The notes beneath the pieces are model-generated. The model was not told the DNA's origin, ran no database searches, and was given only the letters and a program-made list of their open reading frames with translations. From Streptomyces rubradiris (lineage in GTDB: Bacteria > Actinomycetota > Actinomycetes > Streptomycetales > Streptomycetaceae): 64,000 nt of DNA. Each line of letters opens with the position of its first letter. Position 1 is the stretch's first letter. Location: positions 1,071,501 to 1,135,500 of the forward strand of contig NZ_BNEA01000001.1 of NCBI RefSeq assembly GCF_016860525.1, given 5' to 3'. This document shows positions 1-64,000 of the stretch, one piece after another. Position numbers and translations under genes: made by a program.

Positions 1-2
1 GC

Positions 3-935
3 GGGCGGCTGTCGGAGGGAAGACGCTGGCTGGAGCGCACCCTGGAGCCGGAATCGGGGTACGAGCGGGCCCGGCTGAAGGCGCTGTGGGTGCTGGGCTA
101 CGTGGCGATCCTCCAGGGCGACACCGGGCCGGCGCTGCGCGCCCTGCGGGCGTGCCGCGAGGGGGCGGAGCGGGCGGGCGATCCGGTGGCGGTGGCGTAC
201 GCCGAGCACCGCACCGGCTGTCTGGCCCTGGTCACGGACGACATGGCCGGTGCGGAAACGCTGCTGCGCTCGGCGCTGGAGCGCTACCGGGCGGTCGGCG
301 AGCTGAACAGCAACGTCCTGATGGGCCGGGTGGAGCTGGCGATGGCCCGGGCGTTCCGGGGCGACCTGCCGGGCGCGGTGCGGCTGTGCGAGGAGGTGCG
401 CCGGGTCTGCGAGGACCACGGGGAGCGCTGGGCGCGTTCGTACGCGCTGTATGTGCTGGCGTACGCGGCCTGGGCCGACGGGGACCCGGCCGGCGCGCGG
501 GAGCTGCTCGCGAGCGCGCTGGCCGACGCGCACGTGTTCCGGGATCTGCTGGGCTCGGTGCTCGTCATCGAGCTGCTGGCGCTGGTGACGGTGGCGCAGG
601 GCGATCCGGTGGAGGCGGCGGTGCTCCAGGGCGCCGCCGGGCGGCTGTGGCCCTCGGTGGGGCTGCCGCTGTTCGGTTCGGCGTACTTCAACGCGCCGCA
701 CGAGCGGTGTGAGGCCGCCGCGCGGCGGGCGCTGGGCGACGCGCGGTACGCCGAGTGCGTGCGGGCGGGAGCCGGGCTGGACCGGGAGGCGGCGGTGGCG
801 CGGGCGCTGCGGCATCGGAAGCCGGGGGCGCTGGGCGCGCTGCCGGCGCCGCGCGGCCCGGCCCCGGGCACCGGCCCCGGACAGCGCGAACCCGCCGCCT
901 CGCCCACCCGGAAGGGCGGGGAGACGGCGGGCTGA
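3..935 (+). CDS. C-terminal part of a TPR-containing ATPase-type transcriptional regulator (5' truncated by window)
   Basis: The reading frame is open from the window edge, so the N-terminus is missing. The visible 310 residues are a series of Ala/Leu/Arg-rich helical pairs typical of the TPR tail of large Streptomyces regulators of the AfsR/LuxR-ATPase kind. The usual C-terminal LuxR helix-turn-helix is absent: after the helical repeats the protein ends in a Pro/Gly/Arg-rich tail. The DNA-binding part, if any, must lie upstream of the window. It converges with rpsD, 20 bp away. Family assignment rests on helical pattern only; target and pathway cannot be told from here. Confidence 0.6.
   Translation, partial: GRLSEGRRWLERTLEPESGYERARLKALWVLGYVAILQGDTGPALRALRACREGAERAGDPVAVAYAEHRTGCLALVTDDMAGAETLLRSALERYRAVGELNSNVLMGRVELAMARAFRGDLPGAVRLCEEVRRVCEDHGERWARSYALYVLAYAAWADGDPAGARELLASALADAHVFRDLLGSVLVIELLALVTVAQGDPVEAAVLQGAAGRLWPSVGLPLFGSAYFNAPHERCEAAARRALGDARYAECVRAGAGLDREAAVARALRHRKPGALGALPAPRGPAPGTGPGQREPAASPTRKGGETAG
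891..931 (+). terminator. hairpin at the 3' end of the TPR regulator gene
   Basis: CCCGCCG at 891-897 pairs with CGGCGGG at 925-931, and inner C-rich and G-rich runs can extend the stem. It overlaps the last codons of the regulator gene, between convergent genes. No U-tract follows, as is usual in Streptomyces. Confidence 0.4.
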
Positions 936-955
936 GGTCTACGCCGTGACCTGGG

Positions 956-1570
956 TCAGCGGGCGTAGTACTCGACGACGAGCTGCTCGTCGCAGATCAC
1001 CGGGATCTCCTTGCGGTTCGGCTCGCGGTCCAGGCGGAACGCCAGGGCCTTGAGGTTCACCTGGAGGTAGCGCGGGGTCTCGCCGTCGGGGGCGAAGCCA
1101 CCCTCACGGGCGATCTGGAACAGCGTCTTGTCCTTGGAGCGGTCGCGGACCTGCACGACGTCGTCCGGGCGGACGCGGAAGGACGGCTTGTCGACCTTCT
1201 GGCCGTTGACCTGGATGTGGCCGTGGACGACCATCTGGCGGGCCTGGTAGATCGTGCGGGCGATGCCCGAACGCAGGACCAGCGCGTCGAGGCGGCGCTC
1301 CAGCTCCACGATCAGGGCCTCACCGGTCTTGCCCTGGACCTTGGAGGCACGCTCGTAGGCGCGCACCAGCTGGCGCTCGGAGATGTCGTACTGAGCGCGC
1401 AGGCGCTGCTTCTCCAGCAGACGGACCTTGTAGTCCGAGTTCTGCTTGCGGCCGCGGCCGTGCTCGCCCGGCGGGTAGGGGCGGGCCTCGAAGTACTTGA
1501 CGGCCTTCGGGGTCAGCGCGATACCGAGGGCACGCGACTTCTTGACCTTGGGGCGGGACTGGTTCGCCAC
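956..1570 (-). CDS. rpsD: 30S ribosomal protein S4
   Basis: Primary 16S rRNA-binding protein that nucleates assembly of the small-subunit body. The 204-residue product has the expected length. It has the basic N-terminal region ([15 protein letters not shown]) and an S4 RNA-binding domain at about residues 91-155 ([20 protein letters not shown], then [13 protein letters not shown]). The first 60 residues contain no cysteines, so this is the zinc-independent form. The start is GTG at 1570, because S4 proteins begin with ANQSRPK-like sequence; the open frame continuing further upstream is not S4-like. It lies downstream of rarA on the same strand with a 303-bp gap, so it probably has its own promoter there. 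Confidence 0.97.
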
Positions 1571-1873
1571 AGTTATCTCATTTCCTAGATTCCGGCTCGT
1601 CAGGATTAGGGAGGTCGCATCCGCAGCCGGGAAAACCCGTCGGGTCCGCGCGGGACCTGCCGGGCAGCCGCTTCCCTGGTCTGGGCACATACGTGCAGCA
1701 CGCGAGTGGCCCACCGACCGTCCCGGGATCTCACGGGGGGTGGTGGGCTGCCCGCGACACCGTTCGACGGTGCGCGACGCTCCTGGAGCCGGTCCACGGG
1801 GAACCGGGTCTCCGGCCGGGTGTCCCGCTCTGACAGCACGGAACTCGGCACTTCGCAGCAGTCTACAGGCTGC
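1571..1873. other. noncoding gap between rarA and rpsD
   Basis: 303 bp without a convincing gene. It must hold the rpsD leader and probably its promoter. I see no S4-leader pseudoknot of the Bacillus type and no strong hairpin, and the open frames across it are continuations of neighbouring frames. Confidence 0.5.
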
Positions 1874-3229
1874 TCAGGACCGCTTGCGACCGAGGTGTCT
1901 GCGCGTCCACTCGACGGCGTCCGCGTACCTGGCCTCGGCGCCGTGCCGGCCCGGGGTGTAGTACTCGCGGTCCTTCAGGGCGTCCGGGGCGTACTGCTGC
2001 TCGGCGATGCCCTCGGGCAGGTCGTGCGGGTACACGTACCCCTGGGCGTGGCCGAGCTTGGCGGCGCCCTTGTAGTGCCCGTCGCGCAGATGCGGGGGGA
2101 CCGGGCCGGCCAGGCCCTTGCGCACGTCGTCCAGGGCGGCGGCGATCGCGGTGGTCGCGGAGTTGGACTTGGGGGCGAGGGCCAGGGCGATGGTGGCGTG
2201 GCTGAGGGTGAGGGCGGCCTCCGGGAAGCCGATCATGGCGACGGCCTGGGCGGCGGCGACCGCGGTCGGCAGCGCGGTGGGGTCGGCGAGGCCGATGTCC
2301 TCGCTGGCGGAGATCATCAGCCGGCGGGCGATGAACCGGGGGTCCTCGCCGGCCTCGATCATGCGGGCCAGGTAGTGCAGGGCGGCGTCGACGTCGGAGC
2401 CTCGGATGGACTTGATGAGGGCGCTGGCGACGTCGTAGTGCTGGTCGCCGTCGCGGTCGTACTTCACGGCGGCGCGGTCGACGGTCCGCTCCAGCGTCCG
2501 CAGGGCGATCTCGCTCTCGCCCTGGTCCAGGGCGGCGCCGGCGGCGGCCTCCAGGGCGGTCAGGGCGCGCCGGGCGTCGCCGCCGGCGATCCGCAGCAGG
2601 TGCTCCTCGGTCTCCTCGGGGAGCGTGACGGCGTTCTTCAGGCCGCGTTCGTCGGCGAGGGCGCGCCGCAGCAGGCCGCGGATGTCGTCGTCGGTGAGGG
2701 GTTCGAGGGTGAGCAGCAGGGAGCGGGAGAGCAGCGGGGAGATCACCGAGAAGTAGGGGTTCTCGGTGGTGGCCGCGATCAGGGTGACCCAGCGGTTCTC
2801 CACGGCCGGCAGCAGGGAGTCCTGCTGGGCCTTGCTGAAGCGGTGGATCTCGTCCAGGAAGAGGACGGTCTCCTTGCCGTAGCCGCCGGTGGCGCGGCGG
2901 GCGCCGTCGATGACCGCGCGGACCTCCTTGACGCCCGCGGTGATCGCGGACAGCTCCACGAACCGCTTGTCGGTCGCCTTGGACACCACGTACGCCAGGG
3001 TGGTCTTGCCGGTGCCGGGCGGGCCCCAGAGGATCACCGAGGACGGTCCGGCGGGCCCGCCGGAGCCCTCGCCGACCAGGCGGCGCAGGGGTGAGCCGGG
3101 CGCCAGCAGATGCTGCTGGCCCACGACCTCGTCGAGCGAGCGCGGGCGCATGCGCACCGCCAGGGGGCTGCCCGCCGGGTCCTTCTCCTGGCGTTCTTCT
3201 GCTGCGGCGGTGAAGAGGTCGGGTTCCAC
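1874..3229 (-). CDS. rarA: replication-associated recombination protein A (RarA/MgsA AAA+ ATPase)
   Basis: Clamp-loader-related AAA+ ATPase that acts at stalled replication forks. The 451-residue product has Walker [10 protein letters not shown] at about 69-77, Walker [10 protein letters not shown] around 123-131, an arginine-finger region ([17 protein letters not shown]) and the C-terminal MgsA tetramerisation domain ([17 protein letters not shown], then [10 protein letters not shown]). The length is normal for the family. It sits between the VKOR-like gene and rpsD, all on the minus strand. Confidence is high from the C-terminal signature, which separates it from RuvB and DnaX. Confidence 0.95.
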
Positions 3230-3272
3230 GCTGAAACCCTAGAACACCGCACTGACAATCCCTCCGGGGCCG

Positions 3273-3929
3273 TCAGCTGGTCCAGAACTCCCACCAGCGG
3301 GTCAGCACCAGCATGCCGATGATGCCGATGTGCGCGACCGGCACGACCCAGGTGAACTCGCCGAAGAAGGACCGCAGCCACCGCGGGGCCGGCAGGAAGG
3401 CGTTGCGGACGTTGAACGAGGTGACGTACCAGAACATGGTGATCGTGGCGACCCAGGCCAGCGAGCACCACAGGCACAGCGCGTTGATCCGGTACAGGGA
3501 CTGGAACTGCAGCCAGGTGCAGAAGCCCACACCGAACAGGGTGCCGAAGTTGAACGTGAGCCAGTACCAGCGCGGGAACCGGGCGCGGGCCAGCAGGCTC
3601 ATGCCGACGCAGATGACGATGCCGTAGCAGACCAGCCCGAGCATGGGGTTCGGGAAGCCGAAGGCGGCGGCCTGCTTGCTCTCCATGACGCTGCCGCAGG
3701 AGACCACCGGGTTGAGGCTGCATCCGGGGGTGAAGGTCTTGCCCGCGACCTTGGCTTCGAGGATCTTGAACTTGTCGATCGTGATGACCCACGAGGCCAG
3801 CAGTCCGGCCGCGCCGGTGATCACCAGCAGGATGGCGAGGGCACGGCTGGCGCCGGCCGCGCCCGGGGCGTCGGCGGCGCGCTCCGGACCGGGCGCCGCG
3901 GAGACGTCGTTCACTGTCGTCTTGCTCAT
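3273..3929 (-). CDS. vitamin K epoxide reductase (VKOR) family membrane protein
   Basis: Predicted integral-membrane quinone reductase that re-oxidises a DsbA-like partner during disulfide formation outside the membrane. The 218 residues contain the two VKOR cysteine pairs, Cys70/Cys78 in the first loop (CSLNPVVSC) and CLWC at 152-155, and about five hydrophobic segments starting at 30-50. ATG at 3929 was chosen because the upstream extension (to 4019) is not hydrophobic or conserved-looking. The DsbA-family gene at 46028 is a possible but unproven partner. Confidence 0.88.
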   Translation of the reverse strand: MSKTTVNDVSAAPGPERAADAPGAAGASRALAILLVITGAAGLLASWVITIDKFKILEAKVAGKTFTPGCSLNPVVSCGSVMESKQAAAFGFPNPMLGLVCYGIVICVGMSLLARARFPRWYWLTFNFGTLFGVGFCTWLQFQSLYRINALCLWCSLAWVATITMFWYVTSFNVRNAFLPAPRWLRSFFGEFTWVVPVAHIGIIGMLVLTRWWEFWTS

Positions 3930-4083
3930 CACGCCGATTCCGTCACTCGAGGGTCGGACCATCTTCGGGCAGGGGTCATTGTGCCGCACGCACCTGGGTG
4001 CGCACCGTTCGTTGTGCATAAGGATCTGCGTACGACCGGTGCCCCCGCCGGGTTCCGGACAGCGGCCGGCCCTCCTGTGACAA

Positions 4084-4120
4084 GGGCGCCGGACGCCCCC
4101 TCGGGGAGCGTCCGGCGCCC
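4084..4120 (-). terminator. terminator downstream of hisS
   Basis: A perfect 13-bp stem (GGGCGCCGGACGC at 4084-4096 with its complement at 4108-4120) has further C/G pairing inside. It lies 14 bp past the hisS stop codon. Confidence 0.8.
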
Positions 4121-4134
4121 ACGCGCGCGTGCGG

Positions 4135-5397
4135 CTAGCCGAGCCGGGACTCCAGTTCCGCCACGATCTCGTTGACGCCGATCGCGGTCTGCTCGCCGGA
4201 CTCCATGTCCTTGAGCTGGACGACGCCCTCGGCCAGGTCGCGCTCGCCGGCGACGATCGCGTAGCGGGCGCCGGAGCGGTTGGCGTTCTTCATGGCACCC
4301 TTCAGCCCCTTGCCGCCGTAGGCGAAGTCGGCCGCGATGCCCACCTTGCGCAACTCGGTGACCTTGGCGAACAGCACCCGGCGGGCCTCCTCGCCGAGCG
4401 GGACGGCGTACACGGACGTCGAGGTCGGCAGGTCCAGCCGCACGCCCTCGGCCTGGAGCGCGAGGACCGTGCGGTCGACGCCCAGGGCCCAGCCGACGGA
4501 CGGCAGCGCGGGGCCGCCGATCATCTCGGACAGGCCGTCGTACCGGCCGCCGCCGCCCACCGCGGACTGCGAGCCCAGACCGTCGTGCACGAACTCGAAG
4601 GTGGTGCGGGTGTAGTAGTCCAGGCCGCGCACCAGCCTGGGGTCGTCCTCGAAGGAGACGCCGGCGGCCGTGATCAGCTCGCGGACCTCCTCGTGGTACG
4701 CCTTGCAGGCGTCGCACAGGTAGTCGCGCAGCAGCGGGGCGCCGGTGAGCTGCTTCTGGACCGACTCGCGCTTGTCGTCCAGGACCCGCAGCGGGTTGAT
4801 GTCGACGCGCCGGCGGGTGTCCTCGTCCAGGTCCAGGCCGCGCAGGAAGTCCTGGAGCGCGGCCCGGTACACCGGACGGCACTCCTTGTCGCCCAGGCTG
4901 TTCAGCAGGATGCGGAAGTTCCTGAGGCCCAGCGAGCGGTACGCCTGGTCGGCCAGGATGATCAGCTCGGCGTCCAGCGCCGGGTCCTCCGCGCCGATCG
5001 CCTCCGCGCCCACCTGGGAGAAGTGGCGGTAGCGGCCCTTCTGGGGGCGCTCGTAGCGGTAGTAGGAGCCGGAGTACCAGAGCTTGACCGGGAGGTTGCC
5101 CGTCTTGTGCAGGTTGGCCTCCAGGGCCGCCCGCAGCACGGACGCGGTGCCCTCGGGACGCAGGGCGAGCTTGTCGCCGCCCTTGGTCTCGAAGGCGTAC
5201 ATCTCCTTGGTCACGATGTCGGTGGACTCGCCGACACCGCGCGCGAACAGTTCGACGTTCTCGAAGCCGGGGGTCTCGATGTAGCCGTAGCCGGAGGTGC
5301 GCAGCGGGGCGGCGATGGCCTCGCGGACCGCGAGGTAGGCGGCCGAGTCCGGCGGGATCAGGTCGTAGGTGCCCTTGGGGGCCTGAAAAGTGCTCAA
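4135..5397 (-). CDS. hisS: histidyl-tRNA synthetase
   Basis: Class II aminoacyl-tRNA synthetase that charges tRNA-His. The 420 residues match the bacterial HisRS length and show [12 protein letters not shown] at the N-terminus, motif 2 ([20 protein letters not shown]), the histidine-specific [11 protein letters not shown], motif 3 (ALGVDRT) and the C-terminal anticodon-binding domain ([17 protein letters not shown]). The start codon is TTG at 5397, preceded by a GAGAG ribosome-binding site; no ATG or GTG gives a better N-terminus. The MBL-fold gene ends 13 bp upstream, so the two are probably co-transcribed. Confidence 0.97.
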
Positions 5398-5410
5398 CGT
5401 AGGTCTCTCG

Positions 5411-6118
5411 TCACATTCCTCGTCGGGGAGCGTCCGCGCTTCCCGGGCCGGCGGCCACCTGCCGCAGATAGGGGTTGGTGGCGCGCTCCTGGCCGATGGT
5501 CGTCTGGGGGCCGTGGCCGGACAGCACCACGGTGGAGTCGTCGAGCGGCAGGCACACGCGGGCCAGCGACTCGAGCATGTCCTCCATGGATCCGCCCGGC
5601 AGGTCGGTGCGTCCGATGGAGCCGGCGAACAGCAGATCCCCGGAGAAGAACACCGACGGGACGTCGGCGCTCTCGGGCATCCGGAAGGTCACCGACCCCT
5701 TGGTATGGCCCGGCGCGTGCGCGACGGAGAACGTGAGGCCGGCCAGCTCCAGGGCCGTGCCGTCCGTCAGCTCCCTGACGTCGTCCGGCTCCCCCACGGT
5801 CAGCTCGCCCAGCAGCGGCATGCCGATGGAACGGCCGAGCGCCTTTTCCGGGTCGCTCATCATGTACCGGTCCTCGGGGTGGATCCAGGCCGGTACCTCG
5901 TGTGCGCCGCAGACGGGGACGACCGAGGCGACGTGGTCGATGTGGCCGTGGGTGAGGACGACGGCGACGGGCTTGAGCCGATGCTTCTTCAGCGCTTCCT
6001 CGACGCCTTCGGCGGCCTGGTGGCCGGGGTCGATGATCACGCACTCCTCACCGGCGGCGGGGGCGACGAGATAACAGTTCGTCCCCCAGGCCCCGGCAGG
6101 GAACCCGGCAATGAGCAC
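5411..6118 (-). CDS. MBL-fold metallo-hydrolase (glyoxalase II-like)
   Basis: Predicted cytoplasmic zinc hydrolase. The 235 residues show the metal-binding signature THGHIDH at 56-62, a later HAPGHTKGS histidine, FFSGDLLF with the bridging aspartate, and LSGHGPQT near the C-terminus. This pattern is typical of hydroxyacylglutathione hydrolase-like proteins such as YcbL. The start is GTG at 6118. It is probably the first gene of a two-gene unit with hisS, an arrangement common in actinobacteria. The substrate is not determinable from sequence; a thioester or glyoxal-derived adduct is plausible. Confidence 0.88.
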
Positions 6119-6287
6119 GATCGTCCTTCGTTGTGTCGGTTGCAGGCGGCTTCAGCTGCTCCCAGAGCCTACCGGCGCTGCCGTTTCCTCAGCGAACCCA
6201 TATACGGTACGGGGCTACACACAGCGGTCGGAGCACGAGGACGCACGCGTGCCGCCCGACACACGACACGCATGAGGAGAGAACCCG

Positions 6288-7112
6288 GTGGTCAGCCAGG
6301 AGCAGCGGCGGCGTCAGCTCGCCCGGGAGAAGTTCTTGCGGCAGCAGCAGCGGCGCACCCAGGCGCGGCGCAAGGCGCGCGTGCGCAACTCCGTGATCGC
6401 GTCGGTCCTGGGCGTGGTCGTGATCGGCAGTGTCGCCCTGTACACGACCGGGGTGCTCAAGGACGACGACAAGAAGAAGACGGACGCGAGCGGCGAGGTC
6501 AGCCCGAGCGCCGCGCCGACCAGCAAGGCTCCGGACCCCTGCGAGAAGCCGGCGGCCGGCTCGGTGAAGAAGCTGAGCTGGAAGAAGGAGCCGGCGATGA
6601 CGATCGACACGTCGGCGAAGTACACGCTGAAGCTCGCGACGACGTGCGGTGACATCGGCGTCGCGCTGAAGACGTCGGCGGCGCCGCACACGGTGAACTC
6701 GTTCGACTTCCTCGCCGGCGAGGGCTACTTCGACCACACCAAGTGCCACCGGCTGACCACCCAGGGCATCTTCGTCCTGCAGTGCGGCGACCCGCAGGGC
6801 ACCGGCTCGGGCGGCCCCGGCTACACGCTCCCGGACGAGAACCTCAAGGACAAGAGCCTGAAGAACAACACCTACCCGGCGGGCACGGTGGCGATGGCCA
6901 ACACCGGGCAGGCGCACACCGGCGGCAGCCAGTTCTTCCTCGTCTACAAGGACAGCCAGCTGCCGCCCAGCTACACGCCGTTCGGCACGGTCGACGCGGC
7001 GGGCATGAAGGTGCTGGAGAAGATCGCGGCGGCGGGTGAGAACACGGGCGCCGGCGACGGTGCGCCGAACGCGACGGTCGTGATCGACAAGGCCACGGTC
7101 GTCAAGTCCTGA
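6288..7112 (+). CDS. membrane-anchored cyclophilin-type peptidyl-prolyl cis-trans isomerase
   Basis: Predicted to accelerate prolyl isomerisation of exported proteins. The 274 residues have an Arg/Gln-rich cytoplasmic start (1-32), one membrane segment (about 34-57), a short charged/Ser/Pro linker, and a cyclophilin domain from about 105 onward. The domain carries the signature GTVAMANTGQAHTGGSQFF. The start is GTG at 6288 behind GAGGAGAG; the hydrophobic segment near the N-terminus fits a single-pass anchor. It is transcribed divergently from the MBL-hisS pair. Confidence 0.92.
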   Translation: MVSQEQRRRQLAREKFLRQQQRRTQARRKARVRNSVIASVLGVVVIGSVALYTTGVLKDDDKKKTDASGEVSPSAAPTSKAPDPCEKPAAGSVKKLSWKKEPAMTIDTSAKYTLKLATTCGDIGVALKTSAAPHTVNSFDFLAGEGYFDHTKCHRLTTQGIFVLQCGDPQGTGSGGPGYTLPDENLKDKSLKNNTYPAGTVAMANTGQAHTGGSQFFLVYKDSQLPPSYTPFGTVDAAGMKVLEKIAAAGENTGAGDGAPNATVVIDKATVVKS

Positions 7113-7301
7113 CCCCCGTTCCGGGATGCTGCCGGCACCCGTCCGGCACCCGGACCCGAAGGTCAACGGGGCGGGCGGCGGAATTTCGGTCGCGCTGGAT
7201 GCGGACAGGCCACCCGCTGGTCGCCTATGTTGGCCGTGACGAAACTGTGGACGATGCCCGGGGTGCTGCGGCCCCCGCAGGCATCATGTGGAGGAGGCGC
7301 T

Positions 7302-8531
7302 GTGAGCAGCGACCCGTGGGGCCGCGTCGACGAGACGGGGACCGTGTACGTGCGTACGGCCGACGGCGAGAAGGTCGTCGGTTCCTGGCAGGCCGGCTCC
7401 CCCGAGGAGGCGCTGGCCTACTTCGAGCGCAAGTACGAGGGCCTGGTTGTCGAGATCGGCCTCCTCGAGAAGCGCGTGCGGACTACCGACCTGTCGGCGA
7501 AGGACGCCCAGGCCGCCATCGACCACCTGCGCGAGCAGGTGGACGCGCACCACGCGGTCGGTGATCTGGACGCGCTGCGCAAGCGGCTGGACAAGCTGGT
7601 CGCGACCGTCGAGGCGCGCCGCGAGGAGCGCAAGGCGCAGCGGGCCCGGCAGTCCGACGAGGCCCGCAAGGCCAAGGAGGACCTGGTCGCCGAGGCGGAG
7701 CGGCTGGCGCAGTCCGACCAGTGGCGGGCCGCCGGTGAGCGGCTGCGGGCGCTGGTGGACACCTGGAAGGGGCTGCCGCGGCTGGACCGCAAGTCCGACG
7801 ACGAGCTGTGGCACCGCTTCTCGCACGCCCGGTCGGCATTCTCCAAGCGCCGCAAGGCGCACTTCGCGCAGCTGGACGCGCAGCGCGAGGAGGCCAGGCG
7901 GATCAAGGAGCGGCTGGTCACCGAGGCGGAGGCGCTGTCCGGGTCGACGGACTGGGGTCCGACGGCCGCCCGGTACCGCGAGCTGATGGCGGAGTGGAAG
8001 GCCGCGGGCCGCGCCCAGCGCGAGCACGAGGACGACCTGTGGAACCGCTTCCGCGGCGCCCAGGACGTGTTCTTCGCCGCCCGCAGCTCGGTGTTCGCCG
8101 AGCGGGACGCCGAGCAGTCGGAGAACCTGAAGCTGAAGGAGGAGCTGGCCGAGGAGGCCGAGAAGCTCCTGCCGGTCACCGACCTGAAGGCCGCGCGCGC
8201 CGCCTTCCGCTCGATCAACGAGCGTTGGGAGGCCATCGGTCACGTCCCGCGGGACGCCCGGCCGAAGGTGGAGGGCCGGATGCACGCCGTGGAGCGGGCG
8301 ATCCAGGAGGCCGAGGAGGCCGAGTGGCGCCGGACGAACCCGGAGGCACGCGCGCGTGCCGAGGGTCTGACCGGTCAGCTCCAGGCCGCCGTGGACAAGC
8401 TGCGGTCGCAGATCGACCAGGCGCGCGCCCAGGGCAACAACGCCAAGGCCGACAAGCTGCAGAAGGAGCTCGATGGCCGTCAGGCGCTCCTGGACCAGGC
8501 CCTGAAGGGCCTCCAGGAGTTCGGCGGCTGA
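7302..8531 (+). CDS. DUF349-domain coiled-coil protein
   Basis: Function unknown. The 409 residues consist of at least three repeats of the DUF349 type, each with a tryptophan-centred helix: DQWRAAGERLRALVDTWKGL, then STDWGPTAARYRELMAEWKA, then KAARAAFRSINERWEAIG. Charged coiled-coil follows at the C-terminus (QIDQARAQGNNAKADKLQKE). GTG at 7302 was chosen because it follows GGAGGAGG and begins with SSDPWGRVDETGTVYV, where the globular N-terminus appears. Located between a cyclophilin gene and the relA block. No catalytic motif is visible. Confidence 0.9.
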   Translation: MSSDPWGRVDETGTVYVRTADGEKVVGSWQAGSPEEALAYFERKYEGLVVEIGLLEKRVRTTDLSAKDAQAAIDHLREQVDAHHAVGDLDALRKRLDKLVATVEARREERKAQRARQSDEARKAKEDLVAEAERLAQSDQWRAAGERLRALVDTWKGLPRLDRKSDDELWHRFSHARSAFSKRRKAHFAQLDAQREEARRIKERLVTEAEALSGSTDWGPTAARYRELMAEWKAAGRAQREHEDDLWNRFRGAQDVFFAARSSVFAERDAEQSENLKLKEELAEEAEKLLPVTDLKAARAAFRSINERWEAIGHVPRDARPKVEGRMHAVERAIQEAEEAEWRRTNPEARARAEGLTGQLQAAVDKLRSQIDQARAQGNNAKADKLQKELDGRQALLDQALKGLQEFGG

Positions 8532-8551
8532 TCCCCTCACCCCACCGCTGA

Positions 8552-8581
8552 AAGGGCCCCGTACGCGCGTACGGGGCCCTT
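8552..8581. terminator. bidirectional terminator between DUF349 gene and relA
   Basis: A perfect 26-bp palindrome at 8554-8579 (GGGCCCCGTACGC and its complement) is flanked by AA and TT. It separates two convergent genes and ends about 50 bp from each stop codon. Confidence 0.88.
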
Positions 8582-8633
8582 CTCGGTGCCCTGGGGTCGT
8601 GCCCGGTGGTCAGGCGGCCGCGCGAGCCGTCTG

Positions 8634-11171
8634 CTACGAGCGGCTGCGTCCGGATGTCACGCGGTACACGTCGTACACGCCCTCCACGCCCCGGACCGCC
8701 TTCAGCACGTGGCCGAGGTGCTTGGGGTCCCCCATCTCGAAGGTGAAGCGGGAGGTGGCCACCCGGTCGCGGGAGGTCTGCACGGCCGCCGACAGGATGT
8801 TGACGTGCTGGTCGGACAGCACCCGGGTGACGTCCGACAGCAGCCGGGACCGGTCCAGCGCCTCCACCTGGATGGCGACCAGGAAGACCGAGGACTGGGT
8901 CGGCGCCCACTCGACGTCGAGGATGCGCTCCGGCTCCCGGGACAGCGAGTCGACGTTGACGCAGTCGCTGCGGTGAACCGATACGCCGCTGCCGCGGGTG
9001 ACGAAGCCGATGATCGGGTCTCCCGGTACCGGCGTACAGCAGCGGGCCAGCTTGACCCACACGTCGTCGACGCCCTTGACGACCACGCCCGGGTCGGCGG
9101 TGGAGCGCCGCTTGCGCCCGCGGCCGCGGGACGGCGGGACCGTCTCGTCGATCTCCTCGGTGGCCGCCTCCTCGCCGCCGAGCGCCTGGACGAGCTTCTG
9201 CACGATGTTCTGCGCCGAGACATGGCCCTCGCCGATCGCCGCGTACAGCGCGGAGATGTCCGAGTAGCGCATCTCGTGCGCGAGCGTGACCAGCGAGTCG
9301 CCGGTGAGGATCCGCTGGATCGGCAGGTTCTGCTTGCGCATGGCCCGCACGATGGCGTCCTTGCCCTGCTCGATCGCCTCGTCCCGGCGCTCCTTGGAGA
9401 ACCAGGCGCGGATCTTGTTGCGCGCCCGCGGCGACTTGACGAAGCCGAGCCAGTCCCGGGACGGGCCGGCGCCGGGCGCCTTGGAGGTGAACACCTCAAC
9501 CAGGTCGCCGTTGTCCAGGGTGGACTCCAGCGGGACCAGCCGTCCGTTGACCCGCGCCCCTATGGTGCGGTGGCCGACCTCGGTGTGCACGGCGTACGCG
9601 AAGTCCACCGGGGTGGCGCCGGCCGGCAGGGCGATGACATCGCCCTTGGGGGTGAAGACGAAGACCTCGTTGCGGGACAGGTCGAAGCGCAGGGACTCCA
9701 GGAACTCGCCCGGGTCCTCGGTCTCCTTCTGCCAGTCCAGCAGCTGCCGCAGCCACGCCATGTCGTTGATGGCGTCCTTGTCCTTCGCGGACGTCCGGGG
9801 CGCGTCGGTGCGGATCTTGGAGGCGCCGGCGACGGCCTCCTGCTTGTACTTCCAGTGCGCTGCGATGCCGTACTCGGCGCGGCGGTGCATGTCGAACGTG
9901 CGGATCTGGAGTTCGACCGGCTTGCCGTTGGGGCCGATGACCGTCGTGTGCAGCGACTGGTACATGTTGAACTTGGGCATCGCGATGTAGTCCTTGAACC
10001 GGCCGGGGACCGGGTTCCATCGCGCGTGCACCGTGCCGAGGGCGGCGTAGCAGTCGCGGACCGTGTCGACGAGGACGCGGATGCCCACCAGGTCGTAGAT
10101 CTCGGCGAAGTCGCGGCCCCGCACGATCATCTTCTGGTAGACGCTGTAGTAGTGCTTGGGGCGGCCGGTGACGGTGGCCTTGATCCGGGCGGCGCGCAGG
10201 TCGGACTGGACCTCGTCGGTCACTATGGCCAGGTACTCGTCGCGCTTGGGCGCCCGCTCGGCCACCAGTCGTACGATCTCGTCGTACATCTTGGGGTAGA
10301 GGATCGCGAACGCGAGGTCCTCCAGCTCCCACTTGATGGTGTTCATGCCGAGGCGGTGGGCGAGCGGAGCGTAGATCTCCAGCGTCTCGCGCGCCTTCTT
10401 CTCCTGCTTCTCGCGCTTGAGGTAGCGCATGGTGCGCATGTTGTGCAGCCGGTCGGCGAGCTTGATGACCAGGACCCGCGGGTCCTTCGCCATGGCCACG
10501 ACCATCTTGCGCACGGTCTCGGCCTGCGCGGCCTCGCCGAACTTGACCTTGTCCAGCTTGGTCACGCCGTCGACGAGCAGGGCGACGACGTCGCCGAAGT
10601 CGCGGCGCAGGTCCTCGAGGCCGTACTCGGTGTCCTCGACGGTGTCGTGCAGGAGCCCCGCCATCAGGGTGGCCGGGTCCATGCCCAGCTCGGCGAGGAT
10701 GGTGGTGACGGCGAGCGGGTGCGTGATGTACGGGTCGCCGCTCTTGCGCTTCTGGCCGCGGTGCCAGCGCTCGGCGACCTGGTAGGCGCGCTCGATCTGG
10801 CGCAGCGTGGAGTTCTCGATCTTGGGGTCGTTGCTGCGCACTATCCGCAGCAGCGGCTCCAGGACCGGGTTGTAGGGGTTCGCGCGCTGGACGCCGAGGC
10901 GGGCGAGGCGGGCCCGGACCCGGTTGGAGGAGGCGGTGCGGGTGGGCTGCGCGGCCGGCTGGCGGACCACCGGGGGCTGCGCCGGGCGCTCGGCCGGGGC
11001 CTGCTTGGGACGCACCGACTCCGCGCTCTTCTCCACGGGCGCGGAGTGGGCGTGCTCCACCGCCCCGCGGGTGTCGTTCTTCACCTGGGAAGCGCGCGGC
11101 GCGGGCTTCGCCGCGGCGGCCGAGGCGGGCTCGGGCTTGGCGGCGGTCAGTGGCTGGGCCTCGTCTGGCAA
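8634..11171 (-). CDS. relA: bifunctional (p)ppGpp synthetase/hydrolase (Rel)
   Basis: Makes and degrades the stringent-response alarmone. The 845 residues contain, in order, a low-complexity Ala/Pro N-terminal extension (to about 85), an HD hydrolase domain with [10 protein letters not shown], a synthetase domain ([19 protein letters not shown]; the RFKDY form marks bifunctional enzymes), a TGS domain ([18 protein letters not shown]), a Cys-containing CC domain ([15 protein letters not shown]) and a C-terminal ACT domain ([20 protein letters not shown]). The start is TTG at 11171 with GAGGAG five bases upstream. It follows apt but is separated from it by a terminator and about 250 bp, so it has its own promoter. 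Confidence 0.96.
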
Positions 11172-11421
11172 GAGGACTCCTCGTGCGCGATCCGGGTCCC
11201 CCGGTCAGGCTCCGGAGACCCCATGGTAGCGATCCCGCGCCCGGTCATCGCCTTCAGGCGGCTGTGAGGACCGTCTACCCCTGCAACGCGGAAGGCTGCC
11301 ACGGGATTCCGGACGGCCGGTCGTGAAACGCCCGCACCGACGTCCCCGGCGGACGGGCGGACCCGCTCCGGCCTGCGGAAACGTCGAATCGGCACCGGGT
11401 ACGGATCCACCGGGACACACC

Positions 11422-11455
11422 CGGCCGCCCCGGCATGTGTGTGCCGGGGCGGCCG
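11422..11455 (-). terminator. terminator of the yajC-secD-secF-apt unit
   Basis: A perfect 14-bp stem (CGGCCGCCCCGGCA at 11422-11435, complement at 11442-11455) with a TGTGTG loop, 15 bp past the apt stop. Confidence 0.85.
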
Positions 11456-11470
11456 TCGTACAACCGCGCG

Positions 11471-12010
11471 TCAGACCTGGAGCAGCGCCTGGAGCGGAGC
11501 CCCGTCCAGCGCGGCCTCCAGCCGGGCGCGCCCGTTCAGGAAGCCCAGCTCCATCAGCACCGCGAGGCCGGACACGTCGGCGCCGGCGCGCTGGATCAGC
11601 TGGATCGCCGCCTCGGCCGTACCGCCCGTGGCCAGGACGTCGTCCACGATCAGCACACGGTCGCCGGCGGCCAGGTCCTCGGCGTGCACCTCGATCTCCG
11701 CCGAGCCGTACTCCAGGTCGTAGGCCTGGCGCAGGGTGGCCCCGGGCAGCTTGCCCGCCTTGCGGACCGGGATGAAGCCCAGGCCGGCGCGGACGGCGAC
11801 CGGGGCGCCGAGGATGAAGCCCCGGGCCTCCAGGCCGACGACCTTGGTCGCGCCGGTGTCGGCGGCGATCTGCGCCAGCGCGTCGGTGAGCGCGGTCAAG
11901 GCCGCCGGGTCGGCCAGGAGCGGGGTGATGTCCTTGAACACCACGCCCGGCTCCGGGTAGTCGGCCACATCGCGGATGCGGCTCAGCAGCAGTTCCTGGA
12001 TGTCGGTCAT
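11471..12010 (-). CDS. apt: adenine phosphoribosyltransferase
   Basis: Salvages adenine to AMP using PRPP. The 179 residues carry DYPEPGVVFKDITPLL near the N-terminus, GLEARGFILGAPVAVR, and the PRPP-binding loop VLIVDDVLATGGTAEAA. The start ATG overlaps the secF stop by 4 bp (ATGA), so translation is probably coupled. The apt-relA proximity is conserved in actinobacteria; both products touch purine-nucleotide pools. Confidence 0.96.
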   Translation of the reverse strand: MTDIQELLLSRIRDVADYPEPGVVFKDITPLLADPAALTALTDALAQIAADTGATKVVGLEARGFILGAPVAVRAGLGFIPVRKAGKLPGATLRQAYDLEYGSAEIEVHAEDLAAGDRVLIVDDVLATGGTAEAAIQLIQRAGADVSGLAVLMELGFLNGRARLEAALDGAPLQALLQV

Positions 12011-13113
12011 CGGCGCTTTCCGGAGGTACGGCCGCGGCCTCGGCCGCGTGCGGGCTGGTTGCGCGGGCCCACGACGGCGGGGGCGCCGTCGTCGCCGTCG
12101 TCACCGGCGGTGGCGCGGACCCCGGCGAGGTCCTCCTCCGCGGCGGCCTGGGCGCGCTTGGCCAGGACCCGCTTGGTGAGGCTCTTCATCGCCGGCTCGC
12201 GCTCCTTGAGGTCGGCGACGAGCGGGGTGGCGATGAAGATCGAGGAGTAGGCACCGGCTGCGAGGCCCACGAACAGCGACAGCGAGATGTCGTTGAGCGT
12301 GCCCGCGCCGAGGAAGCCGCCGCCGATGAAGAGCAGACCGGCGACCGGCAGCAGCGCGACGACCGTGGTGTTGACGGAGCGGACCAGGGTGCCGTTGATC
12401 GAGCGGTTGGCGATCTCGCTGTAGGTGAACCGGGTCTGCTTGGTGAGGTCCTTCGTCTGCTCCTTGAGGCTGTCGAAGACGACGACCGTGTCGTAGAGCG
12501 AGTAACCGAGGATGGTCAGCAGACCGATGACCGTACCGGGCGTCACCTCGAAGCCGACCAGGGCGTAGATACCGGTCGTGATGGTGATGTCATGGATCAG
12601 CGCGACCAGCGCGGCCACGGCCATGCGCCACTCGAAGGCGATCGCCAGGTAGATCACCACGAGGACCATGAAGATCGCCAGGCCCTCCCAGGCTTTGTTG
12701 GCGATCTGCTCGCCCCAGCTCGGGCCGACCAGGTCGGCGGCCAGCTTCTCGGGGTCGAGCTTCAGGTCCTTGGCCAGCTCCTGCTTGATGCGGTCGGACT
12801 GGCCGGTGTCGATGCCGGCGATCTGGATGCGCAGGCTGTCGTTGCCCAGCTTCTGCACGATGGCCTGGTGGCCGGAGGCCTCGTTGGCGTACTCCTCCGC
12901 CTGGGCCACCGAGACGTTCATCTTCGTGGGCGTCGTGAAGACGGCGCCGCCCTCGAACTCGATGCCCATGTTCAGGCCGCGCACCGCCAGGCCGACGATG
13001 GCCGTGATGGTGATCAGGATCGAGACGCCGTACCAGATCATCCGCTTGCCGACGAAGTCGTAGGCGATCTCGCCGCGGTGCAGCCGGGCGCCGATGGTGC
13101 CGAGTTTCGACAT
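12007..13113 (-). CDS. secF: protein translocase subunit SecF
   Basis: Membrane partner of SecD; the pair uses the proton gradient to help complete protein export. The 368 residues have a first membrane segment at about 28-46, the periplasmic-side motif GLNMGIEFEGGAVF, then five grouped membrane segments including the conserved GYSLYDTVVVFDSLKE and RSINTTVV-like (RSVNTTVVALLPV) stretches. A charged Arg/Gly-rich tail ends the protein. It starts 3 bp after the secD stop and overlaps apt. Confidence 0.96.
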   Translation of the reverse strand: MSKLGTIGARLHRGEIAYDFVGKRMIWYGVSILITITAIVGLAVRGLNMGIEFEGGAVFTTPTKMNVSVAQAEEYANEASGHQAIVQKLGNDSLRIQIAGIDTGQSDRIKQELAKDLKLDPEKLAADLVGPSWGEQIANKAWEGLAIFMVLVVIYLAIAFEWRMAVAALVALIHDITITTGIYALVGFEVTPGTVIGLLTILGYSLYDTVVVFDSLKEQTKDLTKQTRFTYSEIANRSINGTLVRSVNTTVVALLPVAGLLFIGGGFLGAGTLNDISLSLFVGLAAGAYSSIFIATPLVADLKEREPAMKSLTKRVLAKRAQAAAEEDLAGVRATAGDDGDDGAPAVVGPRNQPARGRGRGRTSGKRR

Positions 13114-13116
13114 GGC

Positions 13117-14925
13117 TCACGCCTCCTTCGGGTCGACGGGGCCGGCGGCGGGACCGGCGGGACGGCGGGTACGGCGCAGCGGGGGCTTGGCCCCCAGGCT
13201 CTTGGGGTCGAGACCGGACCACTTGTGGCCGTCGGCGAAGAACTTGCGGCGGGCGAGGAGCGTCATCAGCGGCTTGGTGAAGAAGAAGACCACGACCACG
13301 TCGAGCAGGGTGGTCAGGCCCAGCGTGAAGGCGAAGCCCTGCACCTTGCCGACGGTGACGACGAACAGCACGGCGGCGGCCAGGAACGACACGAAGTCGG
13401 AGACCAGGATGGTGCGCCGGGCGCGCGGCCAGGCCCGCTCCACCGCGGGGCGCAGCGTACGGCCCTCACGGATCTCGTCCCTTATGCGCTCGAAGTACAC
13501 GATGAACGAGTCCGCGGTGATACCGATGGCGACGATGGCGCCGCACACGGCCGGCAGGTTCAGCGCGAAGTTGATGGCCGGACCGAGCAGCGACATGATC
13601 ACGTAGGTGAGGATCGCGGAGACCAGCAGCGAGGCCATGGCCACGATCGACAGGCCGCGGTAGTAGACCACCAGGTAGATCACGACCAGCGCCAGGCCGA
13701 TCGCGCCCGCGACCAGACCGGCGTGCAGCTGCTCGCCGCCGAGCGCGGCGGTGACGGTGGTGACGGACTGCTCCTGGAAGGACAGCGGCAGGGCGCCGTA
13801 CGACAGCATGTTGGCGAGACTCTGCGCCTCGTCCTGCTGGAAGCTGCCGGAGATCTCCGCCTGGCCGCCGGTGATGGACTGCCGCACGTACGGGCTGGAG
13901 ACGACCTCGCCGTCCAGGACGATGCCGAACTCGTTCTGCGGCTGCGGCTTGCTGGCCAGCTCGCCGGTGATGTCGGCGAACTTCTTGGCGCCCTTGGAGG
14001 TGAAGTTCATCTGGACCTGCCAGCCGGCGGCGCCCTGGGTGTCGAAGACGGCCTGCGCCTTCTTCACCTCGGTGCCGTCCACGGCGGCCGGGCCGAGCAG
14101 GTACTTGTACCAGGCGCCGTCGATCTGGCCGCAGGCCACGGTGGGCCGGCCCGGCTTGGCGTTCTTGCCGGCGTTCGCCCGGTCGGTGGGCTTGGTGCAG
14201 TCCAGGGCCGCGTACTGCGCCTGGAGCTTGGCGTCCGCGCCGGAGCCGTCGCCGGCCGGAGCCGAGGGCGTGGCCGAGGGCGTGGCGCTGCCGGAGGCGG
14301 AGCCGCTCGGCGAGGGGGTGGAGTCGGCCTTCAGGGCGTCGGTGACCGCGCGGCCCTGGGAAGTGGCCGAGGCGGAGGGAGACGCGGAACCGGACGCCGT
14401 CTCCTTGCCGGAACCGGACGCCTTCTCGCCGGCCGAGGCGGACGCCGACGGGCTGCTGCCCGGCTTCGGCGAGGAGCCGTCCTTGGCGGACGCGCTCGGC
14501 GACGGGCTCTTCGTGGCGGGGCCGCTGGGCTCGCTCGCCAGGACCGGCCGGAAGTACAGCTTGGCGGTGGTGCCTACCTGCTCCTGGGCCTCCTTGGAGT
14601 TGGTGCCCTTGGGGATGTTGACGATGATGTTGTCGTCCCCCTGGGTCTGCACCTCCGCCTCGGAGACACCCAGGCCGTTGACCCGGCGGTTCATGATGTC
14701 GACCGCGGTGTCCATGTTGGCCTTGTTGATCGCGGACCCCTGGTCGGCCTTCGCCTTGAGCGTGATGCTCGTACCACCGGCGAGGTCGATGCCGAGACGC
14801 GGAGTGGTGTGCCCGGAGGCGAACATCCCTCCGGCGAGCGCCACGATGGCGATCAGGATGAGGGCCAGCGAGCGCCCTGGCTTGCTCGGGGCGCTCGCGC
14901 TTCGGCCCCTCTTAGGTGCTGCCAC
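13117..14925 (-). CDS. secD: protein translocase subunit SecD
   Basis: Polytopic membrane subunit of the SecDF export motor. At 602 residues it has an N-terminal membrane segment (about 19-37), the SecD signature LGIDLAGGTSITLKAK, a large extracytoplasmic domain, and a C-terminal group of five membrane segments with the conserved AIGITADSFIVYFERIRDE. An unusual insert of about 90 residues rich in Ser, Ala, Pro and Gly lies in the extracytoplasmic part, at about 148-237. The start is GTG at 14925. A small hairpin lies in the 143-bp gap behind yajC. Confidence 0.96.
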   Translation of the reverse strand: MAAPKRGRSASAPSKPGRSLALILIAIVALAGGMFASGHTTPRLGIDLAGGTSITLKAKADQGSAINKANMDTAVDIMNRRVNGLGVSEAEVQTQGDDNIIVNIPKGTNSKEAQEQVGTTAKLYFRPVLASEPSGPATKSPSPSASAKDGSSPKPGSSPSASASAGEKASGSGKETASGSASPSASATSQGRAVTDALKADSTPSPSGSASGSATPSATPSAPAGDGSGADAKLQAQYAALDCTKPTDRANAGKNAKPGRPTVACGQIDGAWYKYLLGPAAVDGTEVKKAQAVFDTQGAAGWQVQMNFTSKGAKKFADITGELASKPQPQNEFGIVLDGEVVSSPYVRQSITGGQAEISGSFQQDEAQSLANMLSYGALPLSFQEQSVTTVTAALGGEQLHAGLVAGAIGLALVVIYLVVYYRGLSIVAMASLLVSAILTYVIMSLLGPAINFALNLPAVCGAIVAIGITADSFIVYFERIRDEIREGRTLRPAVERAWPRARRTILVSDFVSFLAAAVLFVVTVGKVQGFAFTLGLTTLLDVVVVFFFTKPLMTLLARRKFFADGHKWSGLDPKSLGAKPPLRRTRRPAGPAAGPVDPKEA

Positions 14926-15012
14926 CTTCTCGTACTCCCTCTCGGGCCGCCCCGCGCCCGGTCGGCGCGGTCGGCCATGACATGGTGTCGGACTCCCGTG
15001 CGGGAAACAGAC

Positions 15013-15034
15013 GCGCCCGGGACACGCCGGGCGC
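15013..15034 (-). promoter_or_regulatory. small hairpin in the yajC-secD gap
   Basis: An 8-bp stem (GCGCCCGG at 15013-15020, complement at 15027-15034) with a 6-nt loop lies between yajC and secD. It could attenuate read-through or stabilise a processed transcript; without data it is only a structure. Confidence 0.35.
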
Positions 15035-15068
15035 CCGTCATGGCGCCGCCGCGTATCCCGGGGGGTGA

Positions 15069-15545
15069 CTACTTCGCGTCGGAGTCGCCGTCGGTCTTCT
15101 TCGGCTGGTCGTCCGCACCGGCCTCGGCGGCGTCCTTCTTACCGAGGTCGATCTTGTCGTCCGAGGCGGCGGCAGCGTCGGCGGATCCGTCGGTCTCGTC
15201 GGTCTCGGTGAGGGAGGAGGCGTCGTCCGGGACGATGCCGGTGTCGGACTTCAGGTCGTGCTCGATGCCGTGGACGATGCGGTTGTACTCGTCGTCGGAG
15301 AGGACGGCGCCGATGGCGTTCTTGGCGAAGAGGAGGTCGACGCCCGGCCCGGCGTCGAGGAGGACCGTGTCCTCGTTGACCTCCTTGACCGTCGCGTACA
15401 TACCCCCGATCGTGCGGACTCCGGATCCGGGCTGCATCTGGTTCCGCATGTCGGCGGCCTGCTGCTGCTTCTTCTTGGCCGAACGCGTCATCAGGAACAT
15501 GGCCGCGATGAGCACGATGAACGGGAGAAGGGTATAGGCATTCAC
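15069..15545 (-). CDS. yajC: preprotein translocase subunit YajC
   Basis: Small single-span membrane protein that associates with SecDF. The 158 residues start with a hydrophobic helix (NAYTLLPFIVLIAAMFLMTR), then KKKQQQ, then a compact domain with MQPGSGVRTIGGMYATVKEV, and end in a long acidic Ser/Ala/Asp tail. The start is GTG at 15545, directly before the membrane helix; the open frame upstream has no membrane or YajC character. It is the first gene of the yajC-secD-secF-apt group. Confidence 0.93.
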   Translation of the reverse strand: MNAYTLLPFIVLIAAMFLMTRSAKKKQQQAADMRNQMQPGSGVRTIGGMYATVKEVNEDTVLLDAGPGVDLLFAKNAIGAVLSDDEYNRIVHGIEHDLKSDTGIVPDDASSLTETDETDGSADAAAASDDKIDLGKKDAAEAGADDQPKKTDGDSDAK

Positions 15546-15722
15546 GGGACGGAGTTTCCTTCGCGCGACCGCGCGGGTGAGCGGCCTGTTGGATGGGGGT
15601 GTGGTCGGCGCCGCCCGCAAGGGCGGCATCGGCGGAGTCTAAGCGAGTCCGCTCTCATGGAACAACGCTCAGCATGGCACCTGGGTTCCGGCCGGGCCAT
15701 CGCCCTCGCCGCTCGGCCGCCC

Positions 15723-16793
15723 TCACGCCCCGAACAAGTCCTGTTGTCCGTTTCCCGCGGCCGGCGCCTGCGGCGGGGTCAGTCCCAGGTGCGCCCAGGC
15801 GGCGGGGGTGGCGATCCGGCCGCGCGGGGTGCGGGCGAGCAGGCCCTCGCGGACCAGGAACGGCTCGGCGACCTCCTCCACGGTCTCCCGCTCCTCCCCC
15901 ACCGCGACGGCCAGGGTGGACAGGCCCACCGGCCCGCCGCCGAACAGCTTCAGCAGGGCCTGGAGGACGGCGCGGTCCAGCCGGTCCAGGCCGCGCTCGT
16001 CGACCTCGTAGACGGCGAGCGCGGCGGCGGCGATGTCCCGGGTGATCAGCCCGTCGGCCTTGACCTGCGCGTAGTCGCGGACGCGGCGCAGCAGGCGGTT
16101 GGCGATGCGGGGCGTGCCCCGGGAACGGCCGGCGATCTCGGCGGCGCCGTCCGGTTCGATCCCGACGTCCAGCAGGCTCGCCGAGCGGTGCACCACGCGC
16201 TCCAGCTCGTGCGGGGAGTAGAACTCCATGTGCGCGGTGAAGCCGAAGCGGTCGCGCAGCGGCGGCGGCAGCAGGCCCGCCCGCGTGGTGGCGCCGACCA
16301 GGGTGAACGGCGGCAGCTCCAGCGGGATCGCGGTGGCGCCGGGGCCCTTGCCCACGATGACGTCGACGCGGAAGTCCTCCATCGCCATGTACAGCATCTC
16401 CTCGGCGGGCCGGGACATGCGGTGGATCTCGTCGAGGAAGAGCACCTCACCCTCCTGGAGCGAGGACAGGATCGAGGCGAGGTCGCCGGCGTGCTGGATG
16501 GCGGGGCCGGAGGTGATGCGGATGGGGGCGCCCATCTCCGCCGCGATGATCATCGACAGGGTGGTCTTGCCGAGGCCGGGCGCGCCGGAGAGCAGCACGT
16601 GGTCCGCGGTGGCGCCCCGCGCGCGTGCGGCGCGCAGCACCAGGTCGAGCTGTTCGCGGACCTTCTCCTGGCCGATGAACTCGCCGAGGTCCTTGGGGCG
16701 CAGGGCGGCCTCGACGGCCTGGTCCTCCCGGTCGGCGGACGCACCGACGAGCCGCTCCTCGGCGGGGGTACCGGTGGTGTCGTCCCAGTTCAC
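15723..16793 (-). CDS. ruvB: Holliday junction branch-migration helicase RuvB
   Basis: Hexameric AAA+ motor that moves Holliday junctions with RuvA. The 356 residues have Walker [10 protein letters not shown] at about 70-78, Walker [10 protein letters not shown], sensor [16 protein letters not shown] and a winged-helix C-terminus ([14 protein letters not shown]). The N-terminus is extended by about 25 acidic residues relative to enterobacterial RuvB, as is common in actinobacteria. The start is GTG at 16793. It follows ruvA by 26 bp. Confidence 0.97.
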
Positions 16794-16819
16794 GAAGTTC
16801 TCCTAGCGGGTGGCGCAGG

Positions 16820-17425
16820 TCAGCGGGCGCGGTTCAGGGTCTGCAGGGCGGCCTTCAGCAGCGGGCCCACCTGCGGGGTGCCGGCCGCCGCCTCGGCCTG
16901 GGGCGCCACGGCGGCCACCGCCTCGTCGGCCTCGCGGGTGGCGTAGCCGAGACCGATCAGGGCCGCGTGCAGCTGGTCGCGCCAGCCCTGGCCGGCGGGC
17001 GCGCCGACGGCCGGGGCGCCGACGGGCTCGCCGAGCCGGTCCTTCAGCTCCAGCAGCAGCTTCTGGGCGCCCTTCTTTCCGATGCCGGGGACGGCGGTGA
17101 GCGCCTTCTCGTCACCGGTGGCGACCGCGCGGCGCAGCGCGTCCGGGGTGTGCACGGCGAGCATGGCCTGGGCGAGGCGCGGGCCGACGCCGCTCGCGGT
17201 CTGCAGCAGCTCGAAGACCTGGCGTTCGTCGTCGTCCGCGAAGCCGTACAGGGTGAGCGAGTCCTCGCGGACGACGAGGGAGGTGTGCAGCCGGGCGGGC
17301 CGGCCCACGCGCAGTGCCGACAGGGTGTTCGGCGTGCACTGGACGGCCATGCCGACGCCCCCGACCTCGACGACGGCGGCATCCGGGGCGAGCGCGGCGA
17401 CCGTGCCGCTGACGAAGGCGATCAT
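16820..17425 (-). CDS. ruvA: Holliday junction DNA-binding protein RuvA
   Basis: Tetrameric DNA-binding subunit that loads RuvB. The 201 residues comprise an OB-fold ([20 protein letters not shown]), two helix-hairpin-helix motifs ([17 protein letters not shown] and [20 protein letters not shown]) and a C-terminal RuvB-binding domain ([16 protein letters not shown]). The ATG at 17425 overlaps the ruvC stop (ATGA), fixing the start. Confidence 0.97.
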
Positions 17426-17967
17426 GCCGTGGGGCCTTTCGTTGCGTGGACTGTGTGCCGGGCCACTGCCTGCTGGAGCCGGCTCTGGGCGGGGGCCCGC
17501 CAGATGTGGCAGATGGCGAGCGCGAGGGCGTCGGCGGCGTCGGCGGGCTTCGGGGGCGCGGCCAGCCGCAGCAGGCGGGTGACCATGGCGCCCACCTGGG
17601 CCTTCTCGGCGCGTCCGGAGCCGGTGACGGCGGCCTTGACCTCGCTGGGGGTGTGCAGGGCGACCGGGATGCCGCGCCGGGCGGCGCACAGCATGGCCAC
17701 GGCGCTGGCCTGGGCGGTGCCCATGACCGTGCGCACGTTGTGCTGGCTGAAGACGCGCTCCACGGCGACGAACTCGGGCCGGTGCTCGTCCAGCCATTCC
17801 TCGATGCCCCGCTCGACGGCGAGCAGCCGGTGGCTGAGGTCGGCGTCGGCCGGGGTGCGGACGACACCGACGCCGAGCATGGTCAGCGGGCGGCCCGCGA
17901 CGCCCTCGACCACGCCGATCCCGCACCGGGTCAGGCCGGGGTCCACCCCCAGAACACGCACGCGCAC
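17422..17967 (-). CDS. ruvC: Holliday junction resolvase RuvC
   Basis: Dimeric endonuclease that cuts Holliday junctions. The 181 residues have the RNase H-like active site: Asp9 in [12 protein letters not shown], the central Glu in [12 protein letters not shown], and the C-terminal acidic pair in [13 protein letters not shown]. The start is GTG at 17967. It is first of the ruvC-ruvA-ruvB operon, the classical actinobacterial order. Confidence 0.97.
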
Positions 17968-18040
17968 CGCTCCCTTCGGTCACCCGATCGCATGTTTGTG
18001 CAGGCTATCGGGTGCCACTGACAACGCCGTACAACGCGAC

Positions 18041-18067
18041 GGGCCGACGGGAGTGTCCCGTCGGCCC
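18041..18067 (-). terminator. terminator downstream of yebC
   Basis: A perfect 12-bp stem (GGGCCGACGGGA at 18041-18052, complement at 18056-18067) with a 3-nt loop, located 18 bp after the yebC stop. Confidence 0.85.
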
Positions 18068-18085
18068 GGTCGTCAGCCGTACGCG

Positions 18086-18838
18086 TTACGCGTCGACCTT
18101 CTCCATGATCTCGTCGCTCACGTCGAAGTTGGCGAAGACGTTCTGCACGTCGTCGCTGTCCTCCAGCGCGTCGATGAGCTTGAAGATCTTCTTGGCGCCC
18201 TCCTCGTCCAGCTCGACCTGCATGGTCGGGACGAAGTTGGCCTCGGCCGACTCGTAGTCGATGCCGGCGTCCTGAAGAGCGGTGCGGACCGCGACGAGGT
18301 CGGTCGGCTCGCTGAGGACCTCGAAGGTCTCACCGAGGTCGTTGACCTCCTCGGCACCGGCGTCCAGCACCGCGCCGAGCACGTCGTCCTCGGTCAGCTC
18401 GCCCTTGGGGACGATCACGACGCCCTTGCGGTTGAACAGGTACGACACCGAGCCCGGGTCGGCCATGGAGCCGCCGTTGCGGGTCATGGCGACGCGGACC
18501 TCGGAGGCGGCGCGGTTGCGGTTGTCGGTGAGGCACTCGATGAGCACCGCGACACCGTTCGGACCGTAGCCCTCGTACATGATCGTCTCGTAGTCGGCGC
18601 CGCCGGCCTCCAGGCCCGCGCCGCGCTTGACCGCGGAGTCGATGTTCTTGTTCGGGACCGACGACTTCTTCGCCTTCTGGATGGCGTCGTACAGCGTCGG
18701 GTTGCCCTCGGGGTCCGCGCCGCCCATGCGCGCCGCGACCTCGATGTTCTTGATCAGCTTCGCGAAGAGCTTGCCGCGCTTGGCGTCGATCACGGCCTTC
18801 TTGTGCTTCGTCGTGGCCCATTTAGAGTGGCCGGACAT
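18086..18838 (-). CDS. yebC: YebC/PmpR family regulatory protein
   Basis: The 250-residue protein begins with the family hallmark [20 protein letters not shown] and contains the acidic [17 protein letters not shown] core. YebC proteins have been described as transcription regulators and, more recently, as helpers of translation at proline-rich stretches; which applies here is not visible. It sits between pdxT and ruvC, as in mycobacteria. Confidence 0.93.
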
Positions 18839-18913
18839 CTGCCTGTCTCCTTCGCGTAACCCATCCTGTACGAACGCCCCTCGGTCGCAAGGCCGGGGGG
18901 ACCCCCGGAGATC

Positions 18914-19519
18914 CTACAAGGACTCCGCCGCCCGGTCGCCGCGCACCATGTCGACGAACAGCGAGTGCACACGGTGGTCGCCGGTCAGCTCCGGGTGGAA
19001 GGAGGTGGCGAGCGCGTTGCCCTGGCGGACGGCGACGATGTGGCCGTCGTGCTCGGCGAGCACCTCGGCCCCGGCGCCGACGGACTCCACCCAGGGGGCG
19101 CGGATGAAGACGCCCTCCACGGGGTCGCCCGTGATGCCCTTGACGTCGACCGATGCCTCGAACGACTCGTTCTGCCGGCCGAAGGCGTTGCGGCGCACGA
19201 TCATGTCGATGCCGCCGATGGTCTCCTGGCCCGAGCGCGGGTCGAGGATCTTGTCGGCGAGCATGATCAGGCCCGCGCAGGTGCCGTAGACGGGCATGCC
19301 GTCGCGCACGCGCGCGCGGAGGGGCTCCATCACGCCGAAGAGGACGGCCAGCTTGGAGATGGTGGTCGACTCGCCGCCGGGCAGGACGAGGCCGTCCACC
19401 TCGGCGAGTTCCTCGGGGCGCCGCACCGGCCTGGCCACGGCGTCGGCCGCGGCCAGGGCGATGAGGTGCTCCCGTACGTCGCCCTGGAGGGCCAGGACGC
19501 CTATGACAGGAGTGTTCAT
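18914..19519 (-). CDS. pdxT: pyridoxal 5'-phosphate synthase glutaminase subunit PdxT
   Basis: Supplies ammonia from glutamine to PdxS in the DXP-independent PLP pathway. The 201 residues show the oxyanion strand [12 protein letters not shown], nucleophile Cys81 in VYGTCAGL, and the His/Glu pair in [13 protein letters not shown]. Length and motifs are those of a class I glutaminase of the PdxT/SNO family. It starts 22 bp after pdxS. Confidence 0.97.
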
Positions 19520-19541
19520 GGGGTGCCGTTGCCTGTGTGGG

Positions 19542-20447
19542 TTACCAGCCGCGGTTCGCGTAGCGCTCGGTCTCGGGGAGGGTGTCGCAGTTGATGCCGA
19601 CCATGGCCTCGCCGAGGTTGCGGGACGCGTCCGCGATGATCTTCGGGTCGTCGTAGAAGGTGGTGGCCTTCACGATGGCGGCGGCGCGCTTGGCCGGGTC
19701 GCCGGACTTGAAGATGCCGGAGCCGACGAACACGCCCTCGGCGCCGAGCTGGCGCATCAGGGCCGCGTCGGCCGGGGTGGCCACACCGCCGGCGGAGAAC
19801 AGCACCACCGGGAGCTTGCCCAGCTCGGCGACCTCCTTGACCAGCTCGTAGGGGGCGCGCAGCTCCTTGGCGGCGGCGTACAGCTCGTGGTTGTCCAGGC
19901 CGCGCAGACGGGCGATGTCGCCCTTGATCTGGCGCAGGTGGCGGACGGCCTCGACCACGTTGCCGGTGCCGGCCTCGCCCTTGGAGCGGATCATCGCGGC
20001 GCCCTCGGCGATGCGGCGCAGGGCCTCGCCCAGGTTGGTGGCACCGCACACGAACGGGGTGGTGAAGGACCACTTGTCGGAGTGGTTGACCTCGTCGGCC
20101 GGGGTGAGCACCTCGGACTCGTCGATGTAGTCCACGCCGAGGGACTGCAGCACCTGGGCCTCGACGAAGTGGCCGATGCGGGACTTGGCCATCACCGGGA
20201 TGGAGACCGCGTCGATGATGCCCTCGATCATGTCCGGGTCGGACATACGGGCCACGCCGCCGTCCTTGCGGATGTCGGCCGGGACGCGCTCCAGGGCCAT
20301 GACGGCGACGGCGCCCGCGTCCTCGGCGATCTTCGCCTGCTCCGGCGTGACGACGTCCATGATCACGCCGCCCTTGAGCTGCTCGGCCATGCCGCGCTTC
20401 ACACGGGCGGTGCCGGTCTCGGGAGCCTGGTTCTCGGTGGTGGACAC
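19542..20447 (-). CDS. pdxS: pyridoxal 5'-phosphate synthase subunit PdxS
   Basis: The synthase subunit condenses ribose 5-phosphate, glyceraldehyde 3-phosphate and ammonia into PLP. The 301-residue TIM barrel has [18 protein letters not shown], the catalytic-lysine region [20 protein letters not shown], and [23 protein letters not shown] at 20447, behind a GTGAGG ribosome-binding site, gives the normal length; the open frame further upstream is not conserved-looking. Confidence 0.97.
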
Positions 20448-20560
20448 GGGTGACCTCACTGATGGGAAAGAGGGTTTGTGCTCCCCTGAGGAAACGCGAG
20501 CCGGCCAGGCCACAGCAAGGGCCAATGACAAGCCGGTGGCTCCTTTTGTTCACCCGGGCT

Positions 20561-21103
20561 TCATGAGACCCGCTCGACCAGGGCCGCGGGCGGCTCGTCG
20601 TCCATCTCGAAGGCCAGCGGGAAGGGGGCGTGGCCGGCCAGCCGGAACCAGCGGACCTTGCGGTGTTCGCGGAGTCTGCGGGCGGCCCCCACGGCGTCGT
20701 TGTGGAACCGGCGGGCCATCGGCACCCGGCGGACGGCCTCGGCCAGTTCACGGGCCGCCGCGTCACCGCCGGGGGCCTCGCGCACCGCCTCCACCTGGGC
20801 CGCGTGTTCGAAGACCGCCCGCAGCGCCTGGCTCAGCTCGCTCTCGGCGACCTCCCGCTGCTCCTCCTCGGCCTGCCGGGCCGCGTGCGCGGCCTCGTAG
20901 AGCACGATCGAGGCGGCCGGGTCCAGCACGCCGGAGGTCGCCAGCTCCTGGGCCACCGAGGCGCGCCGCAGCAACTGGGCGTCGAGCGCGGCCCGGGCGG
21001 CGTCCATCCGCACGTGCAGCCGGTCCAGCCGCCCGGCCGTCCAGCTGAGGTACACGCCGATGGCGACGAGCGCGACGAGGATCCAGATGAGGGTTGCGGT
21101 CAC
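20561..21103 (-). CDS. LemA-like membrane-anchored helical protein
   Basis: Function unknown. The 180 residues open with one membrane helix (TLIWILVALVAIGVYLSW, about 3-20), followed by long amphipathic helices and a MARRFHNDAVGAARRLREHR segment that resembles the RFND/N signature of LemA proteins. A short globular tail ends the protein. The start is GTG at 21103. It lies between the phosphatidylinositol-mannoside genes and pdxS on the same strand, but a 614-bp gap with a large hairpin separates it from pimA, so it is probably its own unit. The LemA comparison is from pattern only. Confidence 0.7.
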   Translation of the reverse strand: MTATLIWILVALVAIGVYLSWTAGRLDRLHVRMDAARAALDAQLLRRASVAQELATSGVLDPAASIVLYEAAHAARQAEEEQREVAESELSQALRAVFEHAAQVEAVREAPGGDAAARELAEAVRRVPMARRFHNDAVGAARRLREHRKVRWFRLAGHAPFPLAFEMDDEPPAALVERVS

Positions 21104-21148
21104 GCCCGAAGGCTATCGGCCGCCGCACGGCCCCCTCCAAGCCACCGT

Positions 21149-21199
21149 GACCGGTGCGAGCCCGCGCTGTCCGGAAACCGGTGCGGGCTCGCACCGGTC
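21149..21199 (-). terminator. large 17-bp inverted repeat downstream of pimA
   Basis: Positions 21149-21165 are perfectly complementary to 21183-21199, with a 17-nt loop. It is far (about 520 bp) from the pimA stop and only 46 bp upstream of the LemA-like start codon, so it could terminate upstream transcription or act in the leader of the next gene. Confidence 0.55.
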
Positions 21200-21231
21200 C
21201 GGTTGTCACGTAGGGGCCGGGCGTCCGGCTG

Positions 21232-21272
21232 CGGACGCCCGGGTGCCGGATTCGGACGCCCGGGTGCCGGAT
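21232..21272. repeat. 21-bp tandem duplication
   Basis: CGGACGCCCGGGTGCCGGAT recurs with a 21-bp period starting at 21232 and 21253, and a partial third copy follows. It lies in noncoding DNA. Confidence 0.75.
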
Positions 21273-21717
21273 GCGGGGCGGCTCGTCCCGCTCCCTCCGG
21301 TGCCCGGCGGCGCACGGGCCGGGGCGGCGCCTCACCGCCCTCGCCGCGTACTCGGCGCCTCGGGCTTCGCCGCGACTGCGGACGGCCGGACGATCCCGGT
21401 GCGCGTCGGCCGCCGGGCCCGTGTGCCCGGGCCCGGCTGGGGGCCGCGGTCCCGCGTACGGCACACCCGCGGGGTCCGGTGCGCCGGTGGGCGTCCGCGG
21501 CGTCCGCCGGGGTCGGCGGGGCCGCTGCGGAATCGGCACGGCGGCGGACTCGGCGGCCGTCCCGGTCCCGTACGGCACAGGTCGCACCCGACGCGCGTCG
21601 CTCCGGGGGGCTCCGGTCAGGGGCACCGGCTCATGCGCCGCCGGGGCCGGAACCGCGCCCGCCGCCGGACGAACGCGCGACCGGCGCGGCGTCCGCCCGG
21701 GGGCAAGCCTGCCCGCG

Positions 21718-22881
21718 TCAGTCCCGTGCCAGTCCGAAGCGCGCCCGCAGGCCCGTCGCGCGTTCGTCCGTGGCGACCGCCGCCGCGCCCGCCGTCACCG
21801 TCTCGTAGACGGACAGGATGTCCGCGCCGACCGTCGACCAGTCGAAGCGCCGTACGTGGGCGCTGCCCCGCGCGCGCAGCTCGGCCAGGCGGGCCGGGTC
21901 GCCGAGCAGGCGTACGGCGGCCTCGGCCAGCGCGTCGGCGTCCTCGTTGGCGAACACCTCGCCGGCCTCGCCCTGGTCGAGGACCTGCACGAACGCGTCC
22001 AGGTCGGAGGCGAGCACGGGCGCGCCCGCCGACATCGCCTCGACCAGGATGATGCCGAAGCTCTCCCCGCCGGTGTTGGGCGCCACGTACAGGTCGACGC
22101 TGCGCAGCAGCCGGGCCTTGTCCTGGTCGCTGATCATGCCGAGGAACTCCACGCGCGGGCGCAGCTCCTCCGGCAGGTCGGCGACGGCCGCCTCCTCGTC
22201 GCCCCGGCCGGCCACCAGCAGCCGGGTCTCCGGCCGGGCCGCGAGGATGCCCGGCAGCGCCCGCATCAGGACGGGCAGTCCCTTGCGCGGCTCGTCGATC
22301 CGGCCGATGAACCCGATGGTGCCGCCCTGCCACTCGGGCCTGGGCTCGGCCTTGGCGAAGAAGTCCACGTCGACGCCGTTGGGGATGACCACCGCGTCCC
22401 CGCCGAGGTGCTCGACCAGCGTGCGCCGGGCGTACTCGCTGACCGCGATCCGCGCGCTGATCTTCTCCAGCGCGGCCTGGAGGATCGCGTAGGCGGCGAT
22501 CATCGCGCGCGAGCGCGGGTTGGAGGTGTGGAAGGTGGCCACGATCGGGCCGGACGCCGCCCAGCAGGTCAGCAGGCCCAGCGAGGGCGAGGTCGGCTCG
22601 TGGATGTGCACCACGTCGAAGGCGCCCTCGTGCAGCCAGCGCCGTACCCGCGCGGCCGACAGGAAGCCGAAGTTCAGCCGGGCCACCGAGCCGTTGTACG
22701 GCACCGGGACCGCGCGGCCGGCGGAGACGACGTACGGCGGCAGCGGGGTGTCGTCGTCGGCCGGGGCGAGCACGGAGACGTGGTGGCCGAGGCGGAGGAA
22801 GTACTCGGCGAGGTCACGGATATGGAACTGGACGCCACCGGGCACGTCCCAGGAGTACGGGCAGACGATCCCGATTCTCAC
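21718..22881 (-). CDS. pimA: phosphatidylinositol alpha-mannosyltransferase
   Basis: GT4 glycosyltransferase predicted to add the first mannose from GDP-mannose to phosphatidylinositol at the inner face of the membrane. The 387 residues show the N-terminal fold RIGIVCPYSWDVPGGVQFHI, then PNGVDVDFF, GFIGRIDEPRKGLPVL, and the donor-site EX7E region ESFGIILVEAMSAG. GTG at 22881 overlaps the acyltransferase stop (GTGA). Gene order pgsA-acyltransferase-GT4 is that of the mycobacterial pimA cluster, which supports the assignment over other GT4 enzymes. Confidence 0.92.
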   Translation of the reverse strand: MRIGIVCPYSWDVPGGVQFHIRDLAEYFLRLGHHVSVLAPADDDTPLPPYVVSAGRAVPVPYNGSVARLNFGFLSAARVRRWLHEGAFDVVHIHEPTSPSLGLLTCWAASGPIVATFHTSNPRSRAMIAAYAILQAALEKISARIAVSEYARRTLVEHLGGDAVVIPNGVDVDFFAKAEPRPEWQGGTIGFIGRIDEPRKGLPVLMRALPGILAARPETRLLVAGRGDEEAAVADLPEELRPRVEFLGMISDQDKARLLRSVDLYVAPNTGGESFGIILVEAMSAGAPVLASDLDAFVQVLDQGEAGEVFANEDADALAEAAVRLLGDPARLAELRARGSAHVRRFDWSTVGADILSVYETVTAGAAAVATDERATGLRARFGLARD

Positions 22882-23786
22882 GAGGGTCCCTTCGCGGGGT
22901 CGAGGTCGGCGAGCCACAGGCGCTGGAGCATGTGCCAGTCCTCCGGGTGCTCGGCGATCCCGGCGGCGAAGGCGTCGGCCAGCGCCTGTGTCATGAGGGA
23001 CGTCTTCTCCGCGCGCGTACCCGACCCGGGTACCTCGATCGGGGGGTGGACCCGGCCCCGCATGACGGGGGAGTCGTCGTACCAGAGGGTGACGGGCAGC
23101 AGCAGCGCGCCCGTGTGCTGGGCGAGCAGGGCCGGACCGGCCGGCATGCGGGCCCGCTCCCCGAAGAAGTCGACCTCGACACCGGAGGCGGACAGGTCGC
23201 GGTCGGCGACCAGGCAGACCAGCCCGCCGTCGCGCAGCCGCCGGGCCAGGGTGCCGAAGGCCGCTCCGCCGCTGTGCGGCAGCACCTCCATGCCCAGACC
23301 TTCGCGGTAGGCCACGAAACGGTCGTAGAGCGACTCCGGCTTCAGCCGCTCGGCGACCGTCGTGAACGGCGTCTGGAGCTTGGTGGTGACCCATGCCCCG
23401 GCCAGGTCCCAGTTGGCCAGGTGCGGCAGGGCGAGGACCACGCCCCGGCCGGCGGCCAGCCCCTCGGTCAGATGGTGCAGGTCCTTGGGGACGAAGCCGG
23501 CCTTCACCCGCTCGGCGCTCCAGGCCGGCAGCCGGAAGGACTCCATCCAGTACCGCAGGTACGAGCGCATGCCCGCGCGGGACAGCTCCGCGAGCCGCTC
23601 CGGGGACGCCCCGGGCACCACGCGCGCGTAGTTGGCCTCCAGGCGCCGTACGCCCTTGCCGCGCCGCTTCCAGGCGGCGTCGGCGATGGTCCGGCCCAGG
23701 CGCACGGCGACCGGCTCGGGGAGCTTCTTCACGGTGCTCCAGCCGAGGCCGTACAGCGCGTCGGCGAACCGGTCGGCGGCGCTCAC
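22878..23786 (-). CDS. phosphatidylinositol mannoside acyltransferase (PatA-like)
   Basis: Membrane-associated acyltransferase of the lysophospholipid/lipid A family. The 302 residues have the HX4D catalytic motif in LALPHLANWDLAG and downstream stretches VCLVADRDLSASGVEVDFFG and LPVTLWYDD. It is probably the enzyme that acylates the mannose of PIM. GTG at 23786 overlaps the pgsA stop (GTGA), and its own stop overlaps the pimA start, so the three genes look translationally coupled. Confidence 0.9.
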   Translation of the reverse strand: MSAADRFADALYGLGWSTVKKLPEPVAVRLGRTIADAAWKRRGKGVRRLEANYARVVPGASPERLAELSRAGMRSYLRYWMESFRLPAWSAERVKAGFVPKDLHHLTEGLAAGRGVVLALPHLANWDLAGAWVTTKLQTPFTTVAERLKPESLYDRFVAYREGLGMEVLPHSGGAAFGTLARRLRDGGLVCLVADRDLSASGVEVDFFGERARMPAGPALLAQHTGALLLPVTLWYDDSPVMRGRVHPPIEVPGSGTRAEKTSLMTQALADAFAAGIAEHPEDWHMLQRLWLADLDPAKGPS

Positions 23787-24445
23787 CGCGCGGCCCCGCC
23801 GGCCTGACCGGCCGCCGCCTCGGCCTCCGCGGACTCGCGGCGGACGGTGACCACCCGCTGCACCAGGGTGACCAGGCTGCCCGCCGCGACGAGCCACAGC
23901 GCGATCGGCAGCAGCCACTGGATGCCCGGCACACCGAACTTGTGCAGGCCCGCGAACCCGGCCGCGACCAGCGAGATCACCAGCCGCTCGGCGCGTTCGA
24001 CGAGCCCGTTGACGGCGACCGGCAGCCCGATCGACTCGCCGCGCGCCTTGGTGTACGACACCACCTGGCCGCTGGCCAGGCAGAAGATCGACACCGCGCA
24101 CAGCACGTTGTCGTCACCGCGGCCCGCGTACCACAGCGCGAAACCGCCGAAGATCGCGCCGTCGGCGACCCGGTCCAGGGTGGAGTCCAGGAAGGCGCCC
24201 CAGCGGCTGGAGCGGCCCAGCTGGCGGGCCATGTTGCCGTCGACCAGGTCCGAGAAGACGAACAGGGTGATCACGACCGTGCCCCAGAAGAACTCCCCCC
24301 TGGGGTAGAAGACCAGCGCCCCCGCGACCACCCCGGCCGTGCCGATGAGGGTCACCGTGTCAGGGCTCACCCCCCGCCGGATGAGAAACGCGGCGAACGG
24401 TGTGAGGACACGCGTGAAGAATGCACGCGCGTACTTGTTCAGCAT
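23783..24445 (-). CDS. pgsA: phosphatidylinositol phosphate synthase (CDP-alcohol phosphotransferase)
   Basis: Predicted to join CDP-diacylglycerol with inositol 1-phosphate. The 220-residue membrane protein has the complete CDP-alcohol phosphotransferase motif D-x2-DG-x2-AR-x8-G-x3-D-x3-D from Asp66 to Asp91, starting DLVDGNMARQLG. Several hydrophobic segments follow. ATG at 24445 gives the family length; the open frame upstream has no membrane character. It heads the pgsA-patA-pimA operon; the partner genes point to inositol rather than glycerol phosphate as acceptor. Confidence 0.92.
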   Translation of the reverse strand: MLNKYARAFFTRVLTPFAAFLIRRGVSPDTVTLIGTAGVVAGALVFYPRGEFFWGTVVITLFVFSDLVDGNMARQLGRSSRWGAFLDSTLDRVADGAIFGGFALWYAGRGDDNVLCAVSIFCLASGQVVSYTKARGESIGLPVAVNGLVERAERLVISLVAAGFAGLHKFGVPGIQWLLPIALWLVAAGSLVTLVQRVVTVRRESAEAEAAAGQAGGAAR

Positions 24446-24752
24446 GGCCTTCCCGACGGTCGGTGACGCCGCGGCCCCTGCTGGCCGCCGGCTGGCCCAT
24501 CGTAGCCACGCGCGCGCGTGGCCGACGGGCGGGCACCCGCGGCCGGTGCCCGGAAGCGGTGCGCACGGCGCCCCACGAGGCGGGCGTGACGGAAACGGAC
24601 AATGACGCGCACTCTTCGTAGTCCTTCGTATGGACGCAACGTGACGGGAGTGGAAAGCTCGAATAACCGCGGGCGTCGCCGGAGCCGCCAGAGCACGCGG
24701 ATCCCGCGTGTCCGCGCCCACAGTGACCTCACCGTGCACGGGAGGCAGGATC
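24446..24752. other. divergent promoter region between pgsA and the EF-G paralogue
   Basis: 307 bp with no credible gene. It must carry promoters for both directions. A 7-bp GGGCACC/GGTGCCC hairpin lies near 24530; I could not pick out convincing -10/-35 pairs. Confidence 0.5.
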
Positions 24753-26954
24753 ATGGGCGACAAGGCACAGACACACCACCCCGGAGCCGCCGGCAGGGCT
24801 CTCACGGCCGACCGGCCCACCTCCGTACGGAACGTGGTGCTGGTCGGCCACACCGGCTCGGGAAAGACGACCCTGGTGGAGGCCCTCGCGCTGACCGCGG
24901 GGGCGGTGAACCGGGCGGGCCGCGTGGAGGACGGCGGCACCGTCTCCGACTACGACGACATCGAGCACCGCCAGCAGCGCTCGGTCCAGCTCTCCCTGGT
25001 ACCGGTCGAATGGGACGGCATCAAGGTCAACCTGCTCGACACCCCCGGATACGCCGACTTCGTCGGGGAACTGCGGGCCGGGCTGCGCGCCGCGGACGCG
25101 GCCCTCTTCGTCGTGTCGGCCTCGGACGGCGTCGACGGCTCCACCCGGATGGTGTGGGAGGAGTGCGCGGCCGTCGGCATGCCCCGCGCGATCGTGATCA
25201 CCCACCTGGAGGCCGCCCGCGCGAACTTCGAGGAGATGACCCGGATCTGCGCGGAGGCATTCGGCGGCGACGACCCCGACGCCGTGCTGCCGCTGTACCT
25301 GCCGCTGCGCGGCCCCGAGGGACCCGACGGGCACGCACCGGTCACCGGGCTGGTCGGCCTGCTGTCGGGGAAGCTGTTCGACTACTCGACCGGGGAACGC
25401 AAGGAGTCCGAGCCCGGCGAGGACCAGCTGCCCGGCATCGAGGAGGCCCGCAACCGGCTCATCGAGGGGATCATCGCCGAGAGCGAGGACGAGACCCTCA
25501 TGGACCGCTACCTGGGCGGCGAGCAGATCGACGTCAAGACCCTGGTCCAGGATCTGGAGCGGGCCGTGGCGCGCGGCTCCTTCCACCCCGTGCTGGCCGC
25601 CGCGCCCGCCGCCGAGGGCGCCCGGCAGGGACTCGGCACCGTGGAACTGCTGGAACTGGTCACCGGCGGCTTCCCCACCCCCTTCGAACACCCCATGCCC
25701 CGGGTCACCACGATCGACGGCAGGCCGCGCGAGCTGAAACCCTGCGACACCGACGGCCCGCTGGTCGCCGAGGTCGTCAAGACCTCCTCCGACCCCTACG
25801 TGGGCCGGCTCTCCCTGGTCCGCGTCTTCTCCGGCACCCTCCGCCCGGACCAGCCGGTGCACGTCTCCGGGCACGGCCTCGCCGACCGCGGCCACGAGGA
25901 CCACGACGTGGACGAGAAGGTCGGCACCCTGTCCATGCCCTTCGGCAAACAGCAGCGCCCGGTCACCCACGCCGTCGCCGGCGACCTGGTGTGCGTGGCC
26001 AAGCTGGGCCGCGCCGAGACCGGCGACACCCTCTCCGCCAAGGACGACCCGCTGCTGATGGAGCCCTGGCAGATGCCCGACCCGCTGCTGCCGGTCGCCA
26101 TCCGGGCGCACAGCAAGGCCGACGAGGACAAACTCTCCCAGGGCCTGGCCCGGCTCGTCGCCGAGGACCCGACGATGCGCCTGGAACAGAACCAGGACAC
26201 CCACCAGGTCGTCCTGTGGTGCCTGGGCGAGGCGCACGCCGACGTGGCCCTGGAACGGCTGCGCGGCCGCTACGGCGTCCAGGTCGACGTCATCCCGCAC
26301 AAGGTCTCCCTCCGGGAGACGTTCGCCACCAAGGCCACCGGGCGGGGCCGGCACGTCAAGCAGTCCGGCGGGCACGGCCAGTACGCCATCTGCGAGATCG
26401 AGGTGGAGCCGCTGCCCGGCGGCTCGGGCATCGAGTTCGTGGACAAGGTGGTCGGCGGCGCGGTGCCCCGGCAGTTCATCCCCTCCGTCGAGAAGGGCGT
26501 CCGCGCCCAGGCCGCCAAGGGCGTCGCCGCCGGATACCCCCTGATCGACGTCCGGGTGACGCTGGTGGACGGCAAGGCCCACTCGGTGGACTCCTCCGAC
26601 GCCGCCTTCCAGACGGCGGGCGCGCTCGCCCTGCGCGAGGCCGCCGCGGACGCCCGGATCCACCTGCTGGAACCGGTCGCCGAGGTGACCGTGCTCGTCG
26701 GCGACGCCTACGTGGGCGCCGTGATGAGCGACCTCTCCGGCCGCCGCGGCCGGCTGCTCGGCACCGAACAGACCGGCTCCGGACGGACGCTGATCCGCGC
26801 CGAGGTGCCCGAGTTCGAGATCGGCCGGTACGCCGTCGACCTCCGCTCGCTCTCGCACGGCACCGCGCGCTTCGACCGCGCCTACGCCCGGCACGAACCG
26901 ATGCCGCCGCAGATCGCCGAACGCGTCCGCGAACAGGCCGGGGACGAGGGGTAG
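24753..26954 (+). CDS. EF-G-like translation factor paralogue (EF-G2 type)
   Basis: The 733 residues follow the five-domain EF-G layout, including domain IV (GHGQYAICEIEVEPL) and domain V (VLVGDAYVGAVMSDLSGRRG). The GTPase centre is divergent: the P-loop reads GHTGSGKTT (32-40), the switch I GITI motif is replaced by RSVQL (76-80), G3 is DTPGY (96-100), and G4 NKMD is replaced by THLE (150-153). Mycobacterial EF-G2 shows similar divergence and lacks normal ribosome-stimulated GTPase, so it may not be a translocase. ATG at 24753 was chosen for its GGAGG ribosome-binding site. Confidence 0.88.
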   Translation: MGDKAQTHHPGAAGRALTADRPTSVRNVVLVGHTGSGKTTLVEALALTAGAVNRAGRVEDGGTVSDYDDIEHRQQRSVQLSLVPVEWDGIKVNLLDTPGYADFVGELRAGLRAADAALFVVSASDGVDGSTRMVWEECAAVGMPRAIVITHLEAARANFEEMTRICAEAFGGDDPDAVLPLYLPLRGPEGPDGHAPVTGLVGLLSGKLFDYSTGERKESEPGEDQLPGIEEARNRLIEGIIAESEDETLMDRYLGGEQIDVKTLVQDLERAVARGSFHPVLAAAPAAEGARQGLGTVELLELVTGGFPTPFEHPMPRVTTIDGRPRELKPCDTDGPLVAEVVKTSSDPYVGRLSLVRVFSGTLRPDQPVHVSGHGLADRGHEDHDVDEKVGTLSMPFGKQQRPVTHAVAGDLVCVAKLGRAETGDTLSAKDDPLLMEPWQMPDPLLPVAIRAHSKADEDKLSQGLARLVAEDPTMRLEQNQDTHQVVLWCLGEAHADVALERLRGRYGVQVDVIPHKVSLRETFATKATGRGRHVKQSGGHGQYAICEIEVEPLPGGSGIEFVDKVVGGAVPRQFIPSVEKGVRAQAAKGVAAGYPLIDVRVTLVDGKAHSVDSSDAAFQTAGALALREAAADARIHLLEPVAEVTVLVGDAYVGAVMSDLSGRRGRLLGTEQTGSGRTLIRAEVPEFEIGRYAVDLRSLSHGTARFDRAYARHEPMPPQIAERVREQAGDEG

Positions 26955-27154
26955 CACGGAAGCACCGGACCGGCGCACGGGCGGGCGGCTTCGGCCGTCC
27001 GCCCACGGCTGTCGGTGCCGGCCGATACGCTGATCACCTGATGACGTCGTGCCGCAGCCCACCCGGCGGCGGCCCGGCGACCGGTCCAACAGGTGTGCGG
27101 AGCAAGGAAGTCGGGAAGGCCGCAGGCACGGCACCGGCGGCGATAGGGGCGGGA

Positions 27155-28801
27155 ATGTCGATAGGAACGGAGTGGGACGGGCCCCAGGTACCCGTCTCGG
27201 TCGGCGAGGGACAGGCGGCGACCGCCGCCCTGGCCTCCGCGGCCTACCGGGACAGCCCGATCGAAGAGATCAAGAAGGCCGACAACGAGTGGCACCAGTC
27301 GACCGTCAAGGCCGGCCGGATCAAGATGTTCCGGCCCAACCTGGGCGAGGCGTTCTCCCGGGCCCTCGTGGACCGGATGCTGTCCTCCGGCCGCAAACCG
27401 CTCATCCAGTCCTTCGGCACCGAACCGCAGTTCGTGGTCGAACACGCCCTGGCCGCCAACAACATCCGCCGGGAGCGGGACAACCAGCTGAGTCTCATCA
27501 CCGTCGTCTGCGGCCTCGTCTTCCTGCCCGGGTTCATCGCCTGGCTGCTGGTCTTCCTGCTGCGCTCCTTCGTCGCCCGGCGCGACGACAAGCGAGCCGG
27601 GACACTGGCCACCACACTCCTGCTGGGCGTCGGCCTGCTCGCCGCGCTGTTCCTGGTCAAGATGCCCTTCGGCGGCTTCTGGGCCTGGTACGCCCGCGCG
27701 TGTGTCATCGCCCCCGTGATCGGCTGGTTCTGGGCCAAGCGCCTGTGCGAACGCACCGCCCACGATCTGCGCGCCCGCTGGGACGGCCTGCTCTCCGGCA
27801 CCAGCGTCGGCGCCAAGATCCCGGAGGCCGTGCCGCGCGGCCCCGGCCAGACCGCCGCCGAGGAGCTCCGCCAGTCCCTGGCCCGGCTGAGCGCCGAGCA
27901 GCAGTCCAACTCGGTCTTCTACGCCGGCCCCAAGGGCATACTCGGCATGGGCACCCGCTGGGGCGCCTGGCAGCTCGCCGAGGACCTGGTGCCCGCCGAC
28001 CCCGGCCGGGAGATCCACCCCTTCCGCAGCTGGGACGTGATACGCGCGATCCACGACAAGTTGTCCCTGCTGGAGCGCGGCCCGCTGCATACCGGCGGCT
28101 TCCCCAAGCCCTCCATACGGCACTGGATCGTCACGCCGATCGGCGAGAAGGCCACGGCGGTGTCCCGGCCCGAGGGAGCCGACGTCGAGGCGTTCCAGGT
28201 CAAGCCGCACGCCATACAGGAGATCTGCAACAAGCAGCAGTTCGGCAGCGGCGACCGGCACTACCTGGGCGTGCAGTGGACCCTGTGGGACGGACAGCTG
28301 GTGATCACCATGCTGATCACCGTCACCGTGCTGCACCAGACCCTGCGCATCGAGGTCACCGGGCACGCGCTGGGACCGGTGAACTCGCTGTTCACCAGCA
28401 AGCCGGAGGCACCGACCAAGGAAGTCGCCAAGTCCCTCAAGCCCTGGGAGAACCGCACGATCAAGCTGCCGCTGGTCACCACCGACGAGGTCGTACGGCT
28501 CGCCGTCCGCGCCCCGCTCACCTGGTACCCGCCGCTGCTGAACTGGCTCGGCGGCTCCCTCGGCCTGCCCGAGCCGTTCGGTCTGCGGCACGCCTGGGCC
28601 GACCAGCCGTGGCGCCATCGTTTCATGGCCGACGACGCGCTGCGCGCGGCCACGCCGGTGCTGCGCGTGGTGCACTCGGCGGCGATCAAGGTGCTGGAGG
28701 AGAACGGCGTGGACACCGAGAAGTTCGGCGCCCGCTCGTCGTTCCTCAGCGGCAACGTCCAGGACCCGACGCCGAGGAAGGCCGACCTCTACGACGCGTG
28801 A
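27155..28801 (+). CDS. large membrane protein of unknown function
   Basis: 548 residues. I do not recognise a named family. An N-terminal soluble part (1-110) is followed by three hydrophobic segments at about 113-138, 149-169 and 175-194, then some 340 mostly soluble residues containing FYAGPKGILGMGTRWGAW and a second weakly hydrophobic stretch (LVITMLITVTVLHQTLRIEV, about 380-400). ATG at 27155 is the first start before clear protein-like sequence, but an in-frame ATG at 27041 cannot be excluded. It lies downstream of the EF-G paralogue on the same strand and converges with the HIT gene. Confidence 0.8.
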   Translation: MSIGTEWDGPQVPVSVGEGQAATAALASAAYRDSPIEEIKKADNEWHQSTVKAGRIKMFRPNLGEAFSRALVDRMLSSGRKPLIQSFGTEPQFVVEHALAANNIRRERDNQLSLITVVCGLVFLPGFIAWLLVFLLRSFVARRDDKRAGTLATTLLLGVGLLAALFLVKMPFGGFWAWYARACVIAPVIGWFWAKRLCERTAHDLRARWDGLLSGTSVGAKIPEAVPRGPGQTAAEELRQSLARLSAEQQSNSVFYAGPKGILGMGTRWGAWQLAEDLVPADPGREIHPFRSWDVIRAIHDKLSLLERGPLHTGGFPKPSIRHWIVTPIGEKATAVSRPEGADVEAFQVKPHAIQEICNKQQFGSGDRHYLGVQWTLWDGQLVITMLITVTVLHQTLRIEVTGHALGPVNSLFTSKPEAPTKEVAKSLKPWENRTIKLPLVTTDEVVRLAVRAPLTWYPPLLNWLGGSLGLPEPFGLRHAWADQPWRHRFMADDALRAATPVLRVVHSAAIKVLEENGVDTEKFGARSSFLSGNVQDPTPRKADLYDA

Positions 28802-28802
28802 C

Positions 28803-28828
28803 CGGGTGCCCTCCATGGAGGGCACCCG
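28803..28828. terminator. bidirectional terminator
   Basis: A perfect 26-bp palindrome (CGGGTGCCCTCCA and its complement) begins 1 bp after the stop of the membrane protein gene and ends 8 bp from the HIT gene stop. Confidence 0.9.
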
Positions 28829-28836
28829 CCGTACGC

Positions 28837-29385
28837 CTAGGCGGACGGCCAGGACTCCGCGAGCATCTTGCGGGTGTCGGCCAGCAGCTGCGGCAGCACC
28901 TTCGTGTGGCCCACCACCGGCATGAAGTTCGTGTCCCCGCCCCAGCGCGGCACGATGTGCTGGTGCAGATGCGCGGCGATGCCGGCGCCCGCGACGGTGC
29001 CCTGGTTCATGCCGATGTTGAACCCGTGCGCGCCGGACGCGGTGCGCAGGGCCGTCATCGCCTGCTTGGTCAGCTCGGCCAGCTCGGCGGTCTCCGGCCC
29101 GGTCAGCTCGGTGTAGTCGGCCACGTGCCGGTAGGGCACGGTCATCAGGTGGCCGCCGTTGTACGGGTACAGGTTGAGCACGGCGTACACCTGCTCACCG
29201 CGCCGCACGATCAGCCCGTCCTCGTCCGACTTGGCCGGGATCGAGCAGAAGGGGCAGCCGTCGTCGGCCCCCGGACCGGTCGGCTTGTTCTCGCCCTGGA
29301 TGTAGGCCATCCGGTGGGGCGTCCACAGGCGCTGGAACGCGTCCTGCGTCCCCACTCCGATCTGCTGCTCCGGCTCACTCGTCAT
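28837..29385 (-). CDS. HIT-family nucleotide-binding protein
   Basis: Predicted nucleotidyl hydrolase or transferase. The 182 residues carry the histidine triad HLHQHIVPR near residue 140 and the conserved NLYPYNGGHLMTVPYRH. A CPFCSI motif near residue 45 with a later conserved histidine resembles the metal-binding Ap4A phosphorylase-like branch. ATG at 29385 was chosen; an in-frame ATG at 29397 adds four residues. Its position beside pgsA and thrS matches the mycobacterial order. Confidence 0.92.
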   Translation of the reverse strand: MTSEPEQQIGVGTQDAFQRLWTPHRMAYIQGENKPTGPGADDGCPFCSIPAKSDEDGLIVRRGEQVYAVLNLYPYNGGHLMTVPYRHVADYTELTGPETAELAELTKQAMTALRTASGAHGFNIGMNQGTVAGAGIAAHLHQHIVPRWGGDTNFMPVVGHTKVLPQLLADTRKMLAESWPSA

Positions 29386-29459
29386 GCTAGGCAGCATATG
29401 GCGTCACCCCGGCCCACCGTACGGCCGGGGCGGACTCGGGTCACCGCCGCGCACGAGCG

Positions 29460-29487
29460 GGCCCCCGGGACGATGGTCCCGGGGGCC
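29460..29487 (-). terminator. terminator downstream of thrS
   Basis: A perfect 12-bp stem (GGCCCCCGGGAC at 29460-29471, complement at 29476-29487) with a GATG loop, 16 bp past the thrS stop. Confidence 0.88.
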
Positions 29488-29503
29488 GCGGAGCCGGTGC
29501 GGA

Positions 29504-31480
29504 TCAGACCTGGGTGCGCTCCGCCACGATCTGCTCGATCTTCGCGATGGCCTCGTCGAACGGGATGCCGTTCTCCTGCGAGCCGTCGCGGTAGCGGAAG
29601 GACACCGAGCCGTTGGACATGTCCTCGTCGCCGGCGATGACCATGAACGGCACCTTCTGCTTCTGCGCGTTCCTGATCTTCTTCTGCATGCGGTCCGAGG
29701 AGGAGTCCACGTCGACGCGCAGGCCCTTCTTCTTGGCCGCGGTCGCGAACTTCTGGAGGTACTCCACGTGCGCGTCGCCGATCGGGATGCCGATCGCCTG
29801 GACCGGGGCCAGCCACGCCGGGAAGGCGCCCGCGTAGTGCTCCAGCAGGACGGCGAAGAACCGCTCGATGGAGCCGAACAGCGCGCGGTGGATCATGACC
29901 GGGCGCTGCTTGGAGCCGTCCGGGCCGGTGTACTCCAGGTTGAACCGCTCGGGCAGGTTGAAGTCGAGCTGGATGGTCGACATCTGCCAGGTCCGGCCGA
30001 TGGCGTCGCGCGCCTGGACGGAGATCTTCGGACCGTAGAAGGCGGCGCCGCCCGGGTCGGGAACCAGGGGCAGGCCCTGCTTCTCGGCGACCTGGCGCAG
30101 GGTCTCGGTCGCCTCCTCCCAGACCTCGTCGGAGCCGACGAACTTCTCCGGGTCCTTGGTCGACAGCTCCAGGTAGAAGTCGGTCAGGCCGTAGTCCCGC
30201 AGCAGGCCGAGGACGAAGGTGAGCGTCTTGTCCAGCTCCTCGGACATCTGCTCACGGGTGCAGTAGATGTGCGCGTCGTCCTGCGTGAAGCCCCGCGCCC
30301 GGGTCAGGCCGTGCACGACGCCCGACTTCTCGTACCGGTACACGGTCCCGAACTCGAACAGGCGCAGCGGCAGTTCGCGGTACGACCGGCCGCGCGCGTC
30401 GAAGATCAGGTTGTGCATCGGGCAGTTCATGGGCTTGAGGTAGTAGTCCACGCCCTCGTCGAGCTGCATGGGCGGGTACATGCCCTCGGCGTACCAGTCC
30501 AGGTGCCCGGACGTCTCGAAGAGCTTCCCCTTCGTGGCGTGCGGGGTGTAGACGAACTCGTAGCCCTCTTCCTCGTGGCGGCGGCGCGAGTAGTCCTCCA
30601 TCACGCGGCGGACGATGCCGCCCTTGGGGTGGAAGACGGCCAGGCCGGAGCCGATCTGCTCGGGGATCGAGAAGAGGTCCAGCTCGGTGCCGAGCTTGCG
30701 GTGGTCGCGCTTCTCGGCCTCGGCGAGGAAGTCGAGGTACGCCTTCAGCTCGTCCTTGGACGGCCAGGCGGTGCCGTAGATGCGCTGGAGCTGCTTGTTC
30801 TTCTCGCTGCCGCGCCAGTACGCGGACGCGTTGCGCATCAGCTTGAACGCCGGGATGAGCCGGGTCGAGGGCAGGTGCGGACCGCGGCACAGGTCCTTCC
30901 AGCAGAGCTCGCCGGTCTTGGCGTCCAGGTTGTCGTAGATCGTCAGCTCGCCGGCGCCGACCTCGACGTCCGCGCCGTCGTCGTGCGAGGCGGAGCCCTT
31001 GAGGCCGATCAGCTCCAGCTTGTACGGCTCGTCCGCCAGCTCCTCGCGGGCCGCCTCGTCGGTGACGACACGACGGGCGAACTTCTGCCCGCGCTTCTGG
31101 ATCTCCTGCATCTTCTTCTCGATGGCCTTGAGATCCTCGGGCGTGAACGGCTTGTCCACGTCGAAGTCGTAGTAGAAGCCGTCCTTGACGGGCGGGCCGA
31201 TGCCCAGCTTGGCCTCGGGGAACAGCTCCTGCACGGCCTGCGCCATGACGTGCGCGGTGGAGTGGCGCAGGATGTTCAGGCCGTCCTCGGACGAGATCTC
31301 GACGCCCTCGACCTCGTCGCCGTCGGACAGTGCGTACGTGAGGTCCTTCAGCTCGCCGCCCACGCGTGCGGCGATGATCGAGCGCTCGCCCGCGAAGAGG
31401 TCGGCGGCCGTAGTGCCCGTCGTCACCACGCGTTCTTCCCGCTCGGAATCGCGTTGGATGATCACACGGACGTCTGACAC
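29504..31480 (-). CDS. thrS: threonyl-tRNA synthetase
   Basis: Class II synthetase charging tRNA-Thr. The 658 residues contain a TGS domain ([17 protein letters not shown]), the editing domain with [12 protein letters not shown], the zinc-site MNCPMHN in the catalytic domain, motif 2 ([20 protein letters not shown]) and the anticodon-binding C-terminus. GTG at 31480 behind GGAGAGACCG gives the usual start [11 protein letters not shown]. The open frame upstream of it has no family character. No T-box leader is apparent in the short upstream region. Confidence 0.97.
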
Positions 31481-31593
31481 CGGTCTCTCCTGACTGAAGG
31501 TGGGTGCGGCGCCATACCAGGAGCGCGCGCACAGGCGATCGTACCGACCCGACGGCACAGACCGCGAAACGGTCACCCTCGGTCCGCGCCCGG

Positions 31594-31874
31594 TCACCCG
31601 TCCCCGCCGGGCTCCTCGGGGAAGCCGGGGTGCTCCTGGAGGGACTTCAGCGGCCGGTCCGGTTCGGCGTCGTCCACGGGTACGACGACGACGCCGGAGG
31701 CGCCGGTGAGTCTGCGGCAGCCGCCGCGGCGCTCCGGCCGGCCCCGCACACGGACGGGCAGCCCGGCCAGGCCGACCTGGAGTGTCTCCACGCAGGCGGT
31801 GGTGGCGAGGGTGCCGCGAAGGGGCCCGGCCGGGTGGGCGGCAGCCCGTCCCGTTCGGGCTGCGCTATGGCCAT
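31594..31874 (-). pseudogene. probable small gene with an apparent frameshift (or a 65-residue CDS at 31594-31791)
   Basis: From about 31815 down to the TGA at 31594 one frame has strongly G/C-ending codons and protein-like sequence ([53 protein letters not shown]) but no good start. The only well-placed start, ATG at 31874 behind AGAAGG, begins in a different frame ([20 protein letters not shown]) whose codon pattern is also good for about 20 codons and then decays. A one-base shift near 31815 would join them. If not a frameshift, translation could begin at GTG 31791. Function unknown. Confidence 0.45.
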
Positions 31875-31926
31875 GTCCAACTGCCTTCTCTGACCGGGGT
31901 GTTGCCGCTGTGGGCCGCTGAACTGC

Positions 31927-31940
31927 GGGTACACGTACTC
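31927..31940. promoter_or_regulatory. imperfect palindrome resembling the 33425 operator
   Basis: GGGTACACGTACTC differs at two of fourteen positions from the core of the palindrome at 33425-33440. It lies about 53 bp upstream of the ATG at 31874 and 96 bp upstream of the exonuclease start. A chance match is possible; a similar string occurs inside rarA. Confidence 0.3.
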
Positions 31941-32036
31941 CTGTTGTTTCCGGGCGGCGTACGGTGCGAACGGGCCGGGTATCACCGAACGGCAGAAGTC
32001 GGGACGTCAGCTGCCGTGGGTGAGCGAGGAGTTGGG

Positions 32037-32762
32037 ATGACGACCTGGTACGAGGGGCCGCTGGCCGCCTTCGACACGGAGACGACGGGTGTGGACGTGG
32101 AGACCGACCGGATCGTGTCGGCCGCCGTCGTCGTCCAGGACGCGCCGGGGACCCGGCCCCGGGTGTCGCGCTGGCTGGTGAATCCGGGGGTGCCGGTGCC
32201 GGCGGAGGCGACGGCGGTGCACGGGCTGACGGAGGAGCACCTCCAGCACAACGGGCGCTGGCCGGCGCCGGTGATGTACGAGATAGCGGAGCAGCTGGCG
32301 GAGCACGCGTCGCTGGGCCGCCCGCTGGTGGTGATGAACGCGCCGTTCGACCTGACGCTGCTGGACCGGGAGTTGCGCCGGCACCGGGCGTCGTCGCTGG
32401 CGCGCTGGTTCGACTCGGTGCCGCTGAAGGTGCTGGACCCTCGGGTGCTCGACCGGCAACTGGACCGGTACCGCAAGGGCCGCCGCACGCTGGGCGATCT
32501 GTGCGCGCATTACGGCGTGCCGCTGCGGGGCGCGCATGACGCGGCGGCGGACGCGCTGGCCGCGCTGGATGTCGTACGGGCGCTGGGGCGGCGATTCGCG
32601 TCCCGGCTGGAGCGGCTGTCCCCGGCCGAGTTGCACGCGCTCCAGGTGGAGTGGCACGCGGCGCAGGCGCGCGGGTTGCAGGCGTGGTTCGCGCGCAGTG
32701 GTTCGGAGGAGACGGTGTGCCCGGAGTGGCCGCTGCGGCCGGAGCTGCCGGCGGCGGCGTGA
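32037..32762 (+). CDS. DEDDh 3'-5' exonuclease (DnaQ-like)
   Basis: Predicted metal-dependent 3'-5' exonuclease of the DnaQ epsilon type, free-standing. The 241 residues have all DEDDh blocks: FDTETTGVD (Exo I, Asp and Glu near residue 14-16), VVMNAPFDLTLLDRELRR (Exo II, Asp) and HYGVPLRGAHDAAADALAAL (Exo III, His and Asp). A C-terminal helical extension of about 60 residues contains several tryptophans. ATG at 32037 follows GAGGAG. It could serve in proofreading, repair or RNA turnover. Confidence 0.92.
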   Translation: MTTWYEGPLAAFDTETTGVDVETDRIVSAAVVVQDAPGTRPRVSRWLVNPGVPVPAEATAVHGLTEEHLQHNGRWPAPVMYEIAEQLAEHASLGRPLVVMNAPFDLTLLDRELRRHRASSLARWFDSVPLKVLDPRVLDRQLDRYRKGRRTLGDLCAHYGVPLRGAHDAAADALAALDVVRALGRRFASRLERLSPAELHALQVEWHAAQARGLQAWFARSGSEETVCPEWPLRPELPAAA

Positions 32763-32798
32763 CCCGGGCGGCGGCGGGGGCACGGCGGCGACATGAAG

Positions 32799-32828
32799 AA
32801 GGCCGGTCCGCCGCGGCGGACCGGCCTT
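32799..32828. terminator. terminator shared by exonuclease gene and tRNA-Val
   Basis: A perfect 26-bp palindrome at 32801-32826 (GGCCGGTCCGCCG and its complement) flanked by AA/TT lies between the plus-strand exonuclease gene and the minus-strand tRNA gene, 7 bp from the latter. Confidence 0.88.
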
Positions 32829-32834
32829 TCCCGG

Positions 32835-32906
32835 TGGGCGATACTGGGATCGAACCAGTGACCTCTTCGGTGTGAACGAAGCGCTCTCCCGCTGAGCTAA
32901 TCGCCC
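32835..32906 (-). tRNA. tRNA-Val (anticodon CAC)
   Basis: 72-nt cloverleaf. The acceptor stem GGGCGAT pairs with ATCGCCC, the anticodon stem CTTCG/CGAAG frames the loop TTCACAC, and GGTTCGATCC forms the T arm. Discriminator A; CCA is not encoded. It is almost identical to the copy at 42774, with two differences. Confidence 0.96.
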
Positions 32907-32919
32907 GGGAACGCACTGA

Positions 32920-32949
32920 ACAATACAGGTCCGGGCGCCCTTCGTTCAA
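32920..32949 (-). promoter_or_regulatory. promoter of tRNA-Val(CAC)
   Basis: On the minus strand a -35 element TTGAAC (32949-32944) and a -10 element TATTGT (32925-32920) are 18 bp apart, with the tRNA 5' end 14 bp downstream of the -10. The -35 overlaps the stop codon of the SRPBCC gene. Confidence 0.65.
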
Positions 32950-33392
32950 ACCGCGTCCAGGCGGCGCAGCAGTCCGCGCCGCCCGGCCCGCATCATCAGG
33001 CGGTGATTGAGGCGGAAGAGGGGCCGTCCGGGCAGGGCGAGCCGCCTGAACAGGGGCCGGGCCACGCGGACGTCCTGTTCGTAGTGGGCGAGGGTGCCGG
33101 GGCCGTCGGCGGTGATCGTCCAGCGGGCCCAGCCCTGGAGGTCTCCGGAGAGGGCGGCTTCCAGGACGCCGGCGGCCGGGTCGCGGCGGGTCTGCCGCAG
33201 GGTGGCGGTGAGGGCGAGGGGCAGCGCGGAGCGGATGACGATGAGGCCGGTGTGCTCGGCCAGGCGGGTCGCCGACCGTACCTGGGGCCACCACCGGGGG
33301 TAGTCGTCGGCGCGCTCCAGCACCGCGTAGACGGCGGCCGGCGTGGCGGGCAGGGGCCATGTGCTGTGGAAGCGGTAGTGGTGGGGGTCCAT
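32946..33392 (-). CDS. SRPBCC-family (polyketide cyclase/START-like) protein
   Basis: Predicted hydrophobic-ligand-binding protein of the helix-grip fold. The 148 residues begin with HYRFHSTWPLPATPAAVYAV and a DYPRWWPQVRSATRL helix, and continue with antiparallel strands (ARWTITADGPGTLAHYEQDV) and a basic C-terminal helix. No catalytic residue set is visible, so the ligand is unknown. A perfect 16-bp palindrome lies 33 bp upstream, suggesting regulation by a dimeric repressor. Confidence 0.82.
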   Translation of the reverse strand: MDPHHYRFHSTWPLPATPAAVYAVLERADDYPRWWPQVRSATRLAEHTGLIVIRSALPLALTATLRQTRRDPAAGVLEAALSGDLQGWARWTITADGPGTLAHYEQDVRVARPLFRRLALPGRPLFRLNHRLMMRAGRRGLLRRLDAV

Positions 33393-33424
33393 GGGGCGAG
33401 TGTGCCGGGGCGGGCGCGTGAATC

Positions 33425-33440
33425 TGAGTACGCGTACTCA
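33425..33440. promoter_or_regulatory. operator-like palindrome upstream of the SRPBCC gene
   Basis: TGAGTACGCGTACTCA is a perfect 16-bp palindrome 33 bp upstream of the SRPBCC start codon. Size and position suit a dimeric TetR/MarR/GntR-type repressor; the cognate regulator is not in the neighbourhood. Confidence 0.6.
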
Positions 33441-33521
33441 TGTGCCCCGCCGCGGGCCGGGTCACACTGGGTGGGCGAGCGCCGCCGCCCGTGCTGCGGC
33501 GCTCCCCCAGTCGCCTCCCGG

Positions 33522-36260
33522 CTAGGCGGGCATCCTGTCGCCGAGCAGGGCGAGGTTCTCGATGGCGGCGAGGCCGTAGAGGGCGGTGTCGTTGGTGGAC
33601 ACCCAGGCCGCTTCGGCGCCCTCCACCAAGGTGGCCGGTCCGGTCAGCTTCTCGGTCTTCCAGGGGGAGGACTCGGTGTAGCCGTCGGAGGCGTAGAACT
33701 TGGCCCAGGCGCGCTCGGCGAGGGCCGCGTCGCCGGTCTGTACGGCGGCGTAGGCGTCGAGGCGCGAGTGGCCCTGGAAGAGCAGCAGGCTGCCGAAGTG
33801 GGTGCCGTAGCGGGCGGCCTGTTCGGCCTTGGTGGCGTTGAAGTAGCGGCAGTAGTCCAGGTACGCCTCCTTGAACTTCGGCATGTCGACGAGGTGGATG
33901 AGTTCGGCGCACAGTTCGTTGAGTCCGAAGACGGCCGAGAGGTGGGAGACGGAGACGGCCGGCTTGTCGGCGACGGCGAACTCGCCGGTGTCGAGGTCGT
34001 ACAGCCCGCTGCCCTGGACGAAGCCGTTGGGCTGGGCGGCGATGCCCGCCATCGTGGACAGCACGCGCGCCTTGGCCTTCTCCCACTTGGGGCCCTTGCG
34101 TTCCCACTCGGTGAGCCAGGCCGACACCAGGCCGCTCCAGTCGGTGCCGAAGCCGATGGACAGGGCGTGCCGGTCGGGGGTATAGGGGTCGGTGCGCACC
34201 TTGCGCTGGGGGTCGAGGACGAGGAAGGTCTCGTCGGAGTCGACGTTGGCGTGCATGAGGTCGCCGACGCGTTCGTCGGCGGTGAGGAAGTAGTAGAAGC
34301 GCCGGTAGGTGGTGTTGGCGATGCGCTGCTGTTTGGCGCTGTCGGCGAAGTGCTGGACGCCGTGCCGGGTGCCGAGGCCCGCCCAGGTGCCGAGGTGGTA
34401 GACGTCGACCTCGCCGGTGTGCCGGGTCATGGCCTCGGCGAAGCGGAAGATGTCGGAGCGGCCGCTTCTGAGGTAGGCGTACCAGAGCCACAGGTCGGGT
34501 GAGAGCTCGGAGTTGTCCCAGGCGTAGCCGCCGATGTCGTAGCGCCATACGTGCCGGGCGGAGTCGTAGGTGTGCATGATGTCGCCGTAGTCCCAGAAGC
34601 CGTACCAGCGGCGCGTCTCCACCTGGTCCTTGTAGTAGGTGAAGAGGAAGTCGAGGTGGTCCTCGATCCTGGCCTTGGCGGGGGTGGAGCGGTCGGGCTC
34701 GGAGTACAGGCCGGGGCCGAAGACCTTGGCCTTGATGAGCTGCCTGGGCGGTGCGGCGAGCTGCGGCAGGACGCGTACGGCCTCGGCCTGCCGGGCGAGG
34801 GTGGCGGCGGTGGGGGTGGAGTCGTTGGCCCAGAAGAGGAGTTCGGAGGTACGGGCGATGCCGTAGGGGGTGCCGAAGCCGGGCTCGTGATCCTCGTAGG
34901 TGATGTTGAGGCCTTCGAGCTGTTCGGCGTAGGTGTCCTGGCCCATGCCGTCGTGGTAGAAGCGCAGGTCCATGGGCTGGGCCTCGGGTGACCAGAGCCA
35001 GAGGGTGACGGTGGCCTGGTCGGTGTGGGCGTCGCGGATGTCGAGCTGGGCGGGGAACTTCTCCCAGAAGTCGCGCAGGCCGAAGGAGAGGCCGCCGCTC
35101 GCGCCGCCGACGTAGCCGAAGCCGGAGGCGCGCCGGCCGCCGCCGACGGTGATCCAGCCGTGGCCCTTCTTGGTGCGCTTGCGGACGGTGAAGCCGTCGG
35201 CGGAGAGCTGGGCGAGGGTGTAGTCGCCCCAGTGCGGGATGTACCGCAGTCGGGTGGTGACCCGCTGGTCCCAGGTGGCGGGGTCGGGCAGCTTCTTCCC
35301 CTCGTACTGGGCGGCCTGGACGGCGGCACCGGGGTCGCGGCGCAGTCCGGTGATGCCCTGGACGGCCTCGCGCAGCAGTCCGGTGCCCTCGCCGCCGATG
35401 CGGATGTGCCGGTCGTAGGCCGCGTCGCGCATCGGCACGGTGAAGCGGACGCCGAGGCCGCGGATGAAGTCGCCGCTCGCCTTGCCGGGCTCCTGCTTCC
35501 CGTCGTAGGTGATGGTGTGCACCATGCGGAAGGAGTCGGAGCCGGCGTAGAAGTACAGGCGGATGGTGAACGGCAGCCATTCCCGGTCGCCCTTGCGGTG
35601 CTTGCCGTCGACGCGGACGACGGCCCGGACCGGTCCGTCCTGTTCGACGGTGACGGCGGTGACGGCGCCGTCGAAGCGTTCGGTCCTGACCGTGCCCTGG
35701 TCCTCGTCCTCGATCTCGGGCTGGCGGAGGAGGACGAGCCGGCCGTTCCGGGCGATCTCGGTGGAGCCGCGGGTGACGGACTTGATGAGGGTGGAGCCGT
35801 TCTTGCCGATCTTCGCGGTGATGACGCCGGTGGAGACGTCGATGGTGCCGCCGCCGCTGTCGACGGTGACCTTCCGCGCGGGCTCGGCGGGGGTGCCCGT
35901 GGTGAGCGTGAGCTTGCCGGTACCGGTGGCGACGGCGTGGGCGGTCCATTTCAGGGAGCCGTCGGGCCAGTAGGCGAGCGGCCAGGTCTGCACGGGGACG
36001 TGCCCGCCGTCGGCGTCGGTGACCGCGAAGGACTGGTCCGGCTGGTGGGCGCCCATCGGCCAGGGCACGCCGACGGTGGTCCCGGGCGCGGCGCCGAGGC
36101 CGCCGTCCTCCAGCCAGTCCAGGGTCACCGGGTCGGCGCCGTCGGCGGCGGCAGCGGGCGCGGCCTCGGCGTCCCGGGCACCGAGGGCCCAGCTGAACTG
36201 GGCGGCCGCTCCGGCGACGGCGGCGGCCTTGAGGAGGGACCTGCGGGGGATGGGGGACAT
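33522..36260 (-). CDS. Tat-exported YetA/PcRGLX-like (exo-rhamnogalacturonan lyase family) protein
   Basis: Predicted secreted polysaccharide-degrading enzyme. The 912 residues start with a twin-arginine signal (PIPRRSLLKAAAVAGAAAQF, then an Ala-rich cleavage region to about 35). An N-terminal barrel follows, with TVGVPWPMGAHQPDQSF and VQTWPLAYWPDGSLKW, then a central domain (FRMVHTITYDGKQEPGK) and a helical toroid-like C-terminal half (RRWYGFWDYGDIMHTYDS, then LWYAYLRSGRSDIFRFAEAM). This layout resembles PcRGLX/YetA proteins acting on rhamnogalacturonan I. ATG at 36260 was preferred for its AAAGGAAAGG site over 36275. The transporter genes lie upstream on the same strand. Confidence 0.8.
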   Translation of the reverse strand: MSPIPRRSLLKAAAVAGAAAQFSWALGARDAEAAPAAAADGADPVTLDWLEDGGLGAAPGTTVGVPWPMGAHQPDQSFAVTDADGGHVPVQTWPLAYWPDGSLKWTAHAVATGTGKLTLTTGTPAEPARKVTVDSGGGTIDVSTGVITAKIGKNGSTLIKSVTRGSTEIARNGRLVLLRQPEIEDEDQGTVRTERFDGAVTAVTVEQDGPVRAVVRVDGKHRKGDREWLPFTIRLYFYAGSDSFRMVHTITYDGKQEPGKASGDFIRGLGVRFTVPMRDAAYDRHIRIGGEGTGLLREAVQGITGLRRDPGAAVQAAQYEGKKLPDPATWDQRVTTRLRYIPHWGDYTLAQLSADGFTVRKRTKKGHGWITVGGGRRASGFGYVGGASGGLSFGLRDFWEKFPAQLDIRDAHTDQATVTLWLWSPEAQPMDLRFYHDGMGQDTYAEQLEGLNITYEDHEPGFGTPYGIARTSELLFWANDSTPTAATLARQAEAVRVLPQLAAPPRQLIKAKVFGPGLYSEPDRSTPAKARIEDHLDFLFTYYKDQVETRRWYGFWDYGDIMHTYDSARHVWRYDIGGYAWDNSELSPDLWLWYAYLRSGRSDIFRFAEAMTRHTGEVDVYHLGTWAGLGTRHGVQHFADSAKQQRIANTTYRRFYYFLTADERVGDLMHANVDSDETFLVLDPQRKVRTDPYTPDRHALSIGFGTDWSGLVSAWLTEWERKGPKWEKAKARVLSTMAGIAAQPNGFVQGSGLYDLDTGEFAVADKPAVSVSHLSAVFGLNELCAELIHLVDMPKFKEAYLDYCRYFNATKAEQAARYGTHFGSLLLFQGHSRLDAYAAVQTGDAALAERAWAKFYASDGYTESSPWKTEKLTGPATLVEGAEAAWVSTNDTALYGLAAIENLALLGDRMPA

Positions 36261-36733
36261 GACCTTTCCTTTCATGAGGCGGTGCGGTCAGGGGCATGAC
36301 AGGTGCGGTACGGGGCTCGGGGCGCGGGTCCCGAGAAGGGGCGGGGGTCCGACGGCGCCCGGCTCCCGGGGCCGGGCGTTCAGCGGCGCCCCGGTCCGGG
36401 AGCCACCTGTTCAGCGGCACCTGGATCCAGGAAGCGCCCGTTGTTCAGCGGCGCCCGGCTCCGGGGACCGCCCGTTCAGCGGCCCGGCTCCCGCAGACCG
36501 CCCGTTCGGCGAAGCCGGGGTCCGGGGCCGCGGGTCCCAGGGCGTCGGTCCTCGGCAGCCGCGGGTTCCAGGGGGCGTCGGTCTTCGGAGGACGCGGGTC
36601 CCGGCGGCTCCGGAATCCGCGGCTTTGCCGTCGCCTGGTGGTGCCGCGCTCCGCGGGCCGCCGCTTCCAGCCCGTCCGGTGCCGGACGGGGCACCGTCGG
36701 TCTTGGCGGTGGCCGGGCTCGGCGGGACCGGGA
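36261..36733. other. noncoding gap with degenerate tandem repeats
   Basis: 473 bp between the YesL-like gene and the lyase gene, carrying the repeat array at 36378-36513. No credible gene was seen; the remainder is very G+C-rich. Confidence 0.6.
36378..36513. repeat. degenerate tandem repeat, about 31-bp unit, five copies
   Basis: The core GTTCAGCGGC recurs at 36378, 36409, 36443, 36474 and (as GTTCGGC) 36504, spaced 31, 34, 31 and 30 bp, with related C/G-rich filler such as GCCCGGCTCCGGG between. A partial unit precedes at about 36352. Confidence 0.75.
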
Positions 36734-37324
36734 TCAGCGGCGGCGGTGACGTTCCTCGACGGCGACGGCCGCCGCGGCCACGGCTCCCAGCACGGGCACC
36801 GCCAGCGGGGCGATGAGCAGGGCGGAACAGCAGGTCAGGGCGGCTCCGGCGACCAGCAGTAAGGAGCCCGCGGGGTCCCGTACGGTACGCCGCCCGGCGT
36901 CGGCGAGCAGGGCCCGCCAGCGCTCCCCCGGCGCCCACACCGCCGCCGCCCGCAGCCCGGCCACCGCGATCCCGAGCAGCGCGAGCAGCCCCACGGCCCC
37001 GACCAGGGGCCCGCCGGGCAGCCCGGCGCGTACGGCCCGGACGTCCAGCCAGGCGACCGCCGCGGCGACCCAGCCGACGGCGCCGACGGCCCATCCCCCG
37101 CGCAGCGCGCGGCGGAAGTCGGCGGTAAACTCCCGCCATCCGCCGCCCTGGTGGGCGGTACGCCGGCGCAGGTGCCGGGCGCCGGCGGCGAACGCGGCCG
37201 GGTAGGTGACCACGCCGAGGCAGGCCACCGCGATCCACACCCCGGTCAGCAGGGACTCGGCGAAGAGGCCGTACCGCTCCGCGAAACCGGACTCCCGGCG
37301 CGGCCGCACCCGAGCTTGGGACAT
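36734..37324 (-). CDS. YesL-like (DUF624) membrane protein
   Basis: Integral-membrane protein of unknown mechanism. The 196 residues have four to five hydrophobic segments, the first at about 24-46 (LLTGVWIAVACLGVVTYPAA), and a long loop with FTADFRRALRGGW. DUF624/YesL proteins typically sit in oligosaccharide-transport operons, and this gene starts 3 bp after the second sugar permease, which supports the assignment. It ends about 470 bp before the lyase gene. Confidence 0.75.
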   Translation of the reverse strand: MSQARVRPRRESGFAERYGLFAESLLTGVWIAVACLGVVTYPAAFAAGARHLRRRTAHQGGGWREFTADFRRALRGGWAVGAVGWVAAAVAWLDVRAVRAGLPGGPLVGAVGLLALLGIAVAGLRAAAVWAPGERWRALLADAGRRTVRDPAGSLLLVAGAALTCCSALLIAPLAVPVLGAVAAAAVAVEERHRRR

Positions 37325-37327
37325 GGT

Positions 37328-38227
37328 TCAGCCCTTCAGTCCGGAGGTCGCCATGCCGTCGATCAGATAGCGCTGGAAGGCGAGGAAGAACAGCAGCACC
37401 GGCAGCAGCGCGACCAGCGACATGGCGATCATGCCGCCGTAGTTGGCGGCCACGCCGTCGGAGTCGCGGAACATCATCAGGCCCAGGGAGACGGTGTACT
37501 TGCCGGGCTCGTTGAGGTAGATCAGCGGGCCCATGAAGTCGTTCCAGGCGTTGATGAAGGTGAAGATCGCGCTGGTGATGAGCGCGGGCCGGCACAGCGG
37601 CAGCACGATCGACCAGTAGGTGCGCAGGTGCCCGCAGCCGTCGAGGCGGGCGGCCTCGTCCAGTTCCCGGGGCAGGTTCCGCATGAACTGCACCATGAGG
37701 AAGACGAAGAAGGCCTCGGTGGCGAGGTACTTGCCGATCAGCAGCGGGACGTAGGTGTTGACCAGCTCCAGCTTCTGGAACATCACGTACTGCGGGATCA
37801 GCAGCACGTGGTACGGCAGCAGGAGCGTGCCGATCATGAGGGAGAACAGCAGGTTGCGGCCGGCGAACTTGATGCGCGCGAAGGCGTAGGCGGTCAGCGA
37901 GCAGGAGACCAGGACGCCGACGACCGCGCCGCCCGCGTAGAGCAGGGAGTTCTGGAAGAACGTCCAGATCCTGACGTCCGCTATGCCGTCGGCGAGGCCC
38001 TTGAAATTGGACAGGATGGGGCGGGACGGGAACAGCGTGAGGCTGTTGATGATGTCCTTGCTGGGCTTGAACGAGGCGCCGATCACCCAGACGACCGGAT
38101 AGAGGATGACGGCCAGGATCAGCAGGGCACCGAGGTGCCAGGCGAGGGAGCCGGCCCGCCGGCGGCCGGGGCCCGGGGTCCGGGTGCCGGCCGCGCGCAC
38201 CGGGGCCTTGGTCATGGTGGCGCTCAT
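37328..38227 (-). CDS. CUT1-family carbohydrate ABC transporter permease (MalG-like)
   Basis: Inner-membrane permease. The 299 residues have a Pro/Arg/Gly-rich start and six membrane segments beginning near residue 30, with the ATPase-contact EAA loop ELDEAARLDGCG. ATG at 38227 overlaps the stop of the first permease gene (ATGA). No ATPase gene follows; in Streptomyces such CUT1 systems are usually energised by the shared MsiK ATPase. Confidence 0.93.
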   Translation of the reverse strand: MSATMTKAPVRAAGTRTPGPGRRRAGSLAWHLGALLILAVILYPVVWVIGASFKPSKDIINSLTLFPSRPILSNFKGLADGIADVRIWTFFQNSLLYAGGAVVGVLVSCSLTAYAFARIKFAGRNLLFSLMIGTLLLPYHVLLIPQYVMFQKLELVNTYVPLLIGKYLATEAFFVFLMVQFMRNLPRELDEAARLDGCGHLRTYWSIVLPLCRPALITSAIFTFINAWNDFMGPLIYLNEPGKYTVSLGLMMFRDSDGVAANYGGMIAMSLVALLPVLLFFLAFQRYLIDGMATSGLKG

Positions 38228-39195
38228 CGGGCGTCCTCCTCGTAGTGCACCCACTTCTTCTGGGACCAGAAGAGGACGGCCGTCACCAGGGCCACGGCGA
38301 GCAGCAGCATCCAGGCCATGGCGGAGGCGAAGCCCATCTGGGCGTTCTTGAAGCCCTGCTGGTAGAGGTAGCAGGTGTAGACGAGCGTGGCGTCGGCCGG
38401 TCCGCAGGCGGTGTTGGAGACGACGTAGGCCGAGCCGAAGATCTGGAACGAGTGGATGGTCTCCAGCAGCACGTTGAAGAACAGCACCGGGGAGATCATC
38501 GGCAGGGTGATGTTCCAGAACCTGCGCAAGGCTCCGGCGCCGTCCATCTCGGCCGCCTCGTACAGTTCCCTGGGCACCTGCTTGAGCCCGGCCAGGAAGA
38601 TGACCATGGGCGCCCCGAACTGCCAGACGGTCAGCGCGACCAGGGAGTACATCACCCAGTCCGCGTTGCCGACCCAGCCGCCGACGTGGAAGCCGAGGAA
38701 GGTCTGCGTCCGGTCCACGACGGCGCCGTCGGAGAACAGCGACCGCCAGACGAAGCCGACCGAGACGCTCGCGCCGATGAGCGAGGGGGCGTAGAAGGCG
38801 GCCCGGTAGAAGGCCTGGCCGCGGCGGCTCTGCGCGAGGAGCAGAGCGACGCCGAGGGCGAGCAGCAGCTTGAGCGGGGTGCCGATGACGACGTACTTGG
38901 CCGTCACCTCCACCGACTTCTGCCAGCGCGGGTCGTCGAACATCTTGGTGAAGTTGTCGAGACCGACCCACTTGGGGCTGGTGAAGAGGTTGTAGTCGGT
39001 GAACGCGAAGTAGAGGGAGGCGATCATCGGGCCCGCGGTCAGCAGCAGGAACCCGGCGATCCACGGGGACATGAACAGATAGCCGGCGAGATTCTCCCGC
39101 CGCCGGCCCGGCCGCCCCGTCCTCGCGGTGGCGGCCCGGCGCGCGCCGCGGGTCGCGGGCACGGAGTCCTTGACGAGCGTCACGGCGTTTCCCAT
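38224..39195 (-). CDS. CUT1-family carbohydrate ABC transporter permease (MalF-like)
   Basis: First permease subunit. The 323 residues have a basic N-terminus, a first membrane helix at about 37-60 (YLFMSPWIAGFLLLTAGPMI), four to five later helices, and the EAA loop ELYEAAEMDGAGALRRFWNI. Its ATG shares one base with the stop of the binding-protein gene (TGATG), and its stop overlaps the next permease, so the three genes are translationally linked. Confidence 0.93.
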   Translation of the reverse strand: MGNAVTLVKDSVPATRGARRAATARTGRPGRRRENLAGYLFMSPWIAGFLLLTAGPMIASLYFAFTDYNLFTSPKWVGLDNFTKMFDDPRWQKSVEVTAKYVVIGTPLKLLLALGVALLLAQSRRGQAFYRAAFYAPSLIGASVSVGFVWRSLFSDGAVVDRTQTFLGFHVGGWVGNADWVMYSLVALTVWQFGAPMVIFLAGLKQVPRELYEAAEMDGAGALRRFWNITLPMISPVLFFNVLLETIHSFQIFGSAYVVSNTACGPADATLVYTCYLYQQGFKNAQMGFASAMAWMLLLAVALVTAVLFWSQKKWVHYEEDAR

Positions 39196-40478
39196 CAGGC
39201 CTGGAAGGCGGCTTCGGCCTCGGTGAAGAACTGCTTCACCGCGTCGGAGACCTTGGACTTGCCCTGTCCGAGGTCTCCGCCGATGCGCAGGAAGGCGGCC
39301 TCGATGGTGTCGGCACCGGAAGGGTGCGGGGTGATCGTGCCGAGGACGCCGGCCTTGGCGGTGTCCTCCTCGTACTGCGCGATCTCCTTGTTGACCGCGT
39401 CGGCCGGCTTGTACGCCGCGAACTGCTCGGTGCTGGTGAGGATGCCGCGGTCGTAACCCATGATCTCGCCGACCCGGGGGTCGTGGACCATGAAGTCGAT
39501 GAACTGCGCGACCTCCTTGGGGTGCGAGGTGCGGGCGGAGGCGCTGAGCATCAGGGAGGCGAGGTACTGGCCGGTGTGCTTGCCGTCCGTGGTGGGGATG
39601 GGCGCGAGGCCGTACTCGCTGTCGCCCTCGGCCGAGTAGCGGACGGTGAAGTTGTCCCAGGTGAACTCCGAGGCGCCGTGGCCGGCGGAGAGGGAGGACT
39701 TGGGCTTGTCCTGCTGGACGACCTTGGGGTCGGTGACGACGCCGGCCTTGACCCGGCCCAGGCCGTCCGTCCACCACTCCGTCAGATCGGCCTGGTCGAA
39801 GCCCAGTCCGTCGTCGGTGAAGAACGCCTTGCCGTTCTGGCGCAGGTAGAGGTCGTACAGGTACATGATGGTGAAGTAGCCGGTGTCCCCGGGGACCCGC
39901 GTCTTGTCGCGGATGGTCTTCAGGGCCTTGAAGTACTCGTCCCAGGTCCAGCCCGGCCGGGGTTCGACGCCCGCCTTCCGGAAGACCTTCTTGTCGATGA
40001 CGAGTGACATGGTGTTGGAGCCGACCGGAACTCCGAGCTGCTTGCCGTCGACCTCGCCGACCTTCGTGACGCCCGCGCGGAAATGACCCAGGCTCAGATT
40101 CCCGGCCTCCACCTGAGGCTTGAGATCCAGGAGAATTCCGCGCTTGTCGTACTTCCTGAGGAAAGTGACGGCGTTTTGGAAAACATCCGGGGGGTTTCCG
40201 CCGGCGGCCTGGGTCTGGAACTTCTCCCAGAACGAGTCATACGTCTGGAAATCGGTTTTGACCTTGATCTTGGGGTATTTCCGCTCGAAGAGGGCGATGG
40301 ACTGGTTGATCTTCTTGGCCCGCTCCTCGGCACCCCACCAGGAGTAACGGATCGTCACCGTGCCGTCTCCGGAGCCGCTTCCGCCGCCGCAGCCGGTGGT
40401 CGCGGCGAGCCCGAGCGTGGCCGCCGACGCCCCGGCCGCCTTCAGGATCGTACGCCTGTCAAGATTCCTGGTTCCCAC
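39195..40478 (-). CDS. extracellular sugar-binding lipoprotein of the ABC transporter
   Basis: Captures an oligosaccharide outside the cell. The 427 residues begin with a twin-arginine-type signal (LDRRTILKAAGASAATLGL) ending in TTGC, so Cys30 is the probable lipidation site. The mature part has typical SBP features (VTIRYSWWGAEERAKKINQS, FWEKFQTQAAGGNPPDVF, PRPGWTWDEYFKALKTIRDK). GTG at 40478 was chosen because GGGGAGG lies 7 bases upstream; a longer in-frame ATG at 40514 has no such site. The substrate is probably a pectin-derived sugar, given the neighbouring lyase. Confidence 0.9.
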   Translation of the reverse strand: MGTRNLDRRTILKAAGASAATLGLAATTGCGGGSGSGDGTVTIRYSWWGAEERAKKINQSIALFERKYPKIKVKTDFQTYDSFWEKFQTQAAGGNPPDVFQNAVTFLRKYDKRGILLDLKPQVEAGNLSLGHFRAGVTKVGEVDGKQLGVPVGSNTMSLVIDKKVFRKAGVEPRPGWTWDEYFKALKTIRDKTRVPGDTGYFTIMYLYDLYLRQNGKAFFTDDGLGFDQADLTEWWTDGLGRVKAGVVTDPKVVQQDKPKSSLSAGHGASEFTWDNFTVRYSAEGDSEYGLAPIPTTDGKHTGQYLASLMLSASARTSHPKEVAQFIDFMVHDPRVGEIMGYDRGILTSTEQFAAYKPADAVNKEIAQYEEDTAKAGVLGTITPHPSGADTIEAAFLRIGGDLGQGKSKVSDAVKQFFTEAEAAFQA

Positions 40479-40525
40479 AGTCGGGCCTCCCCGCAGCATC
40501 TCCGCGACGCGCATGAATCGTTTCA

Positions 40526-40539
40526 AGTAAGCGCTTGCT
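40526..40539. promoter_or_regulatory. LacI-family operator upstream of the sugar transporter
   Basis: AGTAAGCGCTTGCT has the perfect AAGCGCTT core of LacI/CcpA-type operators and symmetrical AG/CT ends. It lies about 50 bp upstream of the binding-protein start, and a possible -35 (TTGTGC) and -10 (AACGAT) flank it on the minus strand. A repressor bound here would block the transporter operon. No lacI-type gene is in this window. Confidence 0.65.
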
Positions 40540-40651
40540 GGCACAAGGTACGAAGGGGCCCGGGGTGCGTCAATGACCCGGACAGGATTTTCTTGCGGGC
40601 GCCCGGACCGGCCGACCGGCCCGGCACCCGACCCCACCGCCGGAAACCGAC

Positions 40652-40700
40652 CGGCCCGTCGGCCGTTCCCACTGGTGAGGGAAGCGTGGCCGACGGGCCG
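40652..40700 (-). terminator. terminator downstream of the epoxide-hydrolase-like gene
   Basis: A perfect 13-bp outer stem (CGGCCCGTCGGCC at 40652-40664, complement at 40688-40700) plus an inner TTCCC/GGGAA pairing, 19 bp past the stop codon. Confidence 0.85.
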
Positions 40701-40718
40701 AACGAGCCGGACGGGGCA

Positions 40719-41807
40719 TCAGGCGGGCAGGGACGCCAGCCAGTCGAGCAGGATGCGGTTCGTCTCCTCCGGACGCTCCTGCTGGACGAAGTGCCCGCAA
40801 CCGTCCAGGATGTGCGAACCGAGAAGGCCGGGCAGCGTCTCGGGGTACGCCTTGACGGCGTCGGCCAGCCAGGCGAGGGAGGCGTCCCGTTCACCCCCGA
40901 TGAACAGCGAGGGCCGCGTGATCGGCCGCCCCGCCCAACCGGCCAGGTCCGCCCAGTCCCGGTCCATGTTCCGGTACCGGTTCAGCGCCCCGGTCATCCC
41001 CGTCCGCTCGAACTCGCCGGCGAGGACGTCGAGGTCCCCCTCCCCCAGCCAGGACGGCAGCACACCTACGGGGAAACGCTCGCGCAGTGTCCCGCCGGCC
41101 CCGGTGAAGTGCGGGTCGGGGGCGCCGGGGGCGGGCATGGTGTCGGCGGACAGTGCCGCGTAGAAGCCCGCGAGCCAGCCGCGCACATCGGGCTCGATCT
41201 CGGCTTCGGCCCGGCCCGGCCGCTGGAAGTAGGAGACGTAGAACTCCTGGGGGCGGGAGTGCGCGCCGGGCTCTTCGCTCGCGCCGGCTCCGCCCATGCG
41301 GGCGAAGACCTCGCTGGGGCGGGGGCCGCCGGGCGGGGTGTACGGCACGCCGAGCAGCCCCACGGCCCGGAACACGTCCGGCCTGGTCAGGGTGGACATG
41401 GCGGCGATCGTCGCGCCCCAGTCGTGCCCGACGACCACGGCGGAACGCTCGCCCAGACCCTCCACCACGGCGACGTTGTCCGCGACCAGGTCGAGCATCC
41501 GGTACGCCTCCACGGCCTCCGGCTTGGAGGAACGGCCGTACCCGCGCACGTCGATCGCCACCGCGCGGTAACCGGCCGAGGCGAGCGCCGCCAGCTGGTG
41601 CCGCCAGGCGTACCAGGACTCCGGGAAGCCGTGCAGGAGCAGCACCAGGGGCCCGCTGCCCTGCTCGACCAGGTGGACACGACCGGCCGGGGAAGGGAGG
41701 AGACGGTGGGTTGGAGCGGAGGCGGGTGCGGCGGACGAGGGGCCGGTGGGGGCGGAGCGGCCGGCCGCGACGGAGGCGGCGGGGGTGGAGCCGGCGGTGG
41801 GTGGCAC
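40719..41807 (-). CDS. alpha/beta hydrolase, epoxide-hydrolase-like
   Basis: The 362 residues have an Ala/Ser/Pro-rich lead of about 35 residues followed by an alpha/beta-hydrolase fold. The HGFP oxyanion motif lies at 59-62, the nucleophile Asp129 in VVVGHDWGAT, and a C-terminal DGCGHFVQQERP supplies the histidine. Asp at the nucleophile position with HGxP is characteristic of epoxide hydrolases (haloalkane dehalogenases share it). GTG at 41807 follows AGGAGA. It stands alone, ending with its own terminator before the transporter operon promoter. Confidence 0.85.
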   Translation of the reverse strand: MPPTAGSTPAASVAAGRSAPTGPSSAAPASAPTHRLLPSPAGRVHLVEQGSGPLVLLLHGFPESWYAWRHQLAALASAGYRAVAIDVRGYGRSSKPEAVEAYRMLDLVADNVAVVEGLGERSAVVVGHDWGATIAAMSTLTRPDVFRAVGLLGVPYTPPGGPRPSEVFARMGGAGASEEPGAHSRPQEFYVSYFQRPGRAEAEIEPDVRGWLAGFYAALSADTMPAPGAPDPHFTGAGGTLRERFPVGVLPSWLGEGDLDVLAGEFERTGMTGALNRYRNMDRDWADLAGWAGRPITRPSLFIGGERDASLAWLADAVKAYPETLPGLLGSHILDGCGHFVQQERPEETNRILLDWLASLPA

Positions 41808-42520
41808 GGGATCTCCTGGGGTTGTGGGAGTTGGGGTGGCCAGTGGGTCTGGGTGCGGTCCTGGGGTTTCTTCGGGTGCCCTCGGTGGGTCCTGGGCAGG
41901 GGCAGCGGGCAGGGGTGTGGCGCGGTGCCGGGGCGGGCGGTCGGACCCGCCGGGAGCGGGTCGGGTGGGTCGGCACCTGAAGACCGGCTGGTGCCGGGCG
42001 CGACCCGCGAAAGGGCCGGCCGGAACGGACCCGGGGGGCTGGACGCGTGGGTTACGGGCAGACGGGTGCCGGAGACGGTGGGTGACTCTTGCCCGGGGTC
42101 CTGAACACGATCATCCGGCGGGTGGCCGGGCCGGGACGAGGGTTGTTGCCGGTTCGGCAAAACGCGTCCGCTCGGCGGCGGAGTGGAGGCCGACCACGGC
42201 CGACGGCCCCCGACTACGCCCGCGCGTCCGAACCGGTCACCGTCCGTGAACCGACGCCCGGCCGCACGCCCAGCGCAGGGGGCGTCCCGAGCCTCCCTGT
42301 ACGTCCGCGTGCCACAGGGCGTACGTCGGTACGCCACAGCCGCAAGGGTCGCTACCGCCTTCGGCGGGCCAAGCCGGGCCGCGCGCGGGGCGGGGGGCTT
42401 CGCAGGCCCAAGGGGTCGGAGGGCACGGGTCCAAGGGACGGGACACGGAGGGGGGAGCCTGCGGAGGTGCAGGACGCCTGATGCCGCCAGGGGACGGGGG
42501 CGGAGCGGGAATGCCCAGGA

Positions 42521-42580
42521 GCCCCGGCCAGGCAGCCTCAGGGGGCTCCGAGTCCGCAAGGGCCCGGCCAGGCAACCTCA
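42521..42580. repeat. two-copy direct repeat, 40-bp spacing
   Basis: The 20-mers at 42521-42540 and 42561-42580 match at about 18 of 20 positions (core CCCGGCCAGGCAnCCTCA). Confidence 0.6.
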
Positions 42581-42729
42581 TGGGCCTTGAGCCCGCCCGA
42601 GGCCCGCAGAGACCGGCGGCCCTGTCGGCGAACCGCCCGCCCGCACCCGACCGCAAGCCGTGCCCTCCCCCGCCTGTCCTGGACCGTGCCGATGGGGCTC
42701 CGCCGTGCGCCCGCGCCGGTGCGGATACG

Positions 42730-42767
42730 CCGACGGCCCATCCGCACTGTCGCAGATGGGCCGTCGG
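42730..42767 (-). terminator. terminator of the second tRNA-Val(CAC)
   Basis: A 13-bp stem (CCGACGGCCCATC at 42730-42742, complement at 42755-42767) lies 6 bp past the tRNA 3' end. Confidence 0.82.
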
Positions 42768-42773
42768 TCCGGG

Positions 42774-42845
42774 TGGGCGATACTGGGTTCGAACCAGTGA
42801 CCTCTTCGGTGTGAACGAAGCGCTCTCCCACTGAGCTAATCGCCC
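42774..42845 (-). tRNA. tRNA-Val (anticodon CAC), second copy
   Basis: 72-nt cloverleaf with acceptor GGGCGAT/ATCGCCC and anticodon loop TTCACAC. It differs from the copy at 32835 at two positions (one in the D arm, one in the T loop). A -10-like TAATGT lies about 20 bp upstream. CCA is not encoded. Confidence 0.96.
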
Positions 42846-42930
42846 GGGCGCAGGAAGAACATTACCCCATGTCAGGGGGTGCTTCCGACCAGGGGCCGGG
42901 CGGCGGACGCCTCCGGCCCCCGAGGCCGCG

Positions 42931-43395
42931 TCACTGGTCCTTGATCTTCCAGGGCATGACGAGGCCGAACTTCCAGAGGTAGATCCCGGCGAGCACGCCG
43001 ATGATCACCAGTCCGATCACGGTGAGGGCGATGTTGCGGCGGCGCACCTTGGGATCGAGGGCCCGCTGGGCCGCCTCGGTGACCTTGCGTTTGGTCCAGC
43101 GGAGCACGAGCTGGGCCCAGACGAACTCGGTCGCCCAGATCGCCATGCCGCCGAAGATCACGACCCAGCCGGGCCCGGGCAGCGGCAGCATGATGATGCC
43201 CGCGACGACCACCGCGAAGCCGACCACGAAGACCCCGACCTGCCAGCTCAGATGCAGGAGCCGGCGGGATTTGATGAATTCCGGCGCCCGCGAGCCCAGC
43301 CCGCTCCCGGCTTCCTCGGCGGTTTCCTGCCGGTCCGTCTTGGCCTTGTTGGATGCCACGGCGACCTCGCCCGGTTCGTCACTCCCCGTATTCAT
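42931..43395 (-). CDS. PGPGW-motif (TIGR02611-type) membrane protein
   Basis: Small membrane protein of unknown function. The 154 residues have a charged N-terminus (to about 50), a first helix pair containing the signature MLPLPGPGWVVIFGG, and a further C-terminal hydrophobic helix (IALTVIGLVIIGVLAGIYL). ATG at 43395 was chosen; an in-frame GTG at 43428 has no ribosome-binding site. It is transcribed divergently from ssgB. Confidence 0.85.
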   Translation of the reverse strand: MNTGSDEPGEVAVASNKAKTDRQETAEEAGSGLGSRAPEFIKSRRLLHLSWQVGVFVVGFAVVVAGIIMLPLPGPGWVVIFGGMAIWATEFVWAQLVLRWTKRKVTEAAQRALDPKVRRRNIALTVIGLVIIGVLAGIYLWKFGLVMPWKIKDQ

Positions 43396-43586
43396 ATAGA
43401 CAAACCCTACCCGAGTGAAACCAGTCACCGGGATGGTCGTAGATCCGGTACGAGTTCTCGGCCGGAAGAGTTACGTAAACACACCCAAAACCCTCAGAGG
43501 GGTTTACAACGGCACCGTAGGTGGCATGTCGATTTCGCCGACGTGCGAATCCCCGAGCGCACACTGAGCGAAAGGCCCTGGCGCTT

Positions 43587-44000
43587 ATGAACACCACGGT
43601 CAGCTGCGAGCTGCACCTGCGCCTCGTTGTGTCGAGCGAGTCCTCCCTGCCTGTCCCCGCAGGCCTGCGGTACGACACGGCCGACCCCTACGCCGTGCAC
43701 GCCACCTTCCACACCGGAGCCGAGGAGACCGTCGAGTGGGTGTTCGCCCGCGACCTCCTCGCCGAGGGCCTGCACCGGCCCACCGGCACCGGCGACGTCC
43801 GCGTCTGGCCATCCCGCAGCCATGGTCAGGGCGTCGTGTGCATCGCCCTCAGCTCCCCGGAGGGAGAGGCGCTGCTGGAGGCCCCCGCGCGGGCCCTGGA
43901 GTCCTTCCTGAAGCGAACCGACGCCGCCGTGCCGCCCGGCACGGAGCACCGGCACTTCGACCTGGATCAGGAGCTCTCGCACATCCTGGCGGAGAGCTAG
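43587..44000 (+). CDS. ssgB: sporulation-specific cell division protein SsgB
   Basis: SALP-family protein found only in morphologically complex actinomycetes. In Streptomyces it recruits FtsZ to future septation sites in aerial hyphae. The 137 residues equal the size of known SsgB proteins and begin MNTTVSCELHLRLVVSSESS, with VWPSRSHGQGVVCIALSSPE and an acidic C-terminus (DLDQELSHILAES). ATG at 43587 fits that size; the longer frame has no SALP character. In S. coelicolor ssgB is reported to depend on the stress sigma factor SigH; I could not place that promoter confidently here. Confidence 0.96.
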   Translation: MNTTVSCELHLRLVVSSESSLPVPAGLRYDTADPYAVHATFHTGAEETVEWVFARDLLAEGLHRPTGTGDVRVWPSRSHGQGVVCIALSSPEGEALLEAPARALESFLKRTDAAVPPGTEHRHFDLDQELSHILAES

Positions 44001-44396
44001 GCCGCGGCCCCTGAGAGCAGCCCGGCGCCGTCCACTCGGGGAGACGGCTCGGGCCAGGACAACCGCATACGGCAACGGACCGACGCCGCCCTCGTGAGCG
44101 TTCACGGGCGGCGTCGGTCTGCTGTCGTCGACTGCGGTCCGCGAGCGGACGAACGCCGTGCGTGCGCGATGCCCGCGTGGGAGCGCGGCAGGCGTGCGGC
44201 CGGCCGTCGTGCGCGTGCGGCCGGCCCGGCGCCGTGGGCCGCGCGGCCGGGCCGGTGCGGCGGGAACCCCGTGCGGGGCGGGGGCGTTCTCACGGCAATC
44301 GGGGTCGGGGAAGGACGGGTGCGGTCGGCGCGGGAGTCGCTACCATCGGCCAGCATCGGCGGGCGCCCGCCCGACCCCCAGGCCAGGGAGCGAAAC
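44001..44396. other. noncoding region between ssgB and the CGNR gene
   Basis: 396 bp holding the ssgB terminator (44078-44119) and very G+C-rich sequence. No gene was recognised; the promoter for the CGNR gene should lie in its 3' part. Confidence 0.5.
44078..44119 (+). terminator. terminator downstream of ssgB
   Basis: A perfect 14-bp stem (GACCGACGCCGCCC at 44078-44091, complement at 44106-44119) with a 14-nt loop. Confidence 0.85.
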
Positions 44397-44957
44397 GTGC
44401 TGATCACCCACGACACCCGGTGCGCCCTCGACACCGTGGTGGATCTGGTGAACTCCGCGCCCGAGGACGATGCGGCGGCGGACGGTCTGCCCGACGTCCA
44501 GGCACTCACGGATTTCGTACGAAGCCACAAAATCAGCGACATCGGCGTGCTGTCGGAGCTGGATCTCTCCGCGGTGCGCAGGCTCCGGGGGCGCTTCGCG
44601 GCGATCTTCGCGGCCCCGGACGCCCGGTCGGCGGCCTTGATGATCAACGAGCTGGTCGCCGCCGCCGGCACCACTCCCCGGCTGACCGACCACGACGGTT
44701 ACGACTGGCACATGCACTACTTCGCGCCGGGCGCCTCCGTGGCCGATCATCTCGCCGCCGACTGCGGGATGGCGCTGGCCTTCTTCGTGGTGGCCGGCGA
44801 ACAGGAGCGGCTGCGGCGCTGCGAGGCACCGGACTGCCGGCGCGCCTTCGTGGACCTCTCCCGCAACCGCTCGCGCCGCTACTGCGACAGCCGTACCTGT
44901 GGGAACCGGCTGCATGTCGCCGCCTACCGGGCCCGGCGCAAGGAGGCGGCGGGCTGA
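44397..44957 (+). CDS. CGNR zinc-finger (ABATE-domain) protein
   Basis: Predicted DNA-binding regulator. The 186 residues have an N-terminal ABATE-like helical domain (LDTVVDLVNSAPEDD, YDWHMHYFAPGASVADHLAA) and a C-terminal zinc site with Cys142, Cys147, Cys163 and Cys168 (RRCEAPDCRRAF, RRYCDSRTCGNRLHVAAYRA). GTG at 44397 follows AGGGAG. Targets are unknown; its proximity to ssgB is conserved-looking but not evidence of a developmental role. Confidence 0.9.
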   Translation: MLITHDTRCALDTVVDLVNSAPEDDAAADGLPDVQALTDFVRSHKISDIGVLSELDLSAVRRLRGRFAAIFAAPDARSAALMINELVAAAGTTPRLTDHDGYDWHMHYFAPGASVADHLAADCGMALAFFVVAGEQERLRRCEAPDCRRAFVDLSRNRSRRYCDSRTCGNRLHVAAYRARRKEAAG

Positions 44958-45058
44958 GCGGGGCGGACGGGGCCGGCCGGCCCTGTGCTGCTGCCCGGAC
45001 GGTGCCCCCCGATGCGACGTCGGTCCCGGCGGGTGGCGCCGGGACGGACGTGTACGGC

Positions 45059-45211
45059 TCACAGCAACAGCAGATCGTGCAGCGCAGCCATGAGCAGCAG
45101 ACACCCGATCACCGCCAGGAAGATCATCAGCGGTGGCTGGGAAAGGGCGAAGAGGCACCCGCGAGGCTCGTCCTTGGGCGGCGCGGCCTCGCTCTGAGTA
45201 GTGTCCAGCAT
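45059..45211 (-). CDS. small single-span membrane protein
   Basis: The 50-residue frame reads MLDTTQSEAAPPKDEPRG at the start, then a hydrophobic helix at about 27-48 (PLMIFLAVIGCLLLMAAL) ending in DLLLL. Acidic/proline-rich head followed by one membrane helix is protein-like. Codons mostly end in G/C. An in-frame ATG at 45226 would add five residues. It converges with the CGNR gene. Function unknown. Confidence 0.6.
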   Translation of the reverse strand: MLDTTQSEAAPPKDEPRGCLFALSQPPLMIFLAVIGCLLLMAALHDLLLL

Positions 45212-45365
45212 CTCGCCGCAGATCATGGCGCAACCGGTGCCCGGTCGCGATCAGCGCTCGGAGATCTTGCGGGAGTTCGCCGAATACCGTGAGGTCTCGT
45301 CCGGCTCGTGAACGATTCCGGCCGCCCGGGGACTCACTGTGTCCCTTCGGCCAGTCATGTGACTG

Positions 45366-45821
45366 TCATATGCCGTGCTTCTTGAGGATGGCCTCGATGT
45401 CGCTGAAGTCCTCCGACGCGTCGCCGGACCGGGGGGCGGGCCGAGGAGTGGCTGGGCGTGCCGAGGGACCGGCCGTCGTCCTGCCGAGGGGCGGCGCCGT
45501 GGCCGCGGGGGCCACCGCCTCCCGCTCCGCCCGTCTCGCCGCCTTGCGCCCGGCGCCGGCCGTTCCGCGCCGGCGCTCCACGGCCCGGGTGCCGGTGAAC
45601 AGGAGCCAGGCCGCGCCGAGCACTCCGAAGCCGGCCCAGGCGGTGGGGCTCAGCGCGGTGTCGGCGAGCCAGCCGACGACCCCGGTCAGCACCAGGCCGA
45701 CCGGGACCAGCGAATAGGCCGCGATGCGGGCCGCCGCCAGGAAGCGTCTGCGGTAGGCCGTGACCACCGCGATACCCAGGCCCGCCGCGGAAACGGCGGA
45801 GCAGACTGTCTCGGCGATCAT
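45366..45821 (-). CDS. small membrane protein with conserved C-terminal helix, unknown function
   Basis: 151 residues with three hydrophobic segments in the first 90 (ETVCSAVSAAGLGIAVVTAY, AAYSLVPVGLVLTGVVGWLA, GFGVLGAAWLLFTGT), then a basic Ala/Arg/Pro-rich cytoplasmic region, and a short acidic-to-basic end DFSDIEAILKKHGI that looks like a binding helix. ATG at 45821 follows a strong AGGAGG. No named family recognised. Confidence 0.78.
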   Translation of the reverse strand: MIAETVCSAVSAAGLGIAVVTAYRRRFLAAARIAAYSLVPVGLVLTGVVGWLADTALSPTAWAGFGVLGAAWLLFTGTRAVERRRGTAGAGRKAARRAEREAVAPAATAPPLGRTTAGPSARPATPRPAPRSGDASEDFSDIEAILKKHGI

Positions 45822-46027
45822 CCGGTCCTCCTGGCGGGTTCGTCCGTCGCTTCCATCGTGCACCGCCGGCTCCCCAGGAGGCCATGGTCCAGCCGGACAT
45901 CAGGGACATCTCCGGGTTCTCTCCTACTGGAGTCCCGGCACGTCCCGGCTGGAGTTCCGGCACGCGGCCCGCCCGCGCGCCGAGGTCCGGTTGGGCCGCC
46001 CGGGCCCGGCCTGGAAGACTGGTGGCC

Positions 46028-46561
46028 ATGAGCGACTCCTCCCCCGCCCGCACCGAAGCCCTCGTCCTCGACGTCTGGTGCGAGCTGCAGTGCCCCGACT
46101 GCCGTACGGCCCTGGACGACGTACGCGCCCTGCGTGCCCGCTACGGCGACCGGCTGGAGCTGCGGCTGCGGCACTTCCCGCTGGAGAAGCACAAGCACTC
46201 CTTCGCCGCCGCGCAGGCCGCCGAGGAGGCGCTGGAGCAGGGCAAGGGCTGGCCGTACGCGGAGGCCGTGCTGGAGCGGGTGGCGGAGCTGGACCGTCAG
46301 GGGGAACCCTTCCTGGTCGAGGTGGCGCGGGAACTCGGGCTGGACGCGGAGGAATTCGACACCGCGCTGATCGACGGCCGGCACATCCTGGCCGTGGACG
46401 CCGACCACGCCGAGGGCAAGGCCATCGGCGTGACCGGCACGCCGACGTACGTCATCGGGGGCGAGCGGCTCGACGGCGGCAAGAGCCAGGCGGGCCTGCG
46501 CGAACGCATCGAGCAGATCGCGGACCGGCTGCTGGCCGGCCGCAGCCCGGAACAGGGCTGA
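46028..46561 (+). CDS. DsbA-family thioredoxin-like oxidoreductase
   Basis: The 177 residues have a CPDC active-site pair (Cys22, Cys25) at the start of a thioredoxin fold, an inserted helical domain (HSFAAAQAAEEALEQGKGWP) and the cis-proline region TGTPTYVIGG. The pattern is FrnE/DsbA-like. There is no signal peptide, so it is probably cytoplasmic. ATG at 46028 is the first codon before the conserved fold. It is transcribed divergently from the small membrane protein gene. Confidence 0.88.
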   Translation: MSDSSPARTEALVLDVWCELQCPDCRTALDDVRALRARYGDRLELRLRHFPLEKHKHSFAAAQAAEEALEQGKGWPYAEAVLERVAELDRQGEPFLVEVARELGLDAEEFDTALIDGRHILAVDADHAEGKAIGVTGTPTYVIGGERLDGGKSQAGLRERIEQIADRLLAGRSPEQG

Positions 46562-46658
46562 GCACCGCCGGGACGGAACCCCGCGGTACCGGCCGGGCCA
46601 CCGGACCGGCCTGAGTACCGCACCGGGTGCGACCGGGCCCGGGAGCGACCGTGGGCGT

Positions 46659-47483
46659 CTACAACAGGGGCTTGCTCAAGAAGTACGTCACCGTTTCGTA
46701 GCCGAGTGACGTGTACAGGGCCTCGGCCGGAGTGTTGCCCGCGAAGACGTTGAGGCCCAGGACCGGGCGGCCGGAGCCGGTCGCCTGGTGTTCCGCCAGG
46801 AGCATGAGCGTACGGCCGTGTCCCCGGCCCCGGTGGGCCGGATACGTCCGCACGTCGAACACGTACGCCTTGCCCTCCTGGAGTGCCACCCACAGGGTGC
46901 CCACCGGGCTGCCCTCGTGCTCCAGCACGCTGAAGAGCATGCCGTCGGTCGCCAGGCCGTGCGGCAGCAGCCGTGCGTGGTCGTCCCGGGACTTGGCGCG
47001 GGCGGCGGTCTCCGGGATGCCGCGCTCGGCCCATGTACGCGCGAACCGCTCGCGCTCCGCCTCCAGCCAGTCGTCGAACTCCTCGCCCGTCATGGGTCGC
47101 GCCCGGCTGCCCGCGGGCAGGGCGGGCGGGGTGCCGTCCAGGCGTTTGTCCATGCGGCGGTTGCGCACCGTGTAACCGAGGGTGCGGAACAGGCCGAGGG
47201 CGGCGTCCGCCGCGACGGGCACCGCGGCCTCCAACTGCGCGCAGCCCCAGCCGCGGGCCACCTCCTCCGCGGCCAGCGCCGCCACCGTGCCCCGCCCGCG
47301 CCGCCGGTCGGGCTCGGCGATCCGCAGATCGATGACGCGGGCCACGGAGCCGCCGAGGGACGGCGAGGTGCCTAGGTGGATCTCGCCGACGGGTCGGCTG
47401 TTCACGCACACCGCGTAGCGCCGTGAGCGGGTCCCGTCGGGGTTCTGCCGGAGCGGCTCGGCCGGCCGCAGGGTCGTCGTCAT
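46659..47483 (-). CDS. tandem GNAT-type N-acetyltransferase
   Basis: The 274 residues look like two GNAT halves. The first has DLRIAEPDRRRGRGTVAALA and LFRTLGYTVRNRRM, the second VFDVRTYPAHRGRGHGRTLM and ALYTSLGYETVTYFL, each with the R/Q-x-x-G-x-G/A acetyl-CoA loop. Substrate unknown. ATG at 47483 begins MTTTLRPAEPL; the frame open further upstream lacks a good site. It lies downstream of pabC on the same strand, 118 bp away. Confidence 0.88.
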   Translation of the reverse strand: MTTTLRPAEPLRQNPDGTRSRRYAVCVNSRPVGEIHLGTSPSLGGSVARVIDLRIAEPDRRRGRGTVAALAAEEVARGWGCAQLEAAVPVAADAALGLFRTLGYTVRNRRMDKRLDGTPPALPAGSRARPMTGEEFDDWLEAERERFARTWAERGIPETAARAKSRDDHARLLPHGLATDGMLFSVLEHEGSPVGTLWVALQEGKAYVFDVRTYPAHRGRGHGRTLMLLAEHQATGSGRPVLGLNVFAGNTPAEALYTSLGYETVTYFLSKPLL

Positions 47484-47601
47484 CACAGAGGTTCTACCCG
47501 TGCCGGCCGGCCGAGTCAGCAGGTTTTCGCCCCCGCCCACCGGTCCCTCGCTCCCCGGTCCCGGCGGGCCGCGGCTCGCCGTCGTCGGTCCGGTCGCCGG
47601 C

Positions 47602-48423
47602 TCAGGGGTCCAGGTCCCTCCCGGACCGCTCGTCGAAGACGCGCATCGCCTCGGCGGTCACCGGGCCCCGGGCGCCGGGCAGTTCACGGCCGTCGACGCG
47701 GTGCAGTGCCTGTACGTCCCGCAGGGACGAGGTGAGGAAGACCTCGTCGGCGCGTTCGAGGACGTCCAGCGGCAGGTCGGTCTCCCGGGCGCCCGTCCAC
47801 TCGATGACCAGGGCGCGGGTGATGCCGGGCAGACAGCCGGAGGCGACCGGCGGGGTGTGGATCTCGCCGTCCAGGACGACGAAGACGTTCGTCGCGGTGC
47901 CCTCGCAGAGCAGTCCGGCCGTGTTGCCGAACAGCGCCTCGGAGGCGCCGAGTTGGCGGGCCCGGTCGAGGGCGACGAGGTTCTCGGCGTACGACGTGCT
48001 CTTCACGCCGGCGAGGGCGCCGCGCTCGTTGCGGGTCCACGGGACGGTGACCGCCGCGGTGGAGTCGGGGCGGCGGGTGGTCGCGGCGACGGCGACCACC
48101 AGGGTCGGGCCGTGCTCGCCGCGGCCGGGGCCGAGCGGGCCGTGACCGCCGGTGCAGGTGATCCGCAGCCGGCCCAGCGGCACCGGGTTGGCCTCCAGTA
48201 CGGCCGTGCAGGCGCGGCGGATCTCGTCGTGGTCGGGGTCGGGCAGGCCGAGGACGCGGGCCGAGCGGGTCAGCCGGTCGAGGTGCCGGGTGAGCGCGAA
48301 GGGCCGGCCGTGGACCGTCTTCACGGTCTCGAAGACGCCGTCGCCGACGGTCAGGCCGCGGTCGAGGACGGAGACTCGGGCGGTTTCCGCCTCGCGCAGG
48401 CCGCCGTCCAGCCAGATCCTCAT
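47602..48423 (-). CDS. pabC: aminodeoxychorismate lyase
   Basis: PLP-dependent fold-type IV enzyme releasing 4-aminobenzoate for folate. The 273 residues show DRGLTVGDGVFETVKTVHGR, the lysine region GVKSTSYAENLVALDRARQL, the CEGTATNVFVV motif and VFLTSSLRDVQAL. ATG at 48423 overlaps the pabB stop (ATGA), which favours PabC over other class IV aminotransferases. Confidence 0.92.
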   Translation of the reverse strand: MRIWLDGGLREAETARVSVLDRGLTVGDGVFETVKTVHGRPFALTRHLDRLTRSARVLGLPDPDHDEIRRACTAVLEANPVPLGRLRITCTGGHGPLGPGRGEHGPTLVVAVAATTRRPDSTAAVTVPWTRNERGALAGVKSTSYAENLVALDRARQLGASEALFGNTAGLLCEGTATNVFVVLDGEIHTPPVASGCLPGITRALVIEWTGARETDLPLDVLERADEVFLTSSLRDVQALHRVDGRELPGARGPVTAEAMRVFDERSGRDLDP

Positions 48424-49475
48424 CCGAGGGCCTCCTCGGTCTCCTCGTACGCGCCCGACGCCACCGCGAGCAGCCGGGCCGCCTTCAGCTCGGTCTCCCG
48501 CCACTCCCCTTCCGGGTCGGACCCCCAGGTGATGCCGGCGCCCGCGCCGAAGCGCAGGGTGCCGTCGCAGCGGTCGATCCAGAAGGTGCGTATGCCCACG
48601 GCCAGCTCGGCGGTGCCCCGGTCGGCGTCCACCCAGCCGATGCCGCCGCAGTAGGGGCCGCGCGGTGCCGTCTCCAGCGCCTCGATGATCCGCAGGGCGC
48701 TCGGCTTGGGGGCGCCGGTGACCGAGCCGGGCGGGAAGGCCGCTGCCAGCAGCTCGGGCCAGCCGGCGTCCGGGCGCAGCTCGCCGCGCACGGTGGAGAC
48801 GAGGTGGACGAGCCCGGGGTGCTTCTCGACCGCGCACAGGTCGGGGACGGTCACGCTGCCGGTCTCGCAGACCCGCCCGATGTCGTTGCGGACCAGGTCC
48901 ACGATCATCACGTTCTCGGCGTAGTCCTTCTCCAGGAGGTCCGCCTCGGTCCGTCCGGTGCCCTTGATCGGGCCCGACTCGACGGTCCGGCCGTCCCGGC
49001 GCAGGAACAGCTCGGGAGAGGCGGTGGCGATCTCCACGCCGTGCTCCGGCAGGCGGATCGTTCCGGCGTACGGCGCCGGGTTGCCGCGGGCCAGTACGGC
49101 GGTCAGGGCGTCCACGTCGGCGCCGGGGGCGACGGGCGCGCTGAGCACGCGGCAGAGGTTGGCCTGGTAGACCTCGCCGGCCGCGATGTGCTCGCGGATG
49201 CGGTGGACGGCCGCCGTGTACGCGGCGCGGTCCAGGGAGGACGTCCACTGCCCCGGCTCCGGGCCCCGCCACCGGCCGGGGCGCGGCGCGGGCACCGGCT
49301 CCTCGCGTACGTCCGCGAAGCGGGCGCAGGTCAGCCGGCCTTCGTAGTCCGCGCAGACGGCCCAGAAGCCGGTGGAGTCCAGGGCGGCCGGGTCGCTGGT
49401 GACGTCGAGCAGACCCGTGGCGACACGGTCGCCGAAACGGGCCAGCGGAGGGAGTCCGCAGGGGTCGTGGAGCAC
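48420..49475 (-). CDS. pabB: aminodeoxychorismate synthase component I (chorismate-binding)
   Basis: Converts chorismate and ammonia to aminodeoxychorismate. The 351 residues have GEVYQANLCRVLSAPV, SGPIKGTGRTEAD, VRNDIGRVCETGSVTVPDLC and the terminal PPGSVTGAPKPSALRIIEAL, all hallmarks of chorismate-utilising enzymes. GTG at 49475 begins LHDPCGLPPLARFGD-like sequence; it has no ribosome-binding site but a -10-like TAGACT lies 8 bases upstream, so the mRNA may be leaderless. The glutaminase partner (PabA) is not in this window. Confidence 0.9.
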   Translation of the reverse strand: MLHDPCGLPPLARFGDRVATGLLDVTSDPAALDSTGFWAVCADYEGRLTCARFADVREEPVPAPRPGRWRGPEPGQWTSSLDRAAYTAAVHRIREHIAAGEVYQANLCRVLSAPVAPGADVDALTAVLARGNPAPYAGTIRLPEHGVEIATASPELFLRRDGRTVESGPIKGTGRTEADLLEKDYAENVMIVDLVRNDIGRVCETGSVTVPDLCAVEKHPGLVHLVSTVRGELRPDAGWPELLAAAFPPGSVTGAPKPSALRIIEALETAPRGPYCGGIGWVDADRGTAELAVGIRTFWIDRCDGTLRFGAGAGITWGSDPEGEWRETELKAARLLAVASGAYEETEEALG

Positions 49476-49482
49476 GTGGTCG

Positions 49483-49511
49483 AGTCTAGGTCGGGTGTCC
49501 GCCGGGTGACC
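49483..49511 (-). promoter_or_regulatory. candidate promoter giving a leaderless pabB mRNA
   Basis: On the minus strand TAGACT (49488-49483) is preceded 17 bp upstream by GGTCAC, and the pabB GTG lies 8 bases after the hexamer. That places transcription start on the start codon itself. Confidence 0.45.
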
Positions 49512-49583
49512 TCGGGATGTCCCGCGGGGGGCGCTGACCACGGGGTACGCGGGGCGCACCGCAGCACGCTGCGCAAACGCGTT

Positions 49584-49612
49584 TTTGTGCTGGCCCAGGA
49601 ATCCGCTAGAGT
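49584..49612 (+). promoter_or_regulatory. promoter of the tRNA cluster
   Basis: TTTGTG at 49584-49589 and TAGAGT at 49607-49612 are 17 bp apart, with the first tRNA about 41 bp downstream. A perfect AAACGCGTTT palindrome (49575-49584) overlaps the upstream end. Confidence 0.6.
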
Positions 49613-49653
49613 TCAACACGTCGCCGGGACGCGGAAGCGGACCGAAACGACAA

Positions 49654-49726
49654 GCGGACGTAGCTCAGTTGGTAGAGCGCAACCTTGCCAAGGTTGAGGT
49701 CGCGAGTTCGAGCCTCGTCGTCCGCT
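49654..49726 (+). tRNA. tRNA-Gly (anticodon GCC)
   Basis: 73-nt cloverleaf: acceptor GCGGACG/CGTCCGC, anticodon stem CAACC/GGTTG around the loop TTGCCAA, T arm GAGTTCGAGCC. First gene of the five-tRNA cluster. CCA is not encoded. Confidence 0.96.
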
Positions 49727-49764
49727 CGAAGGAAGAAGGGGTCATCCCGATCCCCTACACTCCT

Positions 49765-49835
49765 GGTGGAGTGGCCGAGAGGCGAGGCAACGGCCTGCAA
49801 AGCCGTCTACACGGGTTCAAATCCCGTCTCCACCT
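49765..49835 (+). tRNA. tRNA-Cys (anticodon GCA)
   Basis: 71-nt cloverleaf: acceptor GGTGGAG/CTCCACC, anticodon stem ACGGC/GCCGT around CTGCAAA, T arm CGGGTTCAAATCCCG. The three bases after the discriminator (49836-49838) read CCA, so the 3' end may be encoded here. Confidence 0.95.
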
Positions 49836-49839
49836 CCAA

Positions 49840-49911
49840 GGACGATTAGCTCAGCGGGAGAGCGCTTCCCTGACACGGAAGAGGTCACTGGTTCAATCCC
49901 AGTATCGTCCA
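49840..49911 (+). tRNA. tRNA-Val (anticodon GAC), copy 1
   Basis: 72-nt cloverleaf: acceptor GGACGAT/ATCGTCC, anticodon loop CTGACAC within CTTCC/GGAAG, T arm TGGTTCAATCCCA. It is only 4 bp from tRNA-Cys. Confidence 0.96.
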
Positions 49912-49949
49912 CTGGATCTTCGGATCCCGGATCTTCTCGAAGGTCCCCC

Positions 49950-50021
49950 GCGCGATTAGCTCAGCGGGAGAGCGCTTCCCTGACACGGAAGAGGTCACTG
50001 GTTCAATCCCAGTATCGCGCA
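49950..50021 (+). tRNA. tRNA-Val (anticodon GAC), copy 2 with variant acceptor stem
   Basis: Identical to copy 1 except in the acceptor stem, which is GCGCGAT/ATCGCGC. The changes are compensatory, so pairing is kept. Confidence 0.96.
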
Positions 50022-50050
50022 CTGCCTGTGACCCCCGGGTCACGGTCCGC

Positions 50051-50122
50051 GGACGATTAGCTCAGCGGGAGAGCGCTTCCCTGACACGGAAGAGGTCACT
50101 GGTTCAATCCCAGTATCGTCCA
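50051..50122 (+). tRNA. tRNA-Val (anticodon GAC), copy 3
   Basis: Same 72-nt sequence as copy 1 (acceptor GGACGAT/ATCGTCC, loop CTGACAC). Last gene before the cluster terminator. Confidence 0.96.
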
Positions 50123-50128
50123 CACAGC

Positions 50129-50167
50129 AAGGAGCCCCCGGCCGTCTCGTACGGCCGGGGGCTCCTT
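50129..50167. terminator. terminator of the tRNA cluster
   Basis: A perfect 17-bp stem (AAGGAGCCCCCGGCCGT at 50129-50145, complement at 50151-50167) with a CTCGT loop, 6 bp after the last tRNA and 7 bp before the convergent zinc-ribbon gene stop. Confidence 0.92.
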
Positions 50168-50174
50168 CGTGCGC

Positions 50175-50474
50175 TCAGCTGGAGAACAGCATGTGGCCGA
50201 AGCTCTTGTGGCGGTGGTGGCCGTAGTGACCGTGGTCGCCGTGGTGGCCGCCGTGCGGGGCGCCCCAGGCGGGCGCGGGCGGGGCCGCCGGGGGGTAGGC
50301 CTGCGGGGCGGGCGGCGGGGGCGGGGCCGGCTGGGACCACTGGGCCTCCAGGCGGGTCAGCGCCTCCAGCTCGCCGTAGTCGAGGAAGATGCCGCGGCAG
50401 CCGCTGCACTGCTCGATCTGGACGCCGTTGCGGTTGTAGGTGTGCATCGGCGCATGGCACTTCGGACACTGCAT
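50175..50474 (-). CDS. TFIIB-type zinc-ribbon protein
   Basis: 99 residues. Two CxxC pairs, CPKC at 3-6 and CSGC at about 23-26 (QIEQCSGCRGIFLDYGELEAL), form a zf-TFIIB zinc ribbon followed by a helix. The remainder is Pro/Ala-rich and then His/Gly-rich (GGHHGDHGHYGHHRHK), which may bind metal. Function unknown; these proteins are widespread and small. Confidence 0.88.
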   Translation of the reverse strand: MQCPKCHAPMHTYNRNGVQIEQCSGCRGIFLDYGELEALTRLEAQWSQPAPPPPPAPQAYPPAAPPAPAWGAPHGGHHGDHGHYGHHRHKSFGHMLFSS

Positions 50475-50556
50475 GCTCGGCTCAACTCCTCGCCGGTCGG
50501 TACTGCTTCGTGCTTCCCCGGGGACAGACTCCGTCCGGCCCCCGGGCGGTTGCAGC

Positions 50557-51561
50557 CTAGCCCGGGGTTCCGGGGGTCCGACCGGGAGGGTGCGCGGGGG
50601 CGGACGGCATGCGCGCGCAGGCGTCGGCCAGGGCCTGCTCCACCTCGTCCAGCGGGCGGCCGGCGGCGAGCGCCTTGCCGATCGACAGGGCGGCCGTCTG
50701 CACGGTGAGCGCGCGGGCCGGGACGTCCAGGGCGGGCCAGGGGTCTCCGTCCGCGGGCACCGCCGGGCCGCCGGCCCGCCGGTAGGCGGTCAGGAAGCGG
50801 GTCCACTCGCCGGGCGGGAGGAGTCCGCAGGCGTACCAGGCGGCGGGGCGGGCCAGGTCCCAGGCGGGGACGCCCGGGCCGAGGTCGTCCACGTCTATGA
50901 GCCGCCACGGGCCGTCCGGCGCGGGGTGCCGGACGAGCTGGCCGAGATGCAGGTCGCCGTGGCAGAGGGCCGCCGGGCCGGGCATCGGGGCCTCGGCCCT
51001 GGCCCAGGCGGGCAGGGCGGCCCCGGCGGCCAGCACCGGGCCGGCGGCGGGACGGGCGGGGCCGTCGGGCGTGGCGCGCAGGGCCGCGCGGAGCCGGCCG
51101 AGGGCGCGGGCGGCCTTGGCGGGGCCGCGCATCGGGGGGAGGCCGGCGGGGACGGGGGTGCGGTGCAGCCGGGCCAGGAGGGTGGCCACGGCTTCCCAGG
51201 GGGCCGCCTCGGGGTCGTCCCGGTCCACGGGGACGCCGTACGGCCAGAGGGTGACCAGGCGGCCGTGCGGGTCGCGCAGTGCGGCCGGGGCGGGGGTGAG
51301 GGGTGGCAGCAGCACGTCCGGGAGGCGGGTGGCCGTGGCGACGCGGAGGGTCAGGGCGGCGGGGTCGCTGTCCGGGGCGTGGGCCTTGGCCACGGCGCCG
51401 GCGTGGCGGACGACGGTGGCGTCGGGGCGGACGGCGAGGGCGGCGGTGGCGCACGGGCAGGGGGCCGGGGTGCCGTGGGCCGCCGCCCTGGCCCGGGCGG
51501 TCAGGGCGGATATGAGGGGGTCGGCGGGCGTGTCTGTGCTGGTGGCTGTGTCTGCGGTCAC
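50557..51561 (-). CDS. aminoglycoside phosphotransferase (APH)-fold protein
   Basis: Predicted small-molecule kinase. The 334 residues have an N-terminal lobe with VVRHAGAVAKAHAP, the catalytic loop LCHGDLHLGQLV (HGDLH; Gln in place of the usual Asn) and the metal-binding LIDVDDLGPG followed by PAWDLARPAAW. GTG at 51561 was chosen for a GAGG site and because the sequence upstream is low-complexity. Substrate unknown; there is no basis to call it a resistance gene. Confidence 0.82.
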   Translation of the reverse strand: MTADTATSTDTPADPLISALTARARAAAHGTPAPCPCATAALAVRPDATVVRHAGAVAKAHAPDSDPAALTLRVATATRLPDVLLPPLTPAPAALRDPHGRLVTLWPYGVPVDRDDPEAAPWEAVATLLARLHRTPVPAGLPPMRGPAKAARALGRLRAALRATPDGPARPAAGPVLAAGAALPAWARAEAPMPGPAALCHGDLHLGQLVRHPAPDGPWRLIDVDDLGPGVPAWDLARPAAWYACGLLPPGEWTRFLTAYRRAGGPAVPADGDPWPALDVPARALTVQTAALSIGKALAAGRPLDEVEQALADACARMPSAPAHPPGRTPGTPG

Positions 51562-51697
51562 CGTTGCCTCGGGGAAGGGGTGGCTGTCCGGCCGAGGGTA
51601 CTGGGGCCGGTCGCGGGGACGGCCGCTCCCCCGCGCGGCCAAGAAGGGCCCGGGGGAAAGCGCGCCCCCTACGGGACGCCGTGGCGGGAAACGGCTG

Positions 51698-51729
51698 ATG
51701 CCGGCGCAGCTCCCCAGCTGCGCCGGCAT
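51698..51729 (-). terminator. terminator downstream of the small basic membrane protein gene
   Basis: A perfect 14-bp stem (ATGCCGGCGCAGCT at 51698-51711, complement at 51716-51729) with a CCCC loop. Confidence 0.82.
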
Positions 51730-51816
51730 TCTGCCGTCCGCCGTACCCCCGTCCCCACGGGGTTTCATGGATCGATGTCCCCGCCCGGACCGCTCTTCCG
51801 GGCCTGGGGTCGCCGC

Positions 51817-51993
51817 TCAGCGCCCCAGCATCGCACCCACGGACGACGCTTGTGTGGCCACCGTCTCCCAGCCGTCGAAGACGAGCAGGAGCAGGGCCGC
51901 GAGAGGAAGGGCCATGAGCGTCGCCACCAACGGGTGGCGGCGGCCCGTGCGGCGGGAGGCGAACGCCGGGCGTCGCGGTGCCGTGTGGGCCAT
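51817..51993 (-). CDS. small basic single-span membrane protein
   Basis: 58 residues: a basic head (MAHTAPRRPAFASRRTGRRH), one hydrophobic helix at about 24-40 (VATLMALPLAALLLLVF), and a short WETVATQASSVGAMLG end. ATG at 51993 follows AGGAGAAGG; the longer in-frame extension to 52116 has no site. A TAGATT -10-like element on the minus strand at 52090-52085 could drive it. Function unknown. Confidence 0.7.
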   Translation of the reverse strand: MAHTAPRRPAFASRRTGRRHPLVATLMALPLAALLLLVFDGWETVATQASSVGAMLGR

Positions 51994-52599
51994 GGTCCTT
52001 CTCCTTACTGTTCGGTTGTCGGCTGCGAGCGGCGGATGTCCGGCCTCGGGGGACGAGTACCGCACCCGCCGCTTGTCGTCCTCAAATCTAGGCGGGCCGC
52101 CCGGGGCTGACGTCATGCCCTCGTACCGATTGCCGGGCCTCCGGGAGGATGAGCCCCCAGCCTTCGAGTACTCCCCTGGGTGGAGACGCGGGCCCGGGTC
52201 TCGGGGACTTCCCGGAGGGGTCGTCCGCTCTGTCCGGTCATTTCGGAAGCGTCCCGCTCACCGGGTGGAGTGACTTCGATCACTCGGACCGGTACCGGAA
52301 GGGGTCCCGGAGGTCGGTCCCGGTCCGGGGCCCGGCCCCGCCCGCGGGCGGCCGGCGGTCGGCGGCAGGGCGGGGCGCCGCCCGGGGTGCCCCGGCTCCG
52401 CGCGAGCTCAACCTCCCGGAGCGGCAGGCGGGTTGGGGGTCAAGGTGGCGTGAAGTCGCTCTGCGGTCCGGACTGCTGACCGCGTTTCACCTTCCCCTGA
52501 CGGCCCGCGCAATCCGTCCCGCCGAGAGGGCGCGGCCTATGCGCGTGGGCGGCCGTGGAAACGTAAGCTGGGCCACGTCACAGGGACCGGGCAGCGGGG
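51994..52599. other. divergent noncoding region upstream of the Ser/Thr kinase
   Basis: 606 bp. A TAGATT -10-like element lies on the minus strand at 52090-52085. The rest is very G+C-rich without a credible gene or strong hairpin. It should carry the kinase promoter near its 3' end. Confidence 0.5.
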
Positions 52600-54027
52600 A
52601 TGAACATGGCGATGATGCGCCTGAGGCGCGAGGACCCGCGCGTCGTCGGCTCGTTCAGGCTTCACCGACGGCTCGGCGCGGGCGGAATGGGCGTGGTGTA
52701 TCTCGGCTCCGACAAGAAGGGGCAGCGGGTCGCGCTGAAGGTGATCCGGCCGGATCTGGCGGAGGACCAGGAGTTCCGGTCGCGGTTCGCGCGCGAGGTG
52801 TCCGCGGCCCGGCGGATCCGCGGCGGCTGCACGGCCCGGCTGGTCGCCGCCGATCTGGAGGCCGAGCGGCCCTGGTTCGCCACCCAGTACGTGCCCGGCC
52901 CCTCCCTGCACGACAAGGTCGCCGAGGAGGGGGCGCTCGGCGCGGCGGACACGGCGGCGATCGGCGCGGCCCTGTCCGAGGGGCTGGTCGCCGTGCACGA
53001 GGCCGGTGTCGTCCACCGGGACCTGAAGCCCTCCAACATCCTGTTGTCCCCCAAGGGGCCGCGGATCATCGACTTCGGCATCGCCTGGGCCACCGGCGCC
53101 TCCACGCTCACCCATGTGGGCACCGCGGTCGGCTCCCCCGGCTTCCTCGCCCCCGAGCAGGTGCGCGGCGCGGCCGTCACCCCGGCCACCGACGTCTTCT
53201 CGCTCGGCGCCACGCTGGCGTACGCCTCGACCGGTGACTCGCCCTTCGGGCACGGCAGTTCCGAGGTGATGCTGTACCGGGTGGTGCACGAGGAGCCGCA
53301 GCTGGCCGGCGTGCCGGACGCGCTGGCCCCGCTGATCCGGGCGTGTCTGGCGAAGGACCCCGAGGAGCGGCCCAGCACGCTCCAGCTGTCGCTGCGGCTG
53401 AAGGAGATCGCGGCCCGGGAGGCGCAGGGGCTGAACGACGTACGGCCGCCGCACCCGCGGGCCGCCGAGGCCGACCGGCCCACCGGGCGGCTCGCCGACA
53501 CCTACCCCGAGCCGCAGCGCGCCCAGCGGCGGGGCTCCTCCGGCACGCCGCCGCGCCCGGGCGTCCCGGCCCGGGGCGGGATGCCGTCCCGGGGAGGCGT
53601 CTCCGCGCGCGGCGACGTGCCGTCCCGTGAGGGCGTGCCCTCGCGTGGTGCCGGCGGTGGGCGCGGCGGGGCCGCGTCCGTCCGGCCGGGTGCGGTACGG
53701 CCCACCCCGGCGCCGCGCGGCGGCGGTCCGCGCTCCGGCGGCGGACGTCCGGGTCCGCGCGGCGGCTCCGGGCGGCGCCCGACGGGGACCGGTCTGCGGC
53801 CCGCCAATCCGCGGCTGCTGCGGCAGCGGCTGTTCGTGTTCGTGGTGGTGACGCTGCTGGTGGCGCTCGGCATCGCGGTGGCCCAGGGCTGCCAGGGTCC
53901 GGCGCGCGGGCTGGGCGGCGACGGCGGGGTCCAGCGGGAGCGGCACGCCCAGCCGGGCGCCGCGGCACACCAGAGCGTTACGGGGCCGTCGGGTGACGGC
54001 GGGTTCACCTGGGAGCGGTCGGCGTAG
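52600..54027 (+). CDS. Hanks-type Ser/Thr protein kinase, single-span
   Basis: Predicted membrane kinase. The 475 residues contain a complete kinase domain (about 18-275): G-loop GAGGMG at 26-31, Lys47, catalytic VHRDLKPSN with Asp141, DFG at 158-160, and GSPGFLAPEQ. A Pro/Arg/Gly-rich low-complexity stretch with imperfect PSRxGV repeats follows (about 300-400), then one membrane helix (about 408-428) and a short extracellular tail. There are no PASTA repeats, so it is not PknB-like. ATG 52600 follows a weak GCGGGG site; 52606 is an alternative. Confidence 0.92.
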   Translation: MNMAMMRLRREDPRVVGSFRLHRRLGAGGMGVVYLGSDKKGQRVALKVIRPDLAEDQEFRSRFAREVSAARRIRGGCTARLVAADLEAERPWFATQYVPGPSLHDKVAEEGALGAADTAAIGAALSEGLVAVHEAGVVHRDLKPSNILLSPKGPRIIDFGIAWATGASTLTHVGTAVGSPGFLAPEQVRGAAVTPATDVFSLGATLAYASTGDSPFGHGSSEVMLYRVVHEEPQLAGVPDALAPLIRACLAKDPEERPSTLQLSLRLKEIAAREAQGLNDVRPPHPRAAEADRPTGRLADTYPEPQRAQRRGSSGTPPRPGVPARGGMPSRGGVSARGDVPSREGVPSRGAGGGRGGAASVRPGAVRPTPAPRGGGPRSGGGRPGPRGGSGRRPTGTGLRPANPRLLRQRLFVFVVVTLLVALGIAVAQGCQGPARGLGGDGGVQRERHAQPGAAAHQSVTGPSGDGGFTWERSA

Positions 54028-54235
54028 ACGCGGGGCCACGGCACCGCAAGCCGGGGGCTTCCGGGGAAGCGCGGGCACGGGGCACCGGGGCACACACCGG
54101 GGCGAGGTGAACACCAGCGGACGCAGCGGGGTGGGGACCGGCGGCCGGGGTGAGTACCGGCGGCCCGCTCCGCGCGCCGGGCTGCGAGGGCAGTGACCGG
54201 GCGCCGGGGACGGGCATCGCGTGCCGCCCCTGCCG

Positions 54236-55054
54236 TCAGGGCTGTGGCCGGCCCGTCGCCACCGCGTAGAACGCCACCGCTGCCGCCGCGCCCACGTTGA
54301 GGGAGTCGACGCCGTGGGACATCGGGATGCGGACCCATTCGTCGGCGGCGACCAGGGCCTGCGTGGACAGGCCGTCGCCCTCCGCGCCGAGCATGAGCGC
54401 CACCCGGTCCATGCGGTGCGGCGCGGCCTCGTCCAGGCTGCGGGCCTTCTCGTCCGGGGTGAGCGCGAGCAGCGTGAAACCGGCCTCACGGACCGACTCC
54501 AGCCCCTTCGGCCAGGTCTCCAGGCGGGCGTACGGCACGGAGAACACCGCGCCCATCGAGACCTTGACGCTCCGCCGGTACAGCGGGTCGGCGCAGTCGG
54601 GCGACAGCAGCACCGCGTCCATGCCGAGGGCCGCCGCCGAGCGGAAGATCGCGCCGATGTTGGTGTGGTCGTTCACCGACTCCATGATCACCACGCGGCG
54701 GGCGGTGCGGAGCAGTTCGCCGGCCGTCGGCAACGGCTTGCGCTGCATGGACGCGAGGGCGCCGCGGTGCACGTGGTAGCCGGTGACCCGTTCGGCGAGT
54801 TCCGGGCTCACGGCATACACCGGGGCCGGGAGCTCGTCGATGACGTCGCGCATGACGTCGATCCACTTCGCCGAGAGCAGCATGGACCGCATCTCGTAGC
54901 CCGCTTCCTTGGCCCTGCGGATGACCTTCTCGCCCTCGGCGATGAACAGGCCCTCCGCGGGCTCCCGCCGGCGGCGCAGCTCCACGTCGGTCAGGCCCGT
55001 GTAGTCGGCCAGGCGCGGGTCGTCGGGGTCCTCGACGGTGATGAGATCGGCCAC
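54236..55054 (-). CDS. SpoU/TrmH-family RNA 2'-O-methyltransferase
   Basis: Predicted SAM-dependent methyltransferase of rRNA or tRNA ribose. The 272 residues have the three SPOUT motifs: MESVNDHTNIGAIFRSAAAL (motif 1), LMLGAEGDGL (motif 2) and IPMSHGVDSLNVGAAAAVAF (motif 3, with the knot), plus an N-terminal substrate-binding domain. The start is GTG at 55054 without a strong ribosome-binding site. It follows the cysG-like gene by 136 bp. Confidence 0.92.
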   Translation of the reverse strand: MADLITVEDPDDPRLADYTGLTDVELRRRREPAEGLFIAEGEKVIRRAKEAGYEMRSMLLSAKWIDVMRDVIDELPAPVYAVSPELAERVTGYHVHRGALASMQRKPLPTAGELLRTARRVVIMESVNDHTNIGAIFRSAAALGMDAVLLSPDCADPLYRRSVKVSMGAVFSVPYARLETWPKGLESVREAGFTLLALTPDEKARSLDEAAPHRMDRVALMLGAEGDGLSTQALVAADEWVRIPMSHGVDSLNVGAAAAVAFYAVATGRPQP

Positions 55055-55116
55055 AGGGTGATACTGCCTTGTCCTGGATGGGCTGCCAACGGCTGGGTAA
55101 GGGTTGTGTTACCCGG

Positions 55117-55146
55117 GGTTACTTGAGGTTACTCGAGGTTGCCCGA
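55117..55146. repeat. 10-bp tandem repeat
   Basis: GGTTACTTGA, GGTTACTCGA and GGTTGCCCGA lie head to tail with a 10-bp period, between the cysG-like and methyltransferase genes. A GGGTAA/TTACCC inverted pair sits just upstream (55095-55100 and 55109-55114). Confidence 0.6.
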
Positions 55147-55190
55147 GAGGGTTCCGCGGGGGTCCGGCGTGAGGTTCCCCGTGGGGGTGA

Positions 55191-56423
55191 TCAGGCGGCG
55201 GGCTCGGGGCCGACCCGTACGACCTCGCCCACGACGATGACCGCCGGGGGCTTCACCTCCTGAGACCGTACCGTCTCCGCGACCGTGGCCAGGGTGGCGT
55301 CCACCCGGCGCTGGGCGGCCGTCGTGCCCTCCTGGACCAGGGCCACCGGCGTCGTCGGCGGCTTGCCGTGGGCGACGAGCGTCTCGGCGATCTTCCCGAT
55401 CTTGTCGACGCCCATCAGGATCACCAGGGTGCCGGTGAGCTTGGCGAGCGAGGGCCAGTCGACCAGGGACCGCTCGTCGTCGGGCGCCACATGGCCGCTG
55501 ACCACGGTGAACTCATGGGCGACCCCTCGGTGCGTGACCGGGATGCCGGCCGCGCCCGGGACCGAGATGGAGCTGGAGATGCCGGGAACCACCGTGCACG
55601 GGATGCCGGCCTCGGCGAGCGCCTGGACCTCCTCCATGCCCCGGCCGAAGACGAACGGGTCGCCGCCCTTGAGCCGGACCACCGCCTTGCCCTGCTTGGC
55701 GTGCTCGATCAGCGCGTTGTTGATGGCCTCCTGGGCCATGTAACGGCCGTAGGGGATCTTGGCCGCGTCGATCACCTCGACGTGCGGCGGCAGCTCGGCG
55801 AGCAGATCGCGCGGGCCCAGCCGGTCGGCGATCACGACGTCCGCCTCGGCGAGCAGGCGCCGGCCGCGGACGGTGATCAGGTCGGGGTCGCCGGGGCCGC
55901 CGCCGACCAGGGCCACGCCGGCGGTGCGGGTGCGGTGGTGCGGGGCGACGAGGGTGCCATCGCGCAGGCCCGCCACGACCGCGTCCCGGATGGCGGCGGT
56001 GTGGCGGGGGTCGCGGCCCCGCGCGTGCGTGGTCAGTACGGCGACGGTGACGCCCTCGCTGTGGCCGGTCGCCGGGGTCCAGGCCGTGGCCTGGTCGGCG
56101 TCGTCGGAGCGGACGCACCAGACGCGGTGCCGCTCCGCCTCGGCGGAGGCACGGGTGTTGGCGTCGGGGTCGCTGGTGGCGATGAGGGCGTACCAGGCCT
56201 CGGCGAGGTCGCCTTCGGCATAGGCCCGCCGCTCCCAGGTGATCTCCCCCGCCTCGGCCATGGCCTCGACCGAGGGGGTGGCCTGCGGGGATACGACGGT
56301 GATGTCCGCGCCAGCCGCGATCAGGGCGGGGAGGCGGCGCTGGGCCACAGTGCCGCCGCCCAGGACGACCACGCGGCGGCCGGAGAGGCGGAGGCCTACG
56401 GGGTAGGCGGGATGTTCGGCCAT
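55191..56423 (-). CDS. cysG: siroheme synthase-like bifunctional protein (precorrin-2 dehydrogenase plus uroporphyrinogen-III C-methyltransferase)
   Basis: Makes precorrin-2 and probably oxidises it to sirohydrochlorin, the branch point of siroheme and cobalamin synthesis. The 410 residues have an N-terminal NAD-binding part (GRRVVVLGGGTVAQRRLPAL) and a C-terminal SUMT domain from about 165 (ALVGGGPGDPDLITVRGRRL, PYGRYMAQEAINNA, VVRLKGGDPFVFGRG, GIPVTHRGVAHEFTVVSGH). The N-terminal domain is shorter than in enterobacterial CysG. It lies downstream of the BluB-CobT gene, separated by a repeat-rich gap. Symbol used in the broad sense. Confidence 0.9.
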   Translation of the reverse strand: MAEHPAYPVGLRLSGRRVVVLGGGTVAQRRLPALIAAGADITVVSPQATPSVEAMAEAGEITWERRAYAEGDLAEAWYALIATSDPDANTRASAEAERHRVWCVRSDDADQATAWTPATGHSEGVTVAVLTTHARGRDPRHTAAIRDAVVAGLRDGTLVAPHHRTRTAGVALVGGGPGDPDLITVRGRRLLAEADVVIADRLGPRDLLAELPPHVEVIDAAKIPYGRYMAQEAINNALIEHAKQGKAVVRLKGGDPFVFGRGMEEVQALAEAGIPCTVVPGISSSISVPGAAGIPVTHRGVAHEFTVVSGHVAPDDERSLVDWPSLAKLTGTLVILMGVDKIGKIAETLVAHGKPPTTPVALVQEGTTAAQRRVDATLATVAETVRSQEVKPPAVIVVGEVVRVGPEPAA

Positions 56424-56821
56424 GAGGGCGTCCTCCGGTGGCTTTGCGGTGGCGCTGACGTGCGGATTTTACGGTGACGGCGGGGTGGGTGGGGCAGGTG
56501 TCCGGTGACTGGGCAGCAGCGCCGGGGACCGGTCGTGGTGGGAGCCGGCGGGCGCGGGCCGGTGGACGACGTAGGAGGGCATGGACAGGTGCTCGGCAGC
56601 GGCCCGTGGACGCCGGGAGGCATCGGCGGGCGCCCGGCAACCGGCCCGCAGACACCGGAAGGCATCGGCGGGCGCCCGGCAACCGGCCCGTGGACGACGC
56701 GAGGGAGCGTCGACAGGTGCCCGGCACCGGTCCGTACGCCGGAAGGCATCCCCGGATGCCCGGCAACCGGCCCGTGGACGGCGGAAGGCGCCCGGTGCCG
56801 CGCGTGCCGGGCGCCTGTCTC
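56424..56821. other. repeat-rich gap between the CobT fusion and cysG-like genes
   Basis: 398 bp, about half of it the tandem repeat at 56591-56800. No B12-box or other cobalamin-riboswitch core is visible. The cysG-like gene may have its own promoter near 56430-56590. Confidence 0.5.
56591..56800. repeat. minisatellite-like tandem repeat, about 42-bp unit, six copies
   Basis: Units begin with G(C/T)CCGGCAAC-like sequence at 56591, 56632, 56674, 56719, 56758 and 56790, spaced 41, 42, 45, 39 and 32 bp, and share GGCCCGTGGAC and GGAAGGCATC. The array is imperfect and has no unique spacers. Confidence 0.82.
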
Positions 56822-59800
56822 CTACTTCTCGGTGACGCCCGCCGCGTCGAACGTGGCCACCTCGTGCATGGCCCTCGCCGTGCTCTGGACCAGCGGGAGC
56901 GCCAGCAGGGCTCCCGTGCCCTCGCCGAGGCGGAGGTCGAGGTCGACCAGGGGACGCAGGCCCAGCTTGTTCAGCGCCGCGACGTGGCCCGGCTCGGCAC
57001 TGCGGTGGCCGGCGATGCAGGCCGCGAGCACCTCGGGGGCGATCGCGCGGGCGACGAGGGCCGCCGCTCCGGCGCTGACGCCGTCCAGGATCACCGGCGT
57101 ACGCAGGGACGCGCCGCCGAGCAGCAGGCCGACCATGGCCGCGTGCTCGAAGCCGCCGACGGCCGCGAGGACGCCGAGCGGGTCGGCCGGGTCCGGCTGG
57201 TGGAGTTCCAGCGCGCGGCGGACGACCTCGGTCTTGCGGACCAGCGTCTCGTCGTTGATGCCCGTGCCACGCCCGGTCACCTCGGCCGGGTCGGCGCCGG
57301 TGAAGACGGAGATCAGCGCCGCGGACGCGGTGGTGTTGGCGATGCCCATCTCACCGGTGAGCAGCGCCTTGTTGCCGGCCGCCACCAGGTCGCGGGCGGT
57401 CTCGATGCCCACCTCGATGGCCGCCTTGGCCTCCTCGCGGGTCATCGCGGGGCCGGCGGTCATGTCGGACGTACCACCGCGGATCTTGCGCGGCAGCAGG
57501 CCCGGCGTGGCGGGCAGGTCGGCGGCCACGCCCACGTCCACGACGCACACCTCGGCGCCGACCTGGGCGGCGAAGGCGTTGCAGACGGCTCCCCCGCCGA
57601 GGAAGTTGGCCACCATCTGGGCGGTCACCTCCTGCGGCCAGGGGGTGACGCCCTGGGCGTGCACACCGTGGTCGCCGGCGAAGACCGCGACGGCGGCGGG
57701 TTCCGGGATCGGCGGCGGGCACTGCCGGGACAGCCCGCACAGCTGTGCGGAGATGATCTCCAGCATGCCGAGCGCGCCGGCCGGCTTGGTCATGCGCTTC
57801 TGGCGCTCCCATGCCTCGCCGAGCGCCTTGGCGTCGAGCGGGCGGATCTGTGCGACGGTCTCGGCGAGCAGGTCGTGGGGTTCCTCTCCGGGCAGGGCGC
57901 GGCGGCCGTACGTCTCCTCGTGCACCACCCAGGACAGGGGGCGTCGCTTGGACCAGCCGGCCTGCATCAGCTCGGGCTCGTCCGGGAATTCGTCGACGTA
58001 CCCGACACACAGGTAGGCGACGACCTCCAGGTGCTCGGGCAGGCCGAGCGCGCGGACCATCTCCCGCTCGTCGAAGAAGCTGACCCAGCCGACGCCGAGG
58101 CCTTCGGCGCGGGCGGCGAGCCAGAGGTTCTCCACCGCGAGCGCCGAGGAGTAGGGCGCCATCTGCGGCTGGGTGTGACGGCCGAGGGTGTGCCGGCCGC
58201 CGCGGGTGGGGTCTGCGGTGACGACGATGTTGACCGGGGTGTCGAGGATGGCCTCGATCTTCAGTTCCTTGAACTGCTTGGCCCGGCCCTTCGGCAGCGA
58301 CTTGGCGTACGCCTCGCGCTGTCGCATCGCCAGTTCGTGCATCGTCTGCCGGGTCTCGGCGGATCTGATGACGACGAAGTCCCAGGGCTGCGAGTGGCCC
58401 ACGGACGGCGCGGTGTGCGCGGCCTCCAGGACCCGGAGCAGCACCTCGTGCGGGATGGGGTCGCTGCGGAAGCCGTTGCGGATGTCGCGGCGCTCGCGCA
58501 TCACCTTCAGGACGGCCTCGCGTTCGGCGTCGGCGTAAGGGGGCGCGGCCGGGCCGGTGGACTGTCGTGCTTCCGCCACCGCGGCCGTGCTCTCTTCCTG
58601 GTCGGCGGCCCTGGTGTCCGGGTCCTCCGTCCGCTCCGTGTGCTGTACGGCGTCGGGGGCGGGCTGCGGCTCCGCCCCGGCCGGTACCTGGGCCGGCTCG
58701 CCCTCGCGGGGCGCGGGCACCGTGACCACCGGCTGCGGCTGCTCCTGCGCGACGTGCGGTACCTGCGGCACCTGCGGTTCGGCCGCGGGCGCCACCACGG
58801 GCTGCGGCGGGGTGGGCGCCAGGTGCGGGGTGGTGGGCACCTGGCCCTGCACCGGTACGAACTGCCCGAGCGGCTGCTCGGGGCCCGGTACGGCGGCGTC
58901 CGGCGCGGGTGCGTCCGGCACGGGTGCGTCCGGCACGGGTGCGTCCGGCGCGGGTGCGTCCGACGCGGGTGCCTGGGGCTGTGGTGCCTCCGGGGCCTGG
59001 GCTACGGCGGGCTGGGCGGCCGGTACGACGCCCGGGGCGTCCGGGGCATCCGGGCCCGGCTGGGCCGGAACGGCGGTGGGGGTGGGGCCGGGCTCGGCGA
59101 GGGCCGTCGGGGCGGTGGGCTCGGCCACCGGGGCGACGTCTTCGGCCAGGGCTTCGGGAGCGGCCGGGGCAGGGGCCTGAGCCATCTCCTGGGCGGGGGG
59201 CGGGACTTCGGCGGGCACCTGGTCGGTGGCCTGGGCCGCGGCCGGACCCACCTCCTGGACGGGGGCCGGGAGTTCGGCGGAAACCTGGGCGGTGGGCTGG
59301 GCCGGGTCCTGAGGCACGTCTTGATCGGCGGCCGGGCCGGCGGACGCGACCGGCTCCGGGGTGTCGACGGCGGGCTGGGGCTGCGCGGAGCCGGTGACCT
59401 GCGGCGCGTCGGCGACCTCTGCGGCCATGTCCGGCTGCGTGTCTTGGGCGGTCTGCGGGTCCTCGGTCGGCTGGGCGGCCTGAGTGATCTGCGGGTCCTC
59501 GGTGGGGTGCGCGGGCTCGACCGGCTCCGCGGCCTCGATCGGCTCCGCGGCCTCGATCGGCTCCGCGTCCGTGCCCGGCTGGACCGCCTCGGTCACGGCG
59601 GCCTCGGCCACCATGGATTCGGACGCGTCGGACTCGGGCGCGTCGGGTTCCGTCACAGCCGGCTCGGCGACGGTGGTCTCGGCGATCTCTGTCTCGGCAG
59701 AACCGCCGGTCTCGGCAGAACCGCCGGTCTCGGCGGTCACGGCGGCTTCCGAGGTCACGGCAGGGGCCTCGGCGGCGGCGACCTCGGCGTTCGTCGCGGC

Positions 59801-61117
59801 GGCCTCGGCAGCCTGCGCGAGCCGCACGGCCTCCTCCGGTGCCACCGGGTCCTCGACGGCCTGCTGCGGCGCCACCTGGGCCGGAACGCCCGGCTCCGCC
59901 GCGTCCGCGCCAGCCGCGACGCCCTCGGCGGGCGCCTCGGTTTCGGCGTCGGCGGCCGGCGCCTCGGCCGGTGCGGTGTACGCCCCGTCCTGACCGTGCA
60001 CGACGGAAAACTGACCGGTGTCGCCGGACGCGCCTTGGGCCGCCGCCTGGGTCGCGAGGCGGGCCATCGTGGCCTGGGCCGCGTCGGCCGGCTCGGCGGG
60101 GGCGGGAGCCGCGGGGGCGACGGGCTCGACGGCCTCGGCCGGGACAACCGTTTCCGCAGCCGGTGCCTGCTCGCCGACCGGAGCCTGGGCGGGAGCCTCG
60201 GCCGGTGCCGGAGCCTGGGCCTGGATCACGGCCTGCCCCTCGGCCGGAGCCTGAGCCGGGAGCTGGCCCTCAACGGGCGCCTGGGCCTGAGCCTGTGCCT
60301 GTGCCTGCGCCTCGACCGAAACCTGAGCCTGGTCCTGGCCCTGAACCTCGGCCTGTCCCTCGACCGGAACCTCGGCCTGTACCTCGGCCCGCACCTCGGC
60401 CGGAACCTGAGCCTCGACCCCGGGCTGGGCCTGGACATACGTCTCAGCCTGCCCCTCGACCGGAGCCTGGGCCTGCACCTCGGCCTGCGCCTGGGCTTCA
60501 CCCTGCCCCTGTACGCCTGCCTGAGCCTGCACGTCGTCCTGAATCTGCGCCTCGGTCTGCGCCGGAACCTGGGGCTCGGGCGCCGCCCCCCACGGTGTCG
60601 CGTTCTGCGGGGCCGGCTGGGGCTGGGCGTCGAGGTACTCGGGGCCGGAAGCCGCCGGGCCGGGCTGGCGTACCGGCGCTCCGGCGGGGCCGCGGTCGGC
60701 GAGGGAGCGGACCGGGCTCGCGGAGGCGTCGGGGATCGGCGGACCGAGGTGCAGCGGACGGCGCGGCGGCTGCGGCGCGGCGGCCGGGTCGTGCGGCGCC
60801 GAGAGGATGGGCGACGGCGGCACCGACGCGGGACCCGGGTGGGGCAGGCGGACGCCGCCGAGGTCGACCGAGCCGGTGTCACGGCCGGCCGTCTCGTGCG
60901 GGCCCGGCTCGTGGACGGCCTCCACCACCGGTTCCGGAGCGGGTGGCGGCACCTCGTTGCCCCACGCGCCCTGGGCACCCGGCAGCAGCAGGTCCTCGTC
61001 CTCGGCGGGCGCCTCGGACAGGTAGGTGTACGCGCCGTGCGCGGGGACGCCCGGCTGTTCCACCATGCCTGCGCTCTCCGGCTGCCCCTCGCCCGGGACC
61101 TGGCCGGTGTCGGTCAT
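56822..61117 (-). CDS. cobT: giant fusion: low-complexity N-terminus, BluB-like nitroreductase, CobT phosphoribosyltransferase
   Basis: 1431 residues. From about 40 to 850 the chain is Ala/Pro/Glu/Gln/Val-rich with drifting repeats (QAQAQAPVEGQ, PVPDAPVPDAPAPDA, IEAAEPIEAAEPVEP). From about 855 to 1070 a nitroreductase/BluB-like domain has RDIRNGFRSDPIP and APSVGHSQPWDFVVIRS. From about 1075 a CobT domain has FAGDHGVHAQGVTPWP, GEMGIANTTASAAL and the catalytic DLRLGEGTGALLALP. BluB makes dimethylbenzimidazole and CobT activates it, so the fusion joins consecutive steps of the cobalamin lower ligand. ATG at 61117 follows GAGGGG. Domain borders are approximate. Confidence 0.88.
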   Translation of the reverse strand: MTDTGQVPGEGQPESAGMVEQPGVPAHGAYTYLSEAPAEDEDLLLPGAQGAWGNEVPPPAPEPVVEAVHEPGPHETAGRDTGSVDLGGVRLPHPGPASVPPSPILSAPHDPAAAPQPPRRPLHLGPPIPDASASPVRSLADRGPAGAPVRQPGPAASGPEYLDAQPQPAPQNATPWGAAPEPQVPAQTEAQIQDDVQAQAGVQGQGEAQAQAEVQAQAPVEGQAETYVQAQPGVEAQVPAEVRAEVQAEVPVEGQAEVQGQDQAQVSVEAQAQAQAQAQAPVEGQLPAQAPAEGQAVIQAQAPAPAEAPAQAPVGEQAPAAETVVPAEAVEPVAPAAPAPAEPADAAQATMARLATQAAAQGASGDTGQFSVVHGQDGAYTAPAEAPAADAETEAPAEGVAAGADAAEPGVPAQVAPQQAVEDPVAPEEAVRLAQAAEAAATNAEVAAAEAPAVTSEAAVTAETGGSAETGGSAETEIAETTVAEPAVTEPDAPESDASESMVAEAAVTEAVQPGTDAEPIEAAEPIEAAEPVEPAHPTEDPQITQAAQPTEDPQTAQDTQPDMAAEVADAPQVTGSAQPQPAVDTPEPVASAGPAADQDVPQDPAQPTAQVSAELPAPVQEVGPAAAQATDQVPAEVPPPAQEMAQAPAPAAPEALAEDVAPVAEPTAPTALAEPGPTPTAVPAQPGPDAPDAPGVVPAAQPAVAQAPEAPQPQAPASDAPAPDAPVPDAPVPDAPAPDAAVPGPEQPLGQFVPVQGQVPTTPHLAPTPPQPVVAPAAEPQVPQVPHVAQEQPQPVVTVPAPREGEPAQVPAGAEPQPAPDAVQHTERTEDPDTRAADQEESTAAVAEARQSTGPAAPPYADAEREAVLKVMRERRDIRNGFRSDPIPHEVLLRVLEAAHTAPSVGHSQPWDFVVIRSAETRQTMHELAMRQREAYAKSLPKGRAKQFKELKIEAILDTPVNIVVTADPTRGGRHTLGRHTQPQMAPYSSALAVENLWLAARAEGLGVGWVSFFDEREMVRALGLPEHLEVVAYLCVGYVDEFPDEPELMQAGWSKRRPLSWVVHEETYGRRALPGEEPHDLLAETVAQIRPLDAKALGEAWERQKRMTKPAGALGMLEIISAQLCGLSRQCPPPIPEPAAVAVFAGDHGVHAQGVTPWPQEVTAQMVANFLGGGAVCNAFAAQVGAEVCVVDVGVAADLPATPGLLPRKIRGGTSDMTAGPAMTREEAKAAIEVGIETARDLVAAGNKALLTGEMGIANTTASAALISVFTGADPAEVTGRGTGINDETLVRKTEVVRRALELHQPDPADPLGVLAAVGGFEHAAMVGLLLGGASLRTPVILDGVSAGAAALVARAIAPEVLAACIAGHRSAEPGHVAALNKLGLRPLVDLDLRLGEGTGALLALPLVQSTARAMHEVATFDAAGVTEK

Positions 61118-61460
61118 GCGTACCCCTCGCCCATCGGTTAGTGCTTCCTACGACCAGCTCACCCGGAACGGCGCACCGACCGCCCCGCAGTGAAGAACGA
61201 GCGTCCGTGCCCAGCGGCACGAACGACCCGCCGGAAAAGGCGACAAAGCCATTCAGTGGCATTGTCCCGGCCGTTCCGCCGTCGCGACAGCATGATCCGC
61301 GACAGCCCGCTGTGGACTGCGCCACGTTGCGCGTCCTCCGGTTCCGCAGTACCACACCCGCCCAAGACGGGCGTGCGATCCGGACATTGGCGAACGAAGT
61401 CCGGGCCACCGGTGCGGTACAACGATCGGCCAGCCTACCGCGCGCGGTACGACAACCGGA
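61118..61460. other. region upstream of the BluB-CobT gene
   Basis: 343 bp on the minus strand between CbiE-CbiT and the fusion gene, lower in G+C than its surroundings in places. It should hold the promoter of the fusion gene. A GCCACTG string occurs near 61258, but no B12 box or riboswitch core is present. No gene recognised. Confidence 0.5.
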
Positions 61461-62780
61461 TCACGGGGCGCGATCGGGCAGGACCCCGCTGAGCAGGAAC
61501 GCGACGTTCCGCTCGGTCTCGGTCCAGGCCCTGGTGTCGAGTTCGACGGACTGGATCAGGGCGCACTGGACCCGGTAGCCGTGCTCGGTCAGGTCGCGGC
61601 CGACGCGCTCGGCGGCGTCCCGGGTGGCGGCGTGGGTGACGATGCGCCGCGGGCGCCGGTCGGCGACCGCGGAGACGACGGCCGGGCCACCGCCGCCGAC
61701 CCGGACGACGTCCGGCTCGGGCAGGTTCTCCAGGACGTGCGGGGCGCTGCCGTGGACCACCTGGAGCTGGACCCCGAAGCGGCGGGCGGCCCCCTCGGTG
61801 CGGGCGCAGGCGGCCGGGTCGCGGTCGACGGCGATGACGGCCGCGCCGGCCCGGGCGGCCTCGGCGGCGAACGCGCCGGCGCCGCAGCCGATGTCCCACA
61901 CGAGGTCGCCGGTCCGGGGCCCCAGGCGGGCGAGTTGGGCGGCGCGCAGGAGCTCCTTCTCCCCCTCGCCGAGCACCCCGGCCGGACCGCCGCCCGGACC
62001 ACCCCCCGGACCGTGGGCCGGACCATTGACCGAACCGCCGCCCGAGCCATGGGCCGAACCGCCGCCCGGGCCATGGGCCGTTCCGACGGCGTAGCTCGCG
62101 TCGGGCTGTACCCAGCCCCGCGGGCCCGTGCCCGGGTCGCGGCCGGCGATCCAGCCGCCGCCCTCCGCGGCGCCGGCCGGTCCGCCGATGACGATGACCA
62201 CGTTGGGGTCGCGCCAGGTGTGGTCGGCGGCCTTGTCGGAGGTGACGACGCTGACCTGTTCGCGTTCGGTGCCCAGTTCCTCGCAGATGACGAAGGTGCG
62301 GTGCACGCCCTCCAGCAGGAGCCCGAGTTCGGCGGGGCCGGCGCCCGGCGCGGTGAGGACGGCGACCTTGGTGTGGGCGCGGCAGACGTTCACGGCGCGG
62401 CGCAGGGTGCGCGGGTGGGCGACGACCACCTGGGCGTCGTCCCAGGGCATGCCGGCCCGGGCGAAGGCGGTGGCGACGGAGGAGACGGCGGGGACGACCT
62501 CGACCTCCAGGCCGTACTCGGGCGCGCGCAGGGTGCGTACGACGCCGAAGAAGCCGGGGTCGCCGTCGGCGAGGACGACGGCGGTGCCGCGGTGGGCGGC
62601 GATGCGGCGGGCGGCCAGCGGGAGGCTGCCGAGGCGGACGCGTTCGGCGGCGGGCGGCACCTCGGGCAGCGCCAGGTGGTGGGCGGCTCCGGCCACGAGG
62701 GTGGCGGCGCTGAGGGCGCCCCGTGCCGCGGCGGTCAGCGGCGAGCCGTCCCAGCCGATCACCGTGACCCGGTCGGCCAT
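61461..62780 (-). CDS. cobL: precorrin-6Y C5,15-methyltransferase (decarboxylating), CbiE-CbiT fusion (CobL)
   Basis: Adds methyl groups at C5 and C15 and decarboxylates during corrin-ring synthesis. The 439 residues have a CbiE methylase domain (about 1-205: ADRVTVIGWDGSPLTAAARG, VVLADGDPGFFGVVRTL), a Gly/His/Ser-rich linker (about 230-262, GGGSAHGSGGGS-like), and a CbiT Rossmann methyltransferase (about 265-439: DLVWDIGCGAGAFAAEAARA, RRIVTHAATRDAAERVG). ATG at 62780. It is upstream of the fusion gene in the same orientation, but a hairpin behind the preceding GNAT gene suggests separate transcription. Confidence 0.92.
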   Translation of the reverse strand: MADRVTVIGWDGSPLTAAARGALSAATLVAGAAHHLALPEVPPAAERVRLGSLPLAARRIAAHRGTAVVLADGDPGFFGVVRTLRAPEYGLEVEVVPAVSSVATAFARAGMPWDDAQVVVAHPRTLRRAVNVCRAHTKVAVLTAPGAGPAELGLLLEGVHRTFVICEELGTEREQVSVVTSDKAADHTWRDPNVVIVIGGPAGAAEGGGWIAGRDPGTGPRGWVQPDASYAVGTAHGPGGGSAHGSGGGSVNGPAHGPGGGPGGGPAGVLGEGEKELLRAAQLARLGPRTGDLVWDIGCGAGAFAAEAARAGAAVIAVDRDPAACARTEGAARRFGVQLQVVHGSAPHVLENLPEPDVVRVGGGGPAVVSAVADRRPRRIVTHAATRDAAERVGRDLTEHGYRVQCALIQSVELDTRAWTETERNVAFLLSGVLPDRAP

Positions 62781-62821
62781 CGTCGTCAGTCTCCAGTGGT
62801 TCTGCTCGGGTCTTCGGGGAG

Positions 62822-62841
62822 GGAGCCCGTGCGCGGGCTCC
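62822..62841 (-). terminator. hairpin between GNAT gene and cobL
   Basis: An 8-bp stem (GGAGCCCG at 62822-62829, complement at 62834-62841) with a TGCG loop, 30 bp past the GNAT stop. Confidence 0.55.
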
Positions 62842-62870
62842 GTGAGCGTACCTGGTGCGGCCCGGAAGTC

Positions 62871-63509
62871 TCAGTTCCAGTCCGAGTACGAGGTGAAACC
62901 ACTCGCGTCGGCCAGCTGCTCGCCGACCCCGGCGAGGTCCTCGGGCAGCAGGCTCCAGACGATGACGTCGGTGCGTACGTGGGCCCAGGTGCCGTCCTCG
63001 GTCCTGGCGCGGGCTATCCAGGCGTTGCGCAGCACGCCCTCGCTGATGCAGCCGATCTTCTGGGCCACCTGCTGGGAGGCGGTGTTGTCGGCGGCGGTGC
63101 GCAGTTCGAGCCGCTCGAAGTCCTGGTCGTGGAAGAGCCACTGGGCGGTGGCGAGGGCGGCTTCGGAGGCGTAGCCCTCGCCGCGGGCCCAGGGCGCGAT
63201 GACGTAGGCCAGTTCGCTGGAGCGGATGCGCCAGTCCGTGTTCCTCAGGTGCACGATACCGACGAGCCGCTGGGTGAGGAACTCGGTGACGGCGAGCACG
63301 ATGCCGCGGCCCGCGGTGCGCTCCTCGGGGGCGAGCCGGGTGATCCACTGGCGGGCGTCGGCCTCGGTGTAGGGGTGGGGGACGCTGGTCCAGGCGACGA
63401 CTTGCTCGTCGTTCATCATCTCGGCCAGGGCGGGCACGTCGTCCTCGTCGAAGGGACGCAGCACCAACCGCTCCGTGCTGATGGAGATGCTGGGGAAGGT
63501 GCTCGTCAT
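62871..63509 (-). CDS. RimJ-like GNAT-family N-acetyltransferase
   Basis: The 212 residues start ISTERLVLRPFDEDDVPALA, typical of RimJ/RimL-like acetyltransferases, and contain YVIAPWARGEGYASEAALAT (acetyl-CoA loop) and ADNTASQQVAQKIGCISEGV. Predicted to acetylate a protein N-terminus or small amine; the target is not visible. ATG at 63509 follows ACGGAG; the longer frame has no such site. Confidence 0.9.
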   Translation of the reverse strand: MTSTFPSISISTERLVLRPFDEDDVPALAEMMNDEQVVAWTSVPHPYTEADARQWITRLAPEERTAGRGIVLAVTEFLTQRLVGIVHLRNTDWRIRSSELAYVIAPWARGEGYASEAALATAQWLFHDQDFERLELRTAADNTASQQVAQKIGCISEGVLRNAWIARARTEDGTWAHVRTDVIVWSLLPEDLAGVGEQLADASGFTSYSDWN

Positions 63510-63609
63510 GCGCCGCTCCGTAACCTTCGGAAGTTCCTCGGAAAGACCGTCAGGGCCGTCAGGTCCGCTGAACTGCCCAGCATGCAGCATGAAACCACCG
63601 GAGCGCACG

Positions 63610-63644
63610 ACGGGGTCCGCTCCTCGTGAGGGAGGGGACCCCGT
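63610..63644 (-). terminator. terminator downstream of the metQ-like gene
   Basis: A 9-bp outer stem (ACGGGGTCC at 63610-63618, complement at 63636-63644) with inner CTCC/GGAG pairing, 28 bp past the lipoprotein gene stop. Confidence 0.72.
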
Positions 63645-63671
63645 GCGTCGCCGTACCCGGTGTGCGTGCCG

Positions 63672-64000
63672 TCAGCCGCCGGTCGCGGGCAGGACGGACC
63701 CGTGGTACTTGTCCTTGATGAACGCGCGGACCTCGGGTGAGACGAGCAGGCCGGCGAGCTTCTTCACCCGTGGGTCGTCCTCGTGGCCGCGTTTGACGGC
63801 GAGGAGGTTGGCGTACGGGTTGTCCTCCGCCGACTCCAGCAGGATCGCGTCCTCGGCGGGGCTCAGGCCCGCGTCCTGCGCGTAGTTGTTGTTGACGACC
63901 GCGGCGTCCACGTCGTCGAGCGAGCGGGGCAGCTGGGCGGCCTCCAGCTCCCTGAACCTCAGGTGCCGGGGGTTGTCGGTGACGTCCCGGGGTGAGGCGT
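63672..64000 (-). CDS. metQ: MetQ/NlpA-family methionine-binding lipoprotein (5' part outside window)
   Basis: C-terminal about 109 residues of an ABC-transporter binding protein. Visible features are TDNPRHLRFRELEAAQLPRS, VDAAVVNNNYAQDAGL and NLLAVKRGHEDDPRVKKL, which match the NlpA/MetQ fold and its ligand-site NNY. The frame is open to the window edge. The permease and ATPase genes (metI, metN) would be expected upstream, beyond the window. The terminator behind it marks the operon end. Confidence 0.88.
   Translation of the reverse strand, partial: ASPRDVTDNPRHLRFRELEAAQLPRSLDDVDAAVVNNNYAQDAGLSPAEDAILLESAEDNPYANLLAVKRGHEDDPRVKKLAGLLVSPEVRAFIKDKYHGSVLPATGG

Follow-up and report, generated by a model that had tools for sequence, protein, structure and literature searches.

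An enzyme of cobalamin lower-ligand assembly in Streptomyces rubradiris appears to carry, ahead of its catalytic domains, a region longer than both of them together, which raises the question of whether this region is made as protein and, if so, what selection retains it for. The gene lies in the window, by which we mean the whole 64,000-nucleotide stretch of DNA that was analysed. Fusions of BluB and CobT are already known. In Propionibacterium freudenreichii the BluB/CobT2 protein is reported to make 5,6-dimethylbenzimidazole (DMB) and alpha-ribazole phosphate with channelling, and for the fusion of Streptomyces griseus the same report mentions a further N-terminal portion "of unknown function" (PMC4657239, 2015). 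The tail described here is a real and widely kept feature with a few short conserved motifs that resemble docking sites. Our search of the literature, as far as its texts were accessible, found no report in which the native protein was detected or its tail studied.

Both enzymes in one frame

The fusion proposed in an earlier note on this DNA is borne out by two equivalog profiles that score above their cut-offs within a single 1431-aa frame containing no stop (Table 1). TIGR02476 (BluB) is matched over positions 1-205 of 205 (E 1.3e-91, 305.5 bits against a cut-off of 150) and TIGR03160 (CobT) over 2-334 of 334 (E 2.8e-125, 418 bits against 319.3). In the BluB domain, RRDIRN (876-881) and GWVSFF (1010-1015) align to 2ISJ, and we take the Asp of RRD and the Ser of GWVS to be catalytic. 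In the CobT domain, the Glu of RLGEGTGA (1396-1403) aligns to position 317 of Salmonella CobT (chain 4kqj), presumably the catalytic residue. Judged from its sequence, the gene makes a bifunctional enzyme, in which BluB would convert reduced FMN to DMB and the fused CobT would carry this on to alpha-ribazole phosphate. Membership in the two families and the homologous Propionibacterium fusion point to this chemistry, and channelling may occur here as it is reported to do there.

Table 1. Features of the bluB-cobT locus; positions are those of the window and residues those of the predicted protein.
Feature	Residues	Position	Strand	Basis or remark
bluB-cobT fusion gene with long N-terminal tail	1-1431	56822..61117	-	ATG; 1431 aa; frame without internal stop
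Likely ribosome-binding site GAGGGG		61123..61128	-	Before ATG at 61117; kept in relatives
N-terminal tail	1-856	58550..61117	-	Acidic, without Lys or Cys, Ala/Pro/Glu/Gln-rich
acid-LLL-P-W motif (DEDLLLPGAQGAW)	40-52	60962..61000	-	Conserved in relatives
Conserved island RRPLHLGPP...VRSLADRGP	119-144	60686..60763	-	Pattern matches; pN/pS 0.106
Second Trp site NATPWG	172-177	60587..60604	-	Loose pattern, 67/73 tails
Fast-changing, length-variable, repeat-rich spacer	about 190-740	58898..60550	-	Repeats; pN/pS
Partly conserved stretch LGQFVPV...VPAPRE before BluB	749-803	58709..58873	-	Relatives compared
BluB domain (5,6-dimethylbenzimidazole synthase)	861-1066	57920..58537	-	TIGR02476; 2ISJ
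CobT domain (NaMN:DMB phosphoribosyltransferase)	1095-1428	56834..57835	-	TIGR03160; CobT structures

The P. freudenreichii protein is likewise one chain with BluB first, but its two domains are separated by some 34 proline-rich residues, and the portion of the report available to us describes no long N-terminal tail for it; the S. griseus protein shares the architecture of ours including the additional N-terminal part, although that portion speaks of a fused protein where we see a disordered-looking tail with motifs (PMC4657239). Since tail-less fusions exist, including the active Propionibacterium enzyme, catalysis does not depend on the tail; all nine of the other actinobacterial fusions examined lack one. 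A search of the window with Rfam at gathering scores returned only tRNAs and no cobalamin riboswitch.

Translation of the tail

The length of the frame is by itself little proof that the tail is translated in DNA of about 75% GC, where the same bases, read on the opposite strand, are open for 1555 aa. That the long frame is real follows from three other observations: the N-terminal 149 aa are found again in 184 of 199 same-genus genomes, the start is conserved in frame at 54 of the 71 named Streptomycetaceae loci within the best 80 of 569, and the substitution pattern of the tail against relatives is of the coding type. The 71 loci were assigned by title, with Kitasatospora, Peterkaempfera and Actinacidiphila taken as Streptomycetaceae. 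The 54 starts were recognised by pattern in 51 cases and by eye in L072, L073 and L148; at the other 17 loci the open frame reaches the contig end in 14, and L112, L116 and L143 are without an in-frame conserved start.

For comparisons of the tail itself we used 73 distinct sequences, 51 from the named loci and 22 from the window and a set of 40 hand-picked loci, which is no random sample because short, broken and distant loci were sought out for it. Outside the 73 are 29 of the 80 named loci and 5 of the 26 hand-picked same-genus loci (L041-L045, with broken frames). L070 and L146, neither of them within the 73, are apparently one contig. While all 73 begin with ATG by construction, having been selected for the conserved start in frame, GAGGGG within 20 nt before it recurs in 73/73 loci, and this supports initiation at 61117.

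On this evidence from sequence the N-terminal 856 residues are almost certainly translated. The converse reading, in which the long frame is an artefact of GC content and synthesis begins near 58550, can draw on the long chance frame of the opposite strand and on the 33 of 73 loci in which a start codon in frame, together with an SD-like string, lies near the BluB boundary (80 codons before to 10 after it), but neither the window nor its nearest relative, L031, has such an internal pair, and the invariable GAGGGG at the far start and the coding-type substitution also speak against it, so that we find it scarcely credible. The two things that the earlier note thought might undo the long frame, a start near 58550 and a sequencing or assembly error, are both contradicted by conservation across many genomes.

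Composition of the tail

Residues 1-856 comprise 204 Ala, 150 Pro, 91 Gln, 86 Glu and 84 Val, with 14 Arg, 7 Phe/Tyr, no Lys and no Cys, for a net charge of -115, and the first Lys of the protein is residue 871 of 1431. Imperfect tandem repeats, their units about 6-66 bp long, occur in the tail DNA, and its GC3 is 0.880 against 0.948 in the domains. The earlier description of a low-complexity, disorder-like N-terminus of about 850 residues, rich in Ala, Pro, Glu and Gln, with short repeats and more A/T-ending codons, thus holds. On length and conservation, which had been suggested as a check, the 73 tails span 406-1403 aa, with the N-terminal 149 aa recurring as stated above.

The depletion extends across the relatives. 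Lys and Cys account for 29 and 3 of the 54,804 residues of the 73 tails (0.05% and 0.01%), and Lys is absent from 57 of them; in the 66 disorder-like segments found among 310 called genes of the same genome, the corresponding figures are 2.03% and 0.78%. Phe and Tyr together make up 1.2% and Arg 1.8% (8.6% in called genes), the median net charge is -96, and the enzyme domains of the tailed fusions have a median of 15 Lys. By definitions of a lysine desert that have been applied to pupylating actinobacteria (150 aa or more without Lys, or 50% of the protein), residues 1-870 are such a desert, being longer than 150 aa and more than 50% of the protein, but here Arg, Cys and aromatics are also low and the stretch is strongly acidic (PMC10665810, insofar as its text was available).

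This composition suggests that the tail is intrinsically disordered. An AlphaFold2 model of one full-length homologue (L130, Streptomyces sp. L-9-10, 1094 aa, 26-row alignment) is no guide to either disorder or docking, since its mean pLDDT is 41.6 and even the known CobT region lies mostly below 50. Pfam and NCBIfam profiles gave no match to the tail above cut-off, and with the same-genome search they revealed no independent relative of it; at E 10 the genome contains nothing else that matches the N-terminal 149 aa. A Bactofilin match (E 0.31) was disregarded, and three weak PDB matches to eukaryotic ribosomal eL29 (E 1.1e-4 to 1.4e-3) reflect, in our reading, shared composition and not homology.

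Conserved motifs and their distribution

Selection on the tail is very uneven. Pooled over 13 close pairs, pN/pS is 0.050 in the acid-LLL-P-W motif, 0.106 in the LHxGP-SLADRG island, 0.063 in the domains and 0.368 in the spacer (well-aligned parts only), so that the acid-LLL-P-W motif matches the enzyme in constraint. Against the nearest relative, 170 nonsynonymous changes fall in 822 tail codons and 3 in 575 domain codons. In codons 1-16 pS is very low (0.04), so some of the constraint at the N-terminus may concern the initiation of translation. The acid-LLL-P-W pattern, composed after the sequences had been inspected, occurs in 73/73 tails and in L072, L073 and L148, and it also appears in 44-49 of 2000 shuffles for L072/L073. 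RP[LV]H[LMQ]GP is found in 61/73 tails and VRSLA[DE]RG in 66/73, while the patterns of the 749-803 stretch match only 26-38 of 73.

Catenulisporales-like and Nocardiopsidaceae-like genomes have acidic tails of other sequence. All four Catenulisporales-like tails contain EMLVPW or EMVVPW, similar to the W motif (reached in 6-9 of 2000 shuffles of each), and have 0-2 Lys; three hold 58-79 Phe/Tyr. The seven Nocardiopsidaceae-like tails, with as many as 5 Lys, have LLD[GD]LPE in place of the W motif. The tail may have arisen once or more than once: on a domain tree of 29 rows at least two changes are needed as drawn, but the starred branches force only one, and the deep forks are unsettled.

What the tail may do

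Our preferred reading, to which we give a probability of roughly 0.45, is that the 856 residues form a translated, disordered, acidic tether whose spacers could vary freely in length and sequence provided that solubility is kept and positive charge stays scarce. In its distal part, acid-LLL-P-W and LHLGPP...SLADRGP would be the docking sites of a partner protein, most plausibly one in the late B12 assembly line at the membrane (CobS/CbiB/CobU), and alpha-ribazole phosphate would then be made at its place of use. A membrane complex including CobT and a CobS-anchored complex have been proposed (PMC8092220; PMC8749415; each as far as available). We found no partner protein of the tail. Among the roles suggested earlier, that of a scaffold is plausible and fits the conserved motifs. 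A processed leader finds no support, the start MTDTGQVPGEG leading by inspection into no hydrophobic signal segment. Condensates call for many aromatic or Arg stickers, and the charge and the few Phe, Tyr and Arg of this tail make that role weak here, although it is less easily dismissed for the three Phe/Tyr-rich Catenulisporales-like tails.

If the tail instead has no specific partner, it could be an acidic entropic bristle that confers solubility and avoidance of the Pup-proteasome, its length nearly free. The near absence of Lys and Cys, the charge, the range of lengths and a Lys-free stretch beyond both definitions of a desert (PMC10665810, in the part available) would all be expected, as would the low Lys of the four Catenulisporales-like tails of different sequence. 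Yet this would not explain why the islands are under constraint as strong as that on the catalytic domains, Pup avoidance does not require the low Arg, the enzyme domains retain their Lys, and the Nocardiopsidaceae-like tails are not entirely poor in it; we hold this account to be possible but somewhat doubtful. Near-neutral growth, in which slippage at the repeats of GC-rich DNA extends an N-terminus that is tolerated, with conservation at the start region only, would explain the tandem repeats, the variable length, a tail that changes far faster than the domains, and the broken frames at 3 of 71 named Streptomycetaceae loci and 5 of 26 same-genus loci (the latter hand-picked partly for short frames). 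The spacer pN/pS of 0.37 beside 0.05-0.11 in the motifs, the near absence of Lys and the N-terminal islands of 184/199 genomes make it improbable.

Several putative cargos of Family 2 encapsulins are actinobacterial enzymes with disordered N-terminal regions, and a GPTGLGT consensus is reported for terpene cyclases as cargo (PMC8346489, from the text available). If our tail were a loading signal of this kind, the finding that 196 of 199 same-genus genomes have a PF19307 shell gene, with one copy in that of the window, would be in keeping, but a shell so nearly universal in the genus makes co-occurrence there uninformative. The sole PF19307 match of this genome is on another contig (contig 15) and not beside bluB-cobT; it adjoins a polyprenyl synthetase gene (PF00348) whose N-terminus by eye lacks the tail motifs. 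GPTGLGT occurs in 0/73 tails, which are much longer than the described cargo regions and have other motifs, and two genomes with Nocardiopsidaceae-type tails of different motifs (G489 and G481) are without a PF19307 match. We regard this role as very improbable.

Biological significance

Most genomes of the genus retain this disorder-like tail of some 850 aa on an enzyme of vitamin synthesis even though the bulk of its sequence drifts, which makes it a clean example from nature of selection acting on physical character and on short motifs. The depletion of Lys and Cys is a sharp, testable statement on disordered regions in bacteria with a Pup-proteasome. One may speculate further, though we think it unlikely, that the tails are recruitment arms in which a new short motif of acid, hydrophobic triplet, Pro and Trp is read by a dedicated late-cobalamin receptor, the families having separately reached acidic, lysine-poor arms, each with motifs of its own; were that true, the tail would give a handle on how the proposed membrane-bound complex of nucleotide-loop assembly holds together. 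Should the motifs prove to bind a partner, the proposed membrane complex for B12 nucleotide-loop assembly could be tested directly in Streptomyces.

Domain organization and gene neighborhood

The gene is a single uninterrupted frame with the protein and N-terminal lengths that the earlier note had correctly assigned to it, and its two enzymes are recognizable both by profile and by structure, since 2ISJ can be aligned with BluB across almost the full length of that domain and the CobT domain with several CobT enzymes of solved structure. The protein also contains RRD, GWVS, and RLGEG motifs, which we take to carry the catalytic residues. Residues 1-856, the tail, gave no Pfam or NCBIfam match over the cut-off. 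Because the opposite strand is open for 1,555 codons across the same bases, most likely as a GC-frame mirror that cautions against length-based gene calls, the long frame by itself is no proof here.

Features of the window and of the encapsulin locus L173
Feature	Position	Strand	Description
bluB-cobT	56822-61117	-	ATG start, 1431 codons
BluB domain	residues 861-1066		NCBIfam TIGR02476, 305.5 bits
CobT domain	residues 1095-1428		NCBIfam TIGR03160, 418 bits
Opposite open frame	56474-61141	+	1555 aa, spans entire gene
CobL-like tetrapyrrole methylase	61461-62780	-	PF00590 + methyltransferase domain; upstream of bluB-cobT
Tandem repeats	61978-62080		in CobL-like gene, whose two halves are joined by its own Gly-rich repeat linker
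CobA/CysG-like methylase	55191-56423	-	PF00590/PF13241; downstream of bluB-cobT
Imperfect tandem repeats	56557-56789		42 bp (126-bp super-repeat, score 315); between bluB-cobT stop and CobA/CysG-like gene
Five clustered tRNA genes	49654-50122	+	
Encapsulin gene, cNMP-domain (Family 2B-type)	L173, 8332-11086	-	sole PF19307 match of the window's genome; adjoins polyprenyl synthetase gene; PF19307 present in 196/199 same-genus genomes

Translation and constraint

Judged from comparative sequence evidence, the tail is translated. Its N-terminal 149 residues recur across the genus, in 184 of 199 genomes overall and in 182 of the 194 that are of high quality. Among the 71 Streptomycetaceae members of our named loci (the best 80 of 569), 54 have the conserved start in frame and 3 do not, and in 14 the open frame reaches the contig end. 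GAGGGG lies within 20 nt upstream of this start in 73/73 loci, a set selected for having the start in frame. A set of 26 same-genus loci, chosen by hand and in part for their short frames, includes 5 with broken frames, caused either by sequencing error in repetitive DNA or by true decay. Across all 80 named loci, 16 have a frame ending at a contig edge (L077, L079, L083, L084, L096, L098, L106, L109, L115, L119, L126, L138, L139, L140, L144, and L145), so this repeat-rich gene seems to be a frequent break point in short-read assemblies.

Compared with the nearest relative, the domains show 27 synonymous and 3 amino-acid codon differences over 575 codons, whereas the tail shows 84 and 170 over 822, part of these being misaligned repeats. 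Where 13 close pairs align well, pN/pS is 0.063 in the domains, 0.050 in the W motif (acid-LLL-P-W, residues 40-52), 0.106 in the LHxGP-SLADRG island (residues 119-144), 0.158 in codons 1-16, where pS is just 0.04, and 0.368 in the repeat-rich spacer, possibly an underestimate because the alignment filter drops the most diverged spacer. This is the pattern expected of a translated tail that is loosely constrained but contains tightly constrained islands.

Composition, motifs, and distribution

The 73 tails are 406-1403 aa long (median 709), with a median net charge of -96, and consist of 23.6% Ala, 18.6% Pro, 9.8% Glu, 5.1% Asp, and 1.8% Arg; Lys (0.05%, 29/54,804) and Cys (0.01%, 3/54,804) are nearly absent, and 57 tails have no Lys at all. 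In a control set of 310 genes, which a simple rule based on codon bias picked out from 464 kb of the window's genome, Lys makes up 2.08% of residues and 2.03% in their 66 disorder-like segments, the longest of which is 171 aa; the control Arg value is inflated because some calls look wrong-frame. Composition suggests that the tail is disordered, a structure model being given no weight on this point because it modeled the known CobT domain badly as well.

An acid-hydrophobic-P-...-W pattern near residue 50 occurs in all 73 tails (72 in a stricter form) and in the Streptomycetaceae loci L072, L073, and L148, and arises in 2-49 of 2000 composition shuffles per Streptomycetaceae tail tested. RP[LV]H[LMQ]GP is found in 61 tails and VRSLA[DE]RG in 66, while patterns for stretches near BluB reach just 26-38. 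Exactly two Trp are present in 50/73 tails, one of them in the W motif.

At genus and order level, most of the matches listed cover the whole fusion; of 181 other genomes in the class sample, at least 16 have a whole-length match among those listed with an identity of 61% or higher, and another 4 have one at 37-41%. Four Catenulisporales-like tails (L058, L059, L060, and L070) span 576-998 aa and contain 0-2 Lys; each has an EMLVPW or EMVVPW motif, which lies in the middle of the tail in L060 and close to BluB in the other three. Seven Nocardiopsidaceae-like tails (207-525 aa; three named loci and four assigned by their clustering with these in the tree) share LLD[GD]LPE, six by pattern and L067 by eye, and six have NPF[RQ] or NVIPFR. 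In nine fusions (L057, L063, L064, L065, L068, L069, L135, L141, and L142) the start, judged by eye, seems to lie no more than about 40 residues from BluB. Every tail type clusters firmly, but the deep branching order is not fixed, so single and multiple origins both fit.

Possible role of the tail

Our favored reading, at a probability of roughly 0.45, is that the tail is a disordered tether with docking motifs. The W motif is as constrained as the enzyme, and island order is constant across 22 aligned proteins while the length between islands is free. Against this, no partner protein was found, the W pattern was defined post hoc, and Nocardiopsidaceae-like tails carry a different motif. The main rival, an acidic bristle that needs no partner, would explain the composition but leaves the conserved islands unexplained; we consider it possible, if rather doubtful.

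The other explanations fit less well. Near-neutral growth of the tail seems unlikely, and an encapsulin cargo signal quite improbable. That the tail is untranslated we regard as barely credible. If the tail is a docking tether, its destination may be the membrane complex for nucleotide-loop assembly, of which CobT is named as a likely member in PMC8092220 and for which CobS is proposed as anchor in PMC8749415.

PMC4657239 already describes the BluB-CobT fusion and its channeling in Propionibacterium and notes an extra N-terminal stretch of unknown function on the S. griseus fusion, so this locus belongs to a known kind; our literature searches found no study of that extra part. The present analysis adds that this part is a real acidic tail, nearly free of lysine and bearing conserved motifs, and describes its spread across lineages.
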